64,000 nucleotides of DNA from Candidatus Fermentithermobacillaceae bacterium (GTDB lineage: Bacteria > Bacillota > Sulfobacillia > Fermentithermobacillales > Fermentithermobacillaceae), in the NCBI GenBank assembly GCA_012842685.1, contig DUSI01000049.1, positions 124,001 through 188,000 of the forward strand, given 5' to 3'. The notes below the pieces were generated by a model. That model had not been told where the DNA came from. It ran no database searches and was given only the letters and a program-made list of their open reading frames with translations. Every line of letters starts with the position of its first letter. Position 1 is the first letter of the stretch. The position numbers and the translations under genes were made by a program. Below, piece after piece: positions 1-64,000 of the stretch.

Positions 1-353
1 GTGGCAGGGTTCAAGGCAACGCCGGCCTTAACCCCGTGGTCTCTTATGTTCTGCAGGACCCTGTGGAGATGCGCTGCAGCCTCAACATGCACGGTGAGAT
101 AAGCCGCCCAAGGGAGAAACAGCGGCACGATCCGGTCGGGGTCTTTTACCATGAGGTGGATATCCAGAGGGAGCCCCAGGCCGTAGAGGCTTTCCGCCAC
201 GTGAGGACCGTAGGTCAGGTTGGGGACAAAACAGCCATCCATTATGTCCAGGTGCAGGAGGTCGGCCCCCGCGTCCTTCACTGAAGCCACTTCCGCCTCC
301 AGGTTCAAGGGATCTGCGGAGAGGAGCGACGGAGCCACTTTGATGTTACTCAT
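1..353 (-). CDS. rpe: ribulose-phosphate 3-epimerase (C-terminus runs off the window)
   Basis: Reverse strand reads MSNIKVAPSLLSADPLNLEAEVASVKDAGADLLHLDIMDGCFVPNLTYGP..., a typical Rpe N-terminus; follows rsgA as in Bacillus. Confidence 0.93.
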   Translation of the reverse strand, partial: MSNIKVAPSLLSADPLNLEAEVASVKDAGADLLHLDIMDGCFVPNLTYGPHVAESLYGLGLPLDIHLMVKDPDRIVPLFLPWAAYLTVHVEAAAHLHRVLQNIRDHGVKAGVALNPA

Positions 354-1218
354 ACTTGTATTTCTCCCTCTCAAGGCATTCTTCAAGGAGTGTGAGGTAG
401 GTTTCGTACCTCTCCCTGGCGAGTCTTCCTTCTGCGAGGGCTTCCCTCACGGCGCACGCGTCCTCCGTCTTGTGGAGGCACCTCGGGAAGTGGCAGAGAG
501 GCACGAGGTCTGCCATCTCCCTGTAGTAATAGCCGAGATCGTGAGGTTCACACTCGACCACATTGAGCCTGGAAAACCCCGGAGTGTCCGCTATGAAAGC
601 GTCCCCTTCAACCGGATAGAGGGTGACGCCCTTGGTGGTGTGCCTCCCGCGCCGGATCTTGGAAAGCTGGCCTGTGGCTACCTCCTGCTTGGTGATAGCC
701 GAGAGGATCTTGGATTTCCCGACGCCGCTGGCACCAGCCAGGACCACGTTGCTCCCCTTCATCTTTTCCACAAGTTCGTCAATCCCTTGTCCGGTAAGTG
801 CCGAAGCAACCACCACTGCGTACCCGGCCTTCTCGTAGATAGAGGCGAGCCGCCTGATCTCTCCCGGGTCTTCTATGTCTGCCTTGTTGAAACACACCAC
901 CGAGTCTATCTCCTGGCTCTCGACGTGAACCAGGATCCTGTCCATATATGTCAGGTCGATGGGAGGATGGGTCACTGCGGTCACCACGATGGCGAGGTCG
1001 ACGTTAGCCACCGGCGGGCGGATGAGGAAGTTCTTCCGCGGCAGGACTTCTTCAATGAGGTGCTCCCCGTCTTTCCTGCTCACCCTGACGAGGTCTCCCG
1101 GAGTCACCCGGACGCTGAGGCGCCTGAAGCGCCCCCTCAGAGAACACCGGACCGTGCTGCCTTCGATCCATACCAAACAGTAGGCGGAGTGAACGGCCGT
1201 TACCCTGCCCTGAAGCAC
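346..1218 (-). CDS. rsgA: ribosome small subunit-dependent GTPase A
   Basis: OB-fold then circularly permuted GTPase: FNKADI, GASGVGKSKI, DTPGF, C-terminal zinc motif C-H-C. Confidence 0.95.
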   Translation of the reverse strand: MLQGRVTAVHSAYCLVWIEGSTVRCSLRGRFRRLSVRVTPGDLVRVSRKDGEHLIEEVLPRKNFLIRPPVANVDLAIVVTAVTHPPIDLTYMDRILVHVESQEIDSVVCFNKADIEDPGEIRRLASIYEKAGYAVVVASALTGQGIDELVEKMKGSNVVLAGASGVGKSKILSAITKQEVATGQLSKIRRGRHTTKGVTLYPVEGDAFIADTPGFSRLNVVECEPHDLGYYYREMADLVPLCHFPRCLHKTEDACAVREALAEGRLARERYETYLTLLEECLEREKYKYE

Positions 1219-1238
1219 TTCCCAGTGAACACCTCACA

Positions 1239-3137
1239 TTAAGGTCTTATCGTCTCGTAGGTCTTCTTCCCGCCGATGTCAGTGATCACCGTAGCCTGGG
1301 TACCTTCCCACTCGATCGTCACCCTCTGCTCGATCTCCGGTTGAACCAGCTTGTCGTAGACGATCCTTTCCCCAAGGTCGTCTCTCACGGTGATCACGAC
1401 GCGGACGAGCTCAGTCTGCCCTCGATATGCTTCGGGGACCCTGAAGACCTTGACGAACCGGTGCGTTGCGCCGGTGGTCGTCCTGCTGCTCACCGTGAGC
1501 GAGACCCTATGCTGGAACGGTACCTCGGTACCCGGGGGCGGATTCTGCCCTATGACCGTGCCCTCAGGCACGGTGGACGCCTGATAGTCGATATTGTCCA
1601 GGACGAGGAGAGAGTCGGCGAGGATCTCCCTCGCCTCGTCCAGCATCATACCCAGGACGTTAGGCATCTGCACCGTCTTGGGCTCCGGACCCTGGGACAC
1701 CACCAGGTCCACGGGTGTGTTCTTCGGAACCTGCAGTCCTGCCTTGGGGCTTTGACTTATCACGCGGTCTTTCTCTATTTGCTCGTGATACATGCGGGTG
1801 ACGTTACCCATGTTTACTTCCGCGTTTTGCAGCTCAACCGATGCCTCTTTGAGGGTCATCCCCTCAACATCGGGGATGGTGGCGAGGTCCTGACCCTTCG
1901 ATACCAGGACCCAAATCTCCCTACCCTGCTTTACCTGTTCGCCGGGAAGAGGGCTCTGGGAGATAATCACGTTGGCGGGTACCTCCGGGTCGTTCCGCCA
2001 GGCGGAAATCATGAGCGGGAGCCCCAGCCGCCTGCACTCTTCCTGGGCGTCCACGAAGAGCTTGTTGGTGAGATCGGGCACCGTCACCACGGGAACGTTC
2101 ATCCAGTCGCTAAACAGTTTGAGCGCATACGCCCCCATGGCCAGAAAAATCACGGTCACGGTGAGGAAAACTTTCGTGCCCAATGAAAGCCCGCGCCTCT
2201 TCTTCTGTGGCCGTGCCAAGTCGTCATCCTCCTCGTGCGACCCTCTCTCTCCAAGGGCCGGCTCTTCCCTTCTTCCTGCCGCCCGCGAAGGGGAGCCTTC
2301 GAGGCCCTGGGAGAGAATGAGCTTCATCTCTCGCCGCATTTCATCAGCAGAAGAGAACCTTTCTTCGGGATTCTTTCTCAAGGCTTTCGCCACGACCTTC
2401 GCGACAGAATCCGGTAGGGACGGTCTCATCTCCTTTACAGACGGCGCCTCGGAATGGACGTGCTGGAGGGCCACCGCCACCGGGCTGTCACCCGCGAAGG
2501 GTTGTTTCCCCGTGAGCATCTCAAAAAGGACCACGCCCAGGGAGTATATGTCCGAGCGGTTTGAAACCTCACCGTTTTTTGCCTGTTCAGGGCTCAAATA
2601 TGGTGCCGACCCCACGACAAGATCTCTCGACGTGGTGGAGATAGCCCCCAGGGCCCTCGCTATTCCGAAATCGGCGACTTTGACGTGGCCGTTTTTCGTG
2701 ATCAGGATGTTCTGGGGCTTTATGTCCCTGTGGATTATCCTCCTGGCGTGGGCATGGGAGAGGGCCTCACATATCTGACACGCGATATCGAGGGCCTCCT
2801 CGGGATCCAGCGCACCTTCCCTCTTCAGCTTGTCTCTGAGCGTCTCTCCTTCGATGAGCTCCATGACTATGAAGTAGAGTCCCTGGTCCTCGCCAACGTC
2901 GTAGATGTTCACGATATTGGGATGCGAAAGGGACGCGACAGACTGCGCTTCTCTCCGGAACCGGCGGATAAACTCCTCATCCTCGCTCATCTCGGGCCGG
3001 AGTACCTTCAGGGCAACAAAGCGATCCAGGACGAGGTCGTAAGCCTTCCACACAACGCTCATCCCGCCGCCGCCGATCCTCTCGACGATCTTGTACCTAT
3101 TCAGTACTTTCCTGCCCGTAATGTCAGCGGGTGACAC
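1239..3137 (-). CDS. prkC: PASTA-domain Ser/Thr protein kinase
   Basis: Kinase motifs HRDIKPQN and DFGIA, one TM helix, repeated PASTA units (VPDLTNK..., IPDVEGMTLKEA..., MPNVLGMMLDEA...). Confidence 0.95.
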   Translation of the reverse strand: MSPADITGRKVLNRYKIVERIGGGGMSVVWKAYDLVLDRFVALKVLRPEMSEDEEFIRRFRREAQSVASLSHPNIVNIYDVGEDQGLYFIVMELIEGETLRDKLKREGALDPEEALDIACQICEALSHAHARRIIHRDIKPQNILITKNGHVKVADFGIARALGAISTTSRDLVVGSAPYLSPEQAKNGEVSNRSDIYSLGVVLFEMLTGKQPFAGDSPVAVALQHVHSEAPSVKEMRPSLPDSVAKVVAKALRKNPEERFSSADEMRREMKLILSQGLEGSPSRAAGRREEPALGERGSHEEDDDLARPQKKRRGLSLGTKVFLTVTVIFLAMGAYALKLFSDWMNVPVVTVPDLTNKLFVDAQEECRRLGLPLMISAWRNDPEVPANVIISQSPLPGEQVKQGREIWVLVSKGQDLATIPDVEGMTLKEASVELQNAEVNMGNVTRMYHEQIEKDRVISQSPKAGLQVPKNTPVDLVVSQGPEPKTVQMPNVLGMMLDEAREILADSLLVLDNIDYQASTVPEGTVIGQNPPPGTEVPFQHRVSLTVSSRTTTGATHRFVKVFRVPEAYRGQTELVRVVITVRDDLGERIVYDKLVQPEIEQRVTIEWEGTQATVITDIGGKKTYETIRP

Positions 3138-3152
3138 CCGGTTTCACCTCTC

Positions 3153-3914
3153 TCAGATACGCTCCGTCTTCCCGATGTCCGGCCACAGGAGAACGACTGT
3201 CACATTATCGTAACCACCGCGTTCATTTGCCGTATCTATGAGCTTCTGGGCCACTTCCCTCCTGCTCATGGAAAGGACGATATCTCTTATCTCTCTCGAG
3301 TTCACGAGGCCCGTGAGCCCGTCAGTACATAATACCACAACGTCCCCTGCGGAAAGATTTTCCTCATAGACAGCGACGGGCACGGACGCTTCCGTGCCCA
3401 AGGCCGCGGTGAGAGCGTTCCTCGCCGGGTGCGTCATGGCGGCTTCTTCGGTTATGGCTCCGTTGCGCACGAGTTCTCCCGCAAGGGAATGGTCTTCGGT
3501 GATCTGCCTTATCTCGCCGCAGGAAAGAATGTAGGCCCGGCTGTCGCCCACGTGCCCTACGTAGAGCTTCCCTTCGTCCTCAAGGAGCAGGGCCGCAGTG
3601 AGCGTCGTACCCATCCCGGTCGCACCTGTCTCGGCCGCGGCCTTAAGCACCTTGCGGTTTCCCGACTTCATGGCGTGGATAAGCAGTTCTCCAGGAGGGT
3701 ACTTCCCGAAGTTGTGCAAGACAAACTCGCCGCAGTGCTTGATGGCAACGGCAGACGCCACTTCTCCAGCGTCACGGCCTCCGATGCCGTCGGCAACCAT
3801 CGCGAGCCACACGCGCTCGGAAAAGGCCTGAACCATCCATGCGTCCTCGTTCTCGGGCCTCACGAGCCCGCGCGAGGTTCGAGCGCTCCACTGCAACTCC
3901 GGTCCCTCCCACAA
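3153..3914 (-). CDS. prpC: PP2C-family Ser/Thr phosphatase (Stp1/PrpC)
   Basis: VADGIGGRDAGEVAS, GHVGDSRAYI, LCTDGLTG, GGYDNVTVV; adjacent to prkC. Confidence 0.94.
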   Translation of the reverse strand: MWEGPELQWSARTSRGLVRPENEDAWMVQAFSERVWLAMVADGIGGRDAGEVASAVAIKHCGEFVLHNFGKYPPGELLIHAMKSGNRKVLKAAAETGATGMGTTLTAALLLEDEGKLYVGHVGDSRAYILSCGEIRQITEDHSLAGELVRNGAITEEAAMTHPARNALTAALGTEASVPVAVYEENLSAGDVVVLCTDGLTGLVNSREIRDIVLSMSRREVAQKLIDTANERGGYDNVTVVLLWPDIGKTERI

Positions 3915-3936
3915 AACCGAGACGCCCGCGGCGAAA

Positions 3937-4986
3937 TCATTCTCTTTCTGTCATCTTGCGCCGGAGCTGGCCGCATGCCGCTTCAATGCTTCCACCGAGA
4001 CTACGACGTAGAGTGACCTTCACCCGGTTCCGTTCCAAAATCTCTCTAAATGCCCTTATCGCTTCCTCGCCCGGGCGTTCCCACTCAAGGCCCGGGACTG
4101 GATTCCACGGAATAAGATTTACCAGACAGTCTATTCCCTCCACAAGAGCCGCCAGGGCCCTCGCGTCCCGCTTCTTGTCGTTAACGCCCGAAATAAGCAT
4201 GTATTCCACGGTCACACGCTGTCCGGTGTACCGGGCGTAATAGGCGAGCGCTTCCATGACCGAAGCGATCGGGTACGTCCTGTTGAGCGGAATCAGCATG
4301 CTCCTTACGTCGTCGCTGGTCGCGTGGAGGGAAAGGGCGAGCCTCACGCCTCTCGAGTCCCTGGCAAACTGCCTCATGGCGTCGGGTATGCCGACGGTAG
4401 ATACCGTTATCCGCCTGCGCGATAGGTTGTACCCTCCGGGATCCGTGAGGCTCTCTATGGCTGCCATCACGTTCTCGTAGTTCAGGAACGGCTCTCCGGT
4501 CCCCATGAAAACCAGATGGCCGATGCGGGCCTTCTCATCCGCGCACATCCCCATGAACTCCTCGACTATTTCCGCCTTGGAAAGCCCTCTTTCGAACCCG
4601 AGGTGGCCCGACGCGCAGAACGCGCACCCCACTGGGCACCCTACCTGAGTGGAGAGGAATCCCGTAAGGCCGTACTTGTACTTGAGGAGCACCGATTCGA
4701 CCAGAGGCCTCCCGTCTTTGCCCCACAGGTACCTCTTCGCCCGCTCGCCGAAAGCCTCCTGCTTCTTGAGGAGCTCGAGGCTGCCAAATTTTATGCGCTC
4801 TGACAGCTGTTCCCTAAGCGTCTTTGGCAGGTCGGTCATCTCTTCGAAGGAAGTGGCCCATCGCCTGTAGACCCAACCCAGGATCTGTCCGGCCCGGTAC
4901 GGCTTCTCTCCCATCCCCTCCAAAATCGAGGCGAGTTCGGCCCGGGTTAGACCGTATATATCGGGCTTAACGGACTCTCGGGTCAC
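3937..4986 (-). CDS. rlmN: 23S rRNA (adenine2503-C2)/tRNA methyltransferase RlmN
   Basis: Radical SAM motif CPVGCAFCASG, MGTGEPFLNYENV, C-terminal RRSLGGSIEAACGQL. Confidence 0.96.
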   Translation of the reverse strand: MTRESVKPDIYGLTRAELASILEGMGEKPYRAGQILGWVYRRWATSFEEMTDLPKTLREQLSERIKFGSLELLKKQEAFGERAKRYLWGKDGRPLVESVLLKYKYGLTGFLSTQVGCPVGCAFCASGHLGFERGLSKAEIVEEFMGMCADEKARIGHLVFMGTGEPFLNYENVMAAIESLTDPGGYNLSRRRITVSTVGIPDAMRQFARDSRGVRLALSLHATSDDVRSMLIPLNRTYPIASVMEALAYYARYTGQRVTVEYMLISGVNDKKRDARALAALVEGIDCLVNLIPWNPVPGLEWERPGEEAIRAFREILERNRVKVTLRRSLGGSIEAACGQLRRKMTERE

Positions 4987-4995
4987 GGCTGAGAC

Positions 4996-6321
4996 TCACT
5001 CCTTCCTGGCTTTCGCGACAAAAAATCCGTCGCTATCAGACTGGTAAGGCAGGATATACCTGTACCCAGGCCCCGCAAAGGGAGCATCCGCCAACATGCG
5101 CCCGGCCTCGTCGCCCAGGGCTTCTCTGGGGTCTTCCGGGACCATATCAGGTGAACGGCGCAAGAATTCCTCCCACACGCCTTCGTTCTCTTCCCTGGTG
5201 AGAGTACATGTGCTGTAGACGAGCACTCCTCCGGGCTTCAGATGCTTCCTTGCCGCCATGAGCAGTTTTAGCTGCCTCCGGCTCATGGGCAATATGTCGC
5301 TTTCCCTCCTCATCCACCTGAGGTCGGGGTTTCTCCGTATGACGCCCAGACCTGAACAAGGGGCATCGAGCAGGATCCGGTCAAAGCCATCGTCAAACGG
5401 TCCTCCGGAGAAAGATCCTCCCGCGGCGTCTCCTACCAGGACCTCCGCGAAGTGAAACCCGGCGCGATCAACGGCCTCTCTCACCATCTCCGCCCTGCGC
5501 GCGTCGATATCGGTCGCCACAAGCGTCCCCTTCCCCTCCATCATCTCCGCCAGGTGAGTCGTCTTTCCACCGGGAGCGGCGCAGACGTCCCATACGGCCT
5601 CGCCGGGTTTCGGGCGCAAGATCAGCGAGACGAGGATGGCCGAGGCGTCCTGCACGGCGAACTCCCCCTCTTCGTACCCCGGGAGCGCAGATACGTTCGT
5701 GCCCTTAAGCAGCGTGACGCTCCCGGGCACGCGGCCGAGCTCCGCCTCTATTCCCGCGGCTCCGAAGCGCCTTATGAGCCCATCAGGTGATGTTTTGAGC
5801 CTGTTTACGCGCAAGGTTATGGGCGGGGGACGGTTACCGAACTCGCAGATCCGGATCCCATTCTGAGTTCCGAACCTTTCCAGGAAGAGGCGGGCTATCC
5901 ATCTCGGGTAAGAAAACCTAACCCCGGCGTACCCGACAGGGTCCAGGTCCAAGTCCGGAAGCTCGACATGGCCTCGCTGGCGCTCAACAGACCTGAGTAC
6001 GCCGTTTGCGAAGCTCCGGAGGCTCTTCCTGTCCAGAAGCCGGACAGCCGTCGACACCGCCGCGTGAGGCGGGATGCCCAGAAACAGGAGCTGGAAGACG
6101 CCCAGGCGGATCGCCCAGAGGACCCGAGCGTCCAGGGAAGCCAGGCGCCGGCTGGAGTGGGCGGCAGCTATCTCGTCTATCAGCCTCATCCATTTGGTGG
6201 TGCCCGATACCAGGAGCTCCGCGAGAGCCCGGTCGCTTCCTTCAAGGGAAGAAAAATAGTCGCCCCGGGAGGCGACGGCTCCATTCAAGAGAACTCGGAA
6301 AGCTGCTTCCCGGGGATCCAA
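4996..6321 (-). CDS. rsmB: 16S rRNA (cytosine967-C5)-methyltransferase
   Basis: NusB-like N-terminus; VWDVCAAPGGKTTHLAE, DAPCSGLGVIRRNPD, YSTCTLTREENE. Confidence 0.95.
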   Translation of the reverse strand: MDPREAAFRVLLNGAVASRGDYFSSLEGSDRALAELLVSGTTKWMRLIDEIAAAHSSRRLASLDARVLWAIRLGVFQLLFLGIPPHAAVSTAVRLLDRKSLRSFANGVLRSVERQRGHVELPDLDLDPVGYAGVRFSYPRWIARLFLERFGTQNGIRICEFGNRPPPITLRVNRLKTSPDGLIRRFGAAGIEAELGRVPGSVTLLKGTNVSALPGYEEGEFAVQDASAILVSLILRPKPGEAVWDVCAAPGGKTTHLAEMMEGKGTLVATDIDARRAEMVREAVDRAGFHFAEVLVGDAAGGSFSGGPFDDGFDRILLDAPCSGLGVIRRNPDLRWMRRESDILPMSRRQLKLLMAARKHLKPGGVLVYSTCTLTREENEGVWEEFLRRSPDMVPEDPREALGDEAGRMLADAPFAGPGYRYILPYQSDSDGFFVAKARKE

Positions 6322-6323
6322 TT

Positions 6324-7013
6324 TCAGTCCCTATCCCTGCTGCCTCTCAGCACCAAGAGCCTCAGGAGCTGGGCGACAGCGACCGCCAGACCGGCTACGT
6401 AGGTAAGGGCCGCCGCGCTCAGCATATTCCTCATGGGCCCCTCTTCTGCCGGCGCTACTAAACCAGAGACCTGGAGCATATCCATGGCCCGGCTAGAGGC
6501 GTTGAACTCAACGGGCAGCGTTATGGCCTGGAAGAGCACCGCCCCGAGGAAGAAGAGTATCCCGAGGTCCATGAGGAAACCTGAGTTCGTGAAAAGCCCG
6601 ATGAAGAACAGCGGGAAAGCCGCCTGCGACGTAAACTGGGCGACCGGGACCAGCCCGTTCCTTACAGCCAGCGGCGCATAGCCCACGGAATGTTGGACGG
6701 CATGGCCCACTTCATGGGCTGCGATGGCTATGGCTGCCACGGAGGAACTGTTGTAGGTGGAATCAGATAGCCTCAACGTCCTCGTACGGGGATCGTAGTG
6801 GTCGGTGAGGTGCCCTCTTTGCCTCTCTATCCTCACGTCGCCCAGCCCTGCGCTCCTGAGAAGAGCAGCGGCCACTTCCACGCCAGTCCGCCCCGTCCGA
6901 GACTGGAGCCGGGAATAGGTGTTGAACGCAGACTGGACTTTGGCCTGGGCCCATAGGGCGAAGAACATTGCCGGAATAACAAACAGCCAGTATCCCTGGT
7001 CGAAGAGCATCAT
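6324..7013 (-). CDS. neutral zinc metallopeptidase (YugP family, membrane)
   Basis: HEVGHAVQ motif, multiple TM segments, YDPRTRTLRLS. Confidence 0.9.
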   Translation of the reverse strand: MMLFDQGYWLFVIPAMFFALWAQAKVQSAFNTYSRLQSRTGRTGVEVAAALLRSAGLGDVRIERQRGHLTDHYDPRTRTLRLSDSTYNSSSVAAIAIAAHEVGHAVQHSVGYAPLAVRNGLVPVAQFTSQAAFPLFFIGLFTNSGFLMDLGILFFLGAVLFQAITLPVEFNASSRAMDMLQVSGLVAPAEEGPMRNMLSAAALTYVAGLAVAVAQLLRLLVLRGSRDRD

Positions 7014-8470
7014 GTCTCTACCCTCCCACTAAACGCACGAGTATTTGACCTTAGCCCCATGAGAAACGCGGCAGCGCTCATCACGGTCCGGCCTTCCGGT
7101 TGCACTTCCAGGACGGCGATGGGACCGTCGCCGCACTGGACCAACATGGACTCTCCCTCTACTCCAATTATGCTGCCCGGAGCGTGAGATCCTCTTGAAG
7201 GTCCGGAGTATATGCAAGTCTGCCAGATCTTTATACGTCTCCCGTCCAGGTAAGTAACCGCTCCCGGCCTGGGTGAAAGCCCTCTGACCAGGTTGTGGAC
7301 GCATGACGCGGGCTTCTCCCAATCGATGATGTCTTCGCCGGGTCTGAGGTGCGGCGCGTAGCTGATCTTCGATTCATCTTGCGGCGTCCTGGAGGCTTTC
7401 CCAACCGCCATAAGGCACACTACCTCTACCAACGCGTGGGCCCCGATAGAGGCGAGGCGCTTTTCAAGCGTCCCGAAAGTCTCGTTGGGGCCGATGGCTA
7501 CTTCCCTTTGGAGAGCTATGTCCCCCGCGTCCATGCGTTCGCTCATGTGGATGATCGAGACGCCGGTCACCTCGTCTCCGTTCATAACTGCCCTCTGGAT
7601 GGGATTACCTCCCCTGTACTTGGGAAGAAGCGAGGGATGGAGATTTAGGCACCCTATGCTCGGGGCCGACAGGATCTCCGTGGGGAGCTTCTGCCCGAAC
7701 GCAACGACGATCACGAAGTCGGGCTTTAGGTCCACTATCTGCCTTATGACCTCGGGGTCGCTTACTCGCTCGCAGGCAAAAACCGGAATGCCCATCTCTA
7801 TGGCACGGGCTTTCACGGGAGTAGGCCGCAGCTCGCGTTTCCTGCCGAATGGCCTGTCGGGCTGGGTTACTACCAGTTCAACCTTCACGCCCGCCGAGAC
7901 CAGCTCGTCCAGGGACGGCACGGCGAAGTCAGGGCTCCCCATGAAGACGGCCCGGATCTCCCTGGCTCCTTCCACTCCCTCCTGGGACTCTTCTTCCTCG
8001 TCTTTCTTTATCTCCGAGATCGTAGTGGCCCGGTCGGTATAGAGGATGCCGTCAAGGTGGTCTATCTCGTGGCAAAGCGCCCTCGCCAGGAATCCTTCTC
8101 CGTCGATCCAGATCGTGTGTCCGTCGCGGTCCAGCGCCTTCACGCTCACCCTGAGGGGCCTTTCCACCTCACCGACATAGCCCGGCAGGCTCAAACACCC
8201 CTCCACGCCCGTCTGGGTTTCTTCAGACCGGCTCACGATCTCCGGGTTTACGAGGAATATGGGACCTTCGCCCACATCCACGACTACCAGCCTCTTGGAG
8301 ATGCCTATCTGGGGCGCCGCAAGACCCGCGCCCGAAGCGTTCCGCATGGTTTCCAGCATGTCATCGAGGATTCTTCTAACCGCGTTATTGACACGGGGGA
8401 CCGGCTTGGCGATCTTGCGCAAGACCGGGTCGCCGAACTTCCTTATCTCGTGGATAGCCAAAAAAACCAC
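7010..8470 (-). CDS. def-fmt: peptide deformylase / methionyl-tRNA formyltransferase fusion protein
   Basis: One 486-aa ORF: Def motifs GAGLAAPQIG, EGCLSLP, HEIDH (about aa 1-150), acidic linker (about aa 151-171), then Fmt motifs FMGSPDFAVPSL, LHPSLLPKYRG. Confidence 0.93.
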   Translation of the reverse strand: MVFLAIHEIRKFGDPVLRKIAKPVPRVNNAVRRILDDMLETMRNASGAGLAAPQIGISKRLVVVDVGEGPIFLVNPEIVSRSEETQTGVEGCLSLPGYVGEVERPLRVSVKALDRDGHTIWIDGEGFLARALCHEIDHLDGILYTDRATTISEIKKDEEEESQEGVEGAREIRAVFMGSPDFAVPSLDELVSAGVKVELVVTQPDRPFGRKRELRPTPVKARAIEMGIPVFACERVSDPEVIRQIVDLKPDFVIVVAFGQKLPTEILSAPSIGCLNLHPSLLPKYRGGNPIQRAVMNGDEVTGVSIIHMSERMDAGDIALQREVAIGPNETFGTLEKRLASIGAHALVEVVCLMAVGKASRTPQDESKISYAPHLRPGEDIIDWEKPASCVHNLVRGLSPRPGAVTYLDGRRIKIWQTCIYSGPSRGSHAPGSIIGVEGESMLVQCGDGPIAVLEVQPEGRTVMSAAAFLMGLRSNTRAFSGRVET

Positions 8471-8556
8471 CTGCGCTTGAGCAACCCTTGTTGAGACCAG
8501 GCTTAGGCCACTGCCGGTAGATCCTATGCCTGCGGGCTCAGTACGTCTTCAGTCTC

Positions 8557-10548
8557 TCACTCAGTCTGAACCGGATCAATATCGACCAAGACCTTGACGG
8601 AGCTCCTCCTCTGAAGCGCCTCCAGGGCCCTCCCACACTCTGTCGCCAGACTCTCGTGGTCAGGACCCTTCAGGGCCACGTGCCACCTGTAGACTCCCCT
8701 CACCTTGGGTTTGGGAGCCGCAGCCGGGCCAAGCACCGTCACGTCTTCTGCCTTAGAAAGCCTTGACGCGAACTCGGACGCGGCCTCTTTCGCCTTTTCA
8801 AAGCTCCTGCTTTCAAATCTTACCCTGATAAACTTCCCAAACGGAGGGTAGCCGAGCATCCTCCTCATTTGGAGTTCGGTCTCGTAGAAACTCTCGCCGT
8901 CCACTGCTCCCTTGATGGCATGGTGGTCAGGGTTCCTCGTCTGGACCACGAAGGAGCTCCGGTCGCCAAGCCCTGGGTCAAGTAGGTCTTTGAGGTTCGA
9001 CAGGAGCTGGTACGCCCGTTCAGAGGCCCTGAAATCAGGTATGCTCAGGGGCGTATCGGCGGAGAGGACACCGACGAGGCCGACCCGGGGCATCTGGCTC
9101 TGCCCCAAGACGATCTGGGTGCACACGAGGCATCCGGGAGATAGACGCCCGAAGGCTTCCAGGATTTCAGAAGGCCTGGTTTTCCGCGTCACATCCTGAT
9201 CGAGCCTCAGCACTGGTATTCCCGGAAACTTCCTCTTGAACTCCGACTCCACCCTCTCTACCCCGACGCCGGAGAAACGCCAGTTGTGCCCCGAGCACTT
9301 AGGGCACACCACCGGGGCATCTTCCCTGTAACCGCAAGTGTGGCAAGCCATCTCCATCTCTTTCGAATGGTAGACCATGGGGACCCCGCAGCGGGGGCAC
9401 AGTATGACGCTCCCGCAGTCGCGGCACGAAACCTGGGAAGAATCGCCCCTCCTGTTCAGGAAGAGTACCGCCCTGAAGCCCGACTGGAAGGCCGCTTCAA
9501 GCTCTTCCCTCAATGGCTCGGAGATGATGTCGCGCCCGGCCCGGTATTCCTTGAGGTCTATGATCCGGGTACGCGGGATACCAGGTCCCGGGCTCTCTTC
9601 TCGCACGCACAACCACTTGGCGCTCCTTATCCTCAGGAAAGCCTCCACGCTGGGGTAGGCGCTCCCGAAGACCACCCGGGCTCCCATCGCGCCGCGGGCA
9701 AGAGCCACAGTCCTGGCGTCGAAGAACGGCCACTCGACCGCCTTGTGGGAGGGAGACGATTCTTCGTCTAGGACGACGAGCCCGAGGTCCTTGACCGGGG
9801 CGAAAGCCGCCGACCTGGTCCCCGCACCGATCTTCGCTTCGCCCCTCAAGAGGGCCAGCCACGCCGCCCTGCGCGCCAGCCCGGTCGTCTCGGAGCTGAG
9901 GAGGGATACCTCCCCTGGGAACCTCTCTTCCAGCCGTGCGAGAGCACCTTCCAGCACCTTGATCTCAGGTAGCAAGAACAGCACGGCTTTCCCGGCTCTC
10001 AAAGATTCTTCCGCCAGACGAAGATAGTGATGCCACCGGAAGTCCGCGCCGCCCCACACGTAGAGCACTGGAAGGTCCTCTATCTTCCCCCCGAGTCCTC
10101 GCGCGCTCTCGCCACAGTCATCAACCGGCGTCGATGCATGAGGCTGGGCGGAGAGCCACCCCTCTTTCAGGAGCCTGGAAAGAGACTTCTTGGGCACGAC
10201 CGGAGGGTACAGGTAGGACCACGCGGCGGCGGTGGTTGCCAGATGGTAGCGCCCCAAGGCTTCTATGAGGTCCAGGAGCTCGTGAGGAGGAAGAAACGCG
10301 AGGTCGTAGACCTCCTCGATGGCCTTTATGTCCCTGGGGAGTTTCTCTAGGCTCTCGCCCAGCACGTACCCATCCGCCTTCGTCCTAGCGAAGGGGACTC
10401 TGACCTTCGCGCCCCGAGGAAGGCTGATCTCAGCCGGGCAACAATAAGTGAACGCCCGGTCTCCCACCGCCGGCACGTCCACGAGGATATCGTAATACCT
10501 GAGGTCCATCTGCCCTAGGGACACGACCTCGTGTCCCCTAACGCTCAC
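8557..10548 (-). CDS. priA: PriA primosomal protein N', apparently lacking helicase motifs
   Basis: N-terminal YYDILVDVPAVGDRAFTY; zinc cysteines CRDCG, CPRCG, CHTCG, CPKC; LSADTPLSIPDFRASERAYQLL; no GxTGSGKT and no GRAGR. Confidence 0.9.
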   Translation of the reverse strand: MSVRGHEVVSLGQMDLRYYDILVDVPAVGDRAFTYCCPAEISLPRGAKVRVPFARTKADGYVLGESLEKLPRDIKAIEEVYDLAFLPPHELLDLIEALGRYHLATTAAAWSYLYPPVVPKKSLSRLLKEGWLSAQPHASTPVDDCGESARGLGGKIEDLPVLYVWGGADFRWHHYLRLAEESLRAGKAVLFLLPEIKVLEGALARLEERFPGEVSLLSSETTGLARRAAWLALLRGEAKIGAGTRSAAFAPVKDLGLVVLDEESSPSHKAVEWPFFDARTVALARGAMGARVVFGSAYPSVEAFLRIRSAKWLCVREESPGPGIPRTRIIDLKEYRAGRDIISEPLREELEAAFQSGFRAVLFLNRRGDSSQVSCRDCGSVILCPRCGVPMVYHSKEMEMACHTCGYREDAPVVCPKCSGHNWRFSGVGVERVESEFKRKFPGIPVLRLDQDVTRKTRPSEILEAFGRLSPGCLVCTQIVLGQSQMPRVGLVGVLSADTPLSIPDFRASERAYQLLSNLKDLLDPGLGDRSSFVVQTRNPDHHAIKGAVDGESFYETELQMRRMLGYPPFGKFIRVRFESRSFEKAKEAASEFASRLSKAEDVTVLGPAAAPKPKVRGVYRWHVALKGPDHESLATECGRALEALQRRSSVKVLVDIDPVQTE

Positions 10549-10814
10549 ACCAGCGGACCGGATTCACCCGGAGGCCCTTCCTCCACGTTTTCTCGGGCTT
10601 CCGCGGCCGTCTTGTTCCCCCGGTCTCGCTTTGCGAGCGTAACAGCGACTTTGCCTTGCTCTATCTCATGGAGAGCTCGCGTCACCGGCTTTTCGCCGGA
10701 AAGCATCGTGTCCTCTTTCCTGTCCACGATTTCCCTGGCCCTCTTGGCCACGGCGATAACCAGAGCGTACTTTGAGTTCAGCACTGAGCGGTTTAGATCC
10801 GCCTCAGCCACCAT
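10545..10814 (-). CDS. rpoZ: DNA-directed RNA polymerase omega subunit
   Basis: MVAEADLNRSVLNSKYALVIAVAKRAREI...KPVTRALHEIEQGKV; the 10946 start in the ORF track is an N-terminal over-extension into gmk. Confidence 0.9.
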   Translation of the reverse strand: MVAEADLNRSVLNSKYALVIAVAKRAREIVDRKEDTMLSGEKPVTRALHEIEQGKVAVTLAKRDRGNKTAAEARENVEEGPPGESGPLV

Positions 10815-11400
10815 GAGCCGTCCTCCTTTTGGAGCGGGCCCTCTCTCCCGCCACGATGGCGGACAACCTCTCGGTCGCCCGGTCAATATCGGAATTGATG
10901 ATAACATAATCGTAGGCGCTGAGATCGGACATCTCCATTTCAGCACAATCCAGCCTGAGGCGCCTCTCCTCTTCTGTCTCCGTGCCTCTGCCCAGGATAC
11001 GTTTTCTGAGCTCTTCCCTGGAAGGCGGAAGGACGAAGATGAACACGCCTTCCGGATATACCGACCGGAGGGTCCTGGCTCCCTGCACGTCCTTTTCGAG
11101 GATGACGTCCAGGCCTCTCGAAAGGGCCTCCTCGATGGGCTTCCCCGGCGTCCCGTAAAGGTTTCCGTAGACCGAAGCCCACTCGATGAGCTCCTGCCTG
11201 TCCCTCATGGAAACAAATTCTTCCCTGGACAAAAAGAAATAATCCACCCCGTCCTGTTCGCCCGGCCTAGGGGGGCGGGTGGTCACAGAGGGGCAAAAAA
11301 CGATATCCGGATCGCTCGCCAAGAGTCTGCGCCTCAGCGTCCCCTTGCCGCATCCGGATGGAGCAGTTATCACAAAAAGCTTTCCTCTCGACATAGGCAC
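10804..11400 (-). CDS. gmk: guanylate kinase
   Basis: KLFVITAPSGCGKGTLRRRLL, SVTTRPPRPGEQDGVDYFF, YGTPGKPIEEAL. Confidence 0.95.
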   Translation of the reverse strand: MPMSRGKLFVITAPSGCGKGTLRRRLLASDPDIVFCPSVTTRPPRPGEQDGVDYFFLSREEFVSMRDRQELIEWASVYGNLYGTPGKPIEEALSRGLDVILEKDVQGARTLRSVYPEGVFIFVLPPSREELRKRILGRGTETEEERRLRLDCAEMEMSDLSAYDYVIINSDIDRATERLSAIVAGERARSKRRTAHGG

Positions 11401-11418
11401 TTTATTATCTATCTCTAG

Positions 11419-11670
11419 TTACCTAATGTCGTCAAGCCTGGATACAACCGTCTCAGGATTCACGGCGCTGAGCACCACATGTCCCGAATCGGCTACAATG
11501 ACAGCGCGAGTGCGTCGGCCGTGAGTCGCATCCACGAGCATCCCCCGGTCTCTCGCCTCTGCGATGATCCTCCGTATTGGAGCGCTCTCAGGCGATACCA
11601 TGGCGATAATCCTGTTGGCAGCCACGATATTGCCGAACCCGATATTCACCATGCGGATGCTCATGGACAT
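11419..11670 (-). CDS. remA: extracellular matrix regulator RemA (DUF370)
   Basis: [50 protein letters not shown]. Confidence 0.93.
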
Positions 11671-11682
11671 CCCCTAATTACT

Positions 11683-11997
11683 TCACTTCTCCAAGAAACG
11701 GGCCAGGAGGGCTTCCCTCTGCCTCTTGCCCAGGCCCTGGACGCGACGGGATTCGTCTATCCCGATCTCCTCCATGATCTTCTCGGCCTTTACCTTCCCG
11801 ACCCTGGGTAGGGACTTGAGAAGGTAAGAGACCTTCATCCTCTGGATGACCGCATCATCCTTGTTGTTGAGGACGTCGGCAAACTTTACGACGCCCTTCT
11901 TAAGTTTGGCCCTGAGCTCAGCCCTCGCTTTCCGCATTGTCTGGGCTTTCTCCAGCGCTTTCTTTTTTTCCGCAGGAGTCAGACTAGGAAGCGCCAT
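11683..11997 (-). CDS. mihF: integration host factor, actinobacterial type (mIHF)
   Basis: PSLTPAEKKKALEKAQTMRKARAELRAKLKKG...LPRVGKVKAEKIMEEIGIDESRRVQGLGKRQREALL (helix-two-turn-helix). Confidence 0.9.
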   Translation of the reverse strand: MALPSLTPAEKKKALEKAQTMRKARAELRAKLKKGVVKFADVLNNKDDAVIQRMKVSYLLKSLPRVGKVKAEKIMEEIGIDESRRVQGLGKRQREALLARFLEK

Positions 11998-12280
11998 GAA
12001 CTTCTCCCTCCTAAGCAGTGTGTTCAGGAACCATGGAATTTTTCTCTATCTAACGCCCACTTTCGGCGATATTCGCTCCATCTGGCAAAATTCCTCTTTT
12101 TACCCCATGATTTAATGCCTAATACCTACTAGAACAACCTAGGCACGCTCCGCGATTTCCAGGGATACTTTGGGTCGAATAAACAGCCGGCTTAGTCCTC
12201 ATATTTACTAAAGTCGCAGCAAAGATACGCCTACGGGCGAGTTTCTTTCGGATCTTGGCTCTTCGGGAGGAATCCTATTC

Positions 12281-13048
12281 GTGAACTGGTTACTCGGGAT
12301 TTCAATACTGATAGTGGCCGGGCTCTTTCTCTCATTCTACTTTCAGAAGACCGGAGGACGGGAGAGAAAGGCCGGAGACGCGCCCGACGACAAGGGCTCT
12401 CTCAGAAAGCGGCCTCTCCGCAAGGACGGCCTATCGAAGGAAGTAGAACTTGCTTGGGAAGCATCGGAGACCATCGAATTCCAGCCCGGAGCCTACGCCT
12501 GGCCGGGCGATGCGTCTGAGCGGGGTGAGCCTGATCCCCACCGGGAAAGAAGTCCCGGCGAAAGCCCCCGCCGAGGGAACTTTAGAGATGAGGAGTACGC
12601 CCTCCCCGAGCGTTATGGACGAGACAGGCTCATCCTCATGGCCCGCGACCCTCAATGGGTCTACGCCTACTGGGAGATAACCCACGACAGGTACAGGAAC
12701 GCCATGGAGAAACACCTGGCCGAGTGGGGGCTGTCGAGACCTGCCCTCAGGCTATACGACGTAACGCCGGGATCGCACAACGGGAGCTACCTGGACGTCC
12801 TGGTTTCAGAAAACGCCGGCGACTGGTACGTGCACGTAGACAGGCCGCGCCACACCCTGGTCGCCGAGTACGGCAGGCTCTACCCTGGCGGATTCATACC
12901 TCTGCTCAGGTCCAACCCTGTGACGCTGCCTCCCTGGAGCCCAGACATGGAGGTAGCCTTGGAATGGTCGGAATCCGACTGGATGAGGCTTTTCGGAAGG
13001 CGGCTCACCGGATACTACGCCTCATCTCCGCTCGTGTGGAGGCAATGA
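12281..13048 (+). CDS. DUF4912 domain-containing protein
   Basis: N-terminal TM anchor, then LMARDPQWVYAYWEITHDRYRNA typical of DUF4912; GTG start after GGGAGG. Confidence 0.82.
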   Translation: MNWLLGISILIVAGLFLSFYFQKTGGRERKAGDAPDDKGSLRKRPLRKDGLSKEVELAWEASETIEFQPGAYAWPGDASERGEPDPHRERSPGESPRRGNFRDEEYALPERYGRDRLILMARDPQWVYAYWEITHDRYRNAMEKHLAEWGLSRPALRLYDVTPGSHNGSYLDVLVSENAGDWYVHVDRPRHTLVAEYGRLYPGGFIPLLRSNPVTLPPWSPDMEVALEWSESDWMRLFGRRLTGYYASSPLVWRQ

Positions 13049-13052
13049 CGAC

Positions 13053-14666
13053 TTGGCGAACCTCGGATATCTCTCTCTGGTGCTCCACTGCCATCTCCCT
13101 TTCGTGAGGCACGTGGAGTACGAGGATTGCCTCGAAGAACGGTGGCTTTTTCAGGCCATCACCGAATCCTACCTTCCCCTGCTCGAGTCTTTTCTCCGCC
13201 TGGCTAGGGAGGGCGTGCCGTTCTCCATAACCGTTTCCCTGTCTCCTCCCCTGCTCGCGATGCTGGACGACGGGCTCCTGAAGAGGCGGTACAAACGCCA
13301 TCTCCACGTAATGCACGACCTGGCGTGCAGGGAATTGTCGCGGCTCAAGGGATCTGAACTCGAGCCCCTCGCGGAGATGTACAAGAGGCGATTTGAAGAG
13401 GCCTACGGCTTCTACGTACAAGAGCTGGGCGAAGACATCCCGGCGGCCTGGAAACGCTTGAGCGACTTGGGGCATGTGGAGCTCATGACCACGTCGGCGA
13501 CCCACGCTTACCTCCCCCTCCTCATACAGGAAGAATCGGTGAGGGCCCAAGTCGCCGTGGGGATCCAGGCATTTGAGCGGCGCTTCGGGGTAAGACCGAA
13601 GGGCTTCTGGCTCCCCGAGTGCGCCTACAGCCCGGAGATCGAACCCCACCTGGCGGAAGCCGGCGTTCAGTACTTCATCCTAGAGACCCACGGGCTCCTG
13701 AGCGGCACTCCGAGGCCCAAATCGGGCTCTTACGCGCCCGTCAGGACTCCTCACGGCCTTTTCGTCTTCGGTCGCGATCCCGACTGCGGGAAACAGGTGT
13801 GGAGCGCCGACGAAGGTTACCCCGGCGACGGCGCCTACCGGGAGTTCCACCGCGACATAGCGTACGAGCTCCCCCTGGAATACCTGGGACGAGCGGTCCC
13901 CGGTGTGCGCGTGCCGACCGGCATCAAGTACTACAGGGTGACGGACAGGCGGAGCGAACACAAAGAGCTCTACGACCCCCAAGCGGCCTCAGAGCGGGCC
14001 AAAACCCACGCCTGGAATTTCGTCTTCTGGAGACATAAGGAAGCCGAATACTGGAGCTCCGTGCTCCGAAAACCTCCCCTCATGACGGCTCCCTATGACG
14101 GGGAGCTCTTCGGCCACTGGTGGTACGAAGGCCCCCAGTGGCTCGAGGAAGTCCTCAGGCTCACGTCTTCTCCGGACGCCATAGTGCGGTCCGTGACGCC
14201 CCAGAAGTACCTTGAAAAGCACCCGCCCGAGGAAATCTTAACTCCCGCCCCGTCCAGCTGGGGCTACAAGGGATACAGCGAGGTCTGGTTGTGCGGCAGG
14301 ACAGACTGGATGTACAGGCACCTCCACGCCTGCCAGGACGCGATGGCCGAGGCCTGTAGAGAGAAGGCCGGAGCCACAGGGACAGTCCGCCGCGCACTCA
14401 ACCAGGCCTTCAGGGAACTCCTCCTGGCCCAGGCATCCGACTGGCCTTTCATCATGACGTCCGGGACGGTTCCCGAATACGCCAAAAGGAGGTTTGCAAA
14501 CCATATCGGACGGTTCATTGCCTTGCTTCGCCAGGCGAAGTCAGGCGAAGTCGACGAGGGCTACCTCCGTGAACTCGAAGAAAGGGACAACATATTCCCC
14601 TTCTTGGACTTCGAGTCTTTTGTTCCCGAAGACGCAAGGCTTCTCCAAGGGACAAAACTCGGCTAG
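13053..14666 (+). CDS. GH57-family 1,4-alpha-glucan branching enzyme-like protein (DUF1957)
   Basis: LVLHCHLPFVRH, GFWLPECAYSPEIEPHLAEAGVQYFILETHG, APYDGELFGHWWYEGPQWLEEVL; TTG start. Confidence 0.9.
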   Translation: MANLGYLSLVLHCHLPFVRHVEYEDCLEERWLFQAITESYLPLLESFLRLAREGVPFSITVSLSPPLLAMLDDGLLKRRYKRHLHVMHDLACRELSRLKGSELEPLAEMYKRRFEEAYGFYVQELGEDIPAAWKRLSDLGHVELMTTSATHAYLPLLIQEESVRAQVAVGIQAFERRFGVRPKGFWLPECAYSPEIEPHLAEAGVQYFILETHGLLSGTPRPKSGSYAPVRTPHGLFVFGRDPDCGKQVWSADEGYPGDGAYREFHRDIAYELPLEYLGRAVPGVRVPTGIKYYRVTDRRSEHKELYDPQAASERAKTHAWNFVFWRHKEAEYWSSVLRKPPLMTAPYDGELFGHWWYEGPQWLEEVLRLTSSPDAIVRSVTPQKYLEKHPPEEILTPAPSSWGYKGYSEVWLCGRTDWMYRHLHACQDAMAEACREKAGATGTVRRALNQAFRELLLAQASDWPFIMTSGTVPEYAKRRFANHIGRFIALLRQAKSGEVDEGYLRELEERDNIFPFLDFESFVPEDARLLQGTKLG

Positions 14667-14681
14667 AAGGAAGTGGTCTAG

Positions 14682-15449
14682 GTGGCGCCGCTGGATACAG
14701 CACAAAACAGCACTGAGAACCTGAGAGAATTCGGCGTTCAGAACCCCCCGGAGCAAAAAAGCAACATCTTCTGCCTTCCCATTATCGGCCAAATAGAAGG
14801 CCACATAGTGCTTCCTTCGCAGAATAAGACCACGAAGTACGAACACGTCCTGCCCCAGCTGGTCGCCGTCGAGGAAAACCCGGATGTGGCCGCGCTCCTC
14901 GTCCTGCTCAACACCGTAGGAGGCGACGTGGAGGCGGGGCTGGCCATAGCCGAGCTCATAAAGAGCCTGTCCAAACCCACCGTGTCTCTCGTCTTGGGAG
15001 GCGGGCACTCCATCGGCGTGCCCGTGGCCGTCGCTGCAAGGTATTCCTTCATAACCGATTCGGCCACCATGACCATACACCCTATCCGCCTGGCAGGGAC
15101 GGTCCTTGGGGTCCCCCAGACGTGCGAATACCTGGAGAAAATGCAAGACCGGGTCATAAAGTTCGTCGTGGCGAACTCGAAGTGCTCCGAGGAGACTTTC
15201 AGGGACCTTATGTTTAGGACGGGGGAACTTGCCAGGGACATGGGTACCGTCCTCGTAGGCAAAGAAGCGGTAAGAGCAGGCCTCATAGACGAAGTCGGAG
15301 GCCTCAGCCAGGCGGTCGCCAAGCTCAGGGAAATGATAAAGGAGGACGCGGAGAAGAAGCATTCATCCGGAGCAAAGGGTCCACCCCCTAGCCTCCCGGA
15401 GATAGACCCTCCCAAGCCCTACGGACCTGAACCGGAGGGGACTTCGTGA
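14682..15449 (+). CDS. tepA: ClpP-family translocation-enhancing protein TepA
   Basis: [36 protein letters not shown], serine motif [11 protein letters not shown]; followed by ylzJ. Confidence 0.9.
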
Positions 15450-15511
15450 GACTTCCGGGAGCACGGTGGTACGGGGAGCAAAACCGCGATGATGAGAAAG
15501 GACTGCTTCAA

Positions 15512-15772
15512 ATGGTCATCTATACCGTACTTCCCCCTGAACAAGTAATGGGACAAGAGGGAGAGCCGCCTCAGTACTTCACGGTGGATATGGGCGGAAG
15601 GGCTTTCGTCATGGAACTGGTAGGCGGTCAGGCCCGAATCGTAAGGCTCCTGTCGGTCGACCCCAGAGACTACCTGAGGCCGGAGTGGCAGCCGGGGAGG
15701 ATGGTGGGTTTCACCATCCCCGGCACAGAGCTTCCATCGCGTCCATCAAACCCCTCCTGCCTTCCCACGTAA
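15512..15772 (+). CDS. ylzJ: YlzJ-like protein
   Basis: MVIYTVLPPEQVMGQ... resembles YlzJ N-termini; position after tepA; exact start uncertain (ORF open from 15446). Confidence 0.7.
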   Translation: MVIYTVLPPEQVMGQEGEPPQYFTVDMGGRAFVMELVGGQARIVRLLSVDPRDYLRPEWQPGRMVGFTIPGTELPSRPSNPSCLPT

Positions 15773-15809
15773 TTGAAAAGAGAAGTCTCAGGATGCGGAG
15801 GGGAAGAGC

Positions 15810-15974
15810 GTGAAAATCGGCTGCTTGGGAATAATCCTGATCGTCATCGGAGCCTTCATGCTCCTGGGCGGCATCGTCGGCGCCTTCCTGGGGATAGGTT
15901 TTGGGATCGTGGGAGCCGTTTTCCAAGCCGTCTTCGGCACGTTAGGTGCCATTTTCCGGGCGATTTTCCGGTAG
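15810..15974 (+). CDS. small glycine-rich hydrophobic protein (54 aa)
   Basis: Not in the ORF track (under 60 aa): GTG start, GAGGGGAAG SD, reads MKIGCLGIILIVIGAFMLLGGIVGAFLGIGFGIVGAVFQAVFGTLGAIFRAIFR*. Confidence 0.6.
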   Translation: MKIGCLGIILIVIGAFMLLGGIVGAFLGIGFGIVGAVFQAVFGTLGAIFRAIFR

Positions 15975-16023
15975 GCCCACGCAAGACCCTCGTCGCTCTG
16001 GCCCCAGGAGGGCGGGCCTCCGT

Positions 16024-16479
16024 TCACGGGCCCATCAGGTACCTCACCGGGTAGGCTCCGGCTATGGTCACCGGCGTGCCGATCACGACCAGAGGGTATA
16101 TCGTCTCAACGTGCCAGTTGTGCATCCTGATGCAGCCGTTGGAGACATACCCGCCAATGCTCCAGTCCGCGTTCGTACCGTGGATCCCGTAGGACCCGTA
16201 CGGGATGTTGAGCCCTATCCACCTCGAGCCGAGCACTTCCCACCACGGGTTCGGGTCTTTCTCTACCACCATCCACCTGCCCTGGGGCGTCGGCGTCGAA
16301 GGCTTTCCGAGCCCCACAGGGTAAGGACCGTACTGGCGTCCGGCATAGTAGAAAACGAGAGTCCTAGAAGGAATGTCTATATAGATGTGTCCTAGGTCTG
16401 CGGCATACGACCAGAACTCAGGTCTGTACAAAATGATCCCCCGGTAGATGGTATGAGGGAACTCTACGAGACTGTGCAT
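16024..16479 (-). CDS. L,D-transpeptidase (YkuD family)
   Basis: IYIDIPSRTLVFYYAGR...GIHGTNADWSIGGYVSNGCIRMHNWHVETIYPLV. Confidence 0.92.
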   Translation of the reverse strand: MHSLVEFPHTIYRGIILYRPEFWSYAADLGHIYIDIPSRTLVFYYAGRQYGPYPVGLGKPSTPTPQGRWMVVEKDPNPWWEVLGSRWIGLNIPYGSYGIHGTNADWSIGGYVSNGCIRMHNWHVETIYPLVVIGTPVTIAGAYPVRYLMGP

Positions 16480-16513
16480 GCAAGAAGCTGGAAAGGAAGA
16501 CTTACAGCATGCG

Positions 16514-17443
16514 TCAGGGTCTCGCCATCAGGTAGATGAGGGAAATAGCCCCCGCGGCGAAGCAGTAGTACGCGAACTTCCTGAGGCTCCCTTTCCTGAC
16601 GGTCCTGAAAACCACCGAAAGCGCCACGACGCCGGTTGCGAACGCTACCGTAGCGCCGAGCAAGCCCGAGAAGCTTAGTACCTGTTCACCCACGGACAAG
16701 GCCTCCCTAAAATCAAGCAGGGCGCCACCCAGTATAGCCGGAAGGGCAAGCAAGAAGGAAAACCTGGCGGCATCTTCTCTCTCCATGCCCGAGAGGATCC
16801 CTGACGCAATCGTGGCTCCCGATCTCGAGATACCGGGGATCACCGCAACGGCCTGGAAAAGCCCCACCAGGAGGGCGCGCCGCAGGTTCACAGTCGAGAG
16901 GATTTCGCCGTCTCCTTCAGGACGCTCCTTGAGGCCCTTGCGCGGCGTCCTTCTCCGGACACCCCTATCCGCCGCCACGGCAGTTTCGCTTCCGCCAGCC
17001 CTGGGAGGCTTCCCCGGCGCCCCGGGAAAGCCCGTGAAGCCTGCCCGCTCCGTCAGCATCAGGATAAACCCGGTGATAACCAGTCCGAGGGCGGCCACCC
17101 CGCCGGAGCCGAAGGCGGTATCGAGGAAGTCTCCCAACGTGAGGCCCACGGCGGCCCCGGGGACCGACGCGGCAGCTATGAAGCCCACCAGAGTTACGGC
17201 ACGTAGGCGTTCCTCCCTAGAACCGGGCGTAAAGATGCCTCTCGCGAGATGGGCGATCTCCTCCCAGAGCATCACCACCGTGGCAAAAGCCGTCCCCAGG
17301 TGGAGGAGAAGGCTGAGGGACAAGCCCGGCACCGGGAAGCCCAGTACTATAGACCCCAGAAGGAGGTGCCCGGAACTGGACACGGGCAAGAATTCGGTAA
17401 GTCCCTGTATGATCCCCAGTACCACGGCTTGAAAAACGTTCAT
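16514..17443 (-). CDS. uppP: undecaprenyl-diphosphate phosphatase
   Basis: VLGIIQGLTEFLPVSSSGHLLL, AVAVIPGISRSGATI, FSFLLALPAILGGALLD. Confidence 0.95.
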   Translation of the reverse strand: MNVFQAVVLGIIQGLTEFLPVSSSGHLLLGSIVLGFPVPGLSLSLLLHLGTAFATVVMLWEEIAHLARGIFTPGSREERLRAVTLVGFIAAASVPGAAVGLTLGDFLDTAFGSGGVAALGLVITGFILMLTERAGFTGFPGAPGKPPRAGGSETAVAADRGVRRRTPRKGLKERPEGDGEILSTVNLRRALLVGLFQAVAVIPGISRSGATIASGILSGMEREDAARFSFLLALPAILGGALLDFREALSVGEQVLSFSGLLGATVAFATGVVALSVVFRTVRKGSLRKFAYYCFAAGAISLIYLMARP

Positions 17444-17477
17444 CCCAGGTCTCCTCTCCCAACTCGCTCATTGTCCA

Positions 17478-19178
17478 TCACATATCGGTAAGAATCTCCT
17501 TAAGTCTACGGGCGGCGGGGCCCAAGAGAAACCACATGAGCCCTAACGCGAGGGCAAGAAGGAGGGCATAAGGCGCCGCGGACAGGACGAGAGCCGCATC
17601 TCCTCCAAACCTCTCCCGGAACATGACCGGGACGAGGAGCACGACCGCTATGAGGGCAAGCATCGCCATGGAAGAAAACATGCTCATGAGGATCTTGCCC
17701 GTGCCCTTCCCTCCGGACGACCCGAATTCGACTTTGAGGCTGAAATCAGGGAAGTAGACATCGAGCGCTACCTGGAGCGCGGCGACTGCCGCCGAACTGG
17801 CCACGCCGCCGATGAGGCCCAGCCAGAACCGCCCGCGAGGAAGGGCCGTAAACTCCAGGAACACCTGAAAAACCAGGGAAAAAGCCAGAGGAGGAAGCAT
17901 GGCATAGGTGAACTTGGCCAGGATGAGCTCCCTTGACCCAACGGGACAGGCCCTGAGGATCCAGAATGCGTCGCCCTCCCTGGACAGCGAAACCCCTCCC
18001 GTCTGGGCCGAGGTTACCCCGCCCATGAGGACGGGCATCAGGACCATCAAGGCCGATAGGATGGCTATCTCGGCAGGGTCGGGCGTTACGGGACTTCCCT
18101 TTCCCGCGGCGTTCATCATGTTATAGGCGAAGAAGCCCAGCCCGATAGCAGCCACCGCCGCCGTATACCATACGAGGGGGTCCCTCACGAAGCCCGTGAG
18201 GTCCTTCCGCAGGACAGACCAATACGCGCCCTGAAGGCGCAGGCCTCCGGTCCGCGCGCTTTTCCGGTGCTTCCTCTTCGCGGGCGATATCTCTTCGCCC
18301 CGGCCCGCCCAGCCTGCAAGGTACCATTTCTCAGACAGGGAGAACGACGCATAGGAAGACAGGGCAGAAAGGCCCACGAGAGCTGCCCAGCCTCCAGTAC
18401 CGCTCACACCAAATCCCCTGAGGCACCCTAGGACAGCCCGCGTCATCCAGGTGGCCGGAAGGTACCACATGGCAGCCAGCTGGCCCCTTCCGAGGGACTC
18501 TATTATCGCGGTCGGGTCGCCCGACTGGCTCAACCTGGCGCTCAACATCTGGCTCACAAGCACCGTGAGTATCCCGAAGATGGCCGAGAAGGCTATGAAG
18601 AGCTGTTTGAGCTTCCGTCCCGGGAGGAACCTCATGGCCGCGATGAGCACCAGGCTTATGACCCCATGGCACACCATGAGGAGCAATAGGAACGCGGCCG
18701 CGGTCAGAAGATAGAAGCCGGCTCCCAGGCCGCGGGCAGCTCCGAAGGCGAGCCACACGGGAAATCCCCAAGGCGCCGTCATGGCAGCGAGCGCGATGAA
18801 GGACGAGAGGAACTTCGCTCCGAAGACCGCACGTGCAGGCACAGGCTGGCAGAGCAAGAAACCGACGTCGGGGGACTCGTACACCGTCCTGTAGGTCATC
18901 TGCATTCCCGTAAGGATGGCCATGGTCAGCACGAACAGGTTGGAGGCGTTGAGCAGGTTTATCTCTACAGCCGCCCTGAAGTCGGGAGCCGCGCCAAAGA
19001 CGTCTCCCAAGTATCCGAAAAGCCGCCACGTCCCGTAGCCCAGGGCGCACCCCAGGATGATCCATAGGAGGGCCAGGGAAGCTGCACCGATCCTTTGTCT
19101 CATGGTACGGCCCCTGCCCAGGGCGAGGGACTTCAGGTCTTGCCTGAGGATAAGCCACATGGAATCCACCGGCCTCAC
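17478..19178 (-). CDS. ABC-2 type transporter permease
   Basis: Polytopic 566-aa membrane protein, ATGA-type overlap with the downstream-encoded ABC ATPase. Confidence 0.8.
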   Translation of the reverse strand: MRPVDSMWLILRQDLKSLALGRGRTMRQRIGAASLALLWIILGCALGYGTWRLFGYLGDVFGAAPDFRAAVEINLLNASNLFVLTMAILTGMQMTYRTVYESPDVGFLLCQPVPARAVFGAKFLSSFIALAAMTAPWGFPVWLAFGAARGLGAGFYLLTAAAFLLLLMVCHGVISLVLIAAMRFLPGRKLKQLFIAFSAIFGILTVLVSQMLSARLSQSGDPTAIIESLGRGQLAAMWYLPATWMTRAVLGCLRGFGVSGTGGWAALVGLSALSSYASFSLSEKWYLAGWAGRGEEISPAKRKHRKSARTGGLRLQGAYWSVLRKDLTGFVRDPLVWYTAAVAAIGLGFFAYNMMNAAGKGSPVTPDPAEIAILSALMVLMPVLMGGVTSAQTGGVSLSREGDAFWILRACPVGSRELILAKFTYAMLPPLAFSLVFQVFLEFTALPRGRFWLGLIGGVASSAAVAALQVALDVYFPDFSLKVEFGSSGGKGTGKILMSMFSSMAMLALIAVVLLVPVMFRERFGGDAALVLSAAPYALLLALALGLMWFLLGPAARRLKEILTDM

Positions 19179-20008
19179 CTCCGCCCGCCCGGGCCCTCTG
19201 CGCCGGAAGGAGATCCCTCAGAGGACAAGTGCCGTATGAGGTCCCGGTATTCCTCGCCGCCTGTGAGTTTGAGGAAGAGGTCCTCCAAAGAAAAGGCCGC
19301 GCCTTCCTTGCCGGGCACCGTCTTTGAGCGGAGTTCCTCTACCGTGCCTTCGGCTATGAGGGTGCCGTTTTGGATGATCCCGACCCGGTCGCACATCCTC
19401 TCAGCTATCTCGAGAACGTGGGTCGACAGGAAAACCGTCCCGCCGGCGTCGGCGATCGCCCTCAGGACATCCTTGACTAGCCGGGCGCTCTTCGGGTCGA
19501 GGCCTACGGTAGGTTCGTCCAGGAAAAGCACCTTGGGCTCCCCCAAGAGGGCGCAGGCTATACAGACCTTCTGCCTCATGCCGTGGGAGAAGCTCCCCAG
19601 CAGCTCATCCTGCCTGTCCGTAAGCTCGAAAAGGGCCATGAGCTCGTCTATCCTCTGCTCGGTCTTGCGAGGCGGAAGCCGCCTGAGGTCTCCGACGAAC
19701 CTGAGGAGTTCACGCGCCGTGAGGCGCTCGTACACGTGTGGCGTATCGGGCACGTAGCCCAGCACGCTCTTTGCGGCGACCGGGTCCTGAGCAACGTTTA
19801 TCCCCGCTATATAGGCTTCACCGGACGTCGGCGCAAGAAGCCCGACGAGCATCTTGATGGTCGTCGTCTTCCCCGCGCCGTTTGGCCCCAAAAACCCGTA
19901 GATCTCTCCGGGTTTCACTGAGAGGTTCAGACCATTTACCGCGCTGAGAGTTCCATATCTCTTGGTAAGGTTTACGGCTCTTATCACGGCTCTTCCCCAC
20001 ATGATCAC
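19175..20008 (-). CDS. ABC transporter ATP-binding protein
   Basis: GFLGPNGAGKTTTIKML, LGSFSHGMRQKVCIACAL, VLFLDEPTVGLDP, STHVLEIAE. Confidence 0.93.
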   Translation of the reverse strand: MIMWGRAVIRAVNLTKRYGTLSAVNGLNLSVKPGEIYGFLGPNGAGKTTTIKMLVGLLAPTSGEAYIAGINVAQDPVAAKSVLGYVPDTPHVYERLTARELLRFVGDLRRLPPRKTEQRIDELMALFELTDRQDELLGSFSHGMRQKVCIACALLGEPKVLFLDEPTVGLDPKSARLVKDVLRAIADAGGTVFLSTHVLEIAERMCDRVGIIQNGTLIAEGTVEELRSKTVPGKEGAAFSLEDLFLKLTGGEEYRDLIRHLSSEGSPSGAEGPGGRR

Positions 20009-21228
20009 GTCCTGGCGACCACCCCGGCGTGGCGCTTAGCCCCAGAACTCGCCGGAAGCCCGCCCACGGACAGCCTACTTCCCAGGACCTCATCATATAC
20101 CGCGACCGTCTTCCCGGCAATGTCGGCCCAAGAGTACTCAGAAAGGGCCCTGCTTTTGGCCTTGGCTGCCATCGCCTCGGCCGCCTCTGGATCTGAGAGC
20201 AGCCGGGTTATGGCCTCGGCGAGGGCGATGGGGTTGTTGGGCTCGACCACGAGACCCACCTCGCCCCCGGCCACGATCTCCCTGAGCCCACCTGCGCTTC
20301 CGACGACTACTGGGACGCCGGTTGCCATGGCCTCGAGGGCCACGATACCGAAGGGTTCATAGGCGCTCGGGAACGCGGCGACCCAGGCCTCCGAATAGAG
20401 ATCTCTGAGTCTTTCGTCGTCCAGGTGTCCCAGGAGCCGGGCGCGTCCTTCCAAGCCCTTGGCGGCGATGCGGGAGGCTATCTCGCCCTGAAGCGGGCCG
20501 GTCCCGGCGAACAAGAGGCGGGCCTCGGGGACCTTCTTCACGACCTCGGCCATGGCGTCCACCAGGACGAGCGGACCCTTTTCCACAACCAGACGTCCGA
20601 TGTAGATGACAAGGGGTTCTCTGGTTTTCTGCCTCCGCACCAGGAACCACGAAGAGTCGATCCCGTTGGGGATGACCCGTATTTTGTCCCTGGGCACGTG
20701 GAAAACGGCCGCCACCTCCGCCCGCATGTAGCGGCTGCAGACGATGACCCTGGAGGCTTCGTAGCAAAGCCACCACTCGGTTTCAGATATGTGCGCCTGC
20801 ATCGGGTTATGAATGCCGCCCTGCCTGCCGAATTCGGTGGCGTGTATGGTGGCGACAAGGGGAACCTTCCAGGTATCCTTAAGGGCTTTCGCGGCGTAGG
20901 CGACTATCCAATCGTGTGCGTGGACAAGGTCGAAGTCTCCCGCCGAAAACTCCCCCACCGCCTCTTTCAAGAGGGCTACGTTGAACTGGGCTGCCCACGA
21001 GATGAAGTCCGGGGGATGAAGGTGAAACGGCGCGACTGCGACCACCTTCACGCCTCCGTCATCCCAGACTTCGGTGTTTCCCGAAACGGAGCGAGTAAGG
21101 ACCGTGACCTCTGCCCCGCGCTCCAGAAGGGCTTTGCCGAGATGCCCCACGTGCCTTCCCAGCCCTCCGACGTGGTGGGGCGGGTACTCCCACGCCAGCA
21201 TCAGCACTCTCCATGTCATACGCCACAC
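20005..21228 (-). CDS. GT4-family glycosyltransferase (glycogen synthase-like)
   Basis: MLAWEYPPHHVGGLGRHVGHL, VHAHDWIVAYA, PFGIVALEAMATGVPVVVGSAGGLREIV. Confidence 0.92.
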   Translation of the reverse strand: MWRMTWRVLMLAWEYPPHHVGGLGRHVGHLGKALLERGAEVTVLTRSVSGNTEVWDDGGVKVVAVAPFHLHPPDFISWAAQFNVALLKEAVGEFSAGDFDLVHAHDWIVAYAAKALKDTWKVPLVATIHATEFGRQGGIHNPMQAHISETEWWLCYEASRVIVCSRYMRAEVAAVFHVPRDKIRVIPNGIDSSWFLVRRQKTREPLVIYIGRLVVEKGPLVLVDAMAEVVKKVPEARLLFAGTGPLQGEIASRIAAKGLEGRARLLGHLDDERLRDLYSEAWVAAFPSAYEPFGIVALEAMATGVPVVVGSAGGLREIVAGGEVGLVVEPNNPIALAEAITRLLSDPEAAEAMAAKAKSRALSEYSWADIAGKTVAVYDEVLGSRLSVGGLPASSGAKRHAGVVART

Positions 21229-21344
21229 CCCTTTTATGGAGGCTAAACCGCAGCCAAACCCAGATCCTTTTGCCCTTTGCCCGAGGTGCCTATACGAGCC
21301 AACGCTCGCCCCGGAACATACCCTGGTATGAAAGGGGGAGTTGT

Positions 21345-22283
21345 ATGGCTGTTTCCCCGTGCTTCGACGCAGGCTCAGATTACTGCCCTTGCGTACTCGC
21401 CGAACTCGGACAGTGCGTCGCCTGTTCGCTTATACGAGGAGAGCCAACGTGCAAGTGCGGCTGGAGCGGACTCTGCATCTACGCTGAGTTCCTACGCGCC
21501 GGAAGTAAGGCAAGACCCAGGAGACGTGAGCTTTCAGCTCGGATCCTCTCCAGGGAAGAGATCGCCCGGACTCCGAGGACCCGGGCTTTCCTCTTGGAAC
21601 TCGAGGTCCCCAAGGAACTCTCCGCTTGGTGCGAGGCGCCGGGGTCCTTCGTCCTGGTGCGGCCGAGGGGTCTACCTGAAAGGTTCAACGTCCCGCTTTC
21701 GGTCATGTCGTCGCGAGACGGCATCCTGACTCTGGCAGTCCAGGTAGTAGGCCCCAAGACGGTCGCCCTCGAGGGCTCGTCCCGTGAAGGCAGGCAAGTG
21801 ACCCTGGTAGGCCCGTTTTGGGCGGGTATCCAGGGCTTAGAACACCTAAGCAGACACGCGGGCGGGAGCGTCCTCATAGTCGCCAAGGGGATCGCACAGG
21901 CTTGCGTGGTTCCCGCCGCCAGGTACGTGAACCTCAAGAGAGGTACTGTCCGGGCGCTCCTCGGAGGCGGGACTCTCGGGTCCGTCTTCGTCCTCAGCCG
22001 GCTCTTGGCCGCCGGCGCCTCGGCCGAGGTATTGCCCAAGGAAGACGACCACAACCTGGGCAGGATATCGTCTGAGCTTTCGGCGCATCGCTACGATGTG
22101 CTCCTCAGCGCGGGAGCAGATGTCCAGCACAACGGGCTCAGGCAGCTGCTCAAGCAGATGGAGGACCCGCCTGCGTTCGCGTGGACCTCCAACTTCTCCA
22201 TGACCTGCGCGGAAGGCATCTGCGGCTCTTGCCTCACGGGCGGCCTGAGATCCTGCAAGGCCCATATCCCGGAAAGCATCTAG
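21345..22283 (+). CDS. sulfide/dihydroorotate dehydrogenase-like (PyrK-like) FAD/NAD/Fe-S protein with Cys-rich N-terminus
   Basis: N-terminal CFDAGSDYCPCVLAELGQCVACSLIRGEPTCKCGWSGLCIY; ferredoxin-reductase-like core; C-terminal CAEGICGSCLTGGLRSCK. Confidence 0.75.
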   Translation: MAVSPCFDAGSDYCPCVLAELGQCVACSLIRGEPTCKCGWSGLCIYAEFLRAGSKARPRRRELSARILSREEIARTPRTRAFLLELEVPKELSAWCEAPGSFVLVRPRGLPERFNVPLSVMSSRDGILTLAVQVVGPKTVALEGSSREGRQVTLVGPFWAGIQGLEHLSRHAGGSVLIVAKGIAQACVVPAARYVNLKRGTVRALLGGGTLGSVFVLSRLLAAGASAEVLPKEDDHNLGRISSELSAHRYDVLLSAGADVQHNGLRQLLKQMEDPPAFAWTSNFSMTCAEGICGSCLTGGLRSCKAHIPESI

Positions 22284-22297
22284 AGGCGAAAACTCGC

Positions 22298-23620
22298 ATG
22301 GGGGAGGTCTCACCTTTGAAGAGATATCACGAAGTTGTCGTCGTCGGCGGCGGTTGGGCAGGCGTCTCGGCCGCGATAGCCGCGAAGAAGGCCGGCTGCG
22401 ACGTCGCCATCTGCGAGAGGACCGACATGCTCCTCGGGGCAGGCCTGGTTGGAGGCATCATGAGAAACAACGGGAGGTTCACGGCTGCCGAAGAGGCGAT
22501 CGCCATGGGCATAGGCGACCTCTTCCACCTCCTCGACGGTATATCGCGCCACAAGAACGTGGGTTTCCCCGGCCACTCCCACGCCAACCTGTACGACGTT
22601 TTCCTCGTCGAGCCAAGAGTCCGGGGTCTCCTCGAGAGGTCCGGGATCCATGTCTACACGGGCAAGCGGATAACCGGGCTGCGGAGAGACGGCGGCCGCA
22701 TAACGGCCGTCACGTCTGAAGACGGCGATGTCCTATGCGCAGAAGCCTTTGTAGATACGACCGGTTCCTCGGGCCCGCCCGGGATGTGCAGGCGGTTCGG
22801 GAACGGCTGCGTCGCATGCATCCAGAGGTGCCCCGCGTTTGGCCCGAGGGTAAGCCTCACCTCCCTAATGGGTCTTCCGGAGTTCATGTCTAGCAGGAGG
22901 CGGGGAGCCTACGGGGCAATGTCGGGGTCTTGCAAGATACACAAGGAAACCCTTTCAAAGGACATACGCGAAGAGCTTGAGAGGACCGGCGTCGTCGTCG
23001 TGCCCCTTCCGGAGAGGCTCAGAAACCCATCAAAACTCGAGACAAAAGTCTGCCAGCAGTACGCCCTGCGCGAGTACGCCGATTCCCTCATCCTTCTCGA
23101 CACCGGACACGCCAAGCTCATGTCCCCTTACTTCCCGCTGGAGGAGCTCCGCTCCGTGGAGGGATTTGAGGAAGCCCGTTACGCTGACCCTCTTGCGGGG
23201 GGCACAGGCAACTCGGTCCGCCTCACGGCGGTCTCGCCCAGGGACTTCACGATGAAAGCCACGGGGACCGACAACTTGTTCGTAGGCGGTGAACGGGCAG
23301 GAGTGTGCGTGGGACACACCGAGGCGATAGTCACAGGCGCTCTCGCCGGGCGAAACGCCGCTCTTCTCGCCCGAAAGAAGCCACTCACGGTCATCCCCGG
23401 GGACACCGCGATAGGAGACTTCATAGCCCAGTCGGCCATCGACACGTCGGGGAATCCGCTGACGCCGGGAAGCCACGGCCTTTCGGCGTCCCACACCTTT
23501 GCCGGTTCGGTTTATTTCGAAAGGATGAAATCCCTGGGTCTATATTCGTCCGATCCGGTGGAAATAGCCCGAAGGGTGCGGAGCTGCGGGGCCGAAGGGC
23601 TCTTTCTCGCGGGGGAATAA
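22298..23620 (+). CDS. FAD-dependent oxidoreductase (GidA/TrmFO-like fold)
   Basis: VVVVGGGWAGVSAAIAAKKAGCDVAICER dinucleotide-binding motif, CVACIQRCPAFGP, C-terminal GLFLAGE. Confidence 0.82.
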   Translation: MGEVSPLKRYHEVVVVGGGWAGVSAAIAAKKAGCDVAICERTDMLLGAGLVGGIMRNNGRFTAAEEAIAMGIGDLFHLLDGISRHKNVGFPGHSHANLYDVFLVEPRVRGLLERSGIHVYTGKRITGLRRDGGRITAVTSEDGDVLCAEAFVDTTGSSGPPGMCRRFGNGCVACIQRCPAFGPRVSLTSLMGLPEFMSSRRRGAYGAMSGSCKIHKETLSKDIREELERTGVVVVPLPERLRNPSKLETKVCQQYALREYADSLILLDTGHAKLMSPYFPLEELRSVEGFEEARYADPLAGGTGNSVRLTAVSPRDFTMKATGTDNLFVGGERAGVCVGHTEAIVTGALAGRNAALLARKKPLTVIPGDTAIGDFIAQSAIDTSGNPLTPGSHGLSASHTFAGSVYFERMKSLGLYSSDPVEIARRVRSCGAEGLFLAGE

Positions 23621-23652
23621 CCCACGTGCCCGGTGGGAACTCCTAGATACGG

Positions 23653-24014
23653 TCCATCATGGCCGAGCGAAGATCGGCCGGAGCCTCGTCCGGTTCTGGC
23701 CGGTCGGGCAAAGGTAGTGCTGCCCGGAAGGGCAGTACTGCCGGAGCTAAGGTCGTGGCGTTTCCCTACGCCCTTCCGGTTTGTCTTGGCCCGAACTGTC
23801 AACACAGGCCGGACTGGGAGACGGTACGGCTGAGCCAAGGCTTATCAGGTTGCCGTATCTTTCTGTGTGGGTCGCAAGATCCTCACAGGCGGAAAAGGTA
23901 GCCTGATGGGCCGGGCAAAGGTTTCACGGCTGCGGTCCGGTGTCTATCTGGATCGAAAGACCCACCTAGATGCCAAAACCGTGGCCTTGAAGCCGGCGCG
24001 AAGGTCATGATGGA
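23653..24014 (+). ncRNA. candidate large structured non-coding RNA, family not recognised
   Basis: 12-bp closing helix 23653-23664/24003-24014 (one G-U); helices 23672-23679/23698-23705, 23704-23709/23789-23794, 23714-23726/23731-23743 (GGAA loop), 23844-23854/23897-23907, 23863-23873/23878-23888 (GCAA loop), 23910-23914/23993-23997, 23939-23954/23959-23974 (GAAA loop). Confidence 0.65.
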
Positions 24015-24033
24015 TTTTCCTCTTGGAAAGCCT

Positions 24034-26400
24034 TTACTCGTGGCGAAGTATCCTGAGCCCGTTCAGGGTGACCAAAACTGCCGCGCCGGAGTCAGACAGT
24101 ACCGCAACCCAAAGCGGCAGGATCCCGGCCAAGACCAGCGCCAGGGCCGCACCTTTTACCACTAGGGAAAAGGCGACGTTCTGCGCTATAAGCAGCCGTG
24201 CCGCCCGGCCGAGCCTGAGGGCCCACGGTACCTTGGAAAGACTATCTTTGAGCAGGGCGACATCTGCCGTTTCCAGGGCAACGTCGGCTCCTGCACCCAT
24301 GGCTATACCCACGTCCGCCGCGGCCAGGGACGGAGCGTCGTTCACACCATCGCCCACCATGGCGACCGTACCGTGCTCCTCTTTGAGCGCGGCGATAAGG
24401 TTTTTCTTGTCTTCGGGCATAAGACCGGCGCTGTAGGAACCTACTCCGGTTTGGGACGCCACGCGCCTGGCGGTCGCCTCTTCGTCCCCGGTGAGCATCA
24501 CGGTCGCGATCCCCATGTTCCGGAGCTCCGCCAGGGCGTGAGAAGCGTCCGGCCGCACCTCATCGGCGAGACCTATGACCCCCAGGACTTCCTGACCGGT
24601 CCCGACGAATACCGCGGTCTCTCCCCTCTCCCTCATGAGCGCCGCGTCTCGAACCAGGTCTTCCGGGATATGGACGCCCATCTCTCCGAAAAGCCTCTCG
24701 TTTCCTACATAGACATTGCGTTCCCCTACGCGTGCCTTGGCGCCCTTCCCCCTGATCGAAACGAAGTGCTCTCCGGGTTCGAAATCGAGGCCCATCTTTT
24801 CCGCGTGAGCCACGATGGCCCTGGCCAGCGGGTGTTCGGACCTGGCCTCTACTGCCGCGGCAAGGGCGAGAACGTGGGCGGGACCTGGAGCGAGTTCAAC
24901 GACCGGCTCAGAGGGCCCCATCTCCCAGACCTCGCCTCCCCCGTTTCCTCCGGCCAGAGCAGGAAGAGCGGCGCCGGCCTTTGCCGAAACGCGGCTCACA
25001 GCAATACGCCCCATGGTGATCGTACCGGTCTTGTCGAACGCGACGGCCTTCACCTTGCCCAGGTCCTCCAGGTGGATCCCGCCTTTCACGAGTACGCCGA
25101 AACGGGCTGCCCGCGCTATGGCGGCCACCACCGTAACGGGGGTTGATATAACCAAGGAGCACGGGCAGGAGACTATGAGCACCGTGAGGCCACGGTAGAT
25201 CCACGGTCTAAACTCCGCCTTGAGTACGAGGGGCACACCCAGCGCGATGACGAGGGACAGGAGCACCATGGCGGGAGTCCAGTACCTGGCGAAAACGTCG
25301 ACCATCCGCTGGGACCTGGCTTTCTTGGCCTGGGCTTCCTGGACCATGGCGATTATCCTTGAGACGGTGGTGTCCTCGGCAGTCCTCTCTGCGCGGAGCT
25401 CCAGCGCCCCTTCGCCGTTCAGACTACCCGCGAAAACCCTGCTCCCCACACCTTTGTCCACTGGAACAGACTCCCCGGTCAGAGACGACTCGTCTACGCT
25501 TGACTCACCTTTGACGACGTAGCCATCGGCCGGGATCATCTCTCCGGGGAAGACCACAACTATGTCTCCAGGAGCGATCGCCGAAGCCTCGACCTCGACC
25601 AGGGCATCGCCTCTCTTCACGCGGGCCGTCCGGGGGCTCAAATCCATGAGGGCCTGTATCGAGGTTCTGGCCTTTTCGCTGGCCTTCTCTTCGAGGAACT
25701 CACCTATGGAAAAGAGCGTCATGACGGCCGCGGCTTCTCCGTACTCGCCGATCAGAAGCGCTCCGGCACCCGCTATCGTAGTAAGGAGGTTGATGTCCGC
25801 TCCTCCACCGCCCATGAGAGCCCTGAACCCGGCCCTGGCGACGGGGATCCCCGCCACCACCGCGGCCAGCACGAATGGGACCCAGTACCACCCCTGCCCG
25901 GCGCGCTCCGCCAGAAACCCCGCGGCGAGCCCAAGAGCTCCCATGAGAGGCGCCCACATCCCGCCGGCATGGGAGTGGCCTTCGTGGGAATGGACATGGA
26001 TAGAGTGGGAATGGTCGTGATGGGAATGGCCGCGCGCATGGTGGGCATGGTCGTGGGGATGGTCGTGGTCTCCATGGTCTTCATGGCATCCATGGGCGTG
26101 GCATGCCGGGCGATCTTGCCTATGGGCTCTGGATCCTTTCGCCCTGTATCCCAGGGCCACTATCTTGGACAGGATGTCTTCCGGGCCTACCTCTTCGAGA
26201 GAATACTCGGCCCGTAGAAGCCCCGAGGGGAAACCTACCGTCGCTCTCCTCACTCCTGGGAGCGAGGCCACCGCCTTCTCAACCCTCGCCGCGCAATCGT
26301 GGCAGTGTAAACCCTCTAAGATCCACTCGCCTGTCACCAGAGAAGCGCAGACTTCTGTTCTGTCGTCTATACCCACCCGGATTCCTCCGTTCCCGAACAA
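24034..26400 (-). CDS. heavy-metal translocating P1B-type ATPase (Zn/Cd/Pb type)
   Basis: N-terminal HMA domain GLHCHDCAARVEKAV, His-rich segment, SCPCSL, DKTGTITMG, GDGVNDAPSLAAADVGIAMG. Confidence 0.95.
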   Translation of the reverse strand: MFGNGGIRVGIDDRTEVCASLVTGEWILEGLHCHDCAARVEKAVASLPGVRRATVGFPSGLLRAEYSLEEVGPEDILSKIVALGYRAKGSRAHRQDRPACHAHGCHEDHGDHDHPHDHAHHARGHSHHDHSHSIHVHSHEGHSHAGGMWAPLMGALGLAAGFLAERAGQGWYWVPFVLAAVVAGIPVARAGFRALMGGGGADINLLTTIAGAGALLIGEYGEAAAVMTLFSIGEFLEEKASEKARTSIQALMDLSPRTARVKRGDALVEVEASAIAPGDIVVVFPGEMIPADGYVVKGESSVDESSLTGESVPVDKGVGSRVFAGSLNGEGALELRAERTAEDTTVSRIIAMVQEAQAKKARSQRMVDVFARYWTPAMVLLSLVIALGVPLVLKAEFRPWIYRGLTVLIVSCPCSLVISTPVTVVAAIARAARFGVLVKGGIHLEDLGKVKAVAFDKTGTITMGRIAVSRVSAKAGAALPALAGGNGGGEVWEMGPSEPVVELAPGPAHVLALAAAVEARSEHPLARAIVAHAEKMGLDFEPGEHFVSIRGKGAKARVGERNVYVGNERLFGEMGVHIPEDLVRDAALMRERGETAVFVGTGQEVLGVIGLADEVRPDASHALAELRNMGIATVMLTGDEEATARRVASQTGVGSYSAGLMPEDKKNLIAALKEEHGTVAMVGDGVNDAPSLAAADVGIAMGAGADVALETADVALLKDSLSKVPWALRLGRAARLLIAQNVAFSLVVKGAALALVLAGILPLWVAVLSDSGAAVLVTLNGLRILRHE

Positions 26401-26449
26401 AGTGTCCAGGTGGGATAAGGCCTGCCTGCTTAGTTACTGCCCTTGCCCG

Positions 26450-26821
26450 CTACCCGTGGGCCGCGTGCTTGAAAGCCTCCGACATCAGGGTCTCAACGTG
26501 CTCGTCATCTAGCGAGTAGACCACCCTTCGGCCCACCTTGGTCGCCTTCACTAGGCGCATGGTCCTGAGGAGCCTGAGGTGATGGGACACATTGGATACC
26601 GACGTGTCCAAGATAGTCGCCAGATCGTGGACGCACCACTCGCGTTTCAGCAAGAGATACAAGATGGACAGCCTCGTGCTGTCCCCCATTACCCTGAATA
26701 CCTCAGCGACGTATCCCGTGTCGGGTAACGACGCCCTAGCTTCTTCGGCCGAACGGAAATCCACCTCGTGTGTCTCGCACATGTCAAGGTCGTCTCGTTC
26801 AAGGCCCGGTTCGCAGGTCAA
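26450..26821 (-). CDS. ArsR/SmtB-family metal-responsive repressor
   Basis: Winged helix: VFRVMGDSTRLSILYLLLKREWCVHDLATILDTSVSNVSHHLRLLRTMRLVKATKVGRRVVYSLDDEHV; upstream of the P-type ATPase on the same strand. Confidence 0.92.
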   Translation of the reverse strand: MTCEPGLERDDLDMCETHEVDFRSAEEARASLPDTGYVAEVFRVMGDSTRLSILYLLLKREWCVHDLATILDTSVSNVSHHLRLLRTMRLVKATKVGRRVVYSLDDEHVETLMSEAFKHAAHG

Positions 26822-26867
26822 AGCCGCATCCCCCTTCCATGTGGGCGGCGGCAGGCCGCCTCACACG

Positions 26868-26883
26868 CATATATGATTATATG
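26868..26883. promoter_or_regulatory. candidate ArsR-family operator, inverted repeat CATATA-TGAT-TATATG
   Basis: Perfect 6-bp arms in an AT-rich island in otherwise GC-rich DNA, about 47 bp upstream of the ArsR-family start. Confidence 0.45.
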
Positions 26884-26943
26884 TTCAAATATCGAAAAGT
26901 GGAACCCCTTCGCGGGCACAGAAGAGCCTATCTTATCGGGCCC

Positions 26944-28593
26944 TCAGCGGCCGTTATGGGTGGCCTCGGCCATCACGGTGCCGGATAGGCATGCCTTAAA
27001 GATGTGGTCTGCTATCCTTTCAAGGTAGTTCACGACATCGAGGAAGATGAGCCCCGCCTCCAGGGTGCAGCGGCCCTCTTCAAGCCTTCTGGCGTGGCCC
27101 GCCTGGACTTCCCGGCTCATCTCGTCAAGCCTGTTCTCCAAGGCCTCAACCTCTTTGATGTGGGAACCGTCGGTCCTCCTCAGGGAGTCTATTGTGAGCT
27201 CAAACATCGACTCTATAACCCCGTGCATCTTCTTTAGGTCCGAAAGGGCTTCCTGGCTGAAGACGAAGCCGCCTTCGATCTTCATCTCGGCCAGAGACAC
27301 GATGCTCAAAGCATGGTCGCCTATCCGCTCCGCGTTGTTTATGCCTGAGATCATGGCGGGGACCGCCTGGGACTGTTTGTCCGATAGGGCGTGTTTCGAG
27401 AGGTCCACAATGTACATGGTGACCTCGCGCTGGAGCGTGTTCAGAGTCTCTTCGTCTTTGCGCGCCTTCTCCAGGAGCTTCTCATCGTTCTCGTGGAACG
27501 CCCTCATAACCTCGTCCAGCATCCTCCTGCCTATCTCGATCACCCGCGCCAGCTCCGAGGCGACGGCCTTGATGGCAGCGGCCGGAGTATCCAAGAGGAG
27601 CCTATCAAGGTACTTGGAGGTGTCCTCGTCTTCGTCTTCCTTGCTCCTTATGAGGACCTCAAGGAACCTTACATATTGCTTTGTAAAAGGCAGGAACACG
27701 ACGGCGCTGAAAACGTTGAAAAGAGTGTGGGAGTTGGCTATCTGGGCCGCCAATCCTCCGCCCGGGTTAAAGCTGTCTGTAAACGCCACTATGGACTTGA
27801 GGAACAGAGGCAGCATGATCGCCGCCAGTATGACCCCGATGACGTTGTACAGCGTGTGGGCCCAGGCCGTCCGCCGGGCAGAGATATTCCCGCTGAGAGA
27901 GGCCACCTGGGCGGTTATGCAGGTACCTATGTTGTCGCCCAGCATTATGCATACGGCAGATCTCAGGTCGAGAAGGCCTGCCTGGCCTAGGATCATGACG
28001 AGGCCTACCGTGGCGGTGCTCGAGTGAACCATGGCGGTCGCGACGGCGCCGAGCACGATGCCCAAGATAGGGTTCGAGGCGTATTTCTCAAAGAACTCCC
28101 TAAGCAAGGGGCTCTGCTGCATGAGGGGAACGCCTGAGTTCAGGATCTTGAGCCCCAGGAACATCATGCCGAAACCCATGATCGCGTTCCCGATGTACTT
28201 CATCTTTTTCCGGCCGAAGTAGGCGATGGCAAACCCCAGCCCTATGACCGGCAGGGCTATGTCGGTGAGCTTAAAGCGGAAGCTGAACGCCATGAGCTGG
28301 GCCGTGATCGTCGTGCCGATGTTCGCTCCGTATATGATTCCTACCGCTTGCGGGAGCTTCATAAGGCCGGCGTTAACGAAACCTACGGTCAAGACGGTGA
28401 CGGCGGTGCTGCTCTGCACCAGGGCCGTGACGAAAGTACCCACCAGGAAGGCGCTCCAGACTCTACCGGTCAGAACGGTGAGGATCTTCTTCATCATGTC
28501 GCCCGACGCTTTTTCGAGCCCTTCTCCCATCATGTCGACTCCGTACATGAGAAGGGCGGTACCACCTATGAGGCCAAATATGAGTTCTTGCAT
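26944..28593 (-). CDS. Na/Pi cotransporter family protein with C-terminal PhoU-like domain
   Basis: GTALLMYGVDMMGEGLEKASG, TALVQSSTAVTVLTVGFVNAG, second QSST-like repeat (AMVHSSTATVGLV), helical PhoU-like tail. Confidence 0.92.
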   Translation of the reverse strand: MQELIFGLIGGTALLMYGVDMMGEGLEKASGDMMKKILTVLTGRVWSAFLVGTFVTALVQSSTAVTVLTVGFVNAGLMKLPQAVGIIYGANIGTTITAQLMAFSFRFKLTDIALPVIGLGFAIAYFGRKKMKYIGNAIMGFGMMFLGLKILNSGVPLMQQSPLLREFFEKYASNPILGIVLGAVATAMVHSSTATVGLVMILGQAGLLDLRSAVCIMLGDNIGTCITAQVASLSGNISARRTAWAHTLYNVIGVILAAIMLPLFLKSIVAFTDSFNPGGGLAAQIANSHTLFNVFSAVVFLPFTKQYVRFLEVLIRSKEDEDEDTSKYLDRLLLDTPAAAIKAVASELARVIEIGRRMLDEVMRAFHENDEKLLEKARKDEETLNTLQREVTMYIVDLSKHALSDKQSQAVPAMISGINNAERIGDHALSIVSLAEMKIEGGFVFSQEALSDLKKMHGVIESMFELTIDSLRRTDGSHIKEVEALENRLDEMSREVQAGHARRLEEGRCTLEAGLIFLDVVNYLERIADHIFKACLSGTVMAEATHNGR

Positions 28594-28780
28594 TTGAACC
28601 TCCCGGGCTTACGATCTTAGCCGCTCTCACCCTTAATACTTCATACCACAATCGCGCGGACTTTTCCTTTGGTTCTTGGAGGAACGCGTGAAGGTGGTCA
28701 CGACCCACCTAACGAAGTTCTCTACAGTCCCGGGAATAGCGGCGAAAAGACCCGTTTTCACGGTCGAGGAGGAATGAATC

Positions 28781-30922
28781 TTGGACATCCGCCCCATGAC
28801 ACCCAAAGATCTCTTCGCGTTCAAGTGCTTCGGCGACGCCCGGCTCTCTCCGGACGGGAAAAACCTGGCCTACGTGCGCCAGTACCACGACGCCGAGAAA
28901 GAGAAGTCCTACACCGAAATCTGGCTGTATTCACTCGAGACCGGAGCTTCAAGAAGGCTGACCGGTTCGGGGAAAGACCGCTCGCCAAGGTGGTCTCCGG
29001 ACGGACAGCGCCTTGCCTTTGTCTCCGACCGGTCGGGCAAGTCCCAGATCTGGATAATCGAGCCATCAGGAGGCGAAGCGTGGCGGATCCCTACAAAGGA
29101 AGAGGTGCGGGGCGACTTCGTCTGGAGCCCCGATGGGAAAAGGATATTCTTCACGTCCCAGGTATTTGCCAAACCGGATGACTGGCAGCCATATCCGGGA
29201 GCCCCCGAGGATGACAGAGCGCGGGCAGTCGAACAGGCCAACCGGGCCCTCAAGCCCAAAGACGAAAAGCCGAAAGATGATTCTAAACCCAATGACATAA
29301 AGGTCATAACGCGCCTCCGTTACAGGATGGACGGTCAGGGTTACTTTGGAGATCTCCGCCGGCACGTATTCTGGGTGGAAGTCCCGTCCGGCCCGGTAGG
29401 CGACAAGGAGGAGCCCGCCCGGCAGCTCACGTCTGGAGACTACGACCACAGCCTCCCCGATATAACCCCTTGCGGGAGATACGCCATCCTCTCGGCAAGA
29501 AGGAGCGAGGACGCGGACTACCAGCTAAAATCCGACCTCTGGCTGCTTGAGATCGAGACCGGAAAGCATGTGCTCCTGTACGATGCTCCCGGACCTACCA
29601 GCGGACCTCAAGTCTCCCCCGATGGACGCTATGTCGCGTTCTTCGGCCACGACCTCGCGAGGAATGTGTCGACCAGGACAGACCTGTACGTGCTCGCCAT
29701 CCAGGATTTCATAGAGAGAGTATCCCGAGGAGAAGAAGCCGAGCCTCTCACCCTAAAGAATGCGGTTAACTTGACGGCGCGCCTCGACAGGGGAGCCGGG
29801 CACCTGGGCGGGTCCGAGCCGCGGTATCAGGGCGCAGGGGGAGCCATCTGGCAAGGAGCCGACATATACTTCCCGCTCATGGACTGCGGCGAGACGTTCA
29901 TATACAAAGCATCCCGGCGTCAAGCTTCTGACGAAGGACAGACGGAGCCTTCTCACGATTGGAAGCTGGAAAGAGTCTTCGGTACCCCCGGAAGATCTAT
30001 CGGAGGGTTTGACCTGAAGGCCGGAAGGATGGCGTTTCAGGCCTCGACTCCCGAGACCCCGGAAGACGTTTTCGTGCTGAAAGACGGCGCCGAGATCAGG
30101 GTAACCACCGAGAACGACGAACTCGTGAAGAGCCTCGCCCTCGGGAAATGCGAGAAATTCCGCTACCTCTCCAAGGACGGGCAGGAGCTCGACGGCTGGC
30201 TCATCTACCCACACGGGTACGAACCCGGGAAGAAGTACCCGCTCCTCCTCCTGGTCCATGGAGGACCCCACGGGGCTTACGGTTCGTCTTTCATGTTTGG
30301 CGCCCAGCTTTTCGCGTCAAATGGATACGCTGTCGCCTATTGCAACCCGAGGGGGAGCAGCTCTTACGGCCAGGAATTCATGGCGGTGATCGACGGCGAC
30401 TGGGGCAACAAGGACTACATGGACGTTATGGCCTGCGTAGACGCCGTGGTCTCCAGAGGCTCGGTAGATGAAAACAACATTTTCGTCCACGGGTGGTCCT
30501 ACGGAGGGTATTGGACCCTATGGGCGATAACCCAGACCGGCCGGTTCAAAGCAGCCTGCGCCGGAGCCAGCGTTTCCAACCTCCACAGCGACTACGGCAC
30601 CAGCGACATCATGTGGGCCGATGAACACGAGTACGGCGGAAAGCCTTGGGAGAACGCGGATCTGTTGCTGGACCGCTCGCCCCTCAGCCACGTGGCGAAT
30701 GTGACGACCCCGGTCCTGCTCCTTCACGGAGAAAACGACCTGCGCTGCCCCATCTCCCAGTCAGAGCAGTTCTACATAGGCCTAAAGCGACTAGGGAAGA
30801 CCGCCGTGTTCGTAAGATACCCTGATGAATACCACGGACTCAGGCGGCACCTCCACAGGATAGACAGGTACAAGAGGATGTTCGCCTGGTTCGAATACTA
30901 CCGGACTCAGCCTGGGAGCTGA
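28781..30922 (+). CDS. S9-family peptidase (acylaminoacyl-peptidase-like)
   Basis: WD40-like propeller repeats (SPDGK/WSPDGQ), catalytic HGWSYGGYWT, C-terminal Asp/His region. Confidence 0.93.
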   Translation: MDIRPMTPKDLFAFKCFGDARLSPDGKNLAYVRQYHDAEKEKSYTEIWLYSLETGASRRLTGSGKDRSPRWSPDGQRLAFVSDRSGKSQIWIIEPSGGEAWRIPTKEEVRGDFVWSPDGKRIFFTSQVFAKPDDWQPYPGAPEDDRARAVEQANRALKPKDEKPKDDSKPNDIKVITRLRYRMDGQGYFGDLRRHVFWVEVPSGPVGDKEEPARQLTSGDYDHSLPDITPCGRYAILSARRSEDADYQLKSDLWLLEIETGKHVLLYDAPGPTSGPQVSPDGRYVAFFGHDLARNVSTRTDLYVLAIQDFIERVSRGEEAEPLTLKNAVNLTARLDRGAGHLGGSEPRYQGAGGAIWQGADIYFPLMDCGETFIYKASRRQASDEGQTEPSHDWKLERVFGTPGRSIGGFDLKAGRMAFQASTPETPEDVFVLKDGAEIRVTTENDELVKSLALGKCEKFRYLSKDGQELDGWLIYPHGYEPGKKYPLLLLVHGGPHGAYGSSFMFGAQLFASNGYAVAYCNPRGSSSYGQEFMAVIDGDWGNKDYMDVMACVDAVVSRGSVDENNIFVHGWSYGGYWTLWAITQTGRFKAACAGASVSNLHSDYGTSDIMWADEHEYGGKPWENADLLLDRSPLSHVANVTTPVLLLHGENDLRCPISQSEQFYIGLKRLGKTAVFVRYPDEYHGLRRHLHRIDRYKRMFAWFEYYRTQPGS

Positions 30923-30982
30923 AGCCCGGGTTTCAGGACTCCAGGCGGATACCCACGGGCAAAAAGCCCGGGATCTTTGCAC

Positions 30983-31024
30983 AAAAAGGCTGCTTACGGC
31001 CTGTGCGCCGCAAGCAGCCTTTTT
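30983..31024. terminator. bidirectional rho-independent terminator
   Basis: AAAAAGGCTGCTT...AAGCAGCCTTTTT 13-bp inverted repeat between convergent genes. Confidence 0.9.
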
Positions 31025-31035
31025 CAACCAGTCAA

Positions 31036-32217
31036 TCAAACTCGCTCCACTATCATGCTCATCCCCATGCCTCCGCCGATGCAGAGGGTGGCGAGGCCCC
31101 TCTTCGCGTCCCGCCGGGCCATCTCGTGAAGCAGGGTAACCAGGATCCTGGCGCCGCTGGCCCCGATGGGGTGCCCGAGGGCAATTGCCCCACCGTTTAC
31201 GTTTACGATGGACGGATCCCAGCCCATCTCCTTCTCGACGGCCAAGCTGGTGGCGGCAAAGGCCTCGTTGGCCTCGATGAGCTCGATATCTTTGAGTTCG
31301 AGACCGGCCATGGAGAGAGCTTTCCGCGTGGCGGCGACAGGGCCCAGCCCCATGTAAAGGGGCTCCACTCCTGCCGACGCGTATGCGGCTATCCTCGCCA
31401 TCGGCTTAAGTCCCAGCGATGCCGCCTTTTCCTCGCTCATGACCACAAGCGCCGCAGCGCCGTTGTTTATGCCTGACGCATTCCCGGCAGTCACCGTGCC
31501 GTCCGGCTTGAAGGCCGGGCGAAGCGCCGCCAGCTTCTCCGGCGTAGTCCCCGGCCTCGGGTGCTCGTCTTTGTCGAACACTAGGGCTGGCCCTCTCCTC
31601 TGTGGGACTTCCACGGGGACTATCTCACCGGCGAACCTCCCGGACCTCATGGCTTCTTCGGCCCTGGCCTGGCTCCTCGCCGCGAACTCGTCCTGCATCT
31701 CGCGGGTGATACCCCATTTTTCGGCTACGGCTTCCGCGGTGAGCCCCATGTGTTTGTCCACAAAGGCGCACCATAGCCCGTCCTTTATCATCTCGTCCAC
31801 GAGCGTCCCGTGGCCCATCCGGTGGCCATACCTGCCCTTCTCCACGAGGTACGGAGCCATGTCCATGCTCTCCGTGCCGCCGGCGACCACTACCTCGGCG
31901 TCGCCGGCCGCGATGGCCTGGGCGGCGAGGGCTACCGCCTTGAGCCCCGAACCGCAGACCTTATTCACCGTCGTCGCGGGTACTTCGTGGGAAAGGCCTG
32001 CCCTTATCGCGCACTGTCTGGCCACGTTCTGTCCCTGGCCCGCTTGGAGCACGTTGCCCATTATGACCTCGTCCACTGTGAAACTGGCTCCGCCAAGGCG
32101 CTCCAGGGCTCCCCTCACCGCCACGCTCCCGAGCTCGACTGCGCTCACGCCTGCGATCGCTCCGCCCATGGTGCCTATGGCGGTGCGGACCGCGCTCACG
32201 ATAACCGCTCTACGCAT
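31036..32217 (-). CDS. acetyl-CoA C-acetyltransferase (thiolase)
   Basis: [63 protein letters not shown]. Confidence 0.95.
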
Positions 32218-32231
32218 GTGGGCTCTCCTCC

Positions 32232-33020
32232 CTACACGGCCTCGCGGCCGATTATGTATTTCATGGGGTCGACTTCGTTCCTGAGGATCTCCAGTTCTTC
32301 GTCTGTCGGCTCTCCGCTTATGGGCACCTCTTCCGGCCACAGGAGCTCAAACCCTGTAGCGGCCACAACGTCTTCCTTGGTGACTCCCGCGTGGAGGCTC
32401 TCCACTTTCATCCTGCACGTCTCCTCGTCAAATCCCAGCACACAGAGGTTCGTGATTATCTTGTACGGCCCCGTCCCCGGAGGAAGCCCTGCGGCCTCCC
32501 TTGCCCCCTTCCCCGTGAGGTAGCCGGGGCTCGTTATGAAGTCGACCCTGGGCACAAACCTCCTCTTGTCGTGGGGTGTTATGACCATAGTCCGCCAGGT
32601 AAGCGAAGCCAGGTCGTTGGCTCCGCCAGAGCCCGGGAGCCTCACCCTGGGCTTCTCGAAATCGCCGATTACGGTAGAGTTTATGTTCCCGTACATGTCT
32701 ATCTGGGCGCCGCCCAGGAAGCAGTAATCGACGATACCCCTCTGGCACGCGTCCATGATGTCGATCATGCTTGAGGCCATCACGGCCTTGTAAAACGTCC
32801 TCGAATCTCCCACAGAGATGGGCATGGTCGGAAGGAGCGGGGCGACGCCGCCGGCCTCAAAAAGCATGGTGAGGTTCGGGGCGTGGGTCTTCTGGGCCAG
32901 CATCGCCGCGGCGCAAGGGGCGCCCGTCCCGACCACCACGGTTTTCCCGTCTTCGAGAAACCTGGCCGCGAGGCATATCATGAGTTCCATCGCATTGTAC
33001 TTCTTCCCGAGTCCGCTCAT
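32232..33020 (-). CDS. CoA-transferase subunit beta (glutaconate CoA-transferase B-like)
   Basis: [37 protein letters not shown]; overlaps alpha subunit. Confidence 0.87.
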
Positions 33021-34033
33021 TCTAGGAGCTCCTTTCTGCGAAGGGTTTCCATTTTCGCCTCACCGCCACAAAGCTCCAGGTATTCGGCAAAATCTTTGGT
33101 CCCGTAAATGTACTTGTCGAGGAAAGGCTTAAGCGTCTCCGGGTTTCCGTCGACGGCCAGCCACTCTTTGAGGTGTTCTTCGTCGGAGAAATAGAGGTAG
33201 GGCATGTTCCCCGGATAGCTCCCATAGGGGACGTGGCACACCGCGTCGACGCAGTAATGGGTGATGACGGTGCGGGTCGGGTCATCGCGGATGTAATCCG
33301 TCGGGACGATCTCCTCTGTCGTGAGGATAACTCTCTTCGCCGCGCGGGCAAGGTCAAAATCGGCCACGCTGATACCGTCTATTTGGGCGTTCCCGTAGAT
33401 GTCCGAGCGATGGACGTGTATGAAGGCGACGTCGGGATAGAGGGCCGGCAAGGCGACCAGCTTGAGGCCTGTATACGGACAGGTGACCGTCTTGGCCGCG
33501 CTCTTCCAGAAGGTATCCGTCCCGAGCATAACCCTGGCGGGTATATAGGGGATGCCCATCACAGCCGCCTTGTACCTCCACGCCAGGGCGCCGTTTGTCC
33601 ACTCACATACTTCGACCTTGGCTTCTTCAAACAGTCTCCTGGCCGCCTTGGAAAGTCCCCGCGCCTCTAACCCCACCACGTAGGCGACGTCGACCCTGTC
33701 TATGGCTCCTCCCGCAGCCAGTATCTGAAAGTCGTGGGTCGCGGTGTGGCCGGAAAGACCGAGGTTCCTCTTGCCCTGCCGCAAGACCTCGTGCAAGAGA
33801 GCCGTGGGGATCCTGTTGGTCCCGAAACCGCCCACGGCAAGATAGTCGCCGTCATTCACGAACCGCCGGACGGCTTCGCTCACGCTCATGGTCTTATCGA
33901 CCATCGCCCGGCTCTTCTTCCTGAAAAACTCGCGGGCCCTGTCGGGATGAGGGTCCGTAAAGAGCTTCCCTTCGCCCGCCTCAAGAAACAAAGTCTCCTC
34001 CAAGAGCGCCCCTCCTTGTGAGTATTTTGGCAA
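33017..34033 (-). CDS. CoA-transferase subunit alpha (glutaconate CoA-transferase A-like)
   Basis: VRRFVNDGDYLAVGGFGTNRIPTALLHEVLRQGKRNLGLSGHTATHD. Confidence 0.87.
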   Translation of the reverse strand: MPKYSQGGALLEETLFLEAGEGKLFTDPHPDRAREFFRKKSRAMVDKTMSVSEAVRRFVNDGDYLAVGGFGTNRIPTALLHEVLRQGKRNLGLSGHTATHDFQILAAGGAIDRVDVAYVVGLEARGLSKAARRLFEEAKVEVCEWTNGALAWRYKAAVMGIPYIPARVMLGTDTFWKSAAKTVTCPYTGLKLVALPALYPDVAFIHVHRSDIYGNAQIDGISVADFDLARAAKRVILTTEEIVPTDYIRDDPTRTVITHYCVDAVCHVPYGSYPGNMPYLYFSDEEHLKEWLAVDGNPETLKPFLDKYIYGTKDFAEYLELCGGEAKMETLRRKELLE

Positions 34034-34101
34034 GTCTCTTATTTTGCGGACGGAGGCAAATTCCTTGTGGGCATCTCACCCGCCGGCGCACGGCCGGGGG
34101 C

Positions 34102-34713
34102 TCATTCAACGTCCTTAAGATGCTCGGTATCGTTCAGCTTGACCATCCTCCATCCGAAGTCGCCCCGCTCGACCACCGTGATGGAGCAGTTGTCGACGAC
34201 GAGCCGTGGCCAGGTGCCGTCCTGGGACGCGATGCCGAGCACGGCGTTGATGGGACCGCCGTGGGATACAACGGCGACCGCTCCGTCCTTGTGCCGCTCG
34301 TATATCTCATCCAGCAGTGATTCCACGCGGGCCCGGACATCCAGCCTGGACTCTCCGCCTCCCGGCCGCCGCGTCCCGTAAGGATCTCGCTCCAGCTCCT
34401 TGTGGAACTCGGGGAACCTCTCCCGTGACTGCTGGATGGTAAGCCCAGAGATCGCCCCCATATTTAGCTCTCGGAGCCTCTCGTCGAGAAACACAGGTAT
34501 CCCCCGGCCCTCGGCGATGGCCTCGGCAGTCTCCCTCGCCCGCGAAAGGTCGCTGGAGTAAATCGCGTCCAGACGCACCGGCGATAGGGCCGCCGACACA
34601 GCCCTGGCTTGCCGCCTTCCTTTCTCCGAAAGGGGTATGTCCATCTGTCCCTGGAGTATTCCTGCTTTGTTTGCTTCGGTCTCTCCGTGTCTTACGAAGT
34701 AGAAGGTGGTCAT
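34102..34713 (-). CDS. histidine phosphatase family protein (phosphoglycerate mutase-like)
   Basis: TTFYFVRHGETEANKAGILQGQMDIPLSEKGRRQA, AVVSHGGPINAVL; start could be 34740. Confidence 0.9.
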   Translation of the reverse strand: MTTFYFVRHGETEANKAGILQGQMDIPLSEKGRRQARAVSAALSPVRLDAIYSSDLSRARETAEAIAEGRGIPVFLDERLRELNMGAISGLTIQQSRERFPEFHKELERDPYGTRRPGGGESRLDVRARVESLLDEIYERHKDGAVAVVSHGGPINAVLGIASQDGTWPRLVVDNCSITVVERGDFGWRMVKLNDTEHLKDVE

Positions 34714-34887
34714 GACCTTTCGGCCAGAAGCGGCCTTCACCCCTTCATGGATCTTCCTGCGTGACTCCCGATCACTTCGGCACGCCCATCTTCAAGACCT
34801 CCCGGAGCCCAAATGCCAAAGGTGCAGGATAAGGGACCGCTTTTATTGAATCTCCAAGGAGTCAAACGAAAGGAGGCCTTCCCGAAA

Positions 34888-36081
34888 ATGAAAAGAGTGG
34901 CAGTCACAAACGCCAGGATCCTGACGTGCTCAGCGGGGGCCGTCCCTGAAGTCATCGAGAAGGGCACCGTCCTCTGGGTAGACGGGAAGATCGCCGCGGT
35001 AGGATCCTCGGTGGAGATCCCCTCTGACGCCGTAGTGTACGATGCAGCCGGCAAGATCGTTACCCCCGGTTTCATAGACGCCCACTGCCACATCGGTCTC
35101 TCGGAAGACGGGGCCGGATGGGCCGGCGAAGACACCAATGAAGCCACCGACCCGGTCACGGCCGAAGTGAGGGCGCTGGACGGCATAAACCCGAAAGACA
35201 TCGCTTTTCGTGACGCCGTCGCGGCCGGCATAACCTGCGTTCAGGTAGACCCCGGCAGCGCCAACATCATCGGAGGCGAGACGCTGGTCATGAAGACCTG
35301 GGGGACCGTCGTGGACGACCTGGTTATAAAGCGCCCCTCGGGCCTCAAGGCCGCCCTCGGAGAAAACCCGAAGAGGGTGTACGGCACGCAGCGAAAGACT
35401 CCGGCCACCAGGATGGGCAACGCGGCAGTGATGCGGAAAGCCCTCGCCCAGGCCAGAGACTACCTGCGGAAAAAAGAAAACGCCAAAGAACCCGACAAAC
35501 TCCCCGACTACAGCCTGCGGAATGAGATGATCGCGAGAGTCCTCCGGAAGGAAATTCCTCTTAGGATCCACTGCCACAGGGCGGACGACATAATGACCGC
35601 CATACGGATCGCCCGGGAGTTCGACATCGACATCTCGCTCGAACACTGCACCGAGGGAGACCAGGTAGGAGAATACGTCAAGGCCAGCGGCTTCCCGGTG
35701 ACCATGGGTCCGTCCCTCACTGACAAGAGCAAGCTCGAAGTCAAGGACATAGGCTTCGCGGCACCCGTGGCACTCTCTAAGCTCGGCGTGAAGCTCGCCA
35801 TCATCACCGACCACCCTGTCCTCCCCATCCAGTACCTGAGGATCTGCGCAGGTCTGGCCGTGCGTGAAGGGATGGACGAAGATTTCGCCCTCCTCGCGGT
35901 CACCCGTTACGCGGCCGAGATCGCGGGAGTAGCGGACAGGGTCGGCTCTCTCGAACCGGGTAAGGACGCGGACCTGGTCATCTGGTCCAAGGACCCGCTC
36001 GAGTACGACGCCAAGGCAGAACGCACCTTCATAGACGGAGAGGAAGTCGACTACAGAAGAGAGCGAGGTGGGCTCCTGTGA
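34888..36081 (+). CDS. amidohydrolase family protein (copy 1 of tandem pair)
   Basis: KIVTPGFIDAHCHIGL...GSANIIGGETLVMKT...VYGTQRKTPATRMGNAAVMRKAL...AIITDHPVLPIQYL. Confidence 0.88.
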   Translation: MKRVAVTNARILTCSAGAVPEVIEKGTVLWVDGKIAAVGSSVEIPSDAVVYDAAGKIVTPGFIDAHCHIGLSEDGAGWAGEDTNEATDPVTAEVRALDGINPKDIAFRDAVAAGITCVQVDPGSANIIGGETLVMKTWGTVVDDLVIKRPSGLKAALGENPKRVYGTQRKTPATRMGNAAVMRKALAQARDYLRKKENAKEPDKLPDYSLRNEMIARVLRKEIPLRIHCHRADDIMTAIRIAREFDIDISLEHCTEGDQVGEYVKASGFPVTMGPSLTDKSKLEVKDIGFAAPVALSKLGVKLAIITDHPVLPIQYLRICAGLAVREGMDEDFALLAVTRYAAEIAGVADRVGSLEPGKDADLVIWSKDPLEYDAKAERTFIDGEEVDYRRERGGLL

Positions 36082-37235
36082 AAACCCGCGCCTACGTAAA
36101 CGCAACCCTGTATCCCGTCTCAAGGCCCCCCATTGAGAAAGGGCTCCTCCTCGTCAGGGACGGGAAGATAGTCTTCGCGGGAAGGGGCGAGGTCCCCGCC
36201 GAGGCCGAGATCATAGACATGAGCGGCAAGGTGATCCTCCCAGGTTTCGTAGACGCCCACACCCATGTCGGCATGTGGGGCGAGTGGTACGGGCAGCCTC
36301 AGCACGACGGCAACGAAGCGACCAATCCCGTGACTCCTGAAGTCAGGGCGATAGACTCGATATGGCCCGCCCACTCAGCCTTTGAAGACGCGAGGAGCGG
36401 CGGGGTCACTACGGTCCACGTCACCCCCGGTTCCGCCAATATCATAGGCGGCGAGACCGCGGTGATTAAGACCACGGGCAAAGTAGTCGACGAGATGATA
36501 GTGCGCAATCCTGCCGGCATGAAAGTCGCTCTCGGAGAAAACCCGAAGGGCGCGTACGGCAGAAACGGCAAGATGCCCTCGACGCGGATGGGTAACGCGG
36601 CGGTGCTCAGGACGGCGCTATACAAGGCAAAAGACTACGAAAAGAAGCTTGAGGCCGCCAAGAAGGACCCGAGCAAGACCCCAGATACCGACCTCGGGCT
36701 CCTCTCTCTGCTAAAGGTATTGCGCGGCGAGATCCCCCTCAGGATCCACGCTCACAGGGCCGATGACATCGTGACCGCCGTGAGGGTCGCAGAGGAGTTT
36801 GGCGTGGATTACTCCATCGAACACTGCACCGACGGCGCCACGGTCGCCGAGTTCCTGGGGAAGCGCGGCGCCAAGGTGAACGTTGGCCCGAGCATGTGGC
36901 ACAGGGCCAAAGCTGAGACGTGGAACATCTCCCTGGAGACTGCGGGGATCCTTGCCAAGGCCGGGTGCCGGGTGAGCATCATCTCCGACCACCCCTTCCA
37001 CCCCATCCAGTTCCTCTCAACTGCTGCGGCGATGTGCTGGGCAAACGGCATGTCCGAAGAAGATGCCCTGCGCGCAGTGACGCTTACGCCCGCCGAGACG
37101 CTGGGCGTGGCCGACAAGGTGGGCAGCCTGGACGAAGGCAAGGACGCGGACTTCGTGGTGTGGTCTGGACATCCCTTCCGGATAAGGTCCAAGGTCGAAG
37201 AGGTCTACATCGGAGGAGTCAAGGTTTACGGCTAA
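36078..37235 (+). CDS. amidohydrolase family protein (copy 2 of tandem pair)
   Basis: KVILPGFVDAHTHVGM...GSANIIGGETAVIKT...YGRNGKMPSTRMGNAAVLRTAL...SIISDHPFHPIQFL; GTGA overlap with copy 1. Confidence 0.88.
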   Translation: MKTRAYVNATLYPVSRPPIEKGLLLVRDGKIVFAGRGEVPAEAEIIDMSGKVILPGFVDAHTHVGMWGEWYGQPQHDGNEATNPVTPEVRAIDSIWPAHSAFEDARSGGVTTVHVTPGSANIIGGETAVIKTTGKVVDEMIVRNPAGMKVALGENPKGAYGRNGKMPSTRMGNAAVLRTALYKAKDYEKKLEAAKKDPSKTPDTDLGLLSLLKVLRGEIPLRIHAHRADDIVTAVRVAEEFGVDYSIEHCTDGATVAEFLGKRGAKVNVGPSMWHRAKAETWNISLETAGILAKAGCRVSIISDHPFHPIQFLSTAAAMCWANGMSEEDALRAVTLTPAETLGVADKVGSLDEGKDADFVVWSGHPFRIRSKVEEVYIGGVKVYG

Positions 37236-37304
37236 GAGCCTGACCAGAGGGCTCTCGGGCCACGGCCGGCTCTCACAGAGGGTTCTTCGTCAAGAAAAGA
37301 CGGA

Positions 37305-37354
37305 GGGGCGTTCTCAAAGGTTGGGTACATCGACGCTGACTGTGAGAACGCCCC
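37305..37354. other. strong inverted repeat, 12-bp stem with 26-nt loop
   Basis: GGGGCGTTCTCA...TGAGAACGCCCC, perfect arms, no T-run afterwards; between amidohydrolase 2 and ogt. Confidence 0.6.
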
Positions 37355-37442
37355 ATTCGTATATTGCTCAGCGCCCATGAGGGGTATTCTCCCCTTTGGG
37401 GGAGGATCTCCGGCCAAGTTTTTCCGAAGGGGAGGAGTAAAC

Positions 37443-37934
37443 GTGAAGCAGGCGGTCCTCAGGGATACACCCATAGGCCCCCTCACCATAGCGGCCCACT
37501 CTGGAAAGATCTGCGCCGTTTCGTTTGGGGACAGGCTGTCTAACGTCTCGATAGACGAGACACAACAGGTGGAGGAGCCGGCGCTGGGGAGCGAGTCCGT
37601 CCTCCGGCAGGCGATCCGGGAACTTGAAGCCTACTTCAGGGGAGCTCTCAGAGACTTCACGGTGCCCGTGAGTCTCGAGGGTCCGCCCTTTTACGTCAGA
37701 GTCTGGGAGCACCTGAGGCGCATTCCCTTCGGCCAGGTAGAAACCTACGGCCAGATCGCGACGTCTCTCCACCGGCCCGGAGGAGCGAGGGCCGTCGGGA
37801 ACGCATGCGGCGCGAATCCGGTAGCCGTTATCGTCCCTTGCCACAGAGTAGTAGCCTCGGGAGGCCTGGGCGGCTATGGCGGAGGGCTAGACGTAAAGAC
37901 GTGGCTTTTGAGACACGAAGGCTCCCTGCGCTAG
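37443..37934 (+). CDS. ogt: methylated-DNA--[protein]-cysteine S-methyltransferase
   Basis: RIPFGQVETYGQIA, ARAVGNACGANPVAVIVPCHRVVASGGLGGYGGGLDVKTWLLRHE; GTG start after GGGGAGGAG. Confidence 0.93.
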   Translation: MKQAVLRDTPIGPLTIAAHSGKICAVSFGDRLSNVSIDETQQVEEPALGSESVLRQAIRELEAYFRGALRDFTVPVSLEGPPFYVRVWEHLRRIPFGQVETYGQIATSLHRPGGARAVGNACGANPVAVIVPCHRVVASGGLGGYGGGLDVKTWLLRHEGSLR

Positions 37935-37985
37935 AACCGCCAAGACCCGGGGCCCCTTCGCTGGACCTTGGCCGGCCTATCGCCC

Positions 37986-40031
37986 TCAGCCGCCGGGCCG
38001 GCCGGTCATGAGTGCGACTTGCAGTTCGTCCACGCTATAGATGGGTGCCCCGCAAGTGAATTGCCTGCAGATGACCGCTCTTGGACGGCCTTCTTTCGGG
38101 ATTTCGTCCTCGAGAACGACGAGGCCGTTTGGCAAGTAGAGCCTCCTTACGTAGCTTATCATCGCCTGGACGGCCGGGTCGTCCCTTCTCCCCGCGATGC
38201 GGATGTCCAGCGCCCCTCCCGCGGCGTAGTCTACGGCCGAAAGGAGGTGGGAGTAGGCCATGGGATTTGCCATGAGCTCGGGGAGCATCTGCGAGATGGC
38301 TTCGTCGGCCAGTTTCCCAAGATCTTCGGCCTCGAGAAGATGGGAAAGCCTGAGGATATCCATGATTGCGGCGGAGTTCCCTGAAGGTACGGCCCCGTCG
38401 AAAACCTCCTTGGGCCTGACGATGAGCTCCTCGGCGTCTTTGGCCGTGAGGAAAAACCCTTTGCCGTCAGGGTCCCAGAATCTGTCCACCATTTCCCTGG
38501 CCAGCTTCTCGGCGCGTTTCAGGTATATATCCTCGAAAGTGGCCTGGTACATCTCTATGAGGGCCCATACGAGGAAGGCGTAGTCGTCCAGGTATGCCTT
38601 GTAGGCGACATGTCCGTCGCGGTACCTGGCGTGCAGCTCCCCGTCCTTCACGTTCCTTTCAAGGATGAACTCCAGGCACGCCTGAGCCATGTCGAGGTAA
38701 TCCGGATCGCTGAAGGCCCTCGCAGCCTTGGCCAGGGCAGCCGCAGCGATGCCGTTTAGAGACGTGAGGATCTTGTCGTCGGTATGGGGCCTTACGCGCT
38801 CGTCGCGCCTGGCGAGGATCCTCTTCCGGCACCGTTCCATGGCCGGCGACCTTGGCGGCAACACGACGTCTAAGTCGCCATCCTTCTCTCGAACGACCAG
38901 GTGGGGCACCGACTTACCCTTGAAGTTTCCCTGATCTGTTATCCCGTAGGTCCTGAGGAACCGTTCCGCGTCGTCATCGAGCACTTCTCTTACTTCTCCG
39001 GGCGTCCACAGGTAGTACTTGCCCTCTTCCCCTTCTGACTCGGCATCTATCGCCGTGTAGAAGGCGCCATCCGGCGACTTCATCTCCCGGTCCAGGAACG
39101 AAGCTATCTCCCATACCACTTCCCTGTAGAAGCTTTTTTGAGTCGCCTGAGCCATGTCCGTGAAGGCCATCATCATGAGGGCGTTGTCGTAGAGCATCTT
39201 CTCGAAGTGGGGCACCATCCACTTGGAATCGGTTGAGTAACGGAAAAAGCCGAACCCTATGTGGTCGTATATCCCGCCCGCGTAGATGCGCTTCAGTGTG
39301 GTGTCCACCATCTCGAACGCTCGTTTTTCCCCCGTCCTCTTCCAGTACTGTAGGAGGAACATGAGGTTATGAGGGCTCGGGAACTTGGGAGCCGCCCCGA
39401 ACCCCCCGTATTCCTTGTCAAACGCGGCGTGGAAATGGCGGAATCCCTGCTTAAGTGCCGATTCGTGGGAGGCCTCTCGATTTCCTGCCCGGAGGGCATC
39501 GTCCTCGGGGAATCCGGCTTCGCGAACACCCCTCCGGAGCGCGGCCGCTATCTTTTCGGCGTGTCCTAGGAGGACCTCTCTGTCTTTTGCCCAGGCTTCC
39601 GCTAGGACGTTCAGCACGTCTACGAGACCTGGAAGGCCGTACCTTGCCCGTTTGGGAAGGTACGTGCCGACCCAGAACGGTTTCTTGTCGGGGGTCATGA
39701 CGACCGACAGCGGCCAGCCGCCACTGCCCGTAAGCATCCTGCAGACGGTCATGTAGACGTGATCCACATCAGGCCTTTCTTCCCTGTCCACCTTAACCGC
39801 TACGTAATGGCGGTTTAAGATCCCGGCCACTTCTTCGTCTTCGAAAGACTCCCGGGCCATCACGTGGCACCAGTGGCAAGTGCTGTATCCGATGCTCAGA
39901 AAAACCGGCCTATCCAAGGCTTTCGCCCGCTCGAAAGCTTCCTCGCACCACGGATACCAGTCCACCGGATTTCGGGCGTGCTGCAAGAGGTAAGGGCTCT
40001 TTTCGTGAATAAGCCTGTTGGTGAAGCTCAT
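37986..40031 (-). CDS. thioredoxin domain-containing protein (DUF255/YyaL, SPATA20-like)
   Basis: [54 protein letters not shown]. Confidence 0.94.
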
Positions 40032-40152
40032 GCCGACCCTCCTCGCGTCGTCGTTCCCTAGTCTTCCCCGCTCGAGGGAGGAGCCGAGCTTTTCAGAATG
40101 TCCTCCAGAGGTACCCAGACCCTCCAGCGCATCTCTAGGGACCCGCAAATCA

Positions 40153-40181
40153 GAAAGCCGCGCTTCCTAAGCGCGGCTTTC
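40153..40181. terminator. rho-independent terminator
   Basis: GAAAGCCGCGCTT-cct-AAGCGCGGCTTTC, perfect 13-bp stem. Confidence 0.85.
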
Positions 40182-40197
40182 CGTTCTCCCTTCACTA

Positions 40198-41616
40198 TCA
40201 CGACCTCTTGAAGAACTCATCCAGGGGAAGCGGCCGGTCTTTCGGGAAGGGGCATTTGTAGGGCGAGTCTTTGGTCTTTTCCTTGAACTCGGCCTGAGCC
40301 TTGGCTATCTCTTCGGGATGCTCTACCAGATCCCACCCGCACAGGGCCATAGTCTTGGCAGCGACCATCATGCCCTTCTTCCCTATGGAGCTGCCCGACG
40401 ACGCCACGTTCTGCCAGGAGTGGCCGGGGCAACCGATCGGGACGGTCGACGCCGACATCTGCACCGTAGGGACTATCCAGCTCACGTCGCCCACGTCGGT
40501 GGAACCGCCTCCGGTCCTCCCCTTTCCTCTTGGAGGAATAAGGATCGTGGCGAGGGGCTTTTCTCTGAGCTCGGGGAACTCCCCGAAATCGGGATTCCTC
40601 AGCATGTTCTGCACCGAGTTCGGGTCGAAGGTGGACGCGAGCTTCCTCGCGAACTCCATGTCTTCCTCGTCAAACTTGGGCGGCCCCACCCTCTGGAGGT
40701 TTCTCCACATGACTTCGGCGAGGGCCTCATTGAGGAGCACCTCGTAGCATCCTGTGAGGAAGTTCACGTCGTGGGTGGTTCCCGTCATGAGGGCTGCGCC
40801 TTTGGCGATATCCAGGAGTCTCGCGTAGATCTCCTCAACCTGGCTGCGCCTGGGGGCCCGAACGAAATACCACACCTCGGCCTCGGCCGGCACGACGTTG
40901 GGCTGGCCTCCGCCCTCGGTTATCACATAGTGGATCCTGGCATCGGGTATGACGTGTTCACGCAGGTAGTTGGCTCCCACGTTCATGAGCTCCACGGCGT
41001 CCAGGGCCGACCGCCCGTTGTGCGGATCTCCCGCGGCGTGGGCCGTCTTGCCGTGGAACCTGAATTTCACCGAGTTCATAGCCGTGCCGCTGCCCATGCT
41101 CACGGTGGTAAGGGCCCCGGGGTGCCATGTGATGGCCACATCCAGATCGTCAAACACTCCTGACCTTGCCATATATACCTTGCCCGCCAGGAGCTCTTCC
41201 GCGGGGCATCCGTAGTACCTCACCGTACCGGTCTTGCCGGCCTGGGCCAGTGCTTCCTTAAGAGCCAGGGCGGCTCCCAGGGCTGCGGTGCCCAGGAGGT
41301 TGTGGCCACACCCGTGTCCGGGCGCGCCGGGCACGACGGGCTTCCGCTCCGGCGCGACTTCTTGAGATATGCCGGCCAGGGCGTCAAATTCTCCCAGGAA
41401 ACCTATGATGGGACGGCCGCTGCCCCATTCGGCTATGAACGCGGTGGGGACATCCGCCACGCCTCTCTTTACGCTGAAGCCGTTTGCCTCGAGGTAGTCG
41501 GCCTGAACCTTGGAAGACTTAATCTCCTGGAACCCGAGTTCAGCCGCTTTCCAGACTTCGTCCGCTATCCCGTACAGTTCAGGTGCTTTCTTGTCGAGGA
41601 AAGATATTATGTCCAA
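40198..41616 (-). CDS. M20-family amidohydrolase (aminobenzoyl-glutamate utilisation protein B-like)
   Basis: GELGFQEIKSSK-like N-terminus, FLGEFDAL, PGHGCGHNLLGTAALGAA, GGSTDVGDVSW. Confidence 0.9.
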   Translation of the reverse strand: MDIISFLDKKAPELYGIADEVWKAAELGFQEIKSSKVQADYLEANGFSVKRGVADVPTAFIAEWGSGRPIIGFLGEFDALAGISQEVAPERKPVVPGAPGHGCGHNLLGTAALGAALALKEALAQAGKTGTVRYYGCPAEELLAGKVYMARSGVFDDLDVAITWHPGALTTVSMGSGTAMNSVKFRFHGKTAHAAGDPHNGRSALDAVELMNVGANYLREHVIPDARIHYVITEGGGQPNVVPAEAEVWYFVRAPRRSQVEEIYARLLDIAKGAALMTGTTHDVNFLTGCYEVLLNEALAEVMWRNLQRVGPPKFDEEDMEFARKLASTFDPNSVQNMLRNPDFGEFPELREKPLATILIPPRGKGRTGGGSTDVGDVSWIVPTVQMSASTVPIGCPGHSWQNVASSGSSIGKKGMMVAAKTMALCGWDLVEHPEEIAKAQAEFKEKTKDSPYKCPFPKDRPLPLDEFFKRS

Positions 41617-41669
41617 TGCTCCCGCCTCCTTGGGGAAGACTTCAATAGGGTCACGAAGGATTCCTGCCT

Positions 41670-42953
41670 CTAGCCCCCGGCTTCCCGGGATAGGCCGGAT
41701 AGTGTGCTGTGGTCAGAACCGTTGTCTGAAGCGGCGGAAGTGCTCGGCTCCTCTGACTGGTCTCGAGCCGAGGACTCAGCCGCATTTATGGGCAGTACCA
41801 GGGTGAAAGTGGAACCTTGGCCAGGTTCGCTGTTCACGAGTACCTTTCCACCGTGTGCCTCGGCGATATGGCGTACTATGCAAAGGCCAAGACCGAGGCC
41901 CTTTGCCCCAGAACCTTCCACGCGGTAGAAACGGTCGAAGATCTTTGGGATGTGTGTGGAATCGATGCCGAGTCCTCGGTCTCTCACCGAGATGTGGACG
42001 GTTTCATCGTCTACCGCCAGGGAGACTTCAACCCTCGTCTCAGGTGGAGAATACTGGATCGCGTTGGTAATGAGGTTCTCCAGGCACCTTTCTACGCGGT
42101 CAGCGTCGACCACGGCCCGCACGTCATCCTCGGGGAGGCAGAGAGAGATCTCCTTGACGCACGGCCAAGACCTGTACCTGTCGATCACGTCCGAGACGAG
42201 CCTCTTCACATCTGTCTCCCTGGGCCTCAGGGACCATAGCCCCGCATCATAGCTGAGCGACTCCACCAGGTGGTCAAGCATGGCGCTTATGCGCTTGCCG
42301 CTCTTGAGTATGGCCTGGGCGGCCCTGTTTTCGTCGTGCAGGCCCTTGAGCCTCGTCTCCTTCTCAAGAAGCTGAGCCTGCGTGAGCAGCACGGATAGAG
42401 GATTCCTCAGGTCGTGGGACGTTGCCCTAAGGTAATCCTTCTGCTGTTCGGCGTACCGGTGCATGTCGGTGACATCACGGTACGTAAGGACCACAAGGGC
42501 CGGTTTGCCGTCTTCCCGGATAAGCGACCCGCTGAACTGAAACACCCTGACCGATCCGTCGTTTCTCTCGGCCAAGAACTCGAGACGCTTGACTTCCTCT
42601 CCCCTCAAGATCCTGGCGACGGGATCCTGACCCTGAGGGACCGGCGTGCCGTCCATGTACCTGAGGCGGACCTGGTAGTCCGGCCTCGTTTCCTCCCCCG
42701 GTCTTAGGAGGAGCATCTCTCTGGCGGCCTTGTTCCGCATTATCACGCGGCCCTGGGTATCCGTGACCGTCACTGCTTCTGTCAGGTTCTTGAGAATAGC
42801 GTGAAGCGATCTCGTGATAAGTTCGGGTGTGGAGTTCTCCTGCAGCTTGAGGGACCTCAAAGCTCTCATCCTTCCCGCAGGGACTACCGGAACTCCTGCA
42901 ATGTAGGGAATCTTCGCTCGAGCTTCTGAAATTCCTTTCTTTGGCACGTCCAA
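41670..42953 (-). CDS. PAS-domain sensor histidine kinase
   Basis: PAS region, H-box YLRATSHDLRNPLSVL, N-box LENLITNAIQYSPPETRVEVSLAV, KGLGLGLCIVRHIAEAHGG. Confidence 0.92.
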   Translation of the reverse strand: MDVPKKGISEARAKIPYIAGVPVVPAGRMRALRSLKLQENSTPELITRSLHAILKNLTEAVTVTDTQGRVIMRNKAAREMLLLRPGEETRPDYQVRLRYMDGTPVPQGQDPVARILRGEEVKRLEFLAERNDGSVRVFQFSGSLIREDGKPALVVLTYRDVTDMHRYAEQQKDYLRATSHDLRNPLSVLLTQAQLLEKETRLKGLHDENRAAQAILKSGKRISAMLDHLVESLSYDAGLWSLRPRETDVKRLVSDVIDRYRSWPCVKEISLCLPEDDVRAVVDADRVERCLENLITNAIQYSPPETRVEVSLAVDDETVHISVRDRGLGIDSTHIPKIFDRFYRVEGSGAKGLGLGLCIVRHIAEAHGGKVLVNSEPGQGSTFTLVLPINAAESSARDQSEEPSTSAASDNGSDHSTLSGLSREAGG

Positions 42954-43002
42954 ATTTTGGTAAAGCTACAACGGGCAAAGTCTGCTGGTCTCCATGGAGC
43001 TT

Positions 43003-43995
43003 CTACCCCTCACGGGAGTGCCATCTCCAGGCGGTCTCGACGATCTCCCGCAAGGAAGAGTGGGACGGGGACCATCCAAGGACTTCTCTCGCCCTGGCGC
43101 ATTGGGCGACCAAGATAGCAGGGTCGCCCGGCCTTCGCTCCCCGATTAAGTACGGCACTTTCTTCCCGGAAACCTCCTCCACGGCCTTGATGATCTCGAG
43201 GACCGAGAAACCCGCCCCGGTCCCCAAGTTGAGCGCCGTGGTCTCAAGTCCCTCGGACAGCGCTTTGAGAGCCAAGACGTGGGCTTCCGCCAAATCGCTC
43301 ACGTGTATGTAGTCGCGTACGCACGTGCCGTCTGGGGTCGGGTAGTCGTCCCCGAAGACGGTGATGGGCTCTCCCGTGAGCGCCGCGCGGATCACCAGGG
43401 GGATTAGGTGGGTCTCTGGGTCGTGCTCCTCGCCGAGTCTCCCCGAAGGGTCCGCTCCCGCCGCGTTGAAATACCGCAAGGAGACGGACCTCAGCCCATA
43501 GGCCTTGTCGTACCAGAGGAGGGCTCTTTCGAAAAAGACCTTGGATTCCCCGTAGGGGCTCAGAGGTCTGAGAGGTGCTGTCTCGGGTATGGGCACAGAC
43601 TCAGGGTCTCCGTACACTGCGGCTGACGAAGAAAAGACGATTTTCTTCACTCCGGCTCTAACCATGCTCGAAAGCAGGGAAATACCGCCCGCAACGTTCC
43701 TCCGGAAGTATTTGTCGGGGTTTCGCATGGACTCACCCACGAGGCTTTCCGAAGCGAAATGCAGCACGGCGTCGAACTTCCACTCGGTGAACACGTCGGA
43801 TAGGGCTCTCTCGTCTGAAAGCTCCCCAATCACCAGGGGCACTCCCTGGATGAACTCGGGATGCCCTCGAGAGAGGTCGTCGAAGACCACTACGTCGTAG
43901 CCTGCCTCGAGCAGTGCCTTTACGGTGTGAGACCCGATGTAGCCGGCTCCTCCGGTCACCAAGACGCTGGATGCGGAAGACCGCTCGCGCCGCAC
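43003..43995 (-). CDS. galE: UDP-glucose 4-epimerase
   Basis: VLVTGGAGYIGSHTVKALLEAGYDVVVFDDLS, SSSAAVYGDPE, SPYGESKVFFE, GTCVRDYIHVSDLAEAH. Confidence 0.95.
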   Translation of the reverse strand: MRRERSSASSVLVTGGAGYIGSHTVKALLEAGYDVVVFDDLSRGHPEFIQGVPLVIGELSDERALSDVFTEWKFDAVLHFASESLVGESMRNPDKYFRRNVAGGISLLSSMVRAGVKKIVFSSSAAVYGDPESVPIPETAPLRPLSPYGESKVFFERALLWYDKAYGLRSVSLRYFNAAGADPSGRLGEEHDPETHLIPLVIRAALTGEPITVFGDDYPTPDGTCVRDYIHVSDLAEAHVLALKALSEGLETTALNLGTGAGFSVLEIIKAVEEVSGKKVPYLIGERRPGDPAILVAQCARAREVLGWSPSHSSLREIVETAWRWHSREG

Positions 43996-44316
43996 GTTTC
44001 TTCCTCCCCGGTTGGTTCGCTTACCACCTGGGTGTTGGCCTACCGTTCGCTTTCTGCTTCTCTTGACGACTGGGCTTCTCCGCTACCCTAAGAGTAATCG
44101 ATCCAGAGGACTAAGCTCCGGGCTTCCTCATGCGTCTATAATATCCCGAGGCTTGTCCCGGCGCCATACTTCAACGCCAACCCGTGGCCCACATTGGCCA
44201 GTCCATTCCGCTCACTTCAGGTTCCAATCAGCAGGATTCCTAGCCTCAAAAATAGAAGGAGCCAATGGTACAATGTGCTTGTACTTGTGCTTGCACTCAA
44301 AAAGGAGGCATCCGCG

Positions 44317-46104
44317 ATGTATCAGGTACGCCATGAGAAGCTGAACCAGTGGGTTCGCGAAGTGGCGGAGCTTTGCCAGCCTGACTCCATCTACTGGTGC
44401 GACGGCAGCAAAGAAGAGTACGACAGACTTATGGATGAAATGGTCAAGAGCGGGATGGCCACTAAGCTGGCCAAAAGGCCCAACAGCTACCTCTTCCGCT
44501 CTGACCCGAGCGACGTAGCCAGGGTTGAAGACCGCACCTTCATCGGGACCCAGAAGCAAGAGGACGCCGGCCCGACCAACAACTGGATCCAGGCCGACGA
44601 ACTCAAGAAGACCATGCTGGAGCTGTACAAGGGATGCATGCGTGGGCGCACTATGTACATCATCCCCTTCTCCATGGGACCCATCGGTTCGCCCATGTCC
44701 CGCATAGGCGTGGAGATCACCGATAGCCCGTACGTGGTCTGCAACATGCACATCATGACCAGAGTTGGACCTGAGGTCATCGAGGCCCTGGGCACCGACG
44801 GAGACTTCGTTAAGTGCCTGCATTCTGTAGGCGCACCTCTCGAGCCCGGCCAGAAAGACGCCCTCTGGCCGTGTGCCCCGATGGAGAAGAAGTACATCAG
44901 CCACTTCCCCGAGGAGGACACCATTTGGTCCTATGGCTCGGGATACGGTGGAAACGCCCTCCTGGGTAAGAAGTGCTTCGCCCTCCGCATAGCCTCAACC
45001 ATCGCCCGCAGAGAAGGCTGGATGGCCGAACACATGCTTATCCTGAGGCTCACCAGCCCCGAAGGCAAGCAGTACCATATCTGCGGCGCCTTCCCGTCGG
45101 CTTGCGGAAAGACCAACCTGGCCATGATCCACCCGACCATCCCCGGCTGGAAAGCCGAATGCCTGGGCGACGACATCGCCTGGATGAAGATCGGTCCCGA
45201 CGGCAGGCTCTACGCCATCAACCCCGAGGCAGGCTTCTTCGGAGTGGCGCCGGGTACATCTTACAAGACCAACCCGTCGGCCATGGACACCCTCAAGGAG
45301 AACACCATCTTCACCAACTGCGCTCTCACGGACGACGGAGACGTATGGTGGGAAGGCATGGGGCCGGCCCCCGATCACCTCATCGACTGGAGGGGCAGGG
45401 ACTGGAATCCTTCCATGAATGAACCTGCCGCCCACCCGAACGCTAGATTTACCGCGCCTGCCAGGCAGTGCCCGGTCATATGCCCCGACTGGGAGAAGCC
45501 TGAAGGCGTGCCCGTTGATATCTTCATCTTCGGTGGGCGCCGCGCGAAGAACATCCCGCTGGTCATCGAAGCCTTCGATTGGGACCACGGCGTGTTCCTG
45601 GGCGCCACGGCCTCGTCCGAAACCACCGCGGCCAACATCGGCGCCATCGGCAAGATAAGGCGCGATCCCTTCGCCATGAAGCCTTTCTGCGGCTACAACA
45701 TGGGAGATTATTTCGCCCACTGGCTCACGATGGGTGACAGGCTGGGCAGCAAAGCGCCTAAGATCTTCTACGTGAACTGGTTCAGGAAGGGCGAAGACGG
45801 CAGGTGGCTCTGGCCCGGATTCGGCGAGAACAGCCGCGTCCTCAAGTGGATGTGCGAGAGGCTCGAAGGCAAGGCCGAGGCCAAGGAAACCCCCATCGGA
45901 CTACTTCCCACGCCCGACGCCCTTGACCTCACCGGTCTCGACATACCCAAGGAGGACCTGGAAGAACTCCTCAGCGTCGATGTGGAAGCCTGGAAGACCG
46001 AGATCCAGGACCTCGACGAGCACTTCGGTCAGTTTGGCGACAGGCTGCCGAGGAGGCTCGCGGACCAGCTCGACGCCCTCAAGAAGAGGCTGGGTGTGAA
46101 GTAA
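44317..46104 (+). CDS. pckG: phosphoenolpyruvate carboxykinase (GTP)
   Basis: [68 protein letters not shown]-type PEPCK. Confidence 0.96.
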
Positions 46105-46172
46105 TCGAGAAGAGGTTGCCATAGGCCTCGCGTCGCGGGATCGCGGCGCGGGCAGGTCATCGACGGATAACT

Positions 46173-46208
46173 GAAAGCGGATTTCCCTGAGCGGGAAATC
46201 CGCTTTTC
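46173..46208. terminator. rho-independent terminator after pckG
   Basis: GAAAGCGGATTTCC-ctgagc-GGGAAATCCGCTTTTC. Confidence 0.85.
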
Positions 46209-46408
46209 ATGCTTGGGTCAATGCTATCCCAGAGCTCATCGCCCCGAGTCATAGACTCCAAGATGCTGCCTCCTCAGCCGTAGCGCCGCATGTGCAAGCA
46301 CACACGCGACCCAATTTTCCACTCCGTGAAAGCCGGGACGCGTTTCTCGAGATACCTTTTCCGGTTCGAAGGTCCCATAGATTCCCGTCACCGGTCTAGC
46401 GCGATGGG

Positions 46409-48433
46409 TTACTCGCTCTTGGAGATGACCTCAAGACCGCTTCCGTCCGTGCGCATCCGGTACAAGGTGTAGGCAACACCGTATGGAACCGTCTTGCTCG
46501 GCGACGTGGTCTCGAAGAAAACCCAGCCTTCTTGTACGCAGATGGCCCAGCACTGGGCGTCTTCGTCTAGAGTCGCCACTACCCGAACCTCGCTGCCGTC
46601 AAGCCTCATCCTCCGGATGGCGAGTGAAACCGACCGGTCGGGGTCATCGGTTCCGGACGCTTCTGTAGCGAAGTACACCCACCCACCCGCTACATTAAGT
46701 CCCTGACAGCGGTAATCCCCGAAAAGACGCTGAACATCGCTTCCATCGGTGCGTATGCGGTAAAGACAGCCGTCGTCGTATCTGACGCAATAGACCCATC
46801 CATCATGTACAACCAAGTAGGTGTGAACGAGGAAGTCGCTGATCTTCTCGACTGCCGAGCCGTCAGCCTTAGCCCGGTATAGACCTTTGCCGGTGTAGTA
46901 GACCCAGTCCCCGTCTATGTAGAACCGCGATACCACGTTCCTAACCACTGGTTCGGGTTCACCACCGTCAAGTCTTACACGATAGATGCTTTTCTCAAAT
47001 GTCTCGAAGTCGATCCCGCTGTAGTAGACGTAGTCGCCAAGTACAGTTACCTGCTGCGCCTCAACATGGGCTACTTCCTGGGGTTCGCCACCATCCACGG
47101 GGACGCGGAATATCCAGGGAGAACCGGAGTACTCATTGTTCGAGCTGTAGCTATAGTGATGGGGAGAGAAGACCAGCCAGTCTCCCCGTTTGTTCAGGTG
47201 AGAAGCCTCGGTATCAGCTATCTTTTCGCTTTCGCTTCCGTCTATCCTGGAGCGGTAGATCCCGTCATAGGTGGCGTAGTAGAGCCACCCATCTTCTCCT
47301 GTTGCGAGCCCCTTGTTCATCAGGTTGGCCATGAGAGGAGAGGTAGGCGGTGAGGAATACACACGGATGCATAGGTCGTCATTCCACCACTCCACCCACA
47401 TGCCCAGCGCTTCGCATATGAACCGGAAGGGCAGCATCAGCTCACCGTCCAGTAGCCTAGGGGGAACCTCCAGGGTCACAGCCTCGCCGTTCACAGAGGC
47501 TTCGTAGCTGGCAAGGACCAGGAGGAGCGTATCATCGCCCCTTGTGATGGTGATCCTCCCTGTGAGATTGTCGTGATCAACCTTGGCTCCCATGGCGGCA
47601 GATACGTAGCTGGAGGGCACGAGAGCACAGCCGTATTGATCCGCGCCCTCGAACTCGACTTGGGTATCCTCGAAGCAAACCCTCACCTTGGGGTGCTCAA
47701 GCGCCGGTCGGGTGGAAGTCTGACCGCCCGGGAAAGGCAGAATATTCCGTAATCTAAGTATCGCGACATAAGCCTGCTCCCGGGTGAGTGTGCCTTTCGG
47801 GTCGAACAGGTTGTTGCCGACGCCGACCATTATACCTGCTCGCTTAAGATTTGCCACGTGCCATTGGGTCAGGGGGTCCATCTGACTGTAATCGGTGTAC
47901 GGTTCGTCAGGGCCATATGGGAGGTCCGCCGCATACCAGTATAGGAGCGTGGCCGACAGGCTCCTGGCCGCCTCTTCCCTTGTTACGTTGCCATCGGGGT
48001 CGAAGTGATTCTCATCCCTTCCCTGGATTATGTTGAGGTAGCAGGCAGCCAAGACATTGCGGTCTAACGTGTCTGAGAACGGCGAGACCGTGAAATCGAA
48101 ATCGGTGCGTTGCATATGCGCCCGCAGCCACTCCTCCATGCTCGTTCCAGCCGCCTTCTCCATCACGATGATTAACAGGCGGCAGAACTCAGCCCTTGTT
48201 ATCGGTTTTGTGTAATCTCCGAGCATGTCCGCTGGGACAAGGCCTGCGGCGATAGCCTGTTTCACTTCGTCTTGCGCCCATGGCGAGGGGAAAGATGCGG
48301 CGTGGGAATGATTGCCTGTCACAGACACCACGCATATGGTAACCACTAGGATTACGAGAGAGATCCTACCAAGCCCCATCGCCCTACTCAGTGCTGGGCC
48401 ACAGCGCCCCTTGGATGCCACCATCAGGATCAC
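46409..48433 (-). CDS. secreted SLH-domain / copper-amine-oxidase-N-like / DUF5050 beta-propeller protein
   Basis: Signal-like N-terminus, SLH-like repeats (ITRAEFCRLLI, VTREEAARSL, LTREQAYVAIL), stalk-like domain (LMLPFRFICEALG), repeated DG(S/G)E...VYY(S/T)G units. Confidence 0.85.
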   Translation of the reverse strand: MILMVASKGRCGPALSRAMGLGRISLVILVVTICVVSVTGNHSHAASFPSPWAQDEVKQAIAAGLVPADMLGDYTKPITRAEFCRLLIIVMEKAAGTSMEEWLRAHMQRTDFDFTVSPFSDTLDRNVLAACYLNIIQGRDENHFDPDGNVTREEAARSLSATLLYWYAADLPYGPDEPYTDYSQMDPLTQWHVANLKRAGIMVGVGNNLFDPKGTLTREQAYVAILRLRNILPFPGGQTSTRPALEHPKVRVCFEDTQVEFEGADQYGCALVPSSYVSAAMGAKVDHDNLTGRITITRGDDTLLLVLASYEASVNGEAVTLEVPPRLLDGELMLPFRFICEALGMWVEWWNDDLCIRVYSSPPTSPLMANLMNKGLATGEDGWLYYATYDGIYRSRIDGSESEKIADTEASHLNKRGDWLVFSPHHYSYSSNNEYSGSPWIFRVPVDGGEPQEVAHVEAQQVTVLGDYVYYSGIDFETFEKSIYRVRLDGGEPEPVVRNVVSRFYIDGDWVYYTGKGLYRAKADGSAVEKISDFLVHTYLVVHDGWVYCVRYDDGCLYRIRTDGSDVQRLFGDYRCQGLNVAGGWVYFATEASGTDDPDRSVSLAIRRMRLDGSEVRVVATLDEDAQCWAICVQEGWVFFETTSPSKTVPYGVAYTLYRMRTDGSGLEVISKSE

Positions 48434-48606
48434 TCCTCAAAAAACGACTTACTGTGCACTGACGCAGACCGGCCGCCTGGCTACCAGACTGTCGTAGCCT
48501 TCCGCTCCGGCTGCCACTCGCTCGATTAGACGGGGACTCACATACTTCCTCCCAAGTTGTTCCAACCGCAATACACTTACGACCTAGTTTGGAGTGCTCG
48601 TACTAA

Positions 48607-48795
48607 TTGCTGAGAGGCACCAGCAGGAAAGAGACGCTCGGTCCCGAAGCCCTTAAGGCGGACATGGATAACCCGTTTGCCTTCTACCGCCTGTACAACC
48701 AAGCGGCGGAGAAAGCGGGAAGCCCGGTTCTCTCGCCCAAGGCCTTGCATGCGCTCGAGAGACTGGAGTACAAGTATCTCAGGTATGACGGCTGA
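48607..48795 (+). CDS. small hypothetical protein
   Basis: 62-aa ORF (TTG start) or 43 aa from ATG 48664: MDNPFAFYRLYNQAAEKAGSPVLSPKALHALERLEYKYLRYDG; tightly upstream of 48822 gene. Confidence 0.4.
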   Translation: MLRGTSRKETLGPEALKADMDNPFAFYRLYNQAAEKAGSPVLSPKALHALERLEYKYLRYDG

Positions 48796-48821
48796 ACGCG
48801 GCGGGTGGGGGGAATAGGTGA

Positions 48822-49754
48822 ATGGAACGCTCCAGGTACGTGCTCATCGGGCTCTTGGTCCTGAGTGTCTGCCTTAACATATACGCACTCAGTCGGATTG
48901 CTGACCTTTCGGCCGCAGTTCGAGATACGCGGAATGAGATATCGCGCATGAAAGACTCACTTTACGATGCTCTTACTTCGGTAGGAGATGAGCTAGAGAA
49001 GATCCGCGAGGAAGCGCGATGGATATCTAATCTAGAGGTGACTCCCGGAAAACCCACGGGCAGAGTCCAACCCGTAACCCTCAGCTGGCAAGTACGCGAG
49101 TACCCTGTAGCCGCCTCCGTTACGCTGTATCTCAGGGAACGCGGGCAGGTTGACTTCACCCCTTATCCCGCCCAAAGCACCGGCGGAGGGGGCTTCAAGG
49201 TCACGTTCGACCACGTCGTGCAGCCGGAACCTCCGATCTCCATAGTTCTCTACGTTGAAGGCTCCTCCTCAAAGAAAGAGACGGTCATAGCCGAATCTTC
49301 GGGGATGTACATTACCGGACAGTACGAGTATTACGTGACCATGACCGACGGGCGGGAAATGAAGACGACGGAGGTAGCTCCCATCAACATCAAGCAAGAC
49401 TCAGCCGGCCTGGCCGCCCCCGTCACGATGGAAATAAGAGCCCAAAAGGACCCTCTCGCCTTTGACATCGTCGTCTACGAGGATCCCAAGCCTGAGGATT
49501 ACTACTACCGGCTTCAAGGGGCCCTAATCCGAGTCAGAGACGGCGAGAAGGTGGTCAAAGAAGTGGACCTTACTGCAGAGCGAACCATTGAGGTCCAGAC
49601 GCCGCAAGGAGAAGAACTGATTCCTGTCTTTGAAGGCCGGCTGGAAGACTACTTGACTCCTGCCGAGGTATTTCTCGTGCTTACGTACGGAGAGGGCCTA
49701 TCCAGCGAAGTCCCGATCAAGTACCTGATGCGTCCGGCAGACATCTACTTCTAG
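48822..49754 (+). CDS. hypothetical membrane-anchored protein
   Basis: N-terminal TM (YVLIGLLVLSVCLNIYAL) then coiled coil and beta-rich extracellular region; SD-like GGTGGGGGG. Confidence 0.75.
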   Translation: MERSRYVLIGLLVLSVCLNIYALSRIADLSAAVRDTRNEISRMKDSLYDALTSVGDELEKIREEARWISNLEVTPGKPTGRVQPVTLSWQVREYPVAASVTLYLRERGQVDFTPYPAQSTGGGGFKVTFDHVVQPEPPISIVLYVEGSSSKKETVIAESSGMYITGQYEYYVTMTDGREMKTTEVAPINIKQDSAGLAAPVTMEIRAQKDPLAFDIVVYEDPKPEDYYYRLQGALIRVRDGEKVVKEVDLTAERTIEVQTPQGEELIPVFEGRLEDYLTPAEVFLVLTYGEGLSSEVPIKYLMRPADIYF

Positions 49755-49924
49755 GCTTGTCGAGGTTCCGACCGCGCCGCGGTCATGCACTCGCCTTTCC
49801 CACCCACTGCTCGTTCAAGGAAGAAAGACGGGCTCAAATTCTTTTATCTGCCCCCTTTACTTTTTTAATGCCATCATAGATAATTCTCAGTAGTCCATTT
49901 ACTCATCGTGAGAGGGTGACCTGA

Positions 49925-51220
49925 GTGAGCAGCGCCACCGCTTCAAAGCATGGATTCCGTTCTCTGTTCAAAGCCGTGGACCCTACCATACGGTTACTTC
50001 TTATCATAGGCTTTCTCGAGACTACCGCAGTTGTTTTCTACACCTCGGTGCTGATGCCCTACTACCGCCATCTCGGCTTCGGCCCGGAGGCGGCCGGAGT
50101 CTTTAGCTCCATCCTCCAGGTCGTTTCGGCGGTCACGCTCACCATATCGGGCTTCGCGGCCGACAGGCTCGGCAGGAAGACACTCTTTATCGGGGGGCAA
50201 CTCACAAGGTGCGTGGTCGCGGGATCCCTCCTCTTCACAAGGAGCTACTGGGGCTTCGCGCTCATACACGTGTTCCGCGGCCTCGGCAGCATGCAGTCGC
50301 CGGCGCAAAACGCGATCGTCGCGGAGCGCTCCGACCGTTCCACGCTGGCTACGAGTTTCGCCTTCGTGGATACGCTGAGCCAGTTTGCCAGTTTCTGTGC
50401 GCCGATCCTGGCCGGCGCCGTGGCGGATAGGTTCGGCGTCAGAGTGCCTTTCATAATCGGCCTCAGTCTGACCATCGCGTCGGTGATACTGGGTCTGGGG
50501 ATCAAGGAGGCCAAGAGAGATACCGGCACCGACTCCGAGGCCGCGGCACCGGTCGCAGTCGCTCGAGAGAGCCATGCGGTTCCCAAGGGCTCCAGGTCGC
50601 TCTTCGCCCAAGTACGTGATATGTTCGTGGGTAGCGGCACCGCGATCCTAGTCCTCCTCCTGGGCGCCAACTTCCTGTCGGGGCTTGCGAACGGCGCGGT
50701 GGGGATCCTACTCCCCTTCACAATCATGGACAGGTTTTCGGATTCCTACAGCGCGGTATCCGGCACGCAAGCCGCAGGCGCGCTCGGAACCATGCTTGTC
50801 CTCCTCCTCGGAGGAAGGCTTGCCGACGTCTACGGACGAAAGAAAGTGATGCTATCGTTCCTGGCGGCACCGCCGGTCATGGCTCTCCTCTTCGCGGCAA
50901 GTTCTCTCTGGCAGATGTACGCCGTGGTCACCGTCGTAACCCTCATCGGAAACCTATCCACTCCGGCGATACGAGCCCTGCACCAGGAAGTCGTCCGAGA
51001 GAGGGATAGGGCCTCGTTCTCGGGACTTGCCGGCGGGCTGTCGGCAGCGGGCTTTGCCCTAGGTTCCGTCGTGGCAGGGTTCGCCTACAACTGGTCTCCC
51101 CAAGGGGCATGGCTACTGACCATCGCCATGTTCGCGTTGGACGGCATACTGTTCGTGATTGCGGCCGCGAAGCACGAAGGCGCACGAGGAACCCAAAAGG
51201 AAGCGGCGGCGGTCTCGTAG
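49925..51220 (+). CDS. MFS transporter
   Basis: 12-TM-type pattern, GFAADRLGRKTLFIGGQL and GGRLADVYGRKKVMLSF MFS loop motifs. Confidence 0.93.
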   Translation: MSSATASKHGFRSLFKAVDPTIRLLLIIGFLETTAVVFYTSVLMPYYRHLGFGPEAAGVFSSILQVVSAVTLTISGFAADRLGRKTLFIGGQLTRCVVAGSLLFTRSYWGFALIHVFRGLGSMQSPAQNAIVAERSDRSTLATSFAFVDTLSQFASFCAPILAGAVADRFGVRVPFIIGLSLTIASVILGLGIKEAKRDTGTDSEAAAPVAVARESHAVPKGSRSLFAQVRDMFVGSGTAILVLLLGANFLSGLANGAVGILLPFTIMDRFSDSYSAVSGTQAAGALGTMLVLLLGGRLADVYGRKKVMLSFLAAPPVMALLFAASSLWQMYAVVTVVTLIGNLSTPAIRALHQEVVRERDRASFSGLAGGLSAAGFALGSVVAGFAYNWSPQGAWLLTIAMFALDGILFVIAAAKHEGARGTQKEAAAVS

Positions 51221-51343
51221 AAATCCTCGCTGGATCGGCGGCAGGAGCTCCGGTCCGGTGACGCTCGAGAGCCCCATTCGAGCGACTTGGCAGGCGGAGC
51301 CGCCCCATCCCACCGAGAAAAACCTATCGAAGGGAGTGCTCAC

Positions 51344-51838
51344 ATGGACGTTTTCGAGGCCATAGCCAACAGAAGATCCATAAGGGCCTACAAGAACGAA
51401 CCTGTCCCGGCCGACGCCCTTGACAAAATCCTCGAGGCCGCGAGGATCGCCCCGTCTGCGGGCAACCGCCAAGAGTACAAGTTCATCGTCGTGACCGACG
51501 AGGCCACGAGGAAAGCTCTCGTGCCAGCGTGCAACAACCAGACTTTTGTGGGAGACGCCGGAGCGGTCATCGTGGGGTGCGCGACAAATCCTGAGCGCCG
51601 CTATCACGCCGTCGACGTGGCTATCGCCATAGACCATATGACTCTCGCCGCCCACGCCCTTGGTCTCGGCACCTGCTGGATCGGCGCGTTCTCAGAGGAG
51701 AAGGTGAAAGAGCTTCTCGGCATCCCCGCGGAGGTCAAAGTCGTCGCCCTCCTGCCCGTTGGGATACCGGCCAGAGAAGGCGTCGTAAGGCCGCGCAAGT
51801 CCAAAGAGGAGCTTTTCGTGAAAGAAAGGTGGCAGTAA
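51344..51838 (+). CDS. nitroreductase family protein
   Basis: MDVFEAIANRRSIRAYKNEPVPADALDKILEAARIAPSAGNRQEYKFIVV...GLGTCWIGAF. Confidence 0.93.
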   Translation: MDVFEAIANRRSIRAYKNEPVPADALDKILEAARIAPSAGNRQEYKFIVVTDEATRKALVPACNNQTFVGDAGAVIVGCATNPERRYHAVDVAIAIDHMTLAAHALGLGTCWIGAFSEEKVKELLGIPAEVKVVALLPVGIPAREGVVRPRKSKEELFVKERWQ

Positions 51839-51850
51839 GGATCTCAGGCG

Positions 51851-52828
51851 CTACGACAGCGCCGACCATGCCCTGAACAAGTTCTCACGGTGTGTTTCAA
51901 GGTAGAATTCCCGGTCCCGGGGGTCCATGGAGCTGAGCCTCTCCATGATCTCCGGGAACGCTTTTTGGAGCCCGTACTCGTCGTCCAGATTCTCAGGCGG
52001 TAGGCCTTTGGAAGCGGCTTCCTTGATGATCCCCATGACGGCCCTCAGATATTGGGCGTTCCGCTTCAGCAGCTCGGGTCCGGACACGGGTCCGTGCCCG
52101 GGGATGACGGTCCTCGCACGGGCGGCCCACTCCATGAGGCCGGATATCCATACCTGGAGGGACCTTGGATCCCCGATGGACGGGAAGGGATCCTCTGCCG
52201 CGTCGCCAGCCGCGAGCACCCCTGTAGCTACGTCGTAGGCAACGCACGAGTCGGCCGTATGTCCGGGCAGGTGCCGGATCTCTATCCTTCTCCCCGATGG
52301 ATCGCCCGTGAGGACAGGTTGCACGTGGCGGAGAGCGCCTTGCCTGCGTCTTCCTGAGTCGCCCGGGACCCAGTGAGGCACCCTCTCCAGGTCGAGCGCC
52401 AATGAGTTCGTGAAGGTGAGGCACGGGAGGACAAACTCTCCCCCCGCCACAAGATCGGGGCTTTCTCGTCTAACCGTCTCCAGATCAGGGTGCACCGGCG
52501 CCAGTAGCCTTCCGCGCGCGAACTCGTGAGCGATGACTACCGGTGCGCTGAAAGCTCCTGTCCCGAGGCAGTGATCCCAGTCCGCGTGAGAATACGCTAC
52601 GTATACCTGCCTGTCCCCGGCCATCTTGGAGAAGAACGTCATATCCCTGGGGCCACACAGCGTGTCGAAAGCGAGGACGCTCTCTGTTCCCATGAACAGC
52701 ACGCTGGCGACGGCGGGGCCGTGTTTTCCAAGCGGACGCAAGTAGGTGAACACGCCTTCTTCTACCCGTCGGAATAAAGGTCCAGACAGCGACAACCCTA
52801 TTCCCTCCAAGAGCCGGCGGTTTTCCAC
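51851..52828 (-). CDS. MBL-fold metallo-hydrolase
   Basis: [51 protein letters not shown]; exact start uncertain because it overlaps the end of glpX. Confidence 0.88.
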
Positions 52829-53781
52829 TTCTTATCCAAACGGTGTATGGCTTCAATGAACCTTACGGTACCCGTCGTACCGCGCATGACAAGCGAGTGA
52901 GTCCTGGCGATGGGTCCCGAATACCTGACTCCTCTCAAGAGTTCTCCGTCGGTGACACCGGTTGCCACAAATACTACATCGTCACCGCGGACCAGATCGT
53001 CCATAGTCAGCTTGCGCCGCACGTCCTCGATGCCCATGGCTTCGGCGCGGGCGATCTCCTCCTCCTTCGTGGGACAGAGACGTCCCTGCATCTCTCCACC
53101 TGCACATCGCAAGGCCACCGCTGCCAGGACTCCTTCGGGAGCGCCGCCTATTCCGGCCAAGACGTCGACCCCTGAGTCTTCAAACGCCACGGATACAGCG
53201 GGGCTTAGGTCTCCGTCGGGTATGAGCTTTATCCTCGCGCCCGCCTTTCTCACTTCTGCGATCAGGGCTTCATTTCTGGGGCGGTCGAGTATGACCACGA
53301 CGAGATCGCGCACGTTTTTCCCGAGGGCGTCTGCCACCTCTTTGAGGTTATCGCCGATGGGAGCATCCAGGTCTATCCTGCCTGCGGCCTTGGGTCCTAC
53401 GGCGAGCTTATCCATGTACATATCAGGGGCGTGAAGCAGGCAGCCGGATTCGGCTACGGCGAGGACAGAGAGGGCACGCGAAAGCCCTTTCGCGAGCACA
53501 TTGGTACCCTCGAGAGGGTCGACGGCGACATCCACCCTTGGCCCCCTGCCGGTTCCCACCTTCTCGCCTATATAAAGCATGGGCGCTTCGTCCATCTCCC
53601 CTTCACCGATCACCACGGTGCCGTCAATGTCGACAGTGCCCAGGAGCTCCCGCATCGCCCTCACCGCGGCTTCGTCGCAGGCTCCGGCATCTCCGGTGCC
53701 CATGAGGCGCCCTGAAGCCAGGGCGGCCGCTTCCGTAACCCGTACAAACTCCAGGGCCAGTTCCCTCTCGATTCGCTCGCT
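52798..53781 (-). CDS. glpX: class II fructose-1,6-bisphosphatase
   Basis: [50 protein letters not shown] start near 53781 (ORF open to 53832). Confidence 0.94.
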
Positions 53782-53874
53782 CAAGAGACTACCTCCAGTC
53801 CTGCATCCTCTCCGGTAGTTCAATACTAACACCGTCCGGCAGGAACCGACACCCGTTTACAGAACTTGCTTTCT

Positions 53875-53898
53875 CCACCCTAGAGGGTGGGATATAAT
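53875..53898 (+). promoter_or_regulatory. rubrerythrin promoter: palindrome CCACCCTAGAGGGTGG immediately upstream of TATAAT
   Basis: Perfect 7-bp arms with 2-nt centre at 53875-53890; TATAAT at 53893-53898, about 40 bp upstream of the GTG start. Confidence 0.65.
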
Positions 53899-53938
53899 TG
53901 CCAGTGACAGTAAGCAAATCGGAGGAGGTGCCTAGCCG

Positions 53939-54472
53939 GTGAATCTCAAAGGAACACAGACGGAAAAAAACCTCAAGGTCGCCTTCGCGGGCGAATCTGA
54001 GGCGAGGAACAAGTACTGGTACTTCGCAAGCGTCGCCAAGAAGGAAGGCTATGAGCAGATAGCGGCCATTTTCCTTGAGACTGCCGAGAATGAGAAAGAG
54101 CACGCCAAGCTCTGGGCCAAGGCCCTCGGGCTTATCGGAGACACCAAGCAGAACCTCGAGCACGCTGCCGCCGGCGAGCATTACGAGTGGTCTCAGATGT
54201 ACAAGGAGTTCGCCGAGACAGCTGAGAAAGAAGGGTTCCCCGAGCTCGCCAAGATGTTCCGCGAGGTGGCCGAGGTCGAGGAGGCCCACGAGAAGAGGTA
54301 CCGGCAGCTGATTGAACGCCTGGAGAGCGGCACCGTCTTTAAGCGCTCCGGAGTGACAAAGTGGCAGTGCAGGAACTGCGGTTACGTATATGAAGGTACC
54401 GAGGCGCCGGAGTTCTGCCCGTGCTGCGCCCATCCAAGGGCTTTCTTCCAGGTGTACGCCGAAAACTACTGA
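53939..54472 (+). CDS. rbr: rubrerythrin
   Basis: Ferritin-like ExxH repeats and C-terminal rubredoxin-like [27 protein letters not shown]. Confidence 0.95.
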
Positions 54473-54728
54473 TCCCTGGCCGTTTTCCGCCAGGGCCGGC
54501 TTTCCTGTAACGAAGAGATCCGGCCTGAAAAGCGCCCCCAGTCCCCAAGGATTGGGGGCGTCTGACTTGGTTCTGAGAGTCACGAAACCCGCTCTCCCGG
54601 TTTGCTCTGTCCACTCCTTTGCCCCCAAGCAGGGATAGGGCTCTACCACCCTTCGCTTCTGGAGACACACCCAAGCTCCAGTTTACATAAAATACATCGA
54701 CGCAAATCTCACAAGGAGGGTGTTTTCA

Positions 54729-55244
54729 ATGCGTAGGAGTCCTTTCCGGGGCGATCCTGCGGCAGGCGACCGGGCTCTTCTCGGGCGGTCCGCGCCTGCG
54801 GTCGCGGAATCAGTCATCCAGACGCCCCCAGAAGCACCGTCCCCGCCGCAGGTGGACTCCGGCTTACCAGGAAAAGAGGATGACGAGGGCGCCAAGGAAA
54901 GCGCCTTCAGCTTGAGGAGGAGAAGACCGCCGTGGTGCCCTCCTGAAGAACCGTGCCCACCTGAAAGGCCCCCATGGTCTCCGCCCGAGATCACGCCTCC
55001 TCCCGTAGAACCTCCCTGGGGGAGGCCTGGTGGACCCCAGGGTCCGGGCAGCGGTCCTTCTTGGCCGCCGGGATCCTCCTTCCCCAGAACCGTACAGCTG
55101 GCGGAAGCCTTCGTGCCCTGGCAGGTCTACAGCGGCTACTGCATGCCGAGCCAGATGAAAGGGCCGGGGACCATCTTCCCTGAACTCTTGAGGACGCCGC
55201 CTCTATACCAGTATCCGCCGGGTACGGGCGGGAGGAGGGGATAA
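54729..55244 (+). CDS. cotJA: spore coat protein CotJA with long proline-rich N-terminal extension
   Basis: C-terminal LAEAFVPWQVYSGYCMPSQMKGPGTIFPELLRTPPLYQYPPG matches CotJA pattern; directly followed by cotJB. Confidence 0.83.
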   Translation: MRRSPFRGDPAAGDRALLGRSAPAVAESVIQTPPEAPSPPQVDSGLPGKEDDEGAKESAFSLRRRRPPWCPPEEPCPPERPPWSPPEITPPPVEPPWGRPGGPQGPGSGPSWPPGSSFPRTVQLAEAFVPWQVYSGYCMPSQMKGPGTIFPELLRTPPLYQYPPGTGGRRG

Positions 55245-55246
55245 GC

Positions 55247-55519
55247 ATGGACGCGCGGTACTTCGACATGCTCAGGCGCATCATGGAGCTTCAGTTCGTG
55301 ACGCTCGAGCTGAACCTGTTTCTCGACACACATCCCTGCGACGAAAGGGCACTCCACGACTTCAAGGAAGCCCAAAAAGCCCTCACGCAAGCCATAGGGG
55401 AGTTCGAGAGGTCATTCCATCCTCTCTTTAGCTTCGGAATCGGACACGTCGAAGACGGCTGGAACTGGATCTCCGACCCGTGGCCGTGGGAGATCAACTG
55501 GCACAAAAGGAGGGGTTAA
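55247..55519 (+). CDS. cotJB: spore coat protein CotJB
   Basis: YFDMLRRIMELQFVTLELNLFLDTHPCDERAL, W-rich C-terminus. Confidence 0.9.
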   Translation: MDARYFDMLRRIMELQFVTLELNLFLDTHPCDERALHDFKEAQKALTQAIGEFERSFHPLFSFGIGHVEDGWNWISDPWPWEINWHKRRG

Positions 55520-55522
55520 GCC

Positions 55523-56152
55523 GTGTGGGTCTATCAGAAAACGCTTCAGTACCCTGCCGGAACGGTCAGCACGTGCAACCCGAAACTCGCGAAGGCCATC
55601 ATTACGCAGTACGGAGGTCCCGACGGCGAGCTTGCGGCCTCGCTCCGCTATCTGACTCAGCGGTATTCCATGCCGATACCTGAGGCGAAGGCGGCTCTTA
55701 CTGACATCGGTACCGAAGAACTCGCCCATATGGAGATCGTGGCGACGCTCGTCTACCAGCTCATACGCGACGCGAGCGTCGATGATATCATCGCGGCAGG
55801 CCTGGAAGGCTACTACGCCGACCACGACAAGGGTCTATACTTCGTAAACGGCGACGGGGTGCCATGGACCGCCGCTTATATCCAGTCCAAGGGCGACCCG
55901 ATAACAGACATGCACGAGAACATGGCGGCCGAACAGAAGGCGAGGTCAACCTACGAATACCTCATACAGATCTCAAATGCCTTCGGCGACAAAGCGGTTA
56001 CGGATACCCTCACGTTCCTGTGGCAGAGAGAGATCGTCCACTTCCAGAGGTTCGGAGAGGTCCTCAATCTCCTCCACGACTACTACAGCCGGGATCACAT
56101 CTTCGAGATGCGCGGGTGGAACCCGTACAAAGTACCGGAGGTAGACAAGTAG
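55523..56152 (+). CDS. cotJC: spore coat protein CotJC (manganese-catalase-like)
   Basis: MWVYQKTLQYP...QYGGPDGELAASLRYLTQRYSMP...TEELAHMEIVATLVYQL...FLWQREIVHFQRFGE. Confidence 0.94.
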   Translation: MWVYQKTLQYPAGTVSTCNPKLAKAIITQYGGPDGELAASLRYLTQRYSMPIPEAKAALTDIGTEELAHMEIVATLVYQLIRDASVDDIIAAGLEGYYADHDKGLYFVNGDGVPWTAAYIQSKGDPITDMHENMAAEQKARSTYEYLIQISNAFGDKAVTDTLTFLWQREIVHFQRFGEVLNLLHDYYSRDHIFEMRGWNPYKVPEVDK

Positions 56153-56228
56153 CTTAGAGTAACTTAAGCGAGGCTGAAGGGGCGGCGTTCCTGAGCGGTC
56201 ATCCGCCTCCGCATCGGGCGAGGATCTA

Positions 56229-56247
56229 GGGGCGGTAAACCCGCCCC
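56229..56247. terminator. possible terminator hairpin between convergent genes
   Basis: GGGGCGG-taaac-CCGCCCC, no long T-run. Confidence 0.45.
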
Positions 56248-56304
56248 ATCTTCGCGCTTTGCCTTCTGGCAGGTGCCCGATCCCGCGCGGGCAGGACCAC
56301 GGGT

Positions 56305-56784
56305 TTATCCTTCCATCGCCCGGATCGCCGCCTTTATGGCGACTTCGATGGCCTTTCCGCACCGGCCGGTCCGGAACTGCTGCGACCACTGGGGCTGAAT
56401 GCCTTCTCCAGAAGGGACAAAGCCGATTATCTCCCTGCACTGGGTTGTCCCCATGGCTTCCTTGAACTCTCTGGCGACTTCCTGGCCGAGTCTATAGCAC
56501 AGCGCCTTCTTCTCTCCGTCGGCGGGGTCTGTCCGCCCGACCCTGGCGCTCATGGCCACTATGGCGCCCGTGAGGGCTCCGCAGGTCTCCCCCAGCCTGG
56601 CTACGCCTCCCCCAAGGCCCGTTCCGTAGCACGGTTTGAGGTCCTCGTTCCAGTACTGGCCCAAAGCCCAGATCGTGGTCTCGGCGCAGTTAAGACCCTT
56701 GAGCCTTATCTCGTGGGCTTTCTTGAGCAGGTCCTGGATCCTCTCTGTTCCTTCCGCGTCATTGACTCTCTCGGTTCCTTCCAT
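56305..56784 (-). CDS. C_GCAxxG_C_C family redox protein
   Basis: LNCAETTIWAL...GLGGGVARLGETCGALTGAIVAMSARVG. Confidence 0.88.
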   Translation of the reverse strand: MEGTERVNDAEGTERIQDLLKKAHEIRLKGLNCAETTIWALGQYWNEDLKPCYGTGLGGGVARLGETCGALTGAIVAMSARVGRTDPADGEKKALCYRLGQEVAREFKEAMGTTQCREIIGFVPSGEGIQPQWSQQFRTGRCGKAIEVAIKAAIRAMEG

Positions 56785-56834
56785 CTGCCGCGCTTCCTCC
56801 CCCTGTCTGTCACTCTTCCCCGTCTCTCATCAGG

Positions 56835-58022
56835 TCACTTTCTGGCCAGACAATCTATGAACCTGTCCAGCGCCCTCGCGGCCATCCCCATCCTGAGGCG
56901 GATGGCCCCAGACGGGCACATCTCGTGGCAGCAGTAGCACCTTATGCACCTGCTGTCGTCGATCACTGCCTTCTTCCTCACCACCGAGATCACCTGCGGG
57001 GGGCATGACCGCTGGCACACCGCACATCCGGTGCACTTCTCCGTATCGACCACGGGCTTCGCGGTGATTGAGCTTTTCAGGATCCCGCCGAGCCTGAGGA
57101 GAGACCTGTGCCTGTTGCCGGTAGGCATCCTGAAATCCTTGATGACAAAGGATCCGGGCTCATCCCCGACGACTTCCACGTCGCGCTCGTACATCGCGCC
57201 GGCGCCGCGCTCGGCGGCGGCCTTGAGGTACGGTATTCCCGCGGGATCGACGCCGGCGAGTCGGAGGGCCACCGAATCCAACGCTACCGGGTCACGAGAG
57301 GCCAGGATCGCGCCGAAGGGACGGGGCCTCCCGTGGGACGGCCCATCTCCGTCCATGGCGATGACGGCATCCAGCACGGAAACCGCAGGCCTTACTGCCA
57401 AGAGAAGATCTGTCAGCATGATTCCGAACTCTTCTCTCCCCTGGTACCTGAGATGATATTTGGCCTTGCGGGTACCCGGGATACAGCCGAACAGGTTCTT
57501 AACGGCACCCGTATACCCCATGAAGCCGTGGGTCTTCATCTTGGCCACGCTTACGACGGCATCAGCCTCGAGGACCGGGCGGGCGAGGAAAAACTCCTTA
57601 CACAGGCGCCCCTCCAGGAGCCTGAAATCCGAGCCTTCGTCAAAGGGAACCACTTCCACGCCCGCATCCCTGCACGCCTGGGCAACTCCGGATGCCTCCG
57701 CGGCACCTAAGGTATCGCCGCGGCCCGGGCTGTCTCCCACGGCCACCTTCCGTGCAACCTTCTTCACTTCGATGACTACTGCCTTGACTACCTCTGGGTG
57801 GGTGGTTATGGCCAGCTCTGGCCGGGACGGAGAGAGCAGGTTGGGCTTGACGAGGCAGGTACTCTCCCGGGGGAGGAGGCATTCGACACCTCCCAGGAGC
57901 CGGAAGGCCCTCTCAACCGCCGCTCCCACGGCGCCGGGGTCATAGGAATCGCATCTCACAAGGGCTACACGGGCTTTGGCCACAGGGATCACTCCAACTC
58001 GAGGATAAGTACATAGTACCAC
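56835..58022 (-). CDS. DUF362 domain protein with C-terminal 2x[4Fe-4S] ferredoxin
   Basis: KMKTHGFMGYTGAVKNLFGCIPGTRKAKYH; CTGCAVCQRSCP and CIRCYCCHEMCP. Confidence 0.9.
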   Translation of the reverse strand: MVLCTYPRVGVIPVAKARVALVRCDSYDPGAVGAAVERAFRLLGGVECLLPRESTCLVKPNLLSPSRPELAITTHPEVVKAVVIEVKKVARKVAVGDSPGRGDTLGAAEASGVAQACRDAGVEVVPFDEGSDFRLLEGRLCKEFFLARPVLEADAVVSVAKMKTHGFMGYTGAVKNLFGCIPGTRKAKYHLRYQGREEFGIMLTDLLLAVRPAVSVLDAVIAMDGDGPSHGRPRPFGAILASRDPVALDSVALRLAGVDPAGIPYLKAAAERGAGAMYERDVEVVGDEPGSFVIKDFRMPTGNRHRSLLRLGGILKSSITAKPVVDTEKCTGCAVCQRSCPPQVISVVRKKAVIDDSRCIRCYCCHEMCPSGAIRLRMGMAARALDRFIDCLARK

Positions 58023-58115
58023 GGTGACCGCACCCTGAGGGCATCAAGAGTGGGAGACGATTTCCTTCCACACGGGCTGGACGAGAGCCCTCTTCGCTCA
58101 GGGATATCGAAGGCT

Positions 58116-59813
58116 CTACCCAAGCGTCACCACTACGCCGGCATCATCCACCATCGCCTTCGTGTGGGCAATGGTGATCACGGTCCGGCCTTGTGCCAAA
58201 AGGTCGACCGCCTGCTTGATGAGACGCTCTGATTCGGCGTCCACCGCCGAAGTGGGTTCGTCCAGGAGGAGGACGGGTGCATCTTTCAAGAACGCCCTGG
58301 CAATGCAGATACGCTGGCGCTGTCCGCCAGAGAGGTTTCCTCCCCTCTCACCAAGCACCGTGTCGAAGCCCGCGGGCAGCTCCTCGATGAAATCCGCGGC
58401 TCCCGCGGCTTGGGCCGCTCGCCTGACCTCCTGAGGAGTGGCGTCCGGCCTGCCGAGTAGGATGTTCTCCATGATGGTGCCCGGGATGAGCCAGGGCTCC
58501 TGGGGCACCACGGCGATCATCTCCCTGAGAACCCTGAGCGGCATCGAAGATATGCTCCTGCCGTCTATGAGGATATCGCCGGAAGCCGGATCATAGATCC
58601 CGAGGAGCAGGCGGAACACGGTGCTCTTGCCCGAGCCGCTGGGACCTACTAACGCGGCCCGCGCACCGGCCGGGACGAAGAAGGAAAGCCCGTCGTGCAC
58701 CAGTCTTGAACCGTAGGCGAACCGCACGTTGCGGAACTCTATGGAAGGAGGAGTGGCGACGCGCGGCCGGGCGGAGGGTTGCGCTCCGGCTCTTGCCCCT
58801 TCCTCTTCCCCGCGCCCATCCGCGTCGTCCCTTTCCTGCGGAATTCTACACGCTTCCTCAACCCTTTGGAATGCGGCCAGGTTCTGCTGGAGTCCAGCCC
58901 AGATCTCGCCCAGCCTTCCGAATGGGAAGAAAGCCCGCGAGCTCAGCTGCACGAGGCCGGTCGCGTCACCCGGGGTCAGCCTTCCTCGAAACACCATGCT
59001 GCCCGCAATGAACATCATCCCGCCCATCCCTATAAACGGGATGGTCATGACAACGCCACTTTGGAGCGCCTGGAACAATCCCCTTCGCTTCCCTGAGCCG
59101 AGGTGTTTGTCGGCCACCCGGGCGAAGCGCTCTCCCATCTCCGCCTGAGCCCTCAAAGACTTCACCACGGCGATGCCGCCAAAGATGTTGGTCGCCGACT
59201 CGGATACGGCAGCCAGCGTCTCCTGGTATCGCTGGCCGGTTATCCTGAGGGGCTTCGAGACCAGGGCGCTCCCGAGGAAAGAAACCCCGGCCATAGCCAC
59301 GAGCCCTATGGCCATCGGCCAGCTCCAGATAAAAAGCCAGGTCACCGACAGAACTATCAGGTATATCTGCTTTATCCCGTCTACGAAGGCCCTCATGCCT
59401 TCCTTGGCCGCCTCCACGTCGTTTTGTAGCCTGGATATCAGGTCTCCTGATTCGTGGGTGTCGAAATACTCGGCCTTTCCACCGGCAATCGCCTGGAAGA
59501 GCCGCCGTCTGAGGCTGAGCCCTGTATCTTCCACCACTATTGAGACCATATAGTGCCCGATAGCAGCGAGAGAAGCCCGGCAGGCCATGACGGCCGTCAG
59601 GAACAAGACCGCATCCAGCACGGCACGGAGGTCAGCGGCGAGGGCGGCGTTGGTGACCAGCCGGATGCTCCAGGATATCCCGATGCTATCGGCCACCATG
59701 TCGACGACCGCCACGGCCAGCGTGGCGATGAGCAGGGGTTTCCTCTCGCCGGCTGCGTTCCAAAGGCTCTTTAGTCCCGCGGTCTTTCCTTCCACAGTAC
59801 GGCCTCTCATCAC
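58116..59813 (-). CDS. ABC exporter, fused permease/ATPase
   Basis: TM domain; GPSGSGKSTVFRLL, LSGGQRQRICIARAF, VLLLDEPTSAVD, IAHTKAMV. Confidence 0.93.
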   Translation of the reverse strand: MMRGRTVEGKTAGLKSLWNAAGERKPLLIATLAVAVVDMVADSIGISWSIRLVTNAALAADLRAVLDAVLFLTAVMACRASLAAIGHYMVSIVVEDTGLSLRRRLFQAIAGGKAEYFDTHESGDLISRLQNDVEAAKEGMRAFVDGIKQIYLIVLSVTWLFIWSWPMAIGLVAMAGVSFLGSALVSKPLRITGQRYQETLAAVSESATNIFGGIAVVKSLRAQAEMGERFARVADKHLGSGKRRGLFQALQSGVVMTIPFIGMGGMMFIAGSMVFRGRLTPGDATGLVQLSSRAFFPFGRLGEIWAGLQQNLAAFQRVEEACRIPQERDDADGRGEEEGARAGAQPSARPRVATPPSIEFRNVRFAYGSRLVHDGLSFFVPAGARAALVGPSGSGKSTVFRLLLGIYDPASGDILIDGRSISSMPLRVLREMIAVVPQEPWLIPGTIMENILLGRPDATPQEVRRAAQAAGAADFIEELPAGFDTVLGERGGNLSGGQRQRICIARAFLKDAPVLLLDEPTSAVDAESERLIKQAVDLLAQGRTVITIAHTKAMVDDAGVVVTLG

Positions 59814-61663
59814 TGGGCATCACCGCCTTCCTCAGACGAGTCCTCGGGCGAAGGCGTCCTTGAGAGGCTGATTTCTCCGGTGAAAAGGCTCCAGTACAGA
59901 CCGCGGCGCTTCAGCAAGTCCTCGTGGGTCCCCGCCTCCACGAGCCGGCCGGAATCCATAACGAGCACCACGTCAGCCATCTCCGCAACGTCAAACCGGT
60001 GGGTCACGATGAGGCAGGTAAGCTCCTCCCGGGAGGAGATGGCAGACAGGATCCGGGCTTCGGTCTCCCTGTCCAAGGAAGACGTCGGCTCGTCCAGGAG
60101 AAGCACCTGGGTACCCCTGAGAAAGCCGCGGGCAAGGCAAAGCCGCTGCCTCTGCCCGCCTGAAAGCAGCCCGCCGCGCTCCCCCACTTGGGAGGAGAGC
60201 CCCTGCGGGCCATCCAGGACAAACCCGGCGCAGGCCATCTCCAGACCTTCCGTCACCCTGGCATCTAGTCGCCCGTCGCCAAGGAGCGGCTCTCCAAGAC
60301 CAAGCGCTAGGTTGTCGGCAACCGACCCGGCGAAGAGGAATGGTTCCTGGGGCACGTATGTGACCATCTCGCCCAGCTTTCCGAGCCGGTAGTACGCCAT
60401 ATCCAGCCCGCCTATGTAAACCCGTCCGGGCTCGGGCCTATAGAGCCCCGCGAGGACCTTCATGAGGGTACTCTTCCCGCAGCCGCTCCGGCCCACGATT
60501 GCGACCTTCTGGCCCCTCTTTACCTCGAAAGAAACCCCGTCGAGCGCCTTGACTCCTGGTTCGTACTCATAGGAAAGATCCCTGACGGAAATGAGCGCGT
60601 CCAGAGGAGCATCCGTTGAGACGTCGCCGCCAGAAAAAACCGGGAGTCCCGGGACATCTGCAGTCAAATCGGAATCCACCTCAGCCTCCACTATCTCCTT
60701 GACCCGCCCGTAAGCTCCCGCGGCCCTCCTGAGCCCCGCCAGATGCTGCCCGATGAGTCCGAGCGGGCTTATGTGGTCGGTGCAGATAGACGAGGAGATC
60801 ATCGCCCCGATGGTTATCTTGCCGGCCACCGCCAAGTACCCGCCGTAGCCGAAGGCGACGAGCACCACAACGGAAGCCCCGCTGAAAGCCCCGAGTATGG
60901 ACTTGCTCACGCGCGCCGCGAGGCTCATCGCCTTGGCTCGCACTTCCCTGGCCCGCTCGAGGAAACCGCGCGCCACGTATTCCTGAGCGCTAAAGGACTT
61001 TATGACGGAGTGCCCTTCGACGGCGTTGAGCGCGTATGAAGAAAGCGCCCCCAAGGCTGCCTGGTACTCCTTGCCCACACTTCCCATGGCCCGGCCGGCG
61101 CGGGAGTTTATGACGGCCGCTAGGGCGAGCGACGCGATGACGGCGATCCCAAGGCGGGTGGCGATGAAAAGCAGGAAGAAGACGGCCCCAATGGCCCTGA
61201 GGATGGTGGATAGAACCACATGCGCTGTCTCGAAGACGCGGGATGCCTCGCTAACGTCGGCGGTAAGCCTTGAGACCAAATCACCGCGAGAGAGCTTTTC
61301 AAACCTCCTGAGCGGCATGTCCATGGCCCTTCTCACGAACCTCTTTCTCAGCTCCGAGGCAACCGATTCAGTAAGGCCTACTCTCACGAGCACAGACCAT
61401 GTTGAGGCAGCCGTCTCCAATAAGTAGGCTGCTATGTAAAGCAGTCCGTAGTTCAGAAAGTGCGCGTACTCTGCCTGAGCCACGCCGTCCAGGCAGCGGG
61501 CCAGGAAAACCGCACTCGCGACAGGAGTCACGGCTTTCAGAAAAAGCGTTGCGAAGAAGCTTCCCCACGCTGCCCAAGGTCTTCTGACGTAGCACCCCAT
61601 CTCGCGGATGAACGCCGAGAGGGACGGTGAGGGGCGTTTGGAGAGAGCGTCATCCCGCACCAT
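59810..61663 (-). CDS. ABC exporter, fused permease/ATPase (partner)
   Basis: TM domain; GRSGCGKSTLMKVLAG, LSGGQRQRLCLARGF, VLLLDEPTSSLD; ATGA overlap with the partner. Confidence 0.93.
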   Translation of the reverse strand: MVRDDALSKRPSPSLSAFIREMGCYVRRPWAAWGSFFATLFLKAVTPVASAVFLARCLDGVAQAEYAHFLNYGLLYIAAYLLETAASTWSVLVRVGLTESVASELRKRFVRRAMDMPLRRFEKLSRGDLVSRLTADVSEASRVFETAHVVLSTILRAIGAVFFLLFIATRLGIAVIASLALAAVINSRAGRAMGSVGKEYQAALGALSSYALNAVEGHSVIKSFSAQEYVARGFLERAREVRAKAMSLAARVSKSILGAFSGASVVVLVAFGYGGYLAVAGKITIGAMISSSICTDHISPLGLIGQHLAGLRRAAGAYGRVKEIVEAEVDSDLTADVPGLPVFSGGDVSTDAPLDALISVRDLSYEYEPGVKALDGVSFEVKRGQKVAIVGRSGCGKSTLMKVLAGLYRPEPGRVYIGGLDMAYYRLGKLGEMVTYVPQEPFLFAGSVADNLALGLGEPLLGDGRLDARVTEGLEMACAGFVLDGPQGLSSQVGERGGLLSGGQRQRLCLARGFLRGTQVLLLDEPTSSLDRETEARILSAISSREELTCLIVTHRFDVAEMADVVLVMDSGRLVEAGTHEDLLKRRGLYWSLFTGEISLSRTPSPEDSSEEGGDAQ

Positions 61664-61919
61664 AGACCGGCCACCTACTTTCCATATCTACCTCAGACTA
61701 CTGCACAACATAAATTACGTCAATCATTATATTCAAGAATTTAAGGTCTGACTTAAAGAGTATTCCGGCGCGGCGAAGCTATGGCCGGCCATACCCGGTA
61801 AGCTTGGTGCCGCCGAACACCCGTTGACCCTGGACGAGCGCTTGTGATAGAGTCTTGTGCGTTCGTCTTGGCTTTCCAGGCTGGATATCCTCGCCATCGG
61901 ACACAGAGGAGCCTCAGGG

Positions 61920-62735
61920 ATGTCTCTCAACGGACGAGTGGCCGATCGCGCCGGCCTTCGAAAATACACGGTCCTGGCCGTCAAAGGGTTCATACAGAAC
62001 TTGCAGTACTCCGCCTCCCACCTCTTGAACTCGATCGCCAGCGCCATATTTGGCGTGCTTGGGGTTTACTTCTGGCTGAACGTGATCCCTCCCCAGGGCT
62101 TCGCGGGTTACTCGCCAGAGACCGTCGTCCATTACATCACCTTCAACCAGACCGTCGTGTGGTTCACCCAGTTCGGTATACGGGTACGGAATAGGATTAG
62201 AGACTCGGTGCGGTCGGGAAACGTCGCGACGGAGCTCATCCGTCCCGTGGACTTCTACGCCTACCACATCGCCACCGAATACGGCTCTTTGCTCTACGGA
62301 CTGGTCTTCAGGGGCATCCCTGTGGGTCTTATGCTGGCCCGGCTCGGTTACTATGTGCCAAGACACCCGGCGACTTGGGGATGGGCGCTCCTGGCCCTGC
62401 TCCTCGGCGGGTACATCGCGGCGGCAGACATGTACATGGTCGGACTCTCGTCGTTCTGGACAACCGAGGTCAGGACGGCGTACTGGGTAGTGAGCTCGTT
62501 GAGCCTCGGCCTCGGCGGGGCAACGTTCCCCCTGGAAGTCCTGCCCGACTGGCTGTACGAGATCGCCCGGCTGTCTCCTTTTGCGTGCCTGAACTACAAC
62601 CCGGCCCGCATCTACCTCGAGCTTTCCGGTCCGGAACTGGTCATACCCGGCTTTGTCTGGGCGATCGTCGTGACGCTCATCGCGCGCGGCCTTACCGGCC
62701 TTGCCCGGAGGAAACTGGAGGTGCAAGGCGGATGA
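61920..62735 (+). CDS. ABC-2 family permease (ABC2_membrane_6-like)
   Basis: SIASAIFGVLGVYFWLNVI...RNRIRDSVRSGNVATELIRPVDFYAYHIATEYGSLLYGLVFRGIPV. Confidence 0.85.
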   Translation: MSLNGRVADRAGLRKYTVLAVKGFIQNLQYSASHLLNSIASAIFGVLGVYFWLNVIPPQGFAGYSPETVVHYITFNQTVVWFTQFGIRVRNRIRDSVRSGNVATELIRPVDFYAYHIATEYGSLLYGLVFRGIPVGLMLARLGYYVPRHPATWGWALLALLLGGYIAAADMYMVGLSSFWTTEVRTAYWVVSSLSLGLGGATFPLEVLPDWLYEIARLSPFACLNYNPARIYLELSGPELVIPGFVWAIVVTLIARGLTGLARRKLEVQGG

Positions 62736-63553
62736 TACGAGCACGCCTGAAGGGAGCCTTCCGGATAGTCAGGCTTTACTGGCTCCTGATCTCGGCCGCC
62801 CTCAGAGCCAAGATGCAGTACAAGTTCGATTTCGTCGCGTCGCTCCTTGTCGAGAGCCTGATGGGCACCTACGACTACCTTGTGGCAGCGGCAGCCCTCT
62901 GGAGATTCCATACCGTAGCCGGGTGGAACATCTACGAGGTAGGCCTCCTCTACTCTGTCTCCAAGATCGGGTGGGGCCTCTACCGTGTGTTCCTGGAAGA
63001 AGTGGATAGGTTTGAGGGATACATCGTGCGGGGCGACTTCGACTCGGTGCTGGTGAAGCCCTATCCAAGCCTCTTCGTCCTGGCATCCCGGAATTTCGCC
63101 CTTGAGAGGCTTTCTTTCGTTGTGCAGGGCGCGGCCATAATGGCCATATCCCTGAAGGGGCTCCTCCCATCGGGCGCAGTAAGTCTCGCGGCCATATTTC
63201 ACCTGGCGCTGGCTGTACTCTGGACGACCGTTCTCTTCTCAGCAGTGGGGATCGCCACCTCAGCGGCGGCTTTCGTTATCGTGAGGATAGAAGAACTTCA
63301 GGTGTTTACCCAAAACGCCACGAGCACCGCCACTCTCTACCCCCTGGAGATATACCCCAGGTGGCTGCGGAACATGCTCCTCTACTTCATACCGCTGGGA
63401 GTGGGCAACTACGTTCCAGTGCGATACCTTCTGGGCAAAGGTGGGACGTGGCTCAGCCTTGCGGCTCCCGCGGCTGCAGCGCTCGCAAGCATGGCGGTAG
63501 CCCTCAAGCTCTGGCGCATGGGGGAAGCCCGGTACCACAGCACCGGGTCATGA
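62732..63553 (+). CDS. ABC-2 family permease (ABC2_membrane_6-like)
   Basis: AKMQYKFDFVASLLVESLMGTYDYLV...EVDRFEGYIVRGDFDSVLVKPYPSLF; ATGA overlap with previous gene. Confidence 0.85.
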   Translation: MIRARLKGAFRIVRLYWLLISAALRAKMQYKFDFVASLLVESLMGTYDYLVAAAALWRFHTVAGWNIYEVGLLYSVSKIGWGLYRVFLEEVDRFEGYIVRGDFDSVLVKPYPSLFVLASRNFALERLSFVVQGAAIMAISLKGLLPSGAVSLAAIFHLALAVLWTTVLFSAVGIATSAAAFVIVRIEELQVFTQNATSTATLYPLEIYPRWLRNMLLYFIPLGVGNYVPVRYLLGKGGTWLSLAAPAAAALASMAVALKLWRMGEARYHSTGS

Positions 63554-63607
63554 GGCAGGAGACATCCGGGCGGCGCGCCCGCAAAGCACATCAGGGAGGG
63601 GAAGAAA

Positions 63608-64000
63608 GTGGCCGTAAGCACGACCGGCGAGCAAGTCCTTGCGGTCAGCGCGAGGAACCTGAGCAAGTCCTATTTCGTCCCGGTGCGGAAATCGGGCTTT
63701 CTGGGCGGGCTCCGCACCTTGCTGTCCCAGGAAAAGAGGCGCGTTGACGCCGTGCGGGACGTCTCTTTCGACATCCGTCCCGGCGAGTTCGTCGGCTACA
63801 TCGGACCCAACGGGGCAGGGAAGTCCACGACAGTGAAGATGCTCACCGGGATACTACACCCCACTTCTGGAGAAGTGCTTGTGGACGGCCTTTCTCCCCA
63901 GACCCAGAGAAAAGAGCTGGCCAGGCGGGTCGGGGTGGTCTTCGGCCAGAGGACCCAGCTCTGGTGGGACCTCCCCACCGTCGACTCCTTCGACATCCTC
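63608..64000 (+). CDS. ABC transporter ATP-binding protein (truncated by window end)
   Basis: GTG start; MAVSTTGEQVLAVSARNLSKSYFVPVRKSG...VGYIGPNGAGKSTTVKMLTGILHPTSGEV...GVVFGQRTQLWWDLP; no stop before 64000. Confidence 0.92.
   Translation, partial: MAVSTTGEQVLAVSARNLSKSYFVPVRKSGFLGGLRTLLSQEKRRVDAVRDVSFDIRPGEFVGYIGPNGAGKSTTVKMLTGILHPTSGEVLVDGLSPQTQRKELARRVGVVFGQRTQLWWDLPTVDSFDIL

Follow-up and report, generated by a model that had tools for sequence, protein, structure and literature searches.

The priA gene of the window, the whole 64,000-nucleotide stretch of DNA analysed here, very probably encodes the sole PriA of its host, a vertically inherited orthologue whose motor is dead and whose scaffold is under selection, and which would serve as an ATP-independent scaffold in replication restart. 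The protein retains the portions for binding DNA and partners and lacks those that use ATP, so a restart scaffold that works without ATP is the interpretation that fits best.

The window gene encodes a PriA without helicase motifs

The open reading frame at 8557-10548, on the reverse strand like all features of the window given below, starts with GTG and encodes 663 residues with no interruption of the frame. With the priA model TIGR00595 it scores 381.7 bits, against a curated cut-off of 230.35, which places it in the PriA family. As the score is far over the cut-off, this model labels the protein a 'restart helicase', an annotation to be taken with caution. Pfam matches over gathering were obtained for the 3'-DNA-binding domain (3'BD, PF17764, residues 20-115, 10204-10491), the PriA zinc ribbon (PF18319) and the PriA C-terminal domain (PF18074, residues 569-659, 8572-8844). 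The PriA sequences in the PDB can be aligned with residues 173-661, and a single-sequence structure prediction (pLDDT 41) was discarded.

The original prediction was of a PriA that had lost its helicase and ATPase motifs and kept its zinc-binding cysteines, and the alignment confirmed it together with each of the altered motif readings. The motif I (Walker A) site is the degenerate GGADFRWHHY (residues 166-175, 10024-10053), which lacks the GxxGxGKT pattern of active helicases; the codon of Arg171 (10036-10038) replaces that of the Walker lysine, K230 in E. coli. Motif II is altered to LDEES (residues 260-264, 9757-9771) and motif III to GSAYPS (residues 295-300, 9649-9666), and the former motif VI reads NLKDLLDPGLGDR (residues 518-530, 8959-8997) in place of QxxGRxGR. 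A Walker A motif was not found elsewhere within the protein. The zinc-binding region (residues 375-418, 9295-9426) retains all eight cysteines, at positions 375, 378, 384, 387, 402, 405, 415 and 418, and the segment SADTPLSIPDFRASER (residues 496-511) is intact.

To the parts described as kept we add one that is missing. At the place of the winged-helix domain of typical relatives there is a linker (residues 116-160, 10069-10203), as judged from interdomain length and sequence. The spacing between the 3'BD and motif I is about 71-79 residues in the order, compared with a median of 147 in intact relatives, in which a winged-helix-like stretch lies between the two. A short spacing was also observed in 2 of 44 intact alignment rows (50 and 79 residues), and the loss of the winged helix is therefore neither exclusive to motor-less PriA nor prevented by a strict requirement of the family.

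The motor-less state is shared by the order and under selection

The host genome, from Ca. Fermentithermobacillaceae, is 97.5% complete and the window priA is its only one: a profile search with TIGR00595 yielded no second, intact priA, the remaining matches being Mfd, RecG and UvrB, so that the claim of motor loss stands on this point as well. The order, one of uncultured Bacillota, was sampled with 17 genomes, one of which (G010) contributes a C-terminal fragment only. All 16 PriA sequences recovered, from two families, share the motor-less state, which is thus neither a chance event nor an assembly artefact, and a DNA pattern for VT[GA]SGKTE matched in none of the 17 genomes. Arg171, Asp261, Glu263 and the zinc cysteines are invariant across the order, and the frame is open in all its full-length PriAs. 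Among three members of the genus, dN/dS was approximately 0.11-0.13 for priA overall and 0.10-0.16 for the former motor lobe 1, rough values as dS is near saturation.

The motor was lost repeatedly in the class and the phylum

In the class, 112 of 154 genomes carry a Walker A pattern. Outside the order it is lacking in 25 genomes, which were inspected individually: many carry harmless variants of motif I (ITGSGKTE, VTSSGKTE, VTGSGKTH), PriA was not recovered from three (G023, G065, G153), and motifs I and VI are lost in three more families, f16 (G030, G044, G045, the last a fragment in which motif I only is visible), f30 (G046-G048) and f26 (G040, G151, G152). For the phylum, 200 genomes were drawn, 192 of them from other classes; inspection of the 15 other-class genomes without a match to a wider pattern, and of one doubtful match, revealed a single genome with lost motifs (G227, family f106), in a scan that may overlook losses masked by chance matches. 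Its PriA (L200) has KEVLKEKRNILYF at the motif I site and DQEHD at motif II, and motif VI is lost.

On a tree of rpoB and rpoC from 60 genomes, three changes are needed within the class. A single clade of all its motor-less families, i.e. one origin for all of them, was rejected on rpoBC (p 4e-5), while a clade of f1, f2, f16 and f30 was not (p 0.32); the trees were quick ones, with branch support by SH-aLRT only. Two to three losses within the class follow from these two results, and with the other-class case the phylum holds at least three, or four by parsimony, so that the motor looks repeatedly dispensable. We found no literature on PriA motor loss in Bacillota, in a search whose coverage mostly excluded subscription journals. 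Losses that recur beside close relatives which keep the motor form matched natural pairs, in which one can ask what the motor does and what replaces it.

Probable vertical descent and loss in place

The window row, gmk (10804-11400) - rpoZ (10545-10946) - priA - def/fmt - zinc peptidase - rsmB, is that of Bacillus (gmk-rpoZ-coaBC-priA-def-fmt-rsmB; B. velezensis was compared) except for coaBC and the zinc peptidase, and the order priA-def-fmt, with a fused def-fmt frame (7010-8470) as downstream neighbour of priA, is preserved in relatives wherever the flank is readable. The B. velezensis and window PriAs are alignable across about 490 C-terminal residues; the Bacillus protein has all helicase motifs, a longer region between the 3'BD and motif I, and 803 residues instead of 663. 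In profile searches the window PriA scored 438.5 bits with the canonical PRK05580.1-3 but at most 166.3 bits with PRK14873, and no model of this Actinobacterial group reached its cut-off; two other members of the order showed a similar gap. Among viral contigs, only one fragment of 32% was related to PriA. In phage and plasmid collections, the best matches listed were PriAs of other bacterial groups, with none from Actinobacteria or Deinococcota.

The loss of the catalytic motifs and the long branches in the PriA tree could suggest a decaying pseudogene on its way to being lost. This reading has next to no probability: it is refuted by the conservation across the order, unless expression were absent, since the full-length members are all open-frame with dN/dS near 0.1, the cysteines and R171 are invariant, no second copy exists in the genome and the synteny is conserved. 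The other origin to be weighed is transfer, either from a helicase-less lineage such as Actinobacteria or Deinococcota or by spread of one motor-less PriA among the families of the class. The free PriA gene tree speaks for it, as one of its branches, with a support of 87, has every motor-less PriA of the class on the same side. Nevertheless, when f26 was placed next to its rpoBC neighbours the likelihood of the PriA tree was higher than that of the free tree, as expected if long branches attract; the Actinobacterial models score far below the canonical ones, and the gene order is preserved. Of the independent loss or transfer proposed from the sequence of the gene, the profile scores, the Bacillus-like synteny and the rpoBC tree thus favour independent loss in place, and transfer is unlikely.

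Arginine at the Walker lysine and comparison with known PriA proteins

Using phmmer, residue 173 of the window PriA was paired with residue 232 of the 732-residue PriA chain in PDB entry 8fak, which we take to be E. coli PriA; Arg171 is therefore at the position of E. coli Lys230. Arginine occupies this position in 16/16 members of the order, in 9/9 sequences of f16, f26 and f30 and in the one of f106, whereas lysine is found in all 44 aligned intact PriAs. In the motor-less proteins the arginine is anchored by a conserved tyrosine four residues on (R-x3-Y), replaced by phenylalanine in one sequence, and each motor-less PriA aligned has the eight zinc cysteines. It is conceivable, if somewhat doubtful, that Bacillota PriA has repeatedly become a pseudohelicase with this arginine fixed each time, either as an obligatory first step or as a new structural lock, e.g. 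a salt bridge between Arg171 and Asp261 or Glu263 that would keep the lobes in an ATP-bound-like state. If true, the path from a replication-restart motor to an ATP-free scaffold would be predictable. The occurrence of lysine to arginine in every case provides a testable rule for spotting a dead PriA by its sequence.

Actinobacterial PriA (the PRK14873 group) is described as lacking helicase motifs and is of similar length (models of 651-764 positions). It had been put forward as the precedent for the window protein. With 438 bits for PRK05580 and 166 for PRK14873, this protein clearly lies nearer to the canonical group, and the closest tested precedent is instead the PriA of Deinococcus. D. 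radiodurans PriA, in which the lysine is likewise changed to arginine, has no ATPase or helicase activity and still binds single strands, forks and DnaB (PMC4504706). The window PriA shares with this pseudohelicase the lysine to arginine change (R171), the degenerate Walker A and B sites (DEEH changed to DEES for the latter) and the retention of DNA-binding parts, and Deinococcota control genomes match DciA, as does the order of the window. The two differ in phylum, and the window PriA, known from its sequence alone, has no winged-helix segment and a replaced motif VI; moreover, several separate losses within one phylum are found here. The E. coli K230R protein carries arginine at the equivalent position and has lost ATPase and helicase activities, primosome assembly being spared (PMC4504706). 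This is a laboratory point mutant, whereas the window arginine is natural, order-wide and accompanied by the loss of other motifs. PriA helicase activity is dispensable in laboratory E. coli yet conserved almost everywhere (PMC4504706), which leaves its natural role an open question, and the exception to this conservation for which we found biochemical tests is that of Deinococcus.

Helicase loaders, partners and a possible restart mechanism

DciA was found in all 17 genomes of the order and DnaB_2/DnaD in none of them. The Bacillota-type operon of the original description is borne out by the synteny, but the order carries DciA and not the DnaD route to be expected with such an operon, and the partners of its PriA differ in this from those in Bacillus. 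A search for DnaC/DnaI with PF01695 gave no consistent loader, only scattered matches of variable length that resemble IS21 ATPases and DnaA. Of the other motor-less families, f16 and f30 have DciA, while f26 has kept DnaD and lacks DciA. The type of loader thus does not decide motor loss, and a strict link between the two is ruled out.

Across the 154 genomes of the class, DciA is present in 127 and DnaB_2/DnaD in 17, nearly mutually exclusively, both occurring in G044.

In other bacteria, a DDDIPF-like tip of SSB recruits PriA and other proteins. The sole SSB match of the host genome (L202:1450-1836, reverse strand) ends in ...DDTFIDVDLDEEVEPEE and has no such tip, an observation made in this genome only. 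The usual contact between SSB and PriA may therefore be absent, which counts against the restart scaffold.

A purely structural role in restart, as first proposed, fits the data. A repaired or stalled fork would be recognised by the 3'BD and the C-terminal domain, the DNA would be held by the remnant helicase lobes, and the zinc region would bring in the replicative helicase, reloaded with DciA. The nascent lagging strand would not be unwound by an ATP-driven activity, and forks requiring opening would be prepared by another enzyme, possibly RecG, which is present in the genome, or by exonucleases. The loss probably started with lysine to arginine at the Walker position, as in the ATPase-dead but assembly-competent E. 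coli K230R, and drift of motifs I, II, III and VI would have followed, the winged helix being also lost in the order. The absence of ATPase activity, the restart role, the handover to DnaB/DciA and this order of mutations are inferred.

Two other functions have to be considered. In one, the protein is a remodelled enzyme, still ATP-dependent, with an atypical way of binding or using nucleotide through Arg171 and the retained acidic residues D261 and E263. The invariance of these three residues in the order would agree with this, but the glycine-rich loop and the arginines of motif VI are lost and K230R abolishes the ATPase and helicase activities of E. coli PriA (PMC4504706), so that continued ATP use is highly improbable. 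Somewhat less remote, and still improbable, is a different job, e.g. helicase loading at the origin only, restart being done otherwise; the absence of DnaD, the presence of DciA and the unusual SSB tip are in line with it, whereas the retention of the 3'BD and the C-terminal domain, through which known PriA proteins recognise fork DNA, argues against it.

Other features of the locus

The GTG start of priA overlaps the stop of rpoZ (10545-10548); the coaBC gene that Bacillus has between these two is absent. The downstream frame at 7010-8470 joins peptide deformylase (Def, residues 7-150) and methionyl-tRNA formyltransferase (Fmt, residues 175-473) in a single protein, and this fusion follows priA in 11/11 loci checked in the order and in further families of the class as well, one of them with an intact PriA (G025). 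Among named genomes, Candidatus Fermentithermobacillaceae bacterium UBA3951 (L036) is the closest, and the description of the class was based on a metagenome of a coal-fire vent (PMC10215811). A short distance upstream of gmk and its row, a gene at 11683-11997 encodes a small S13-like H2TH protein (PF22525), presumably a nucleoid protein similar in type to the IHF of Actinobacteria.
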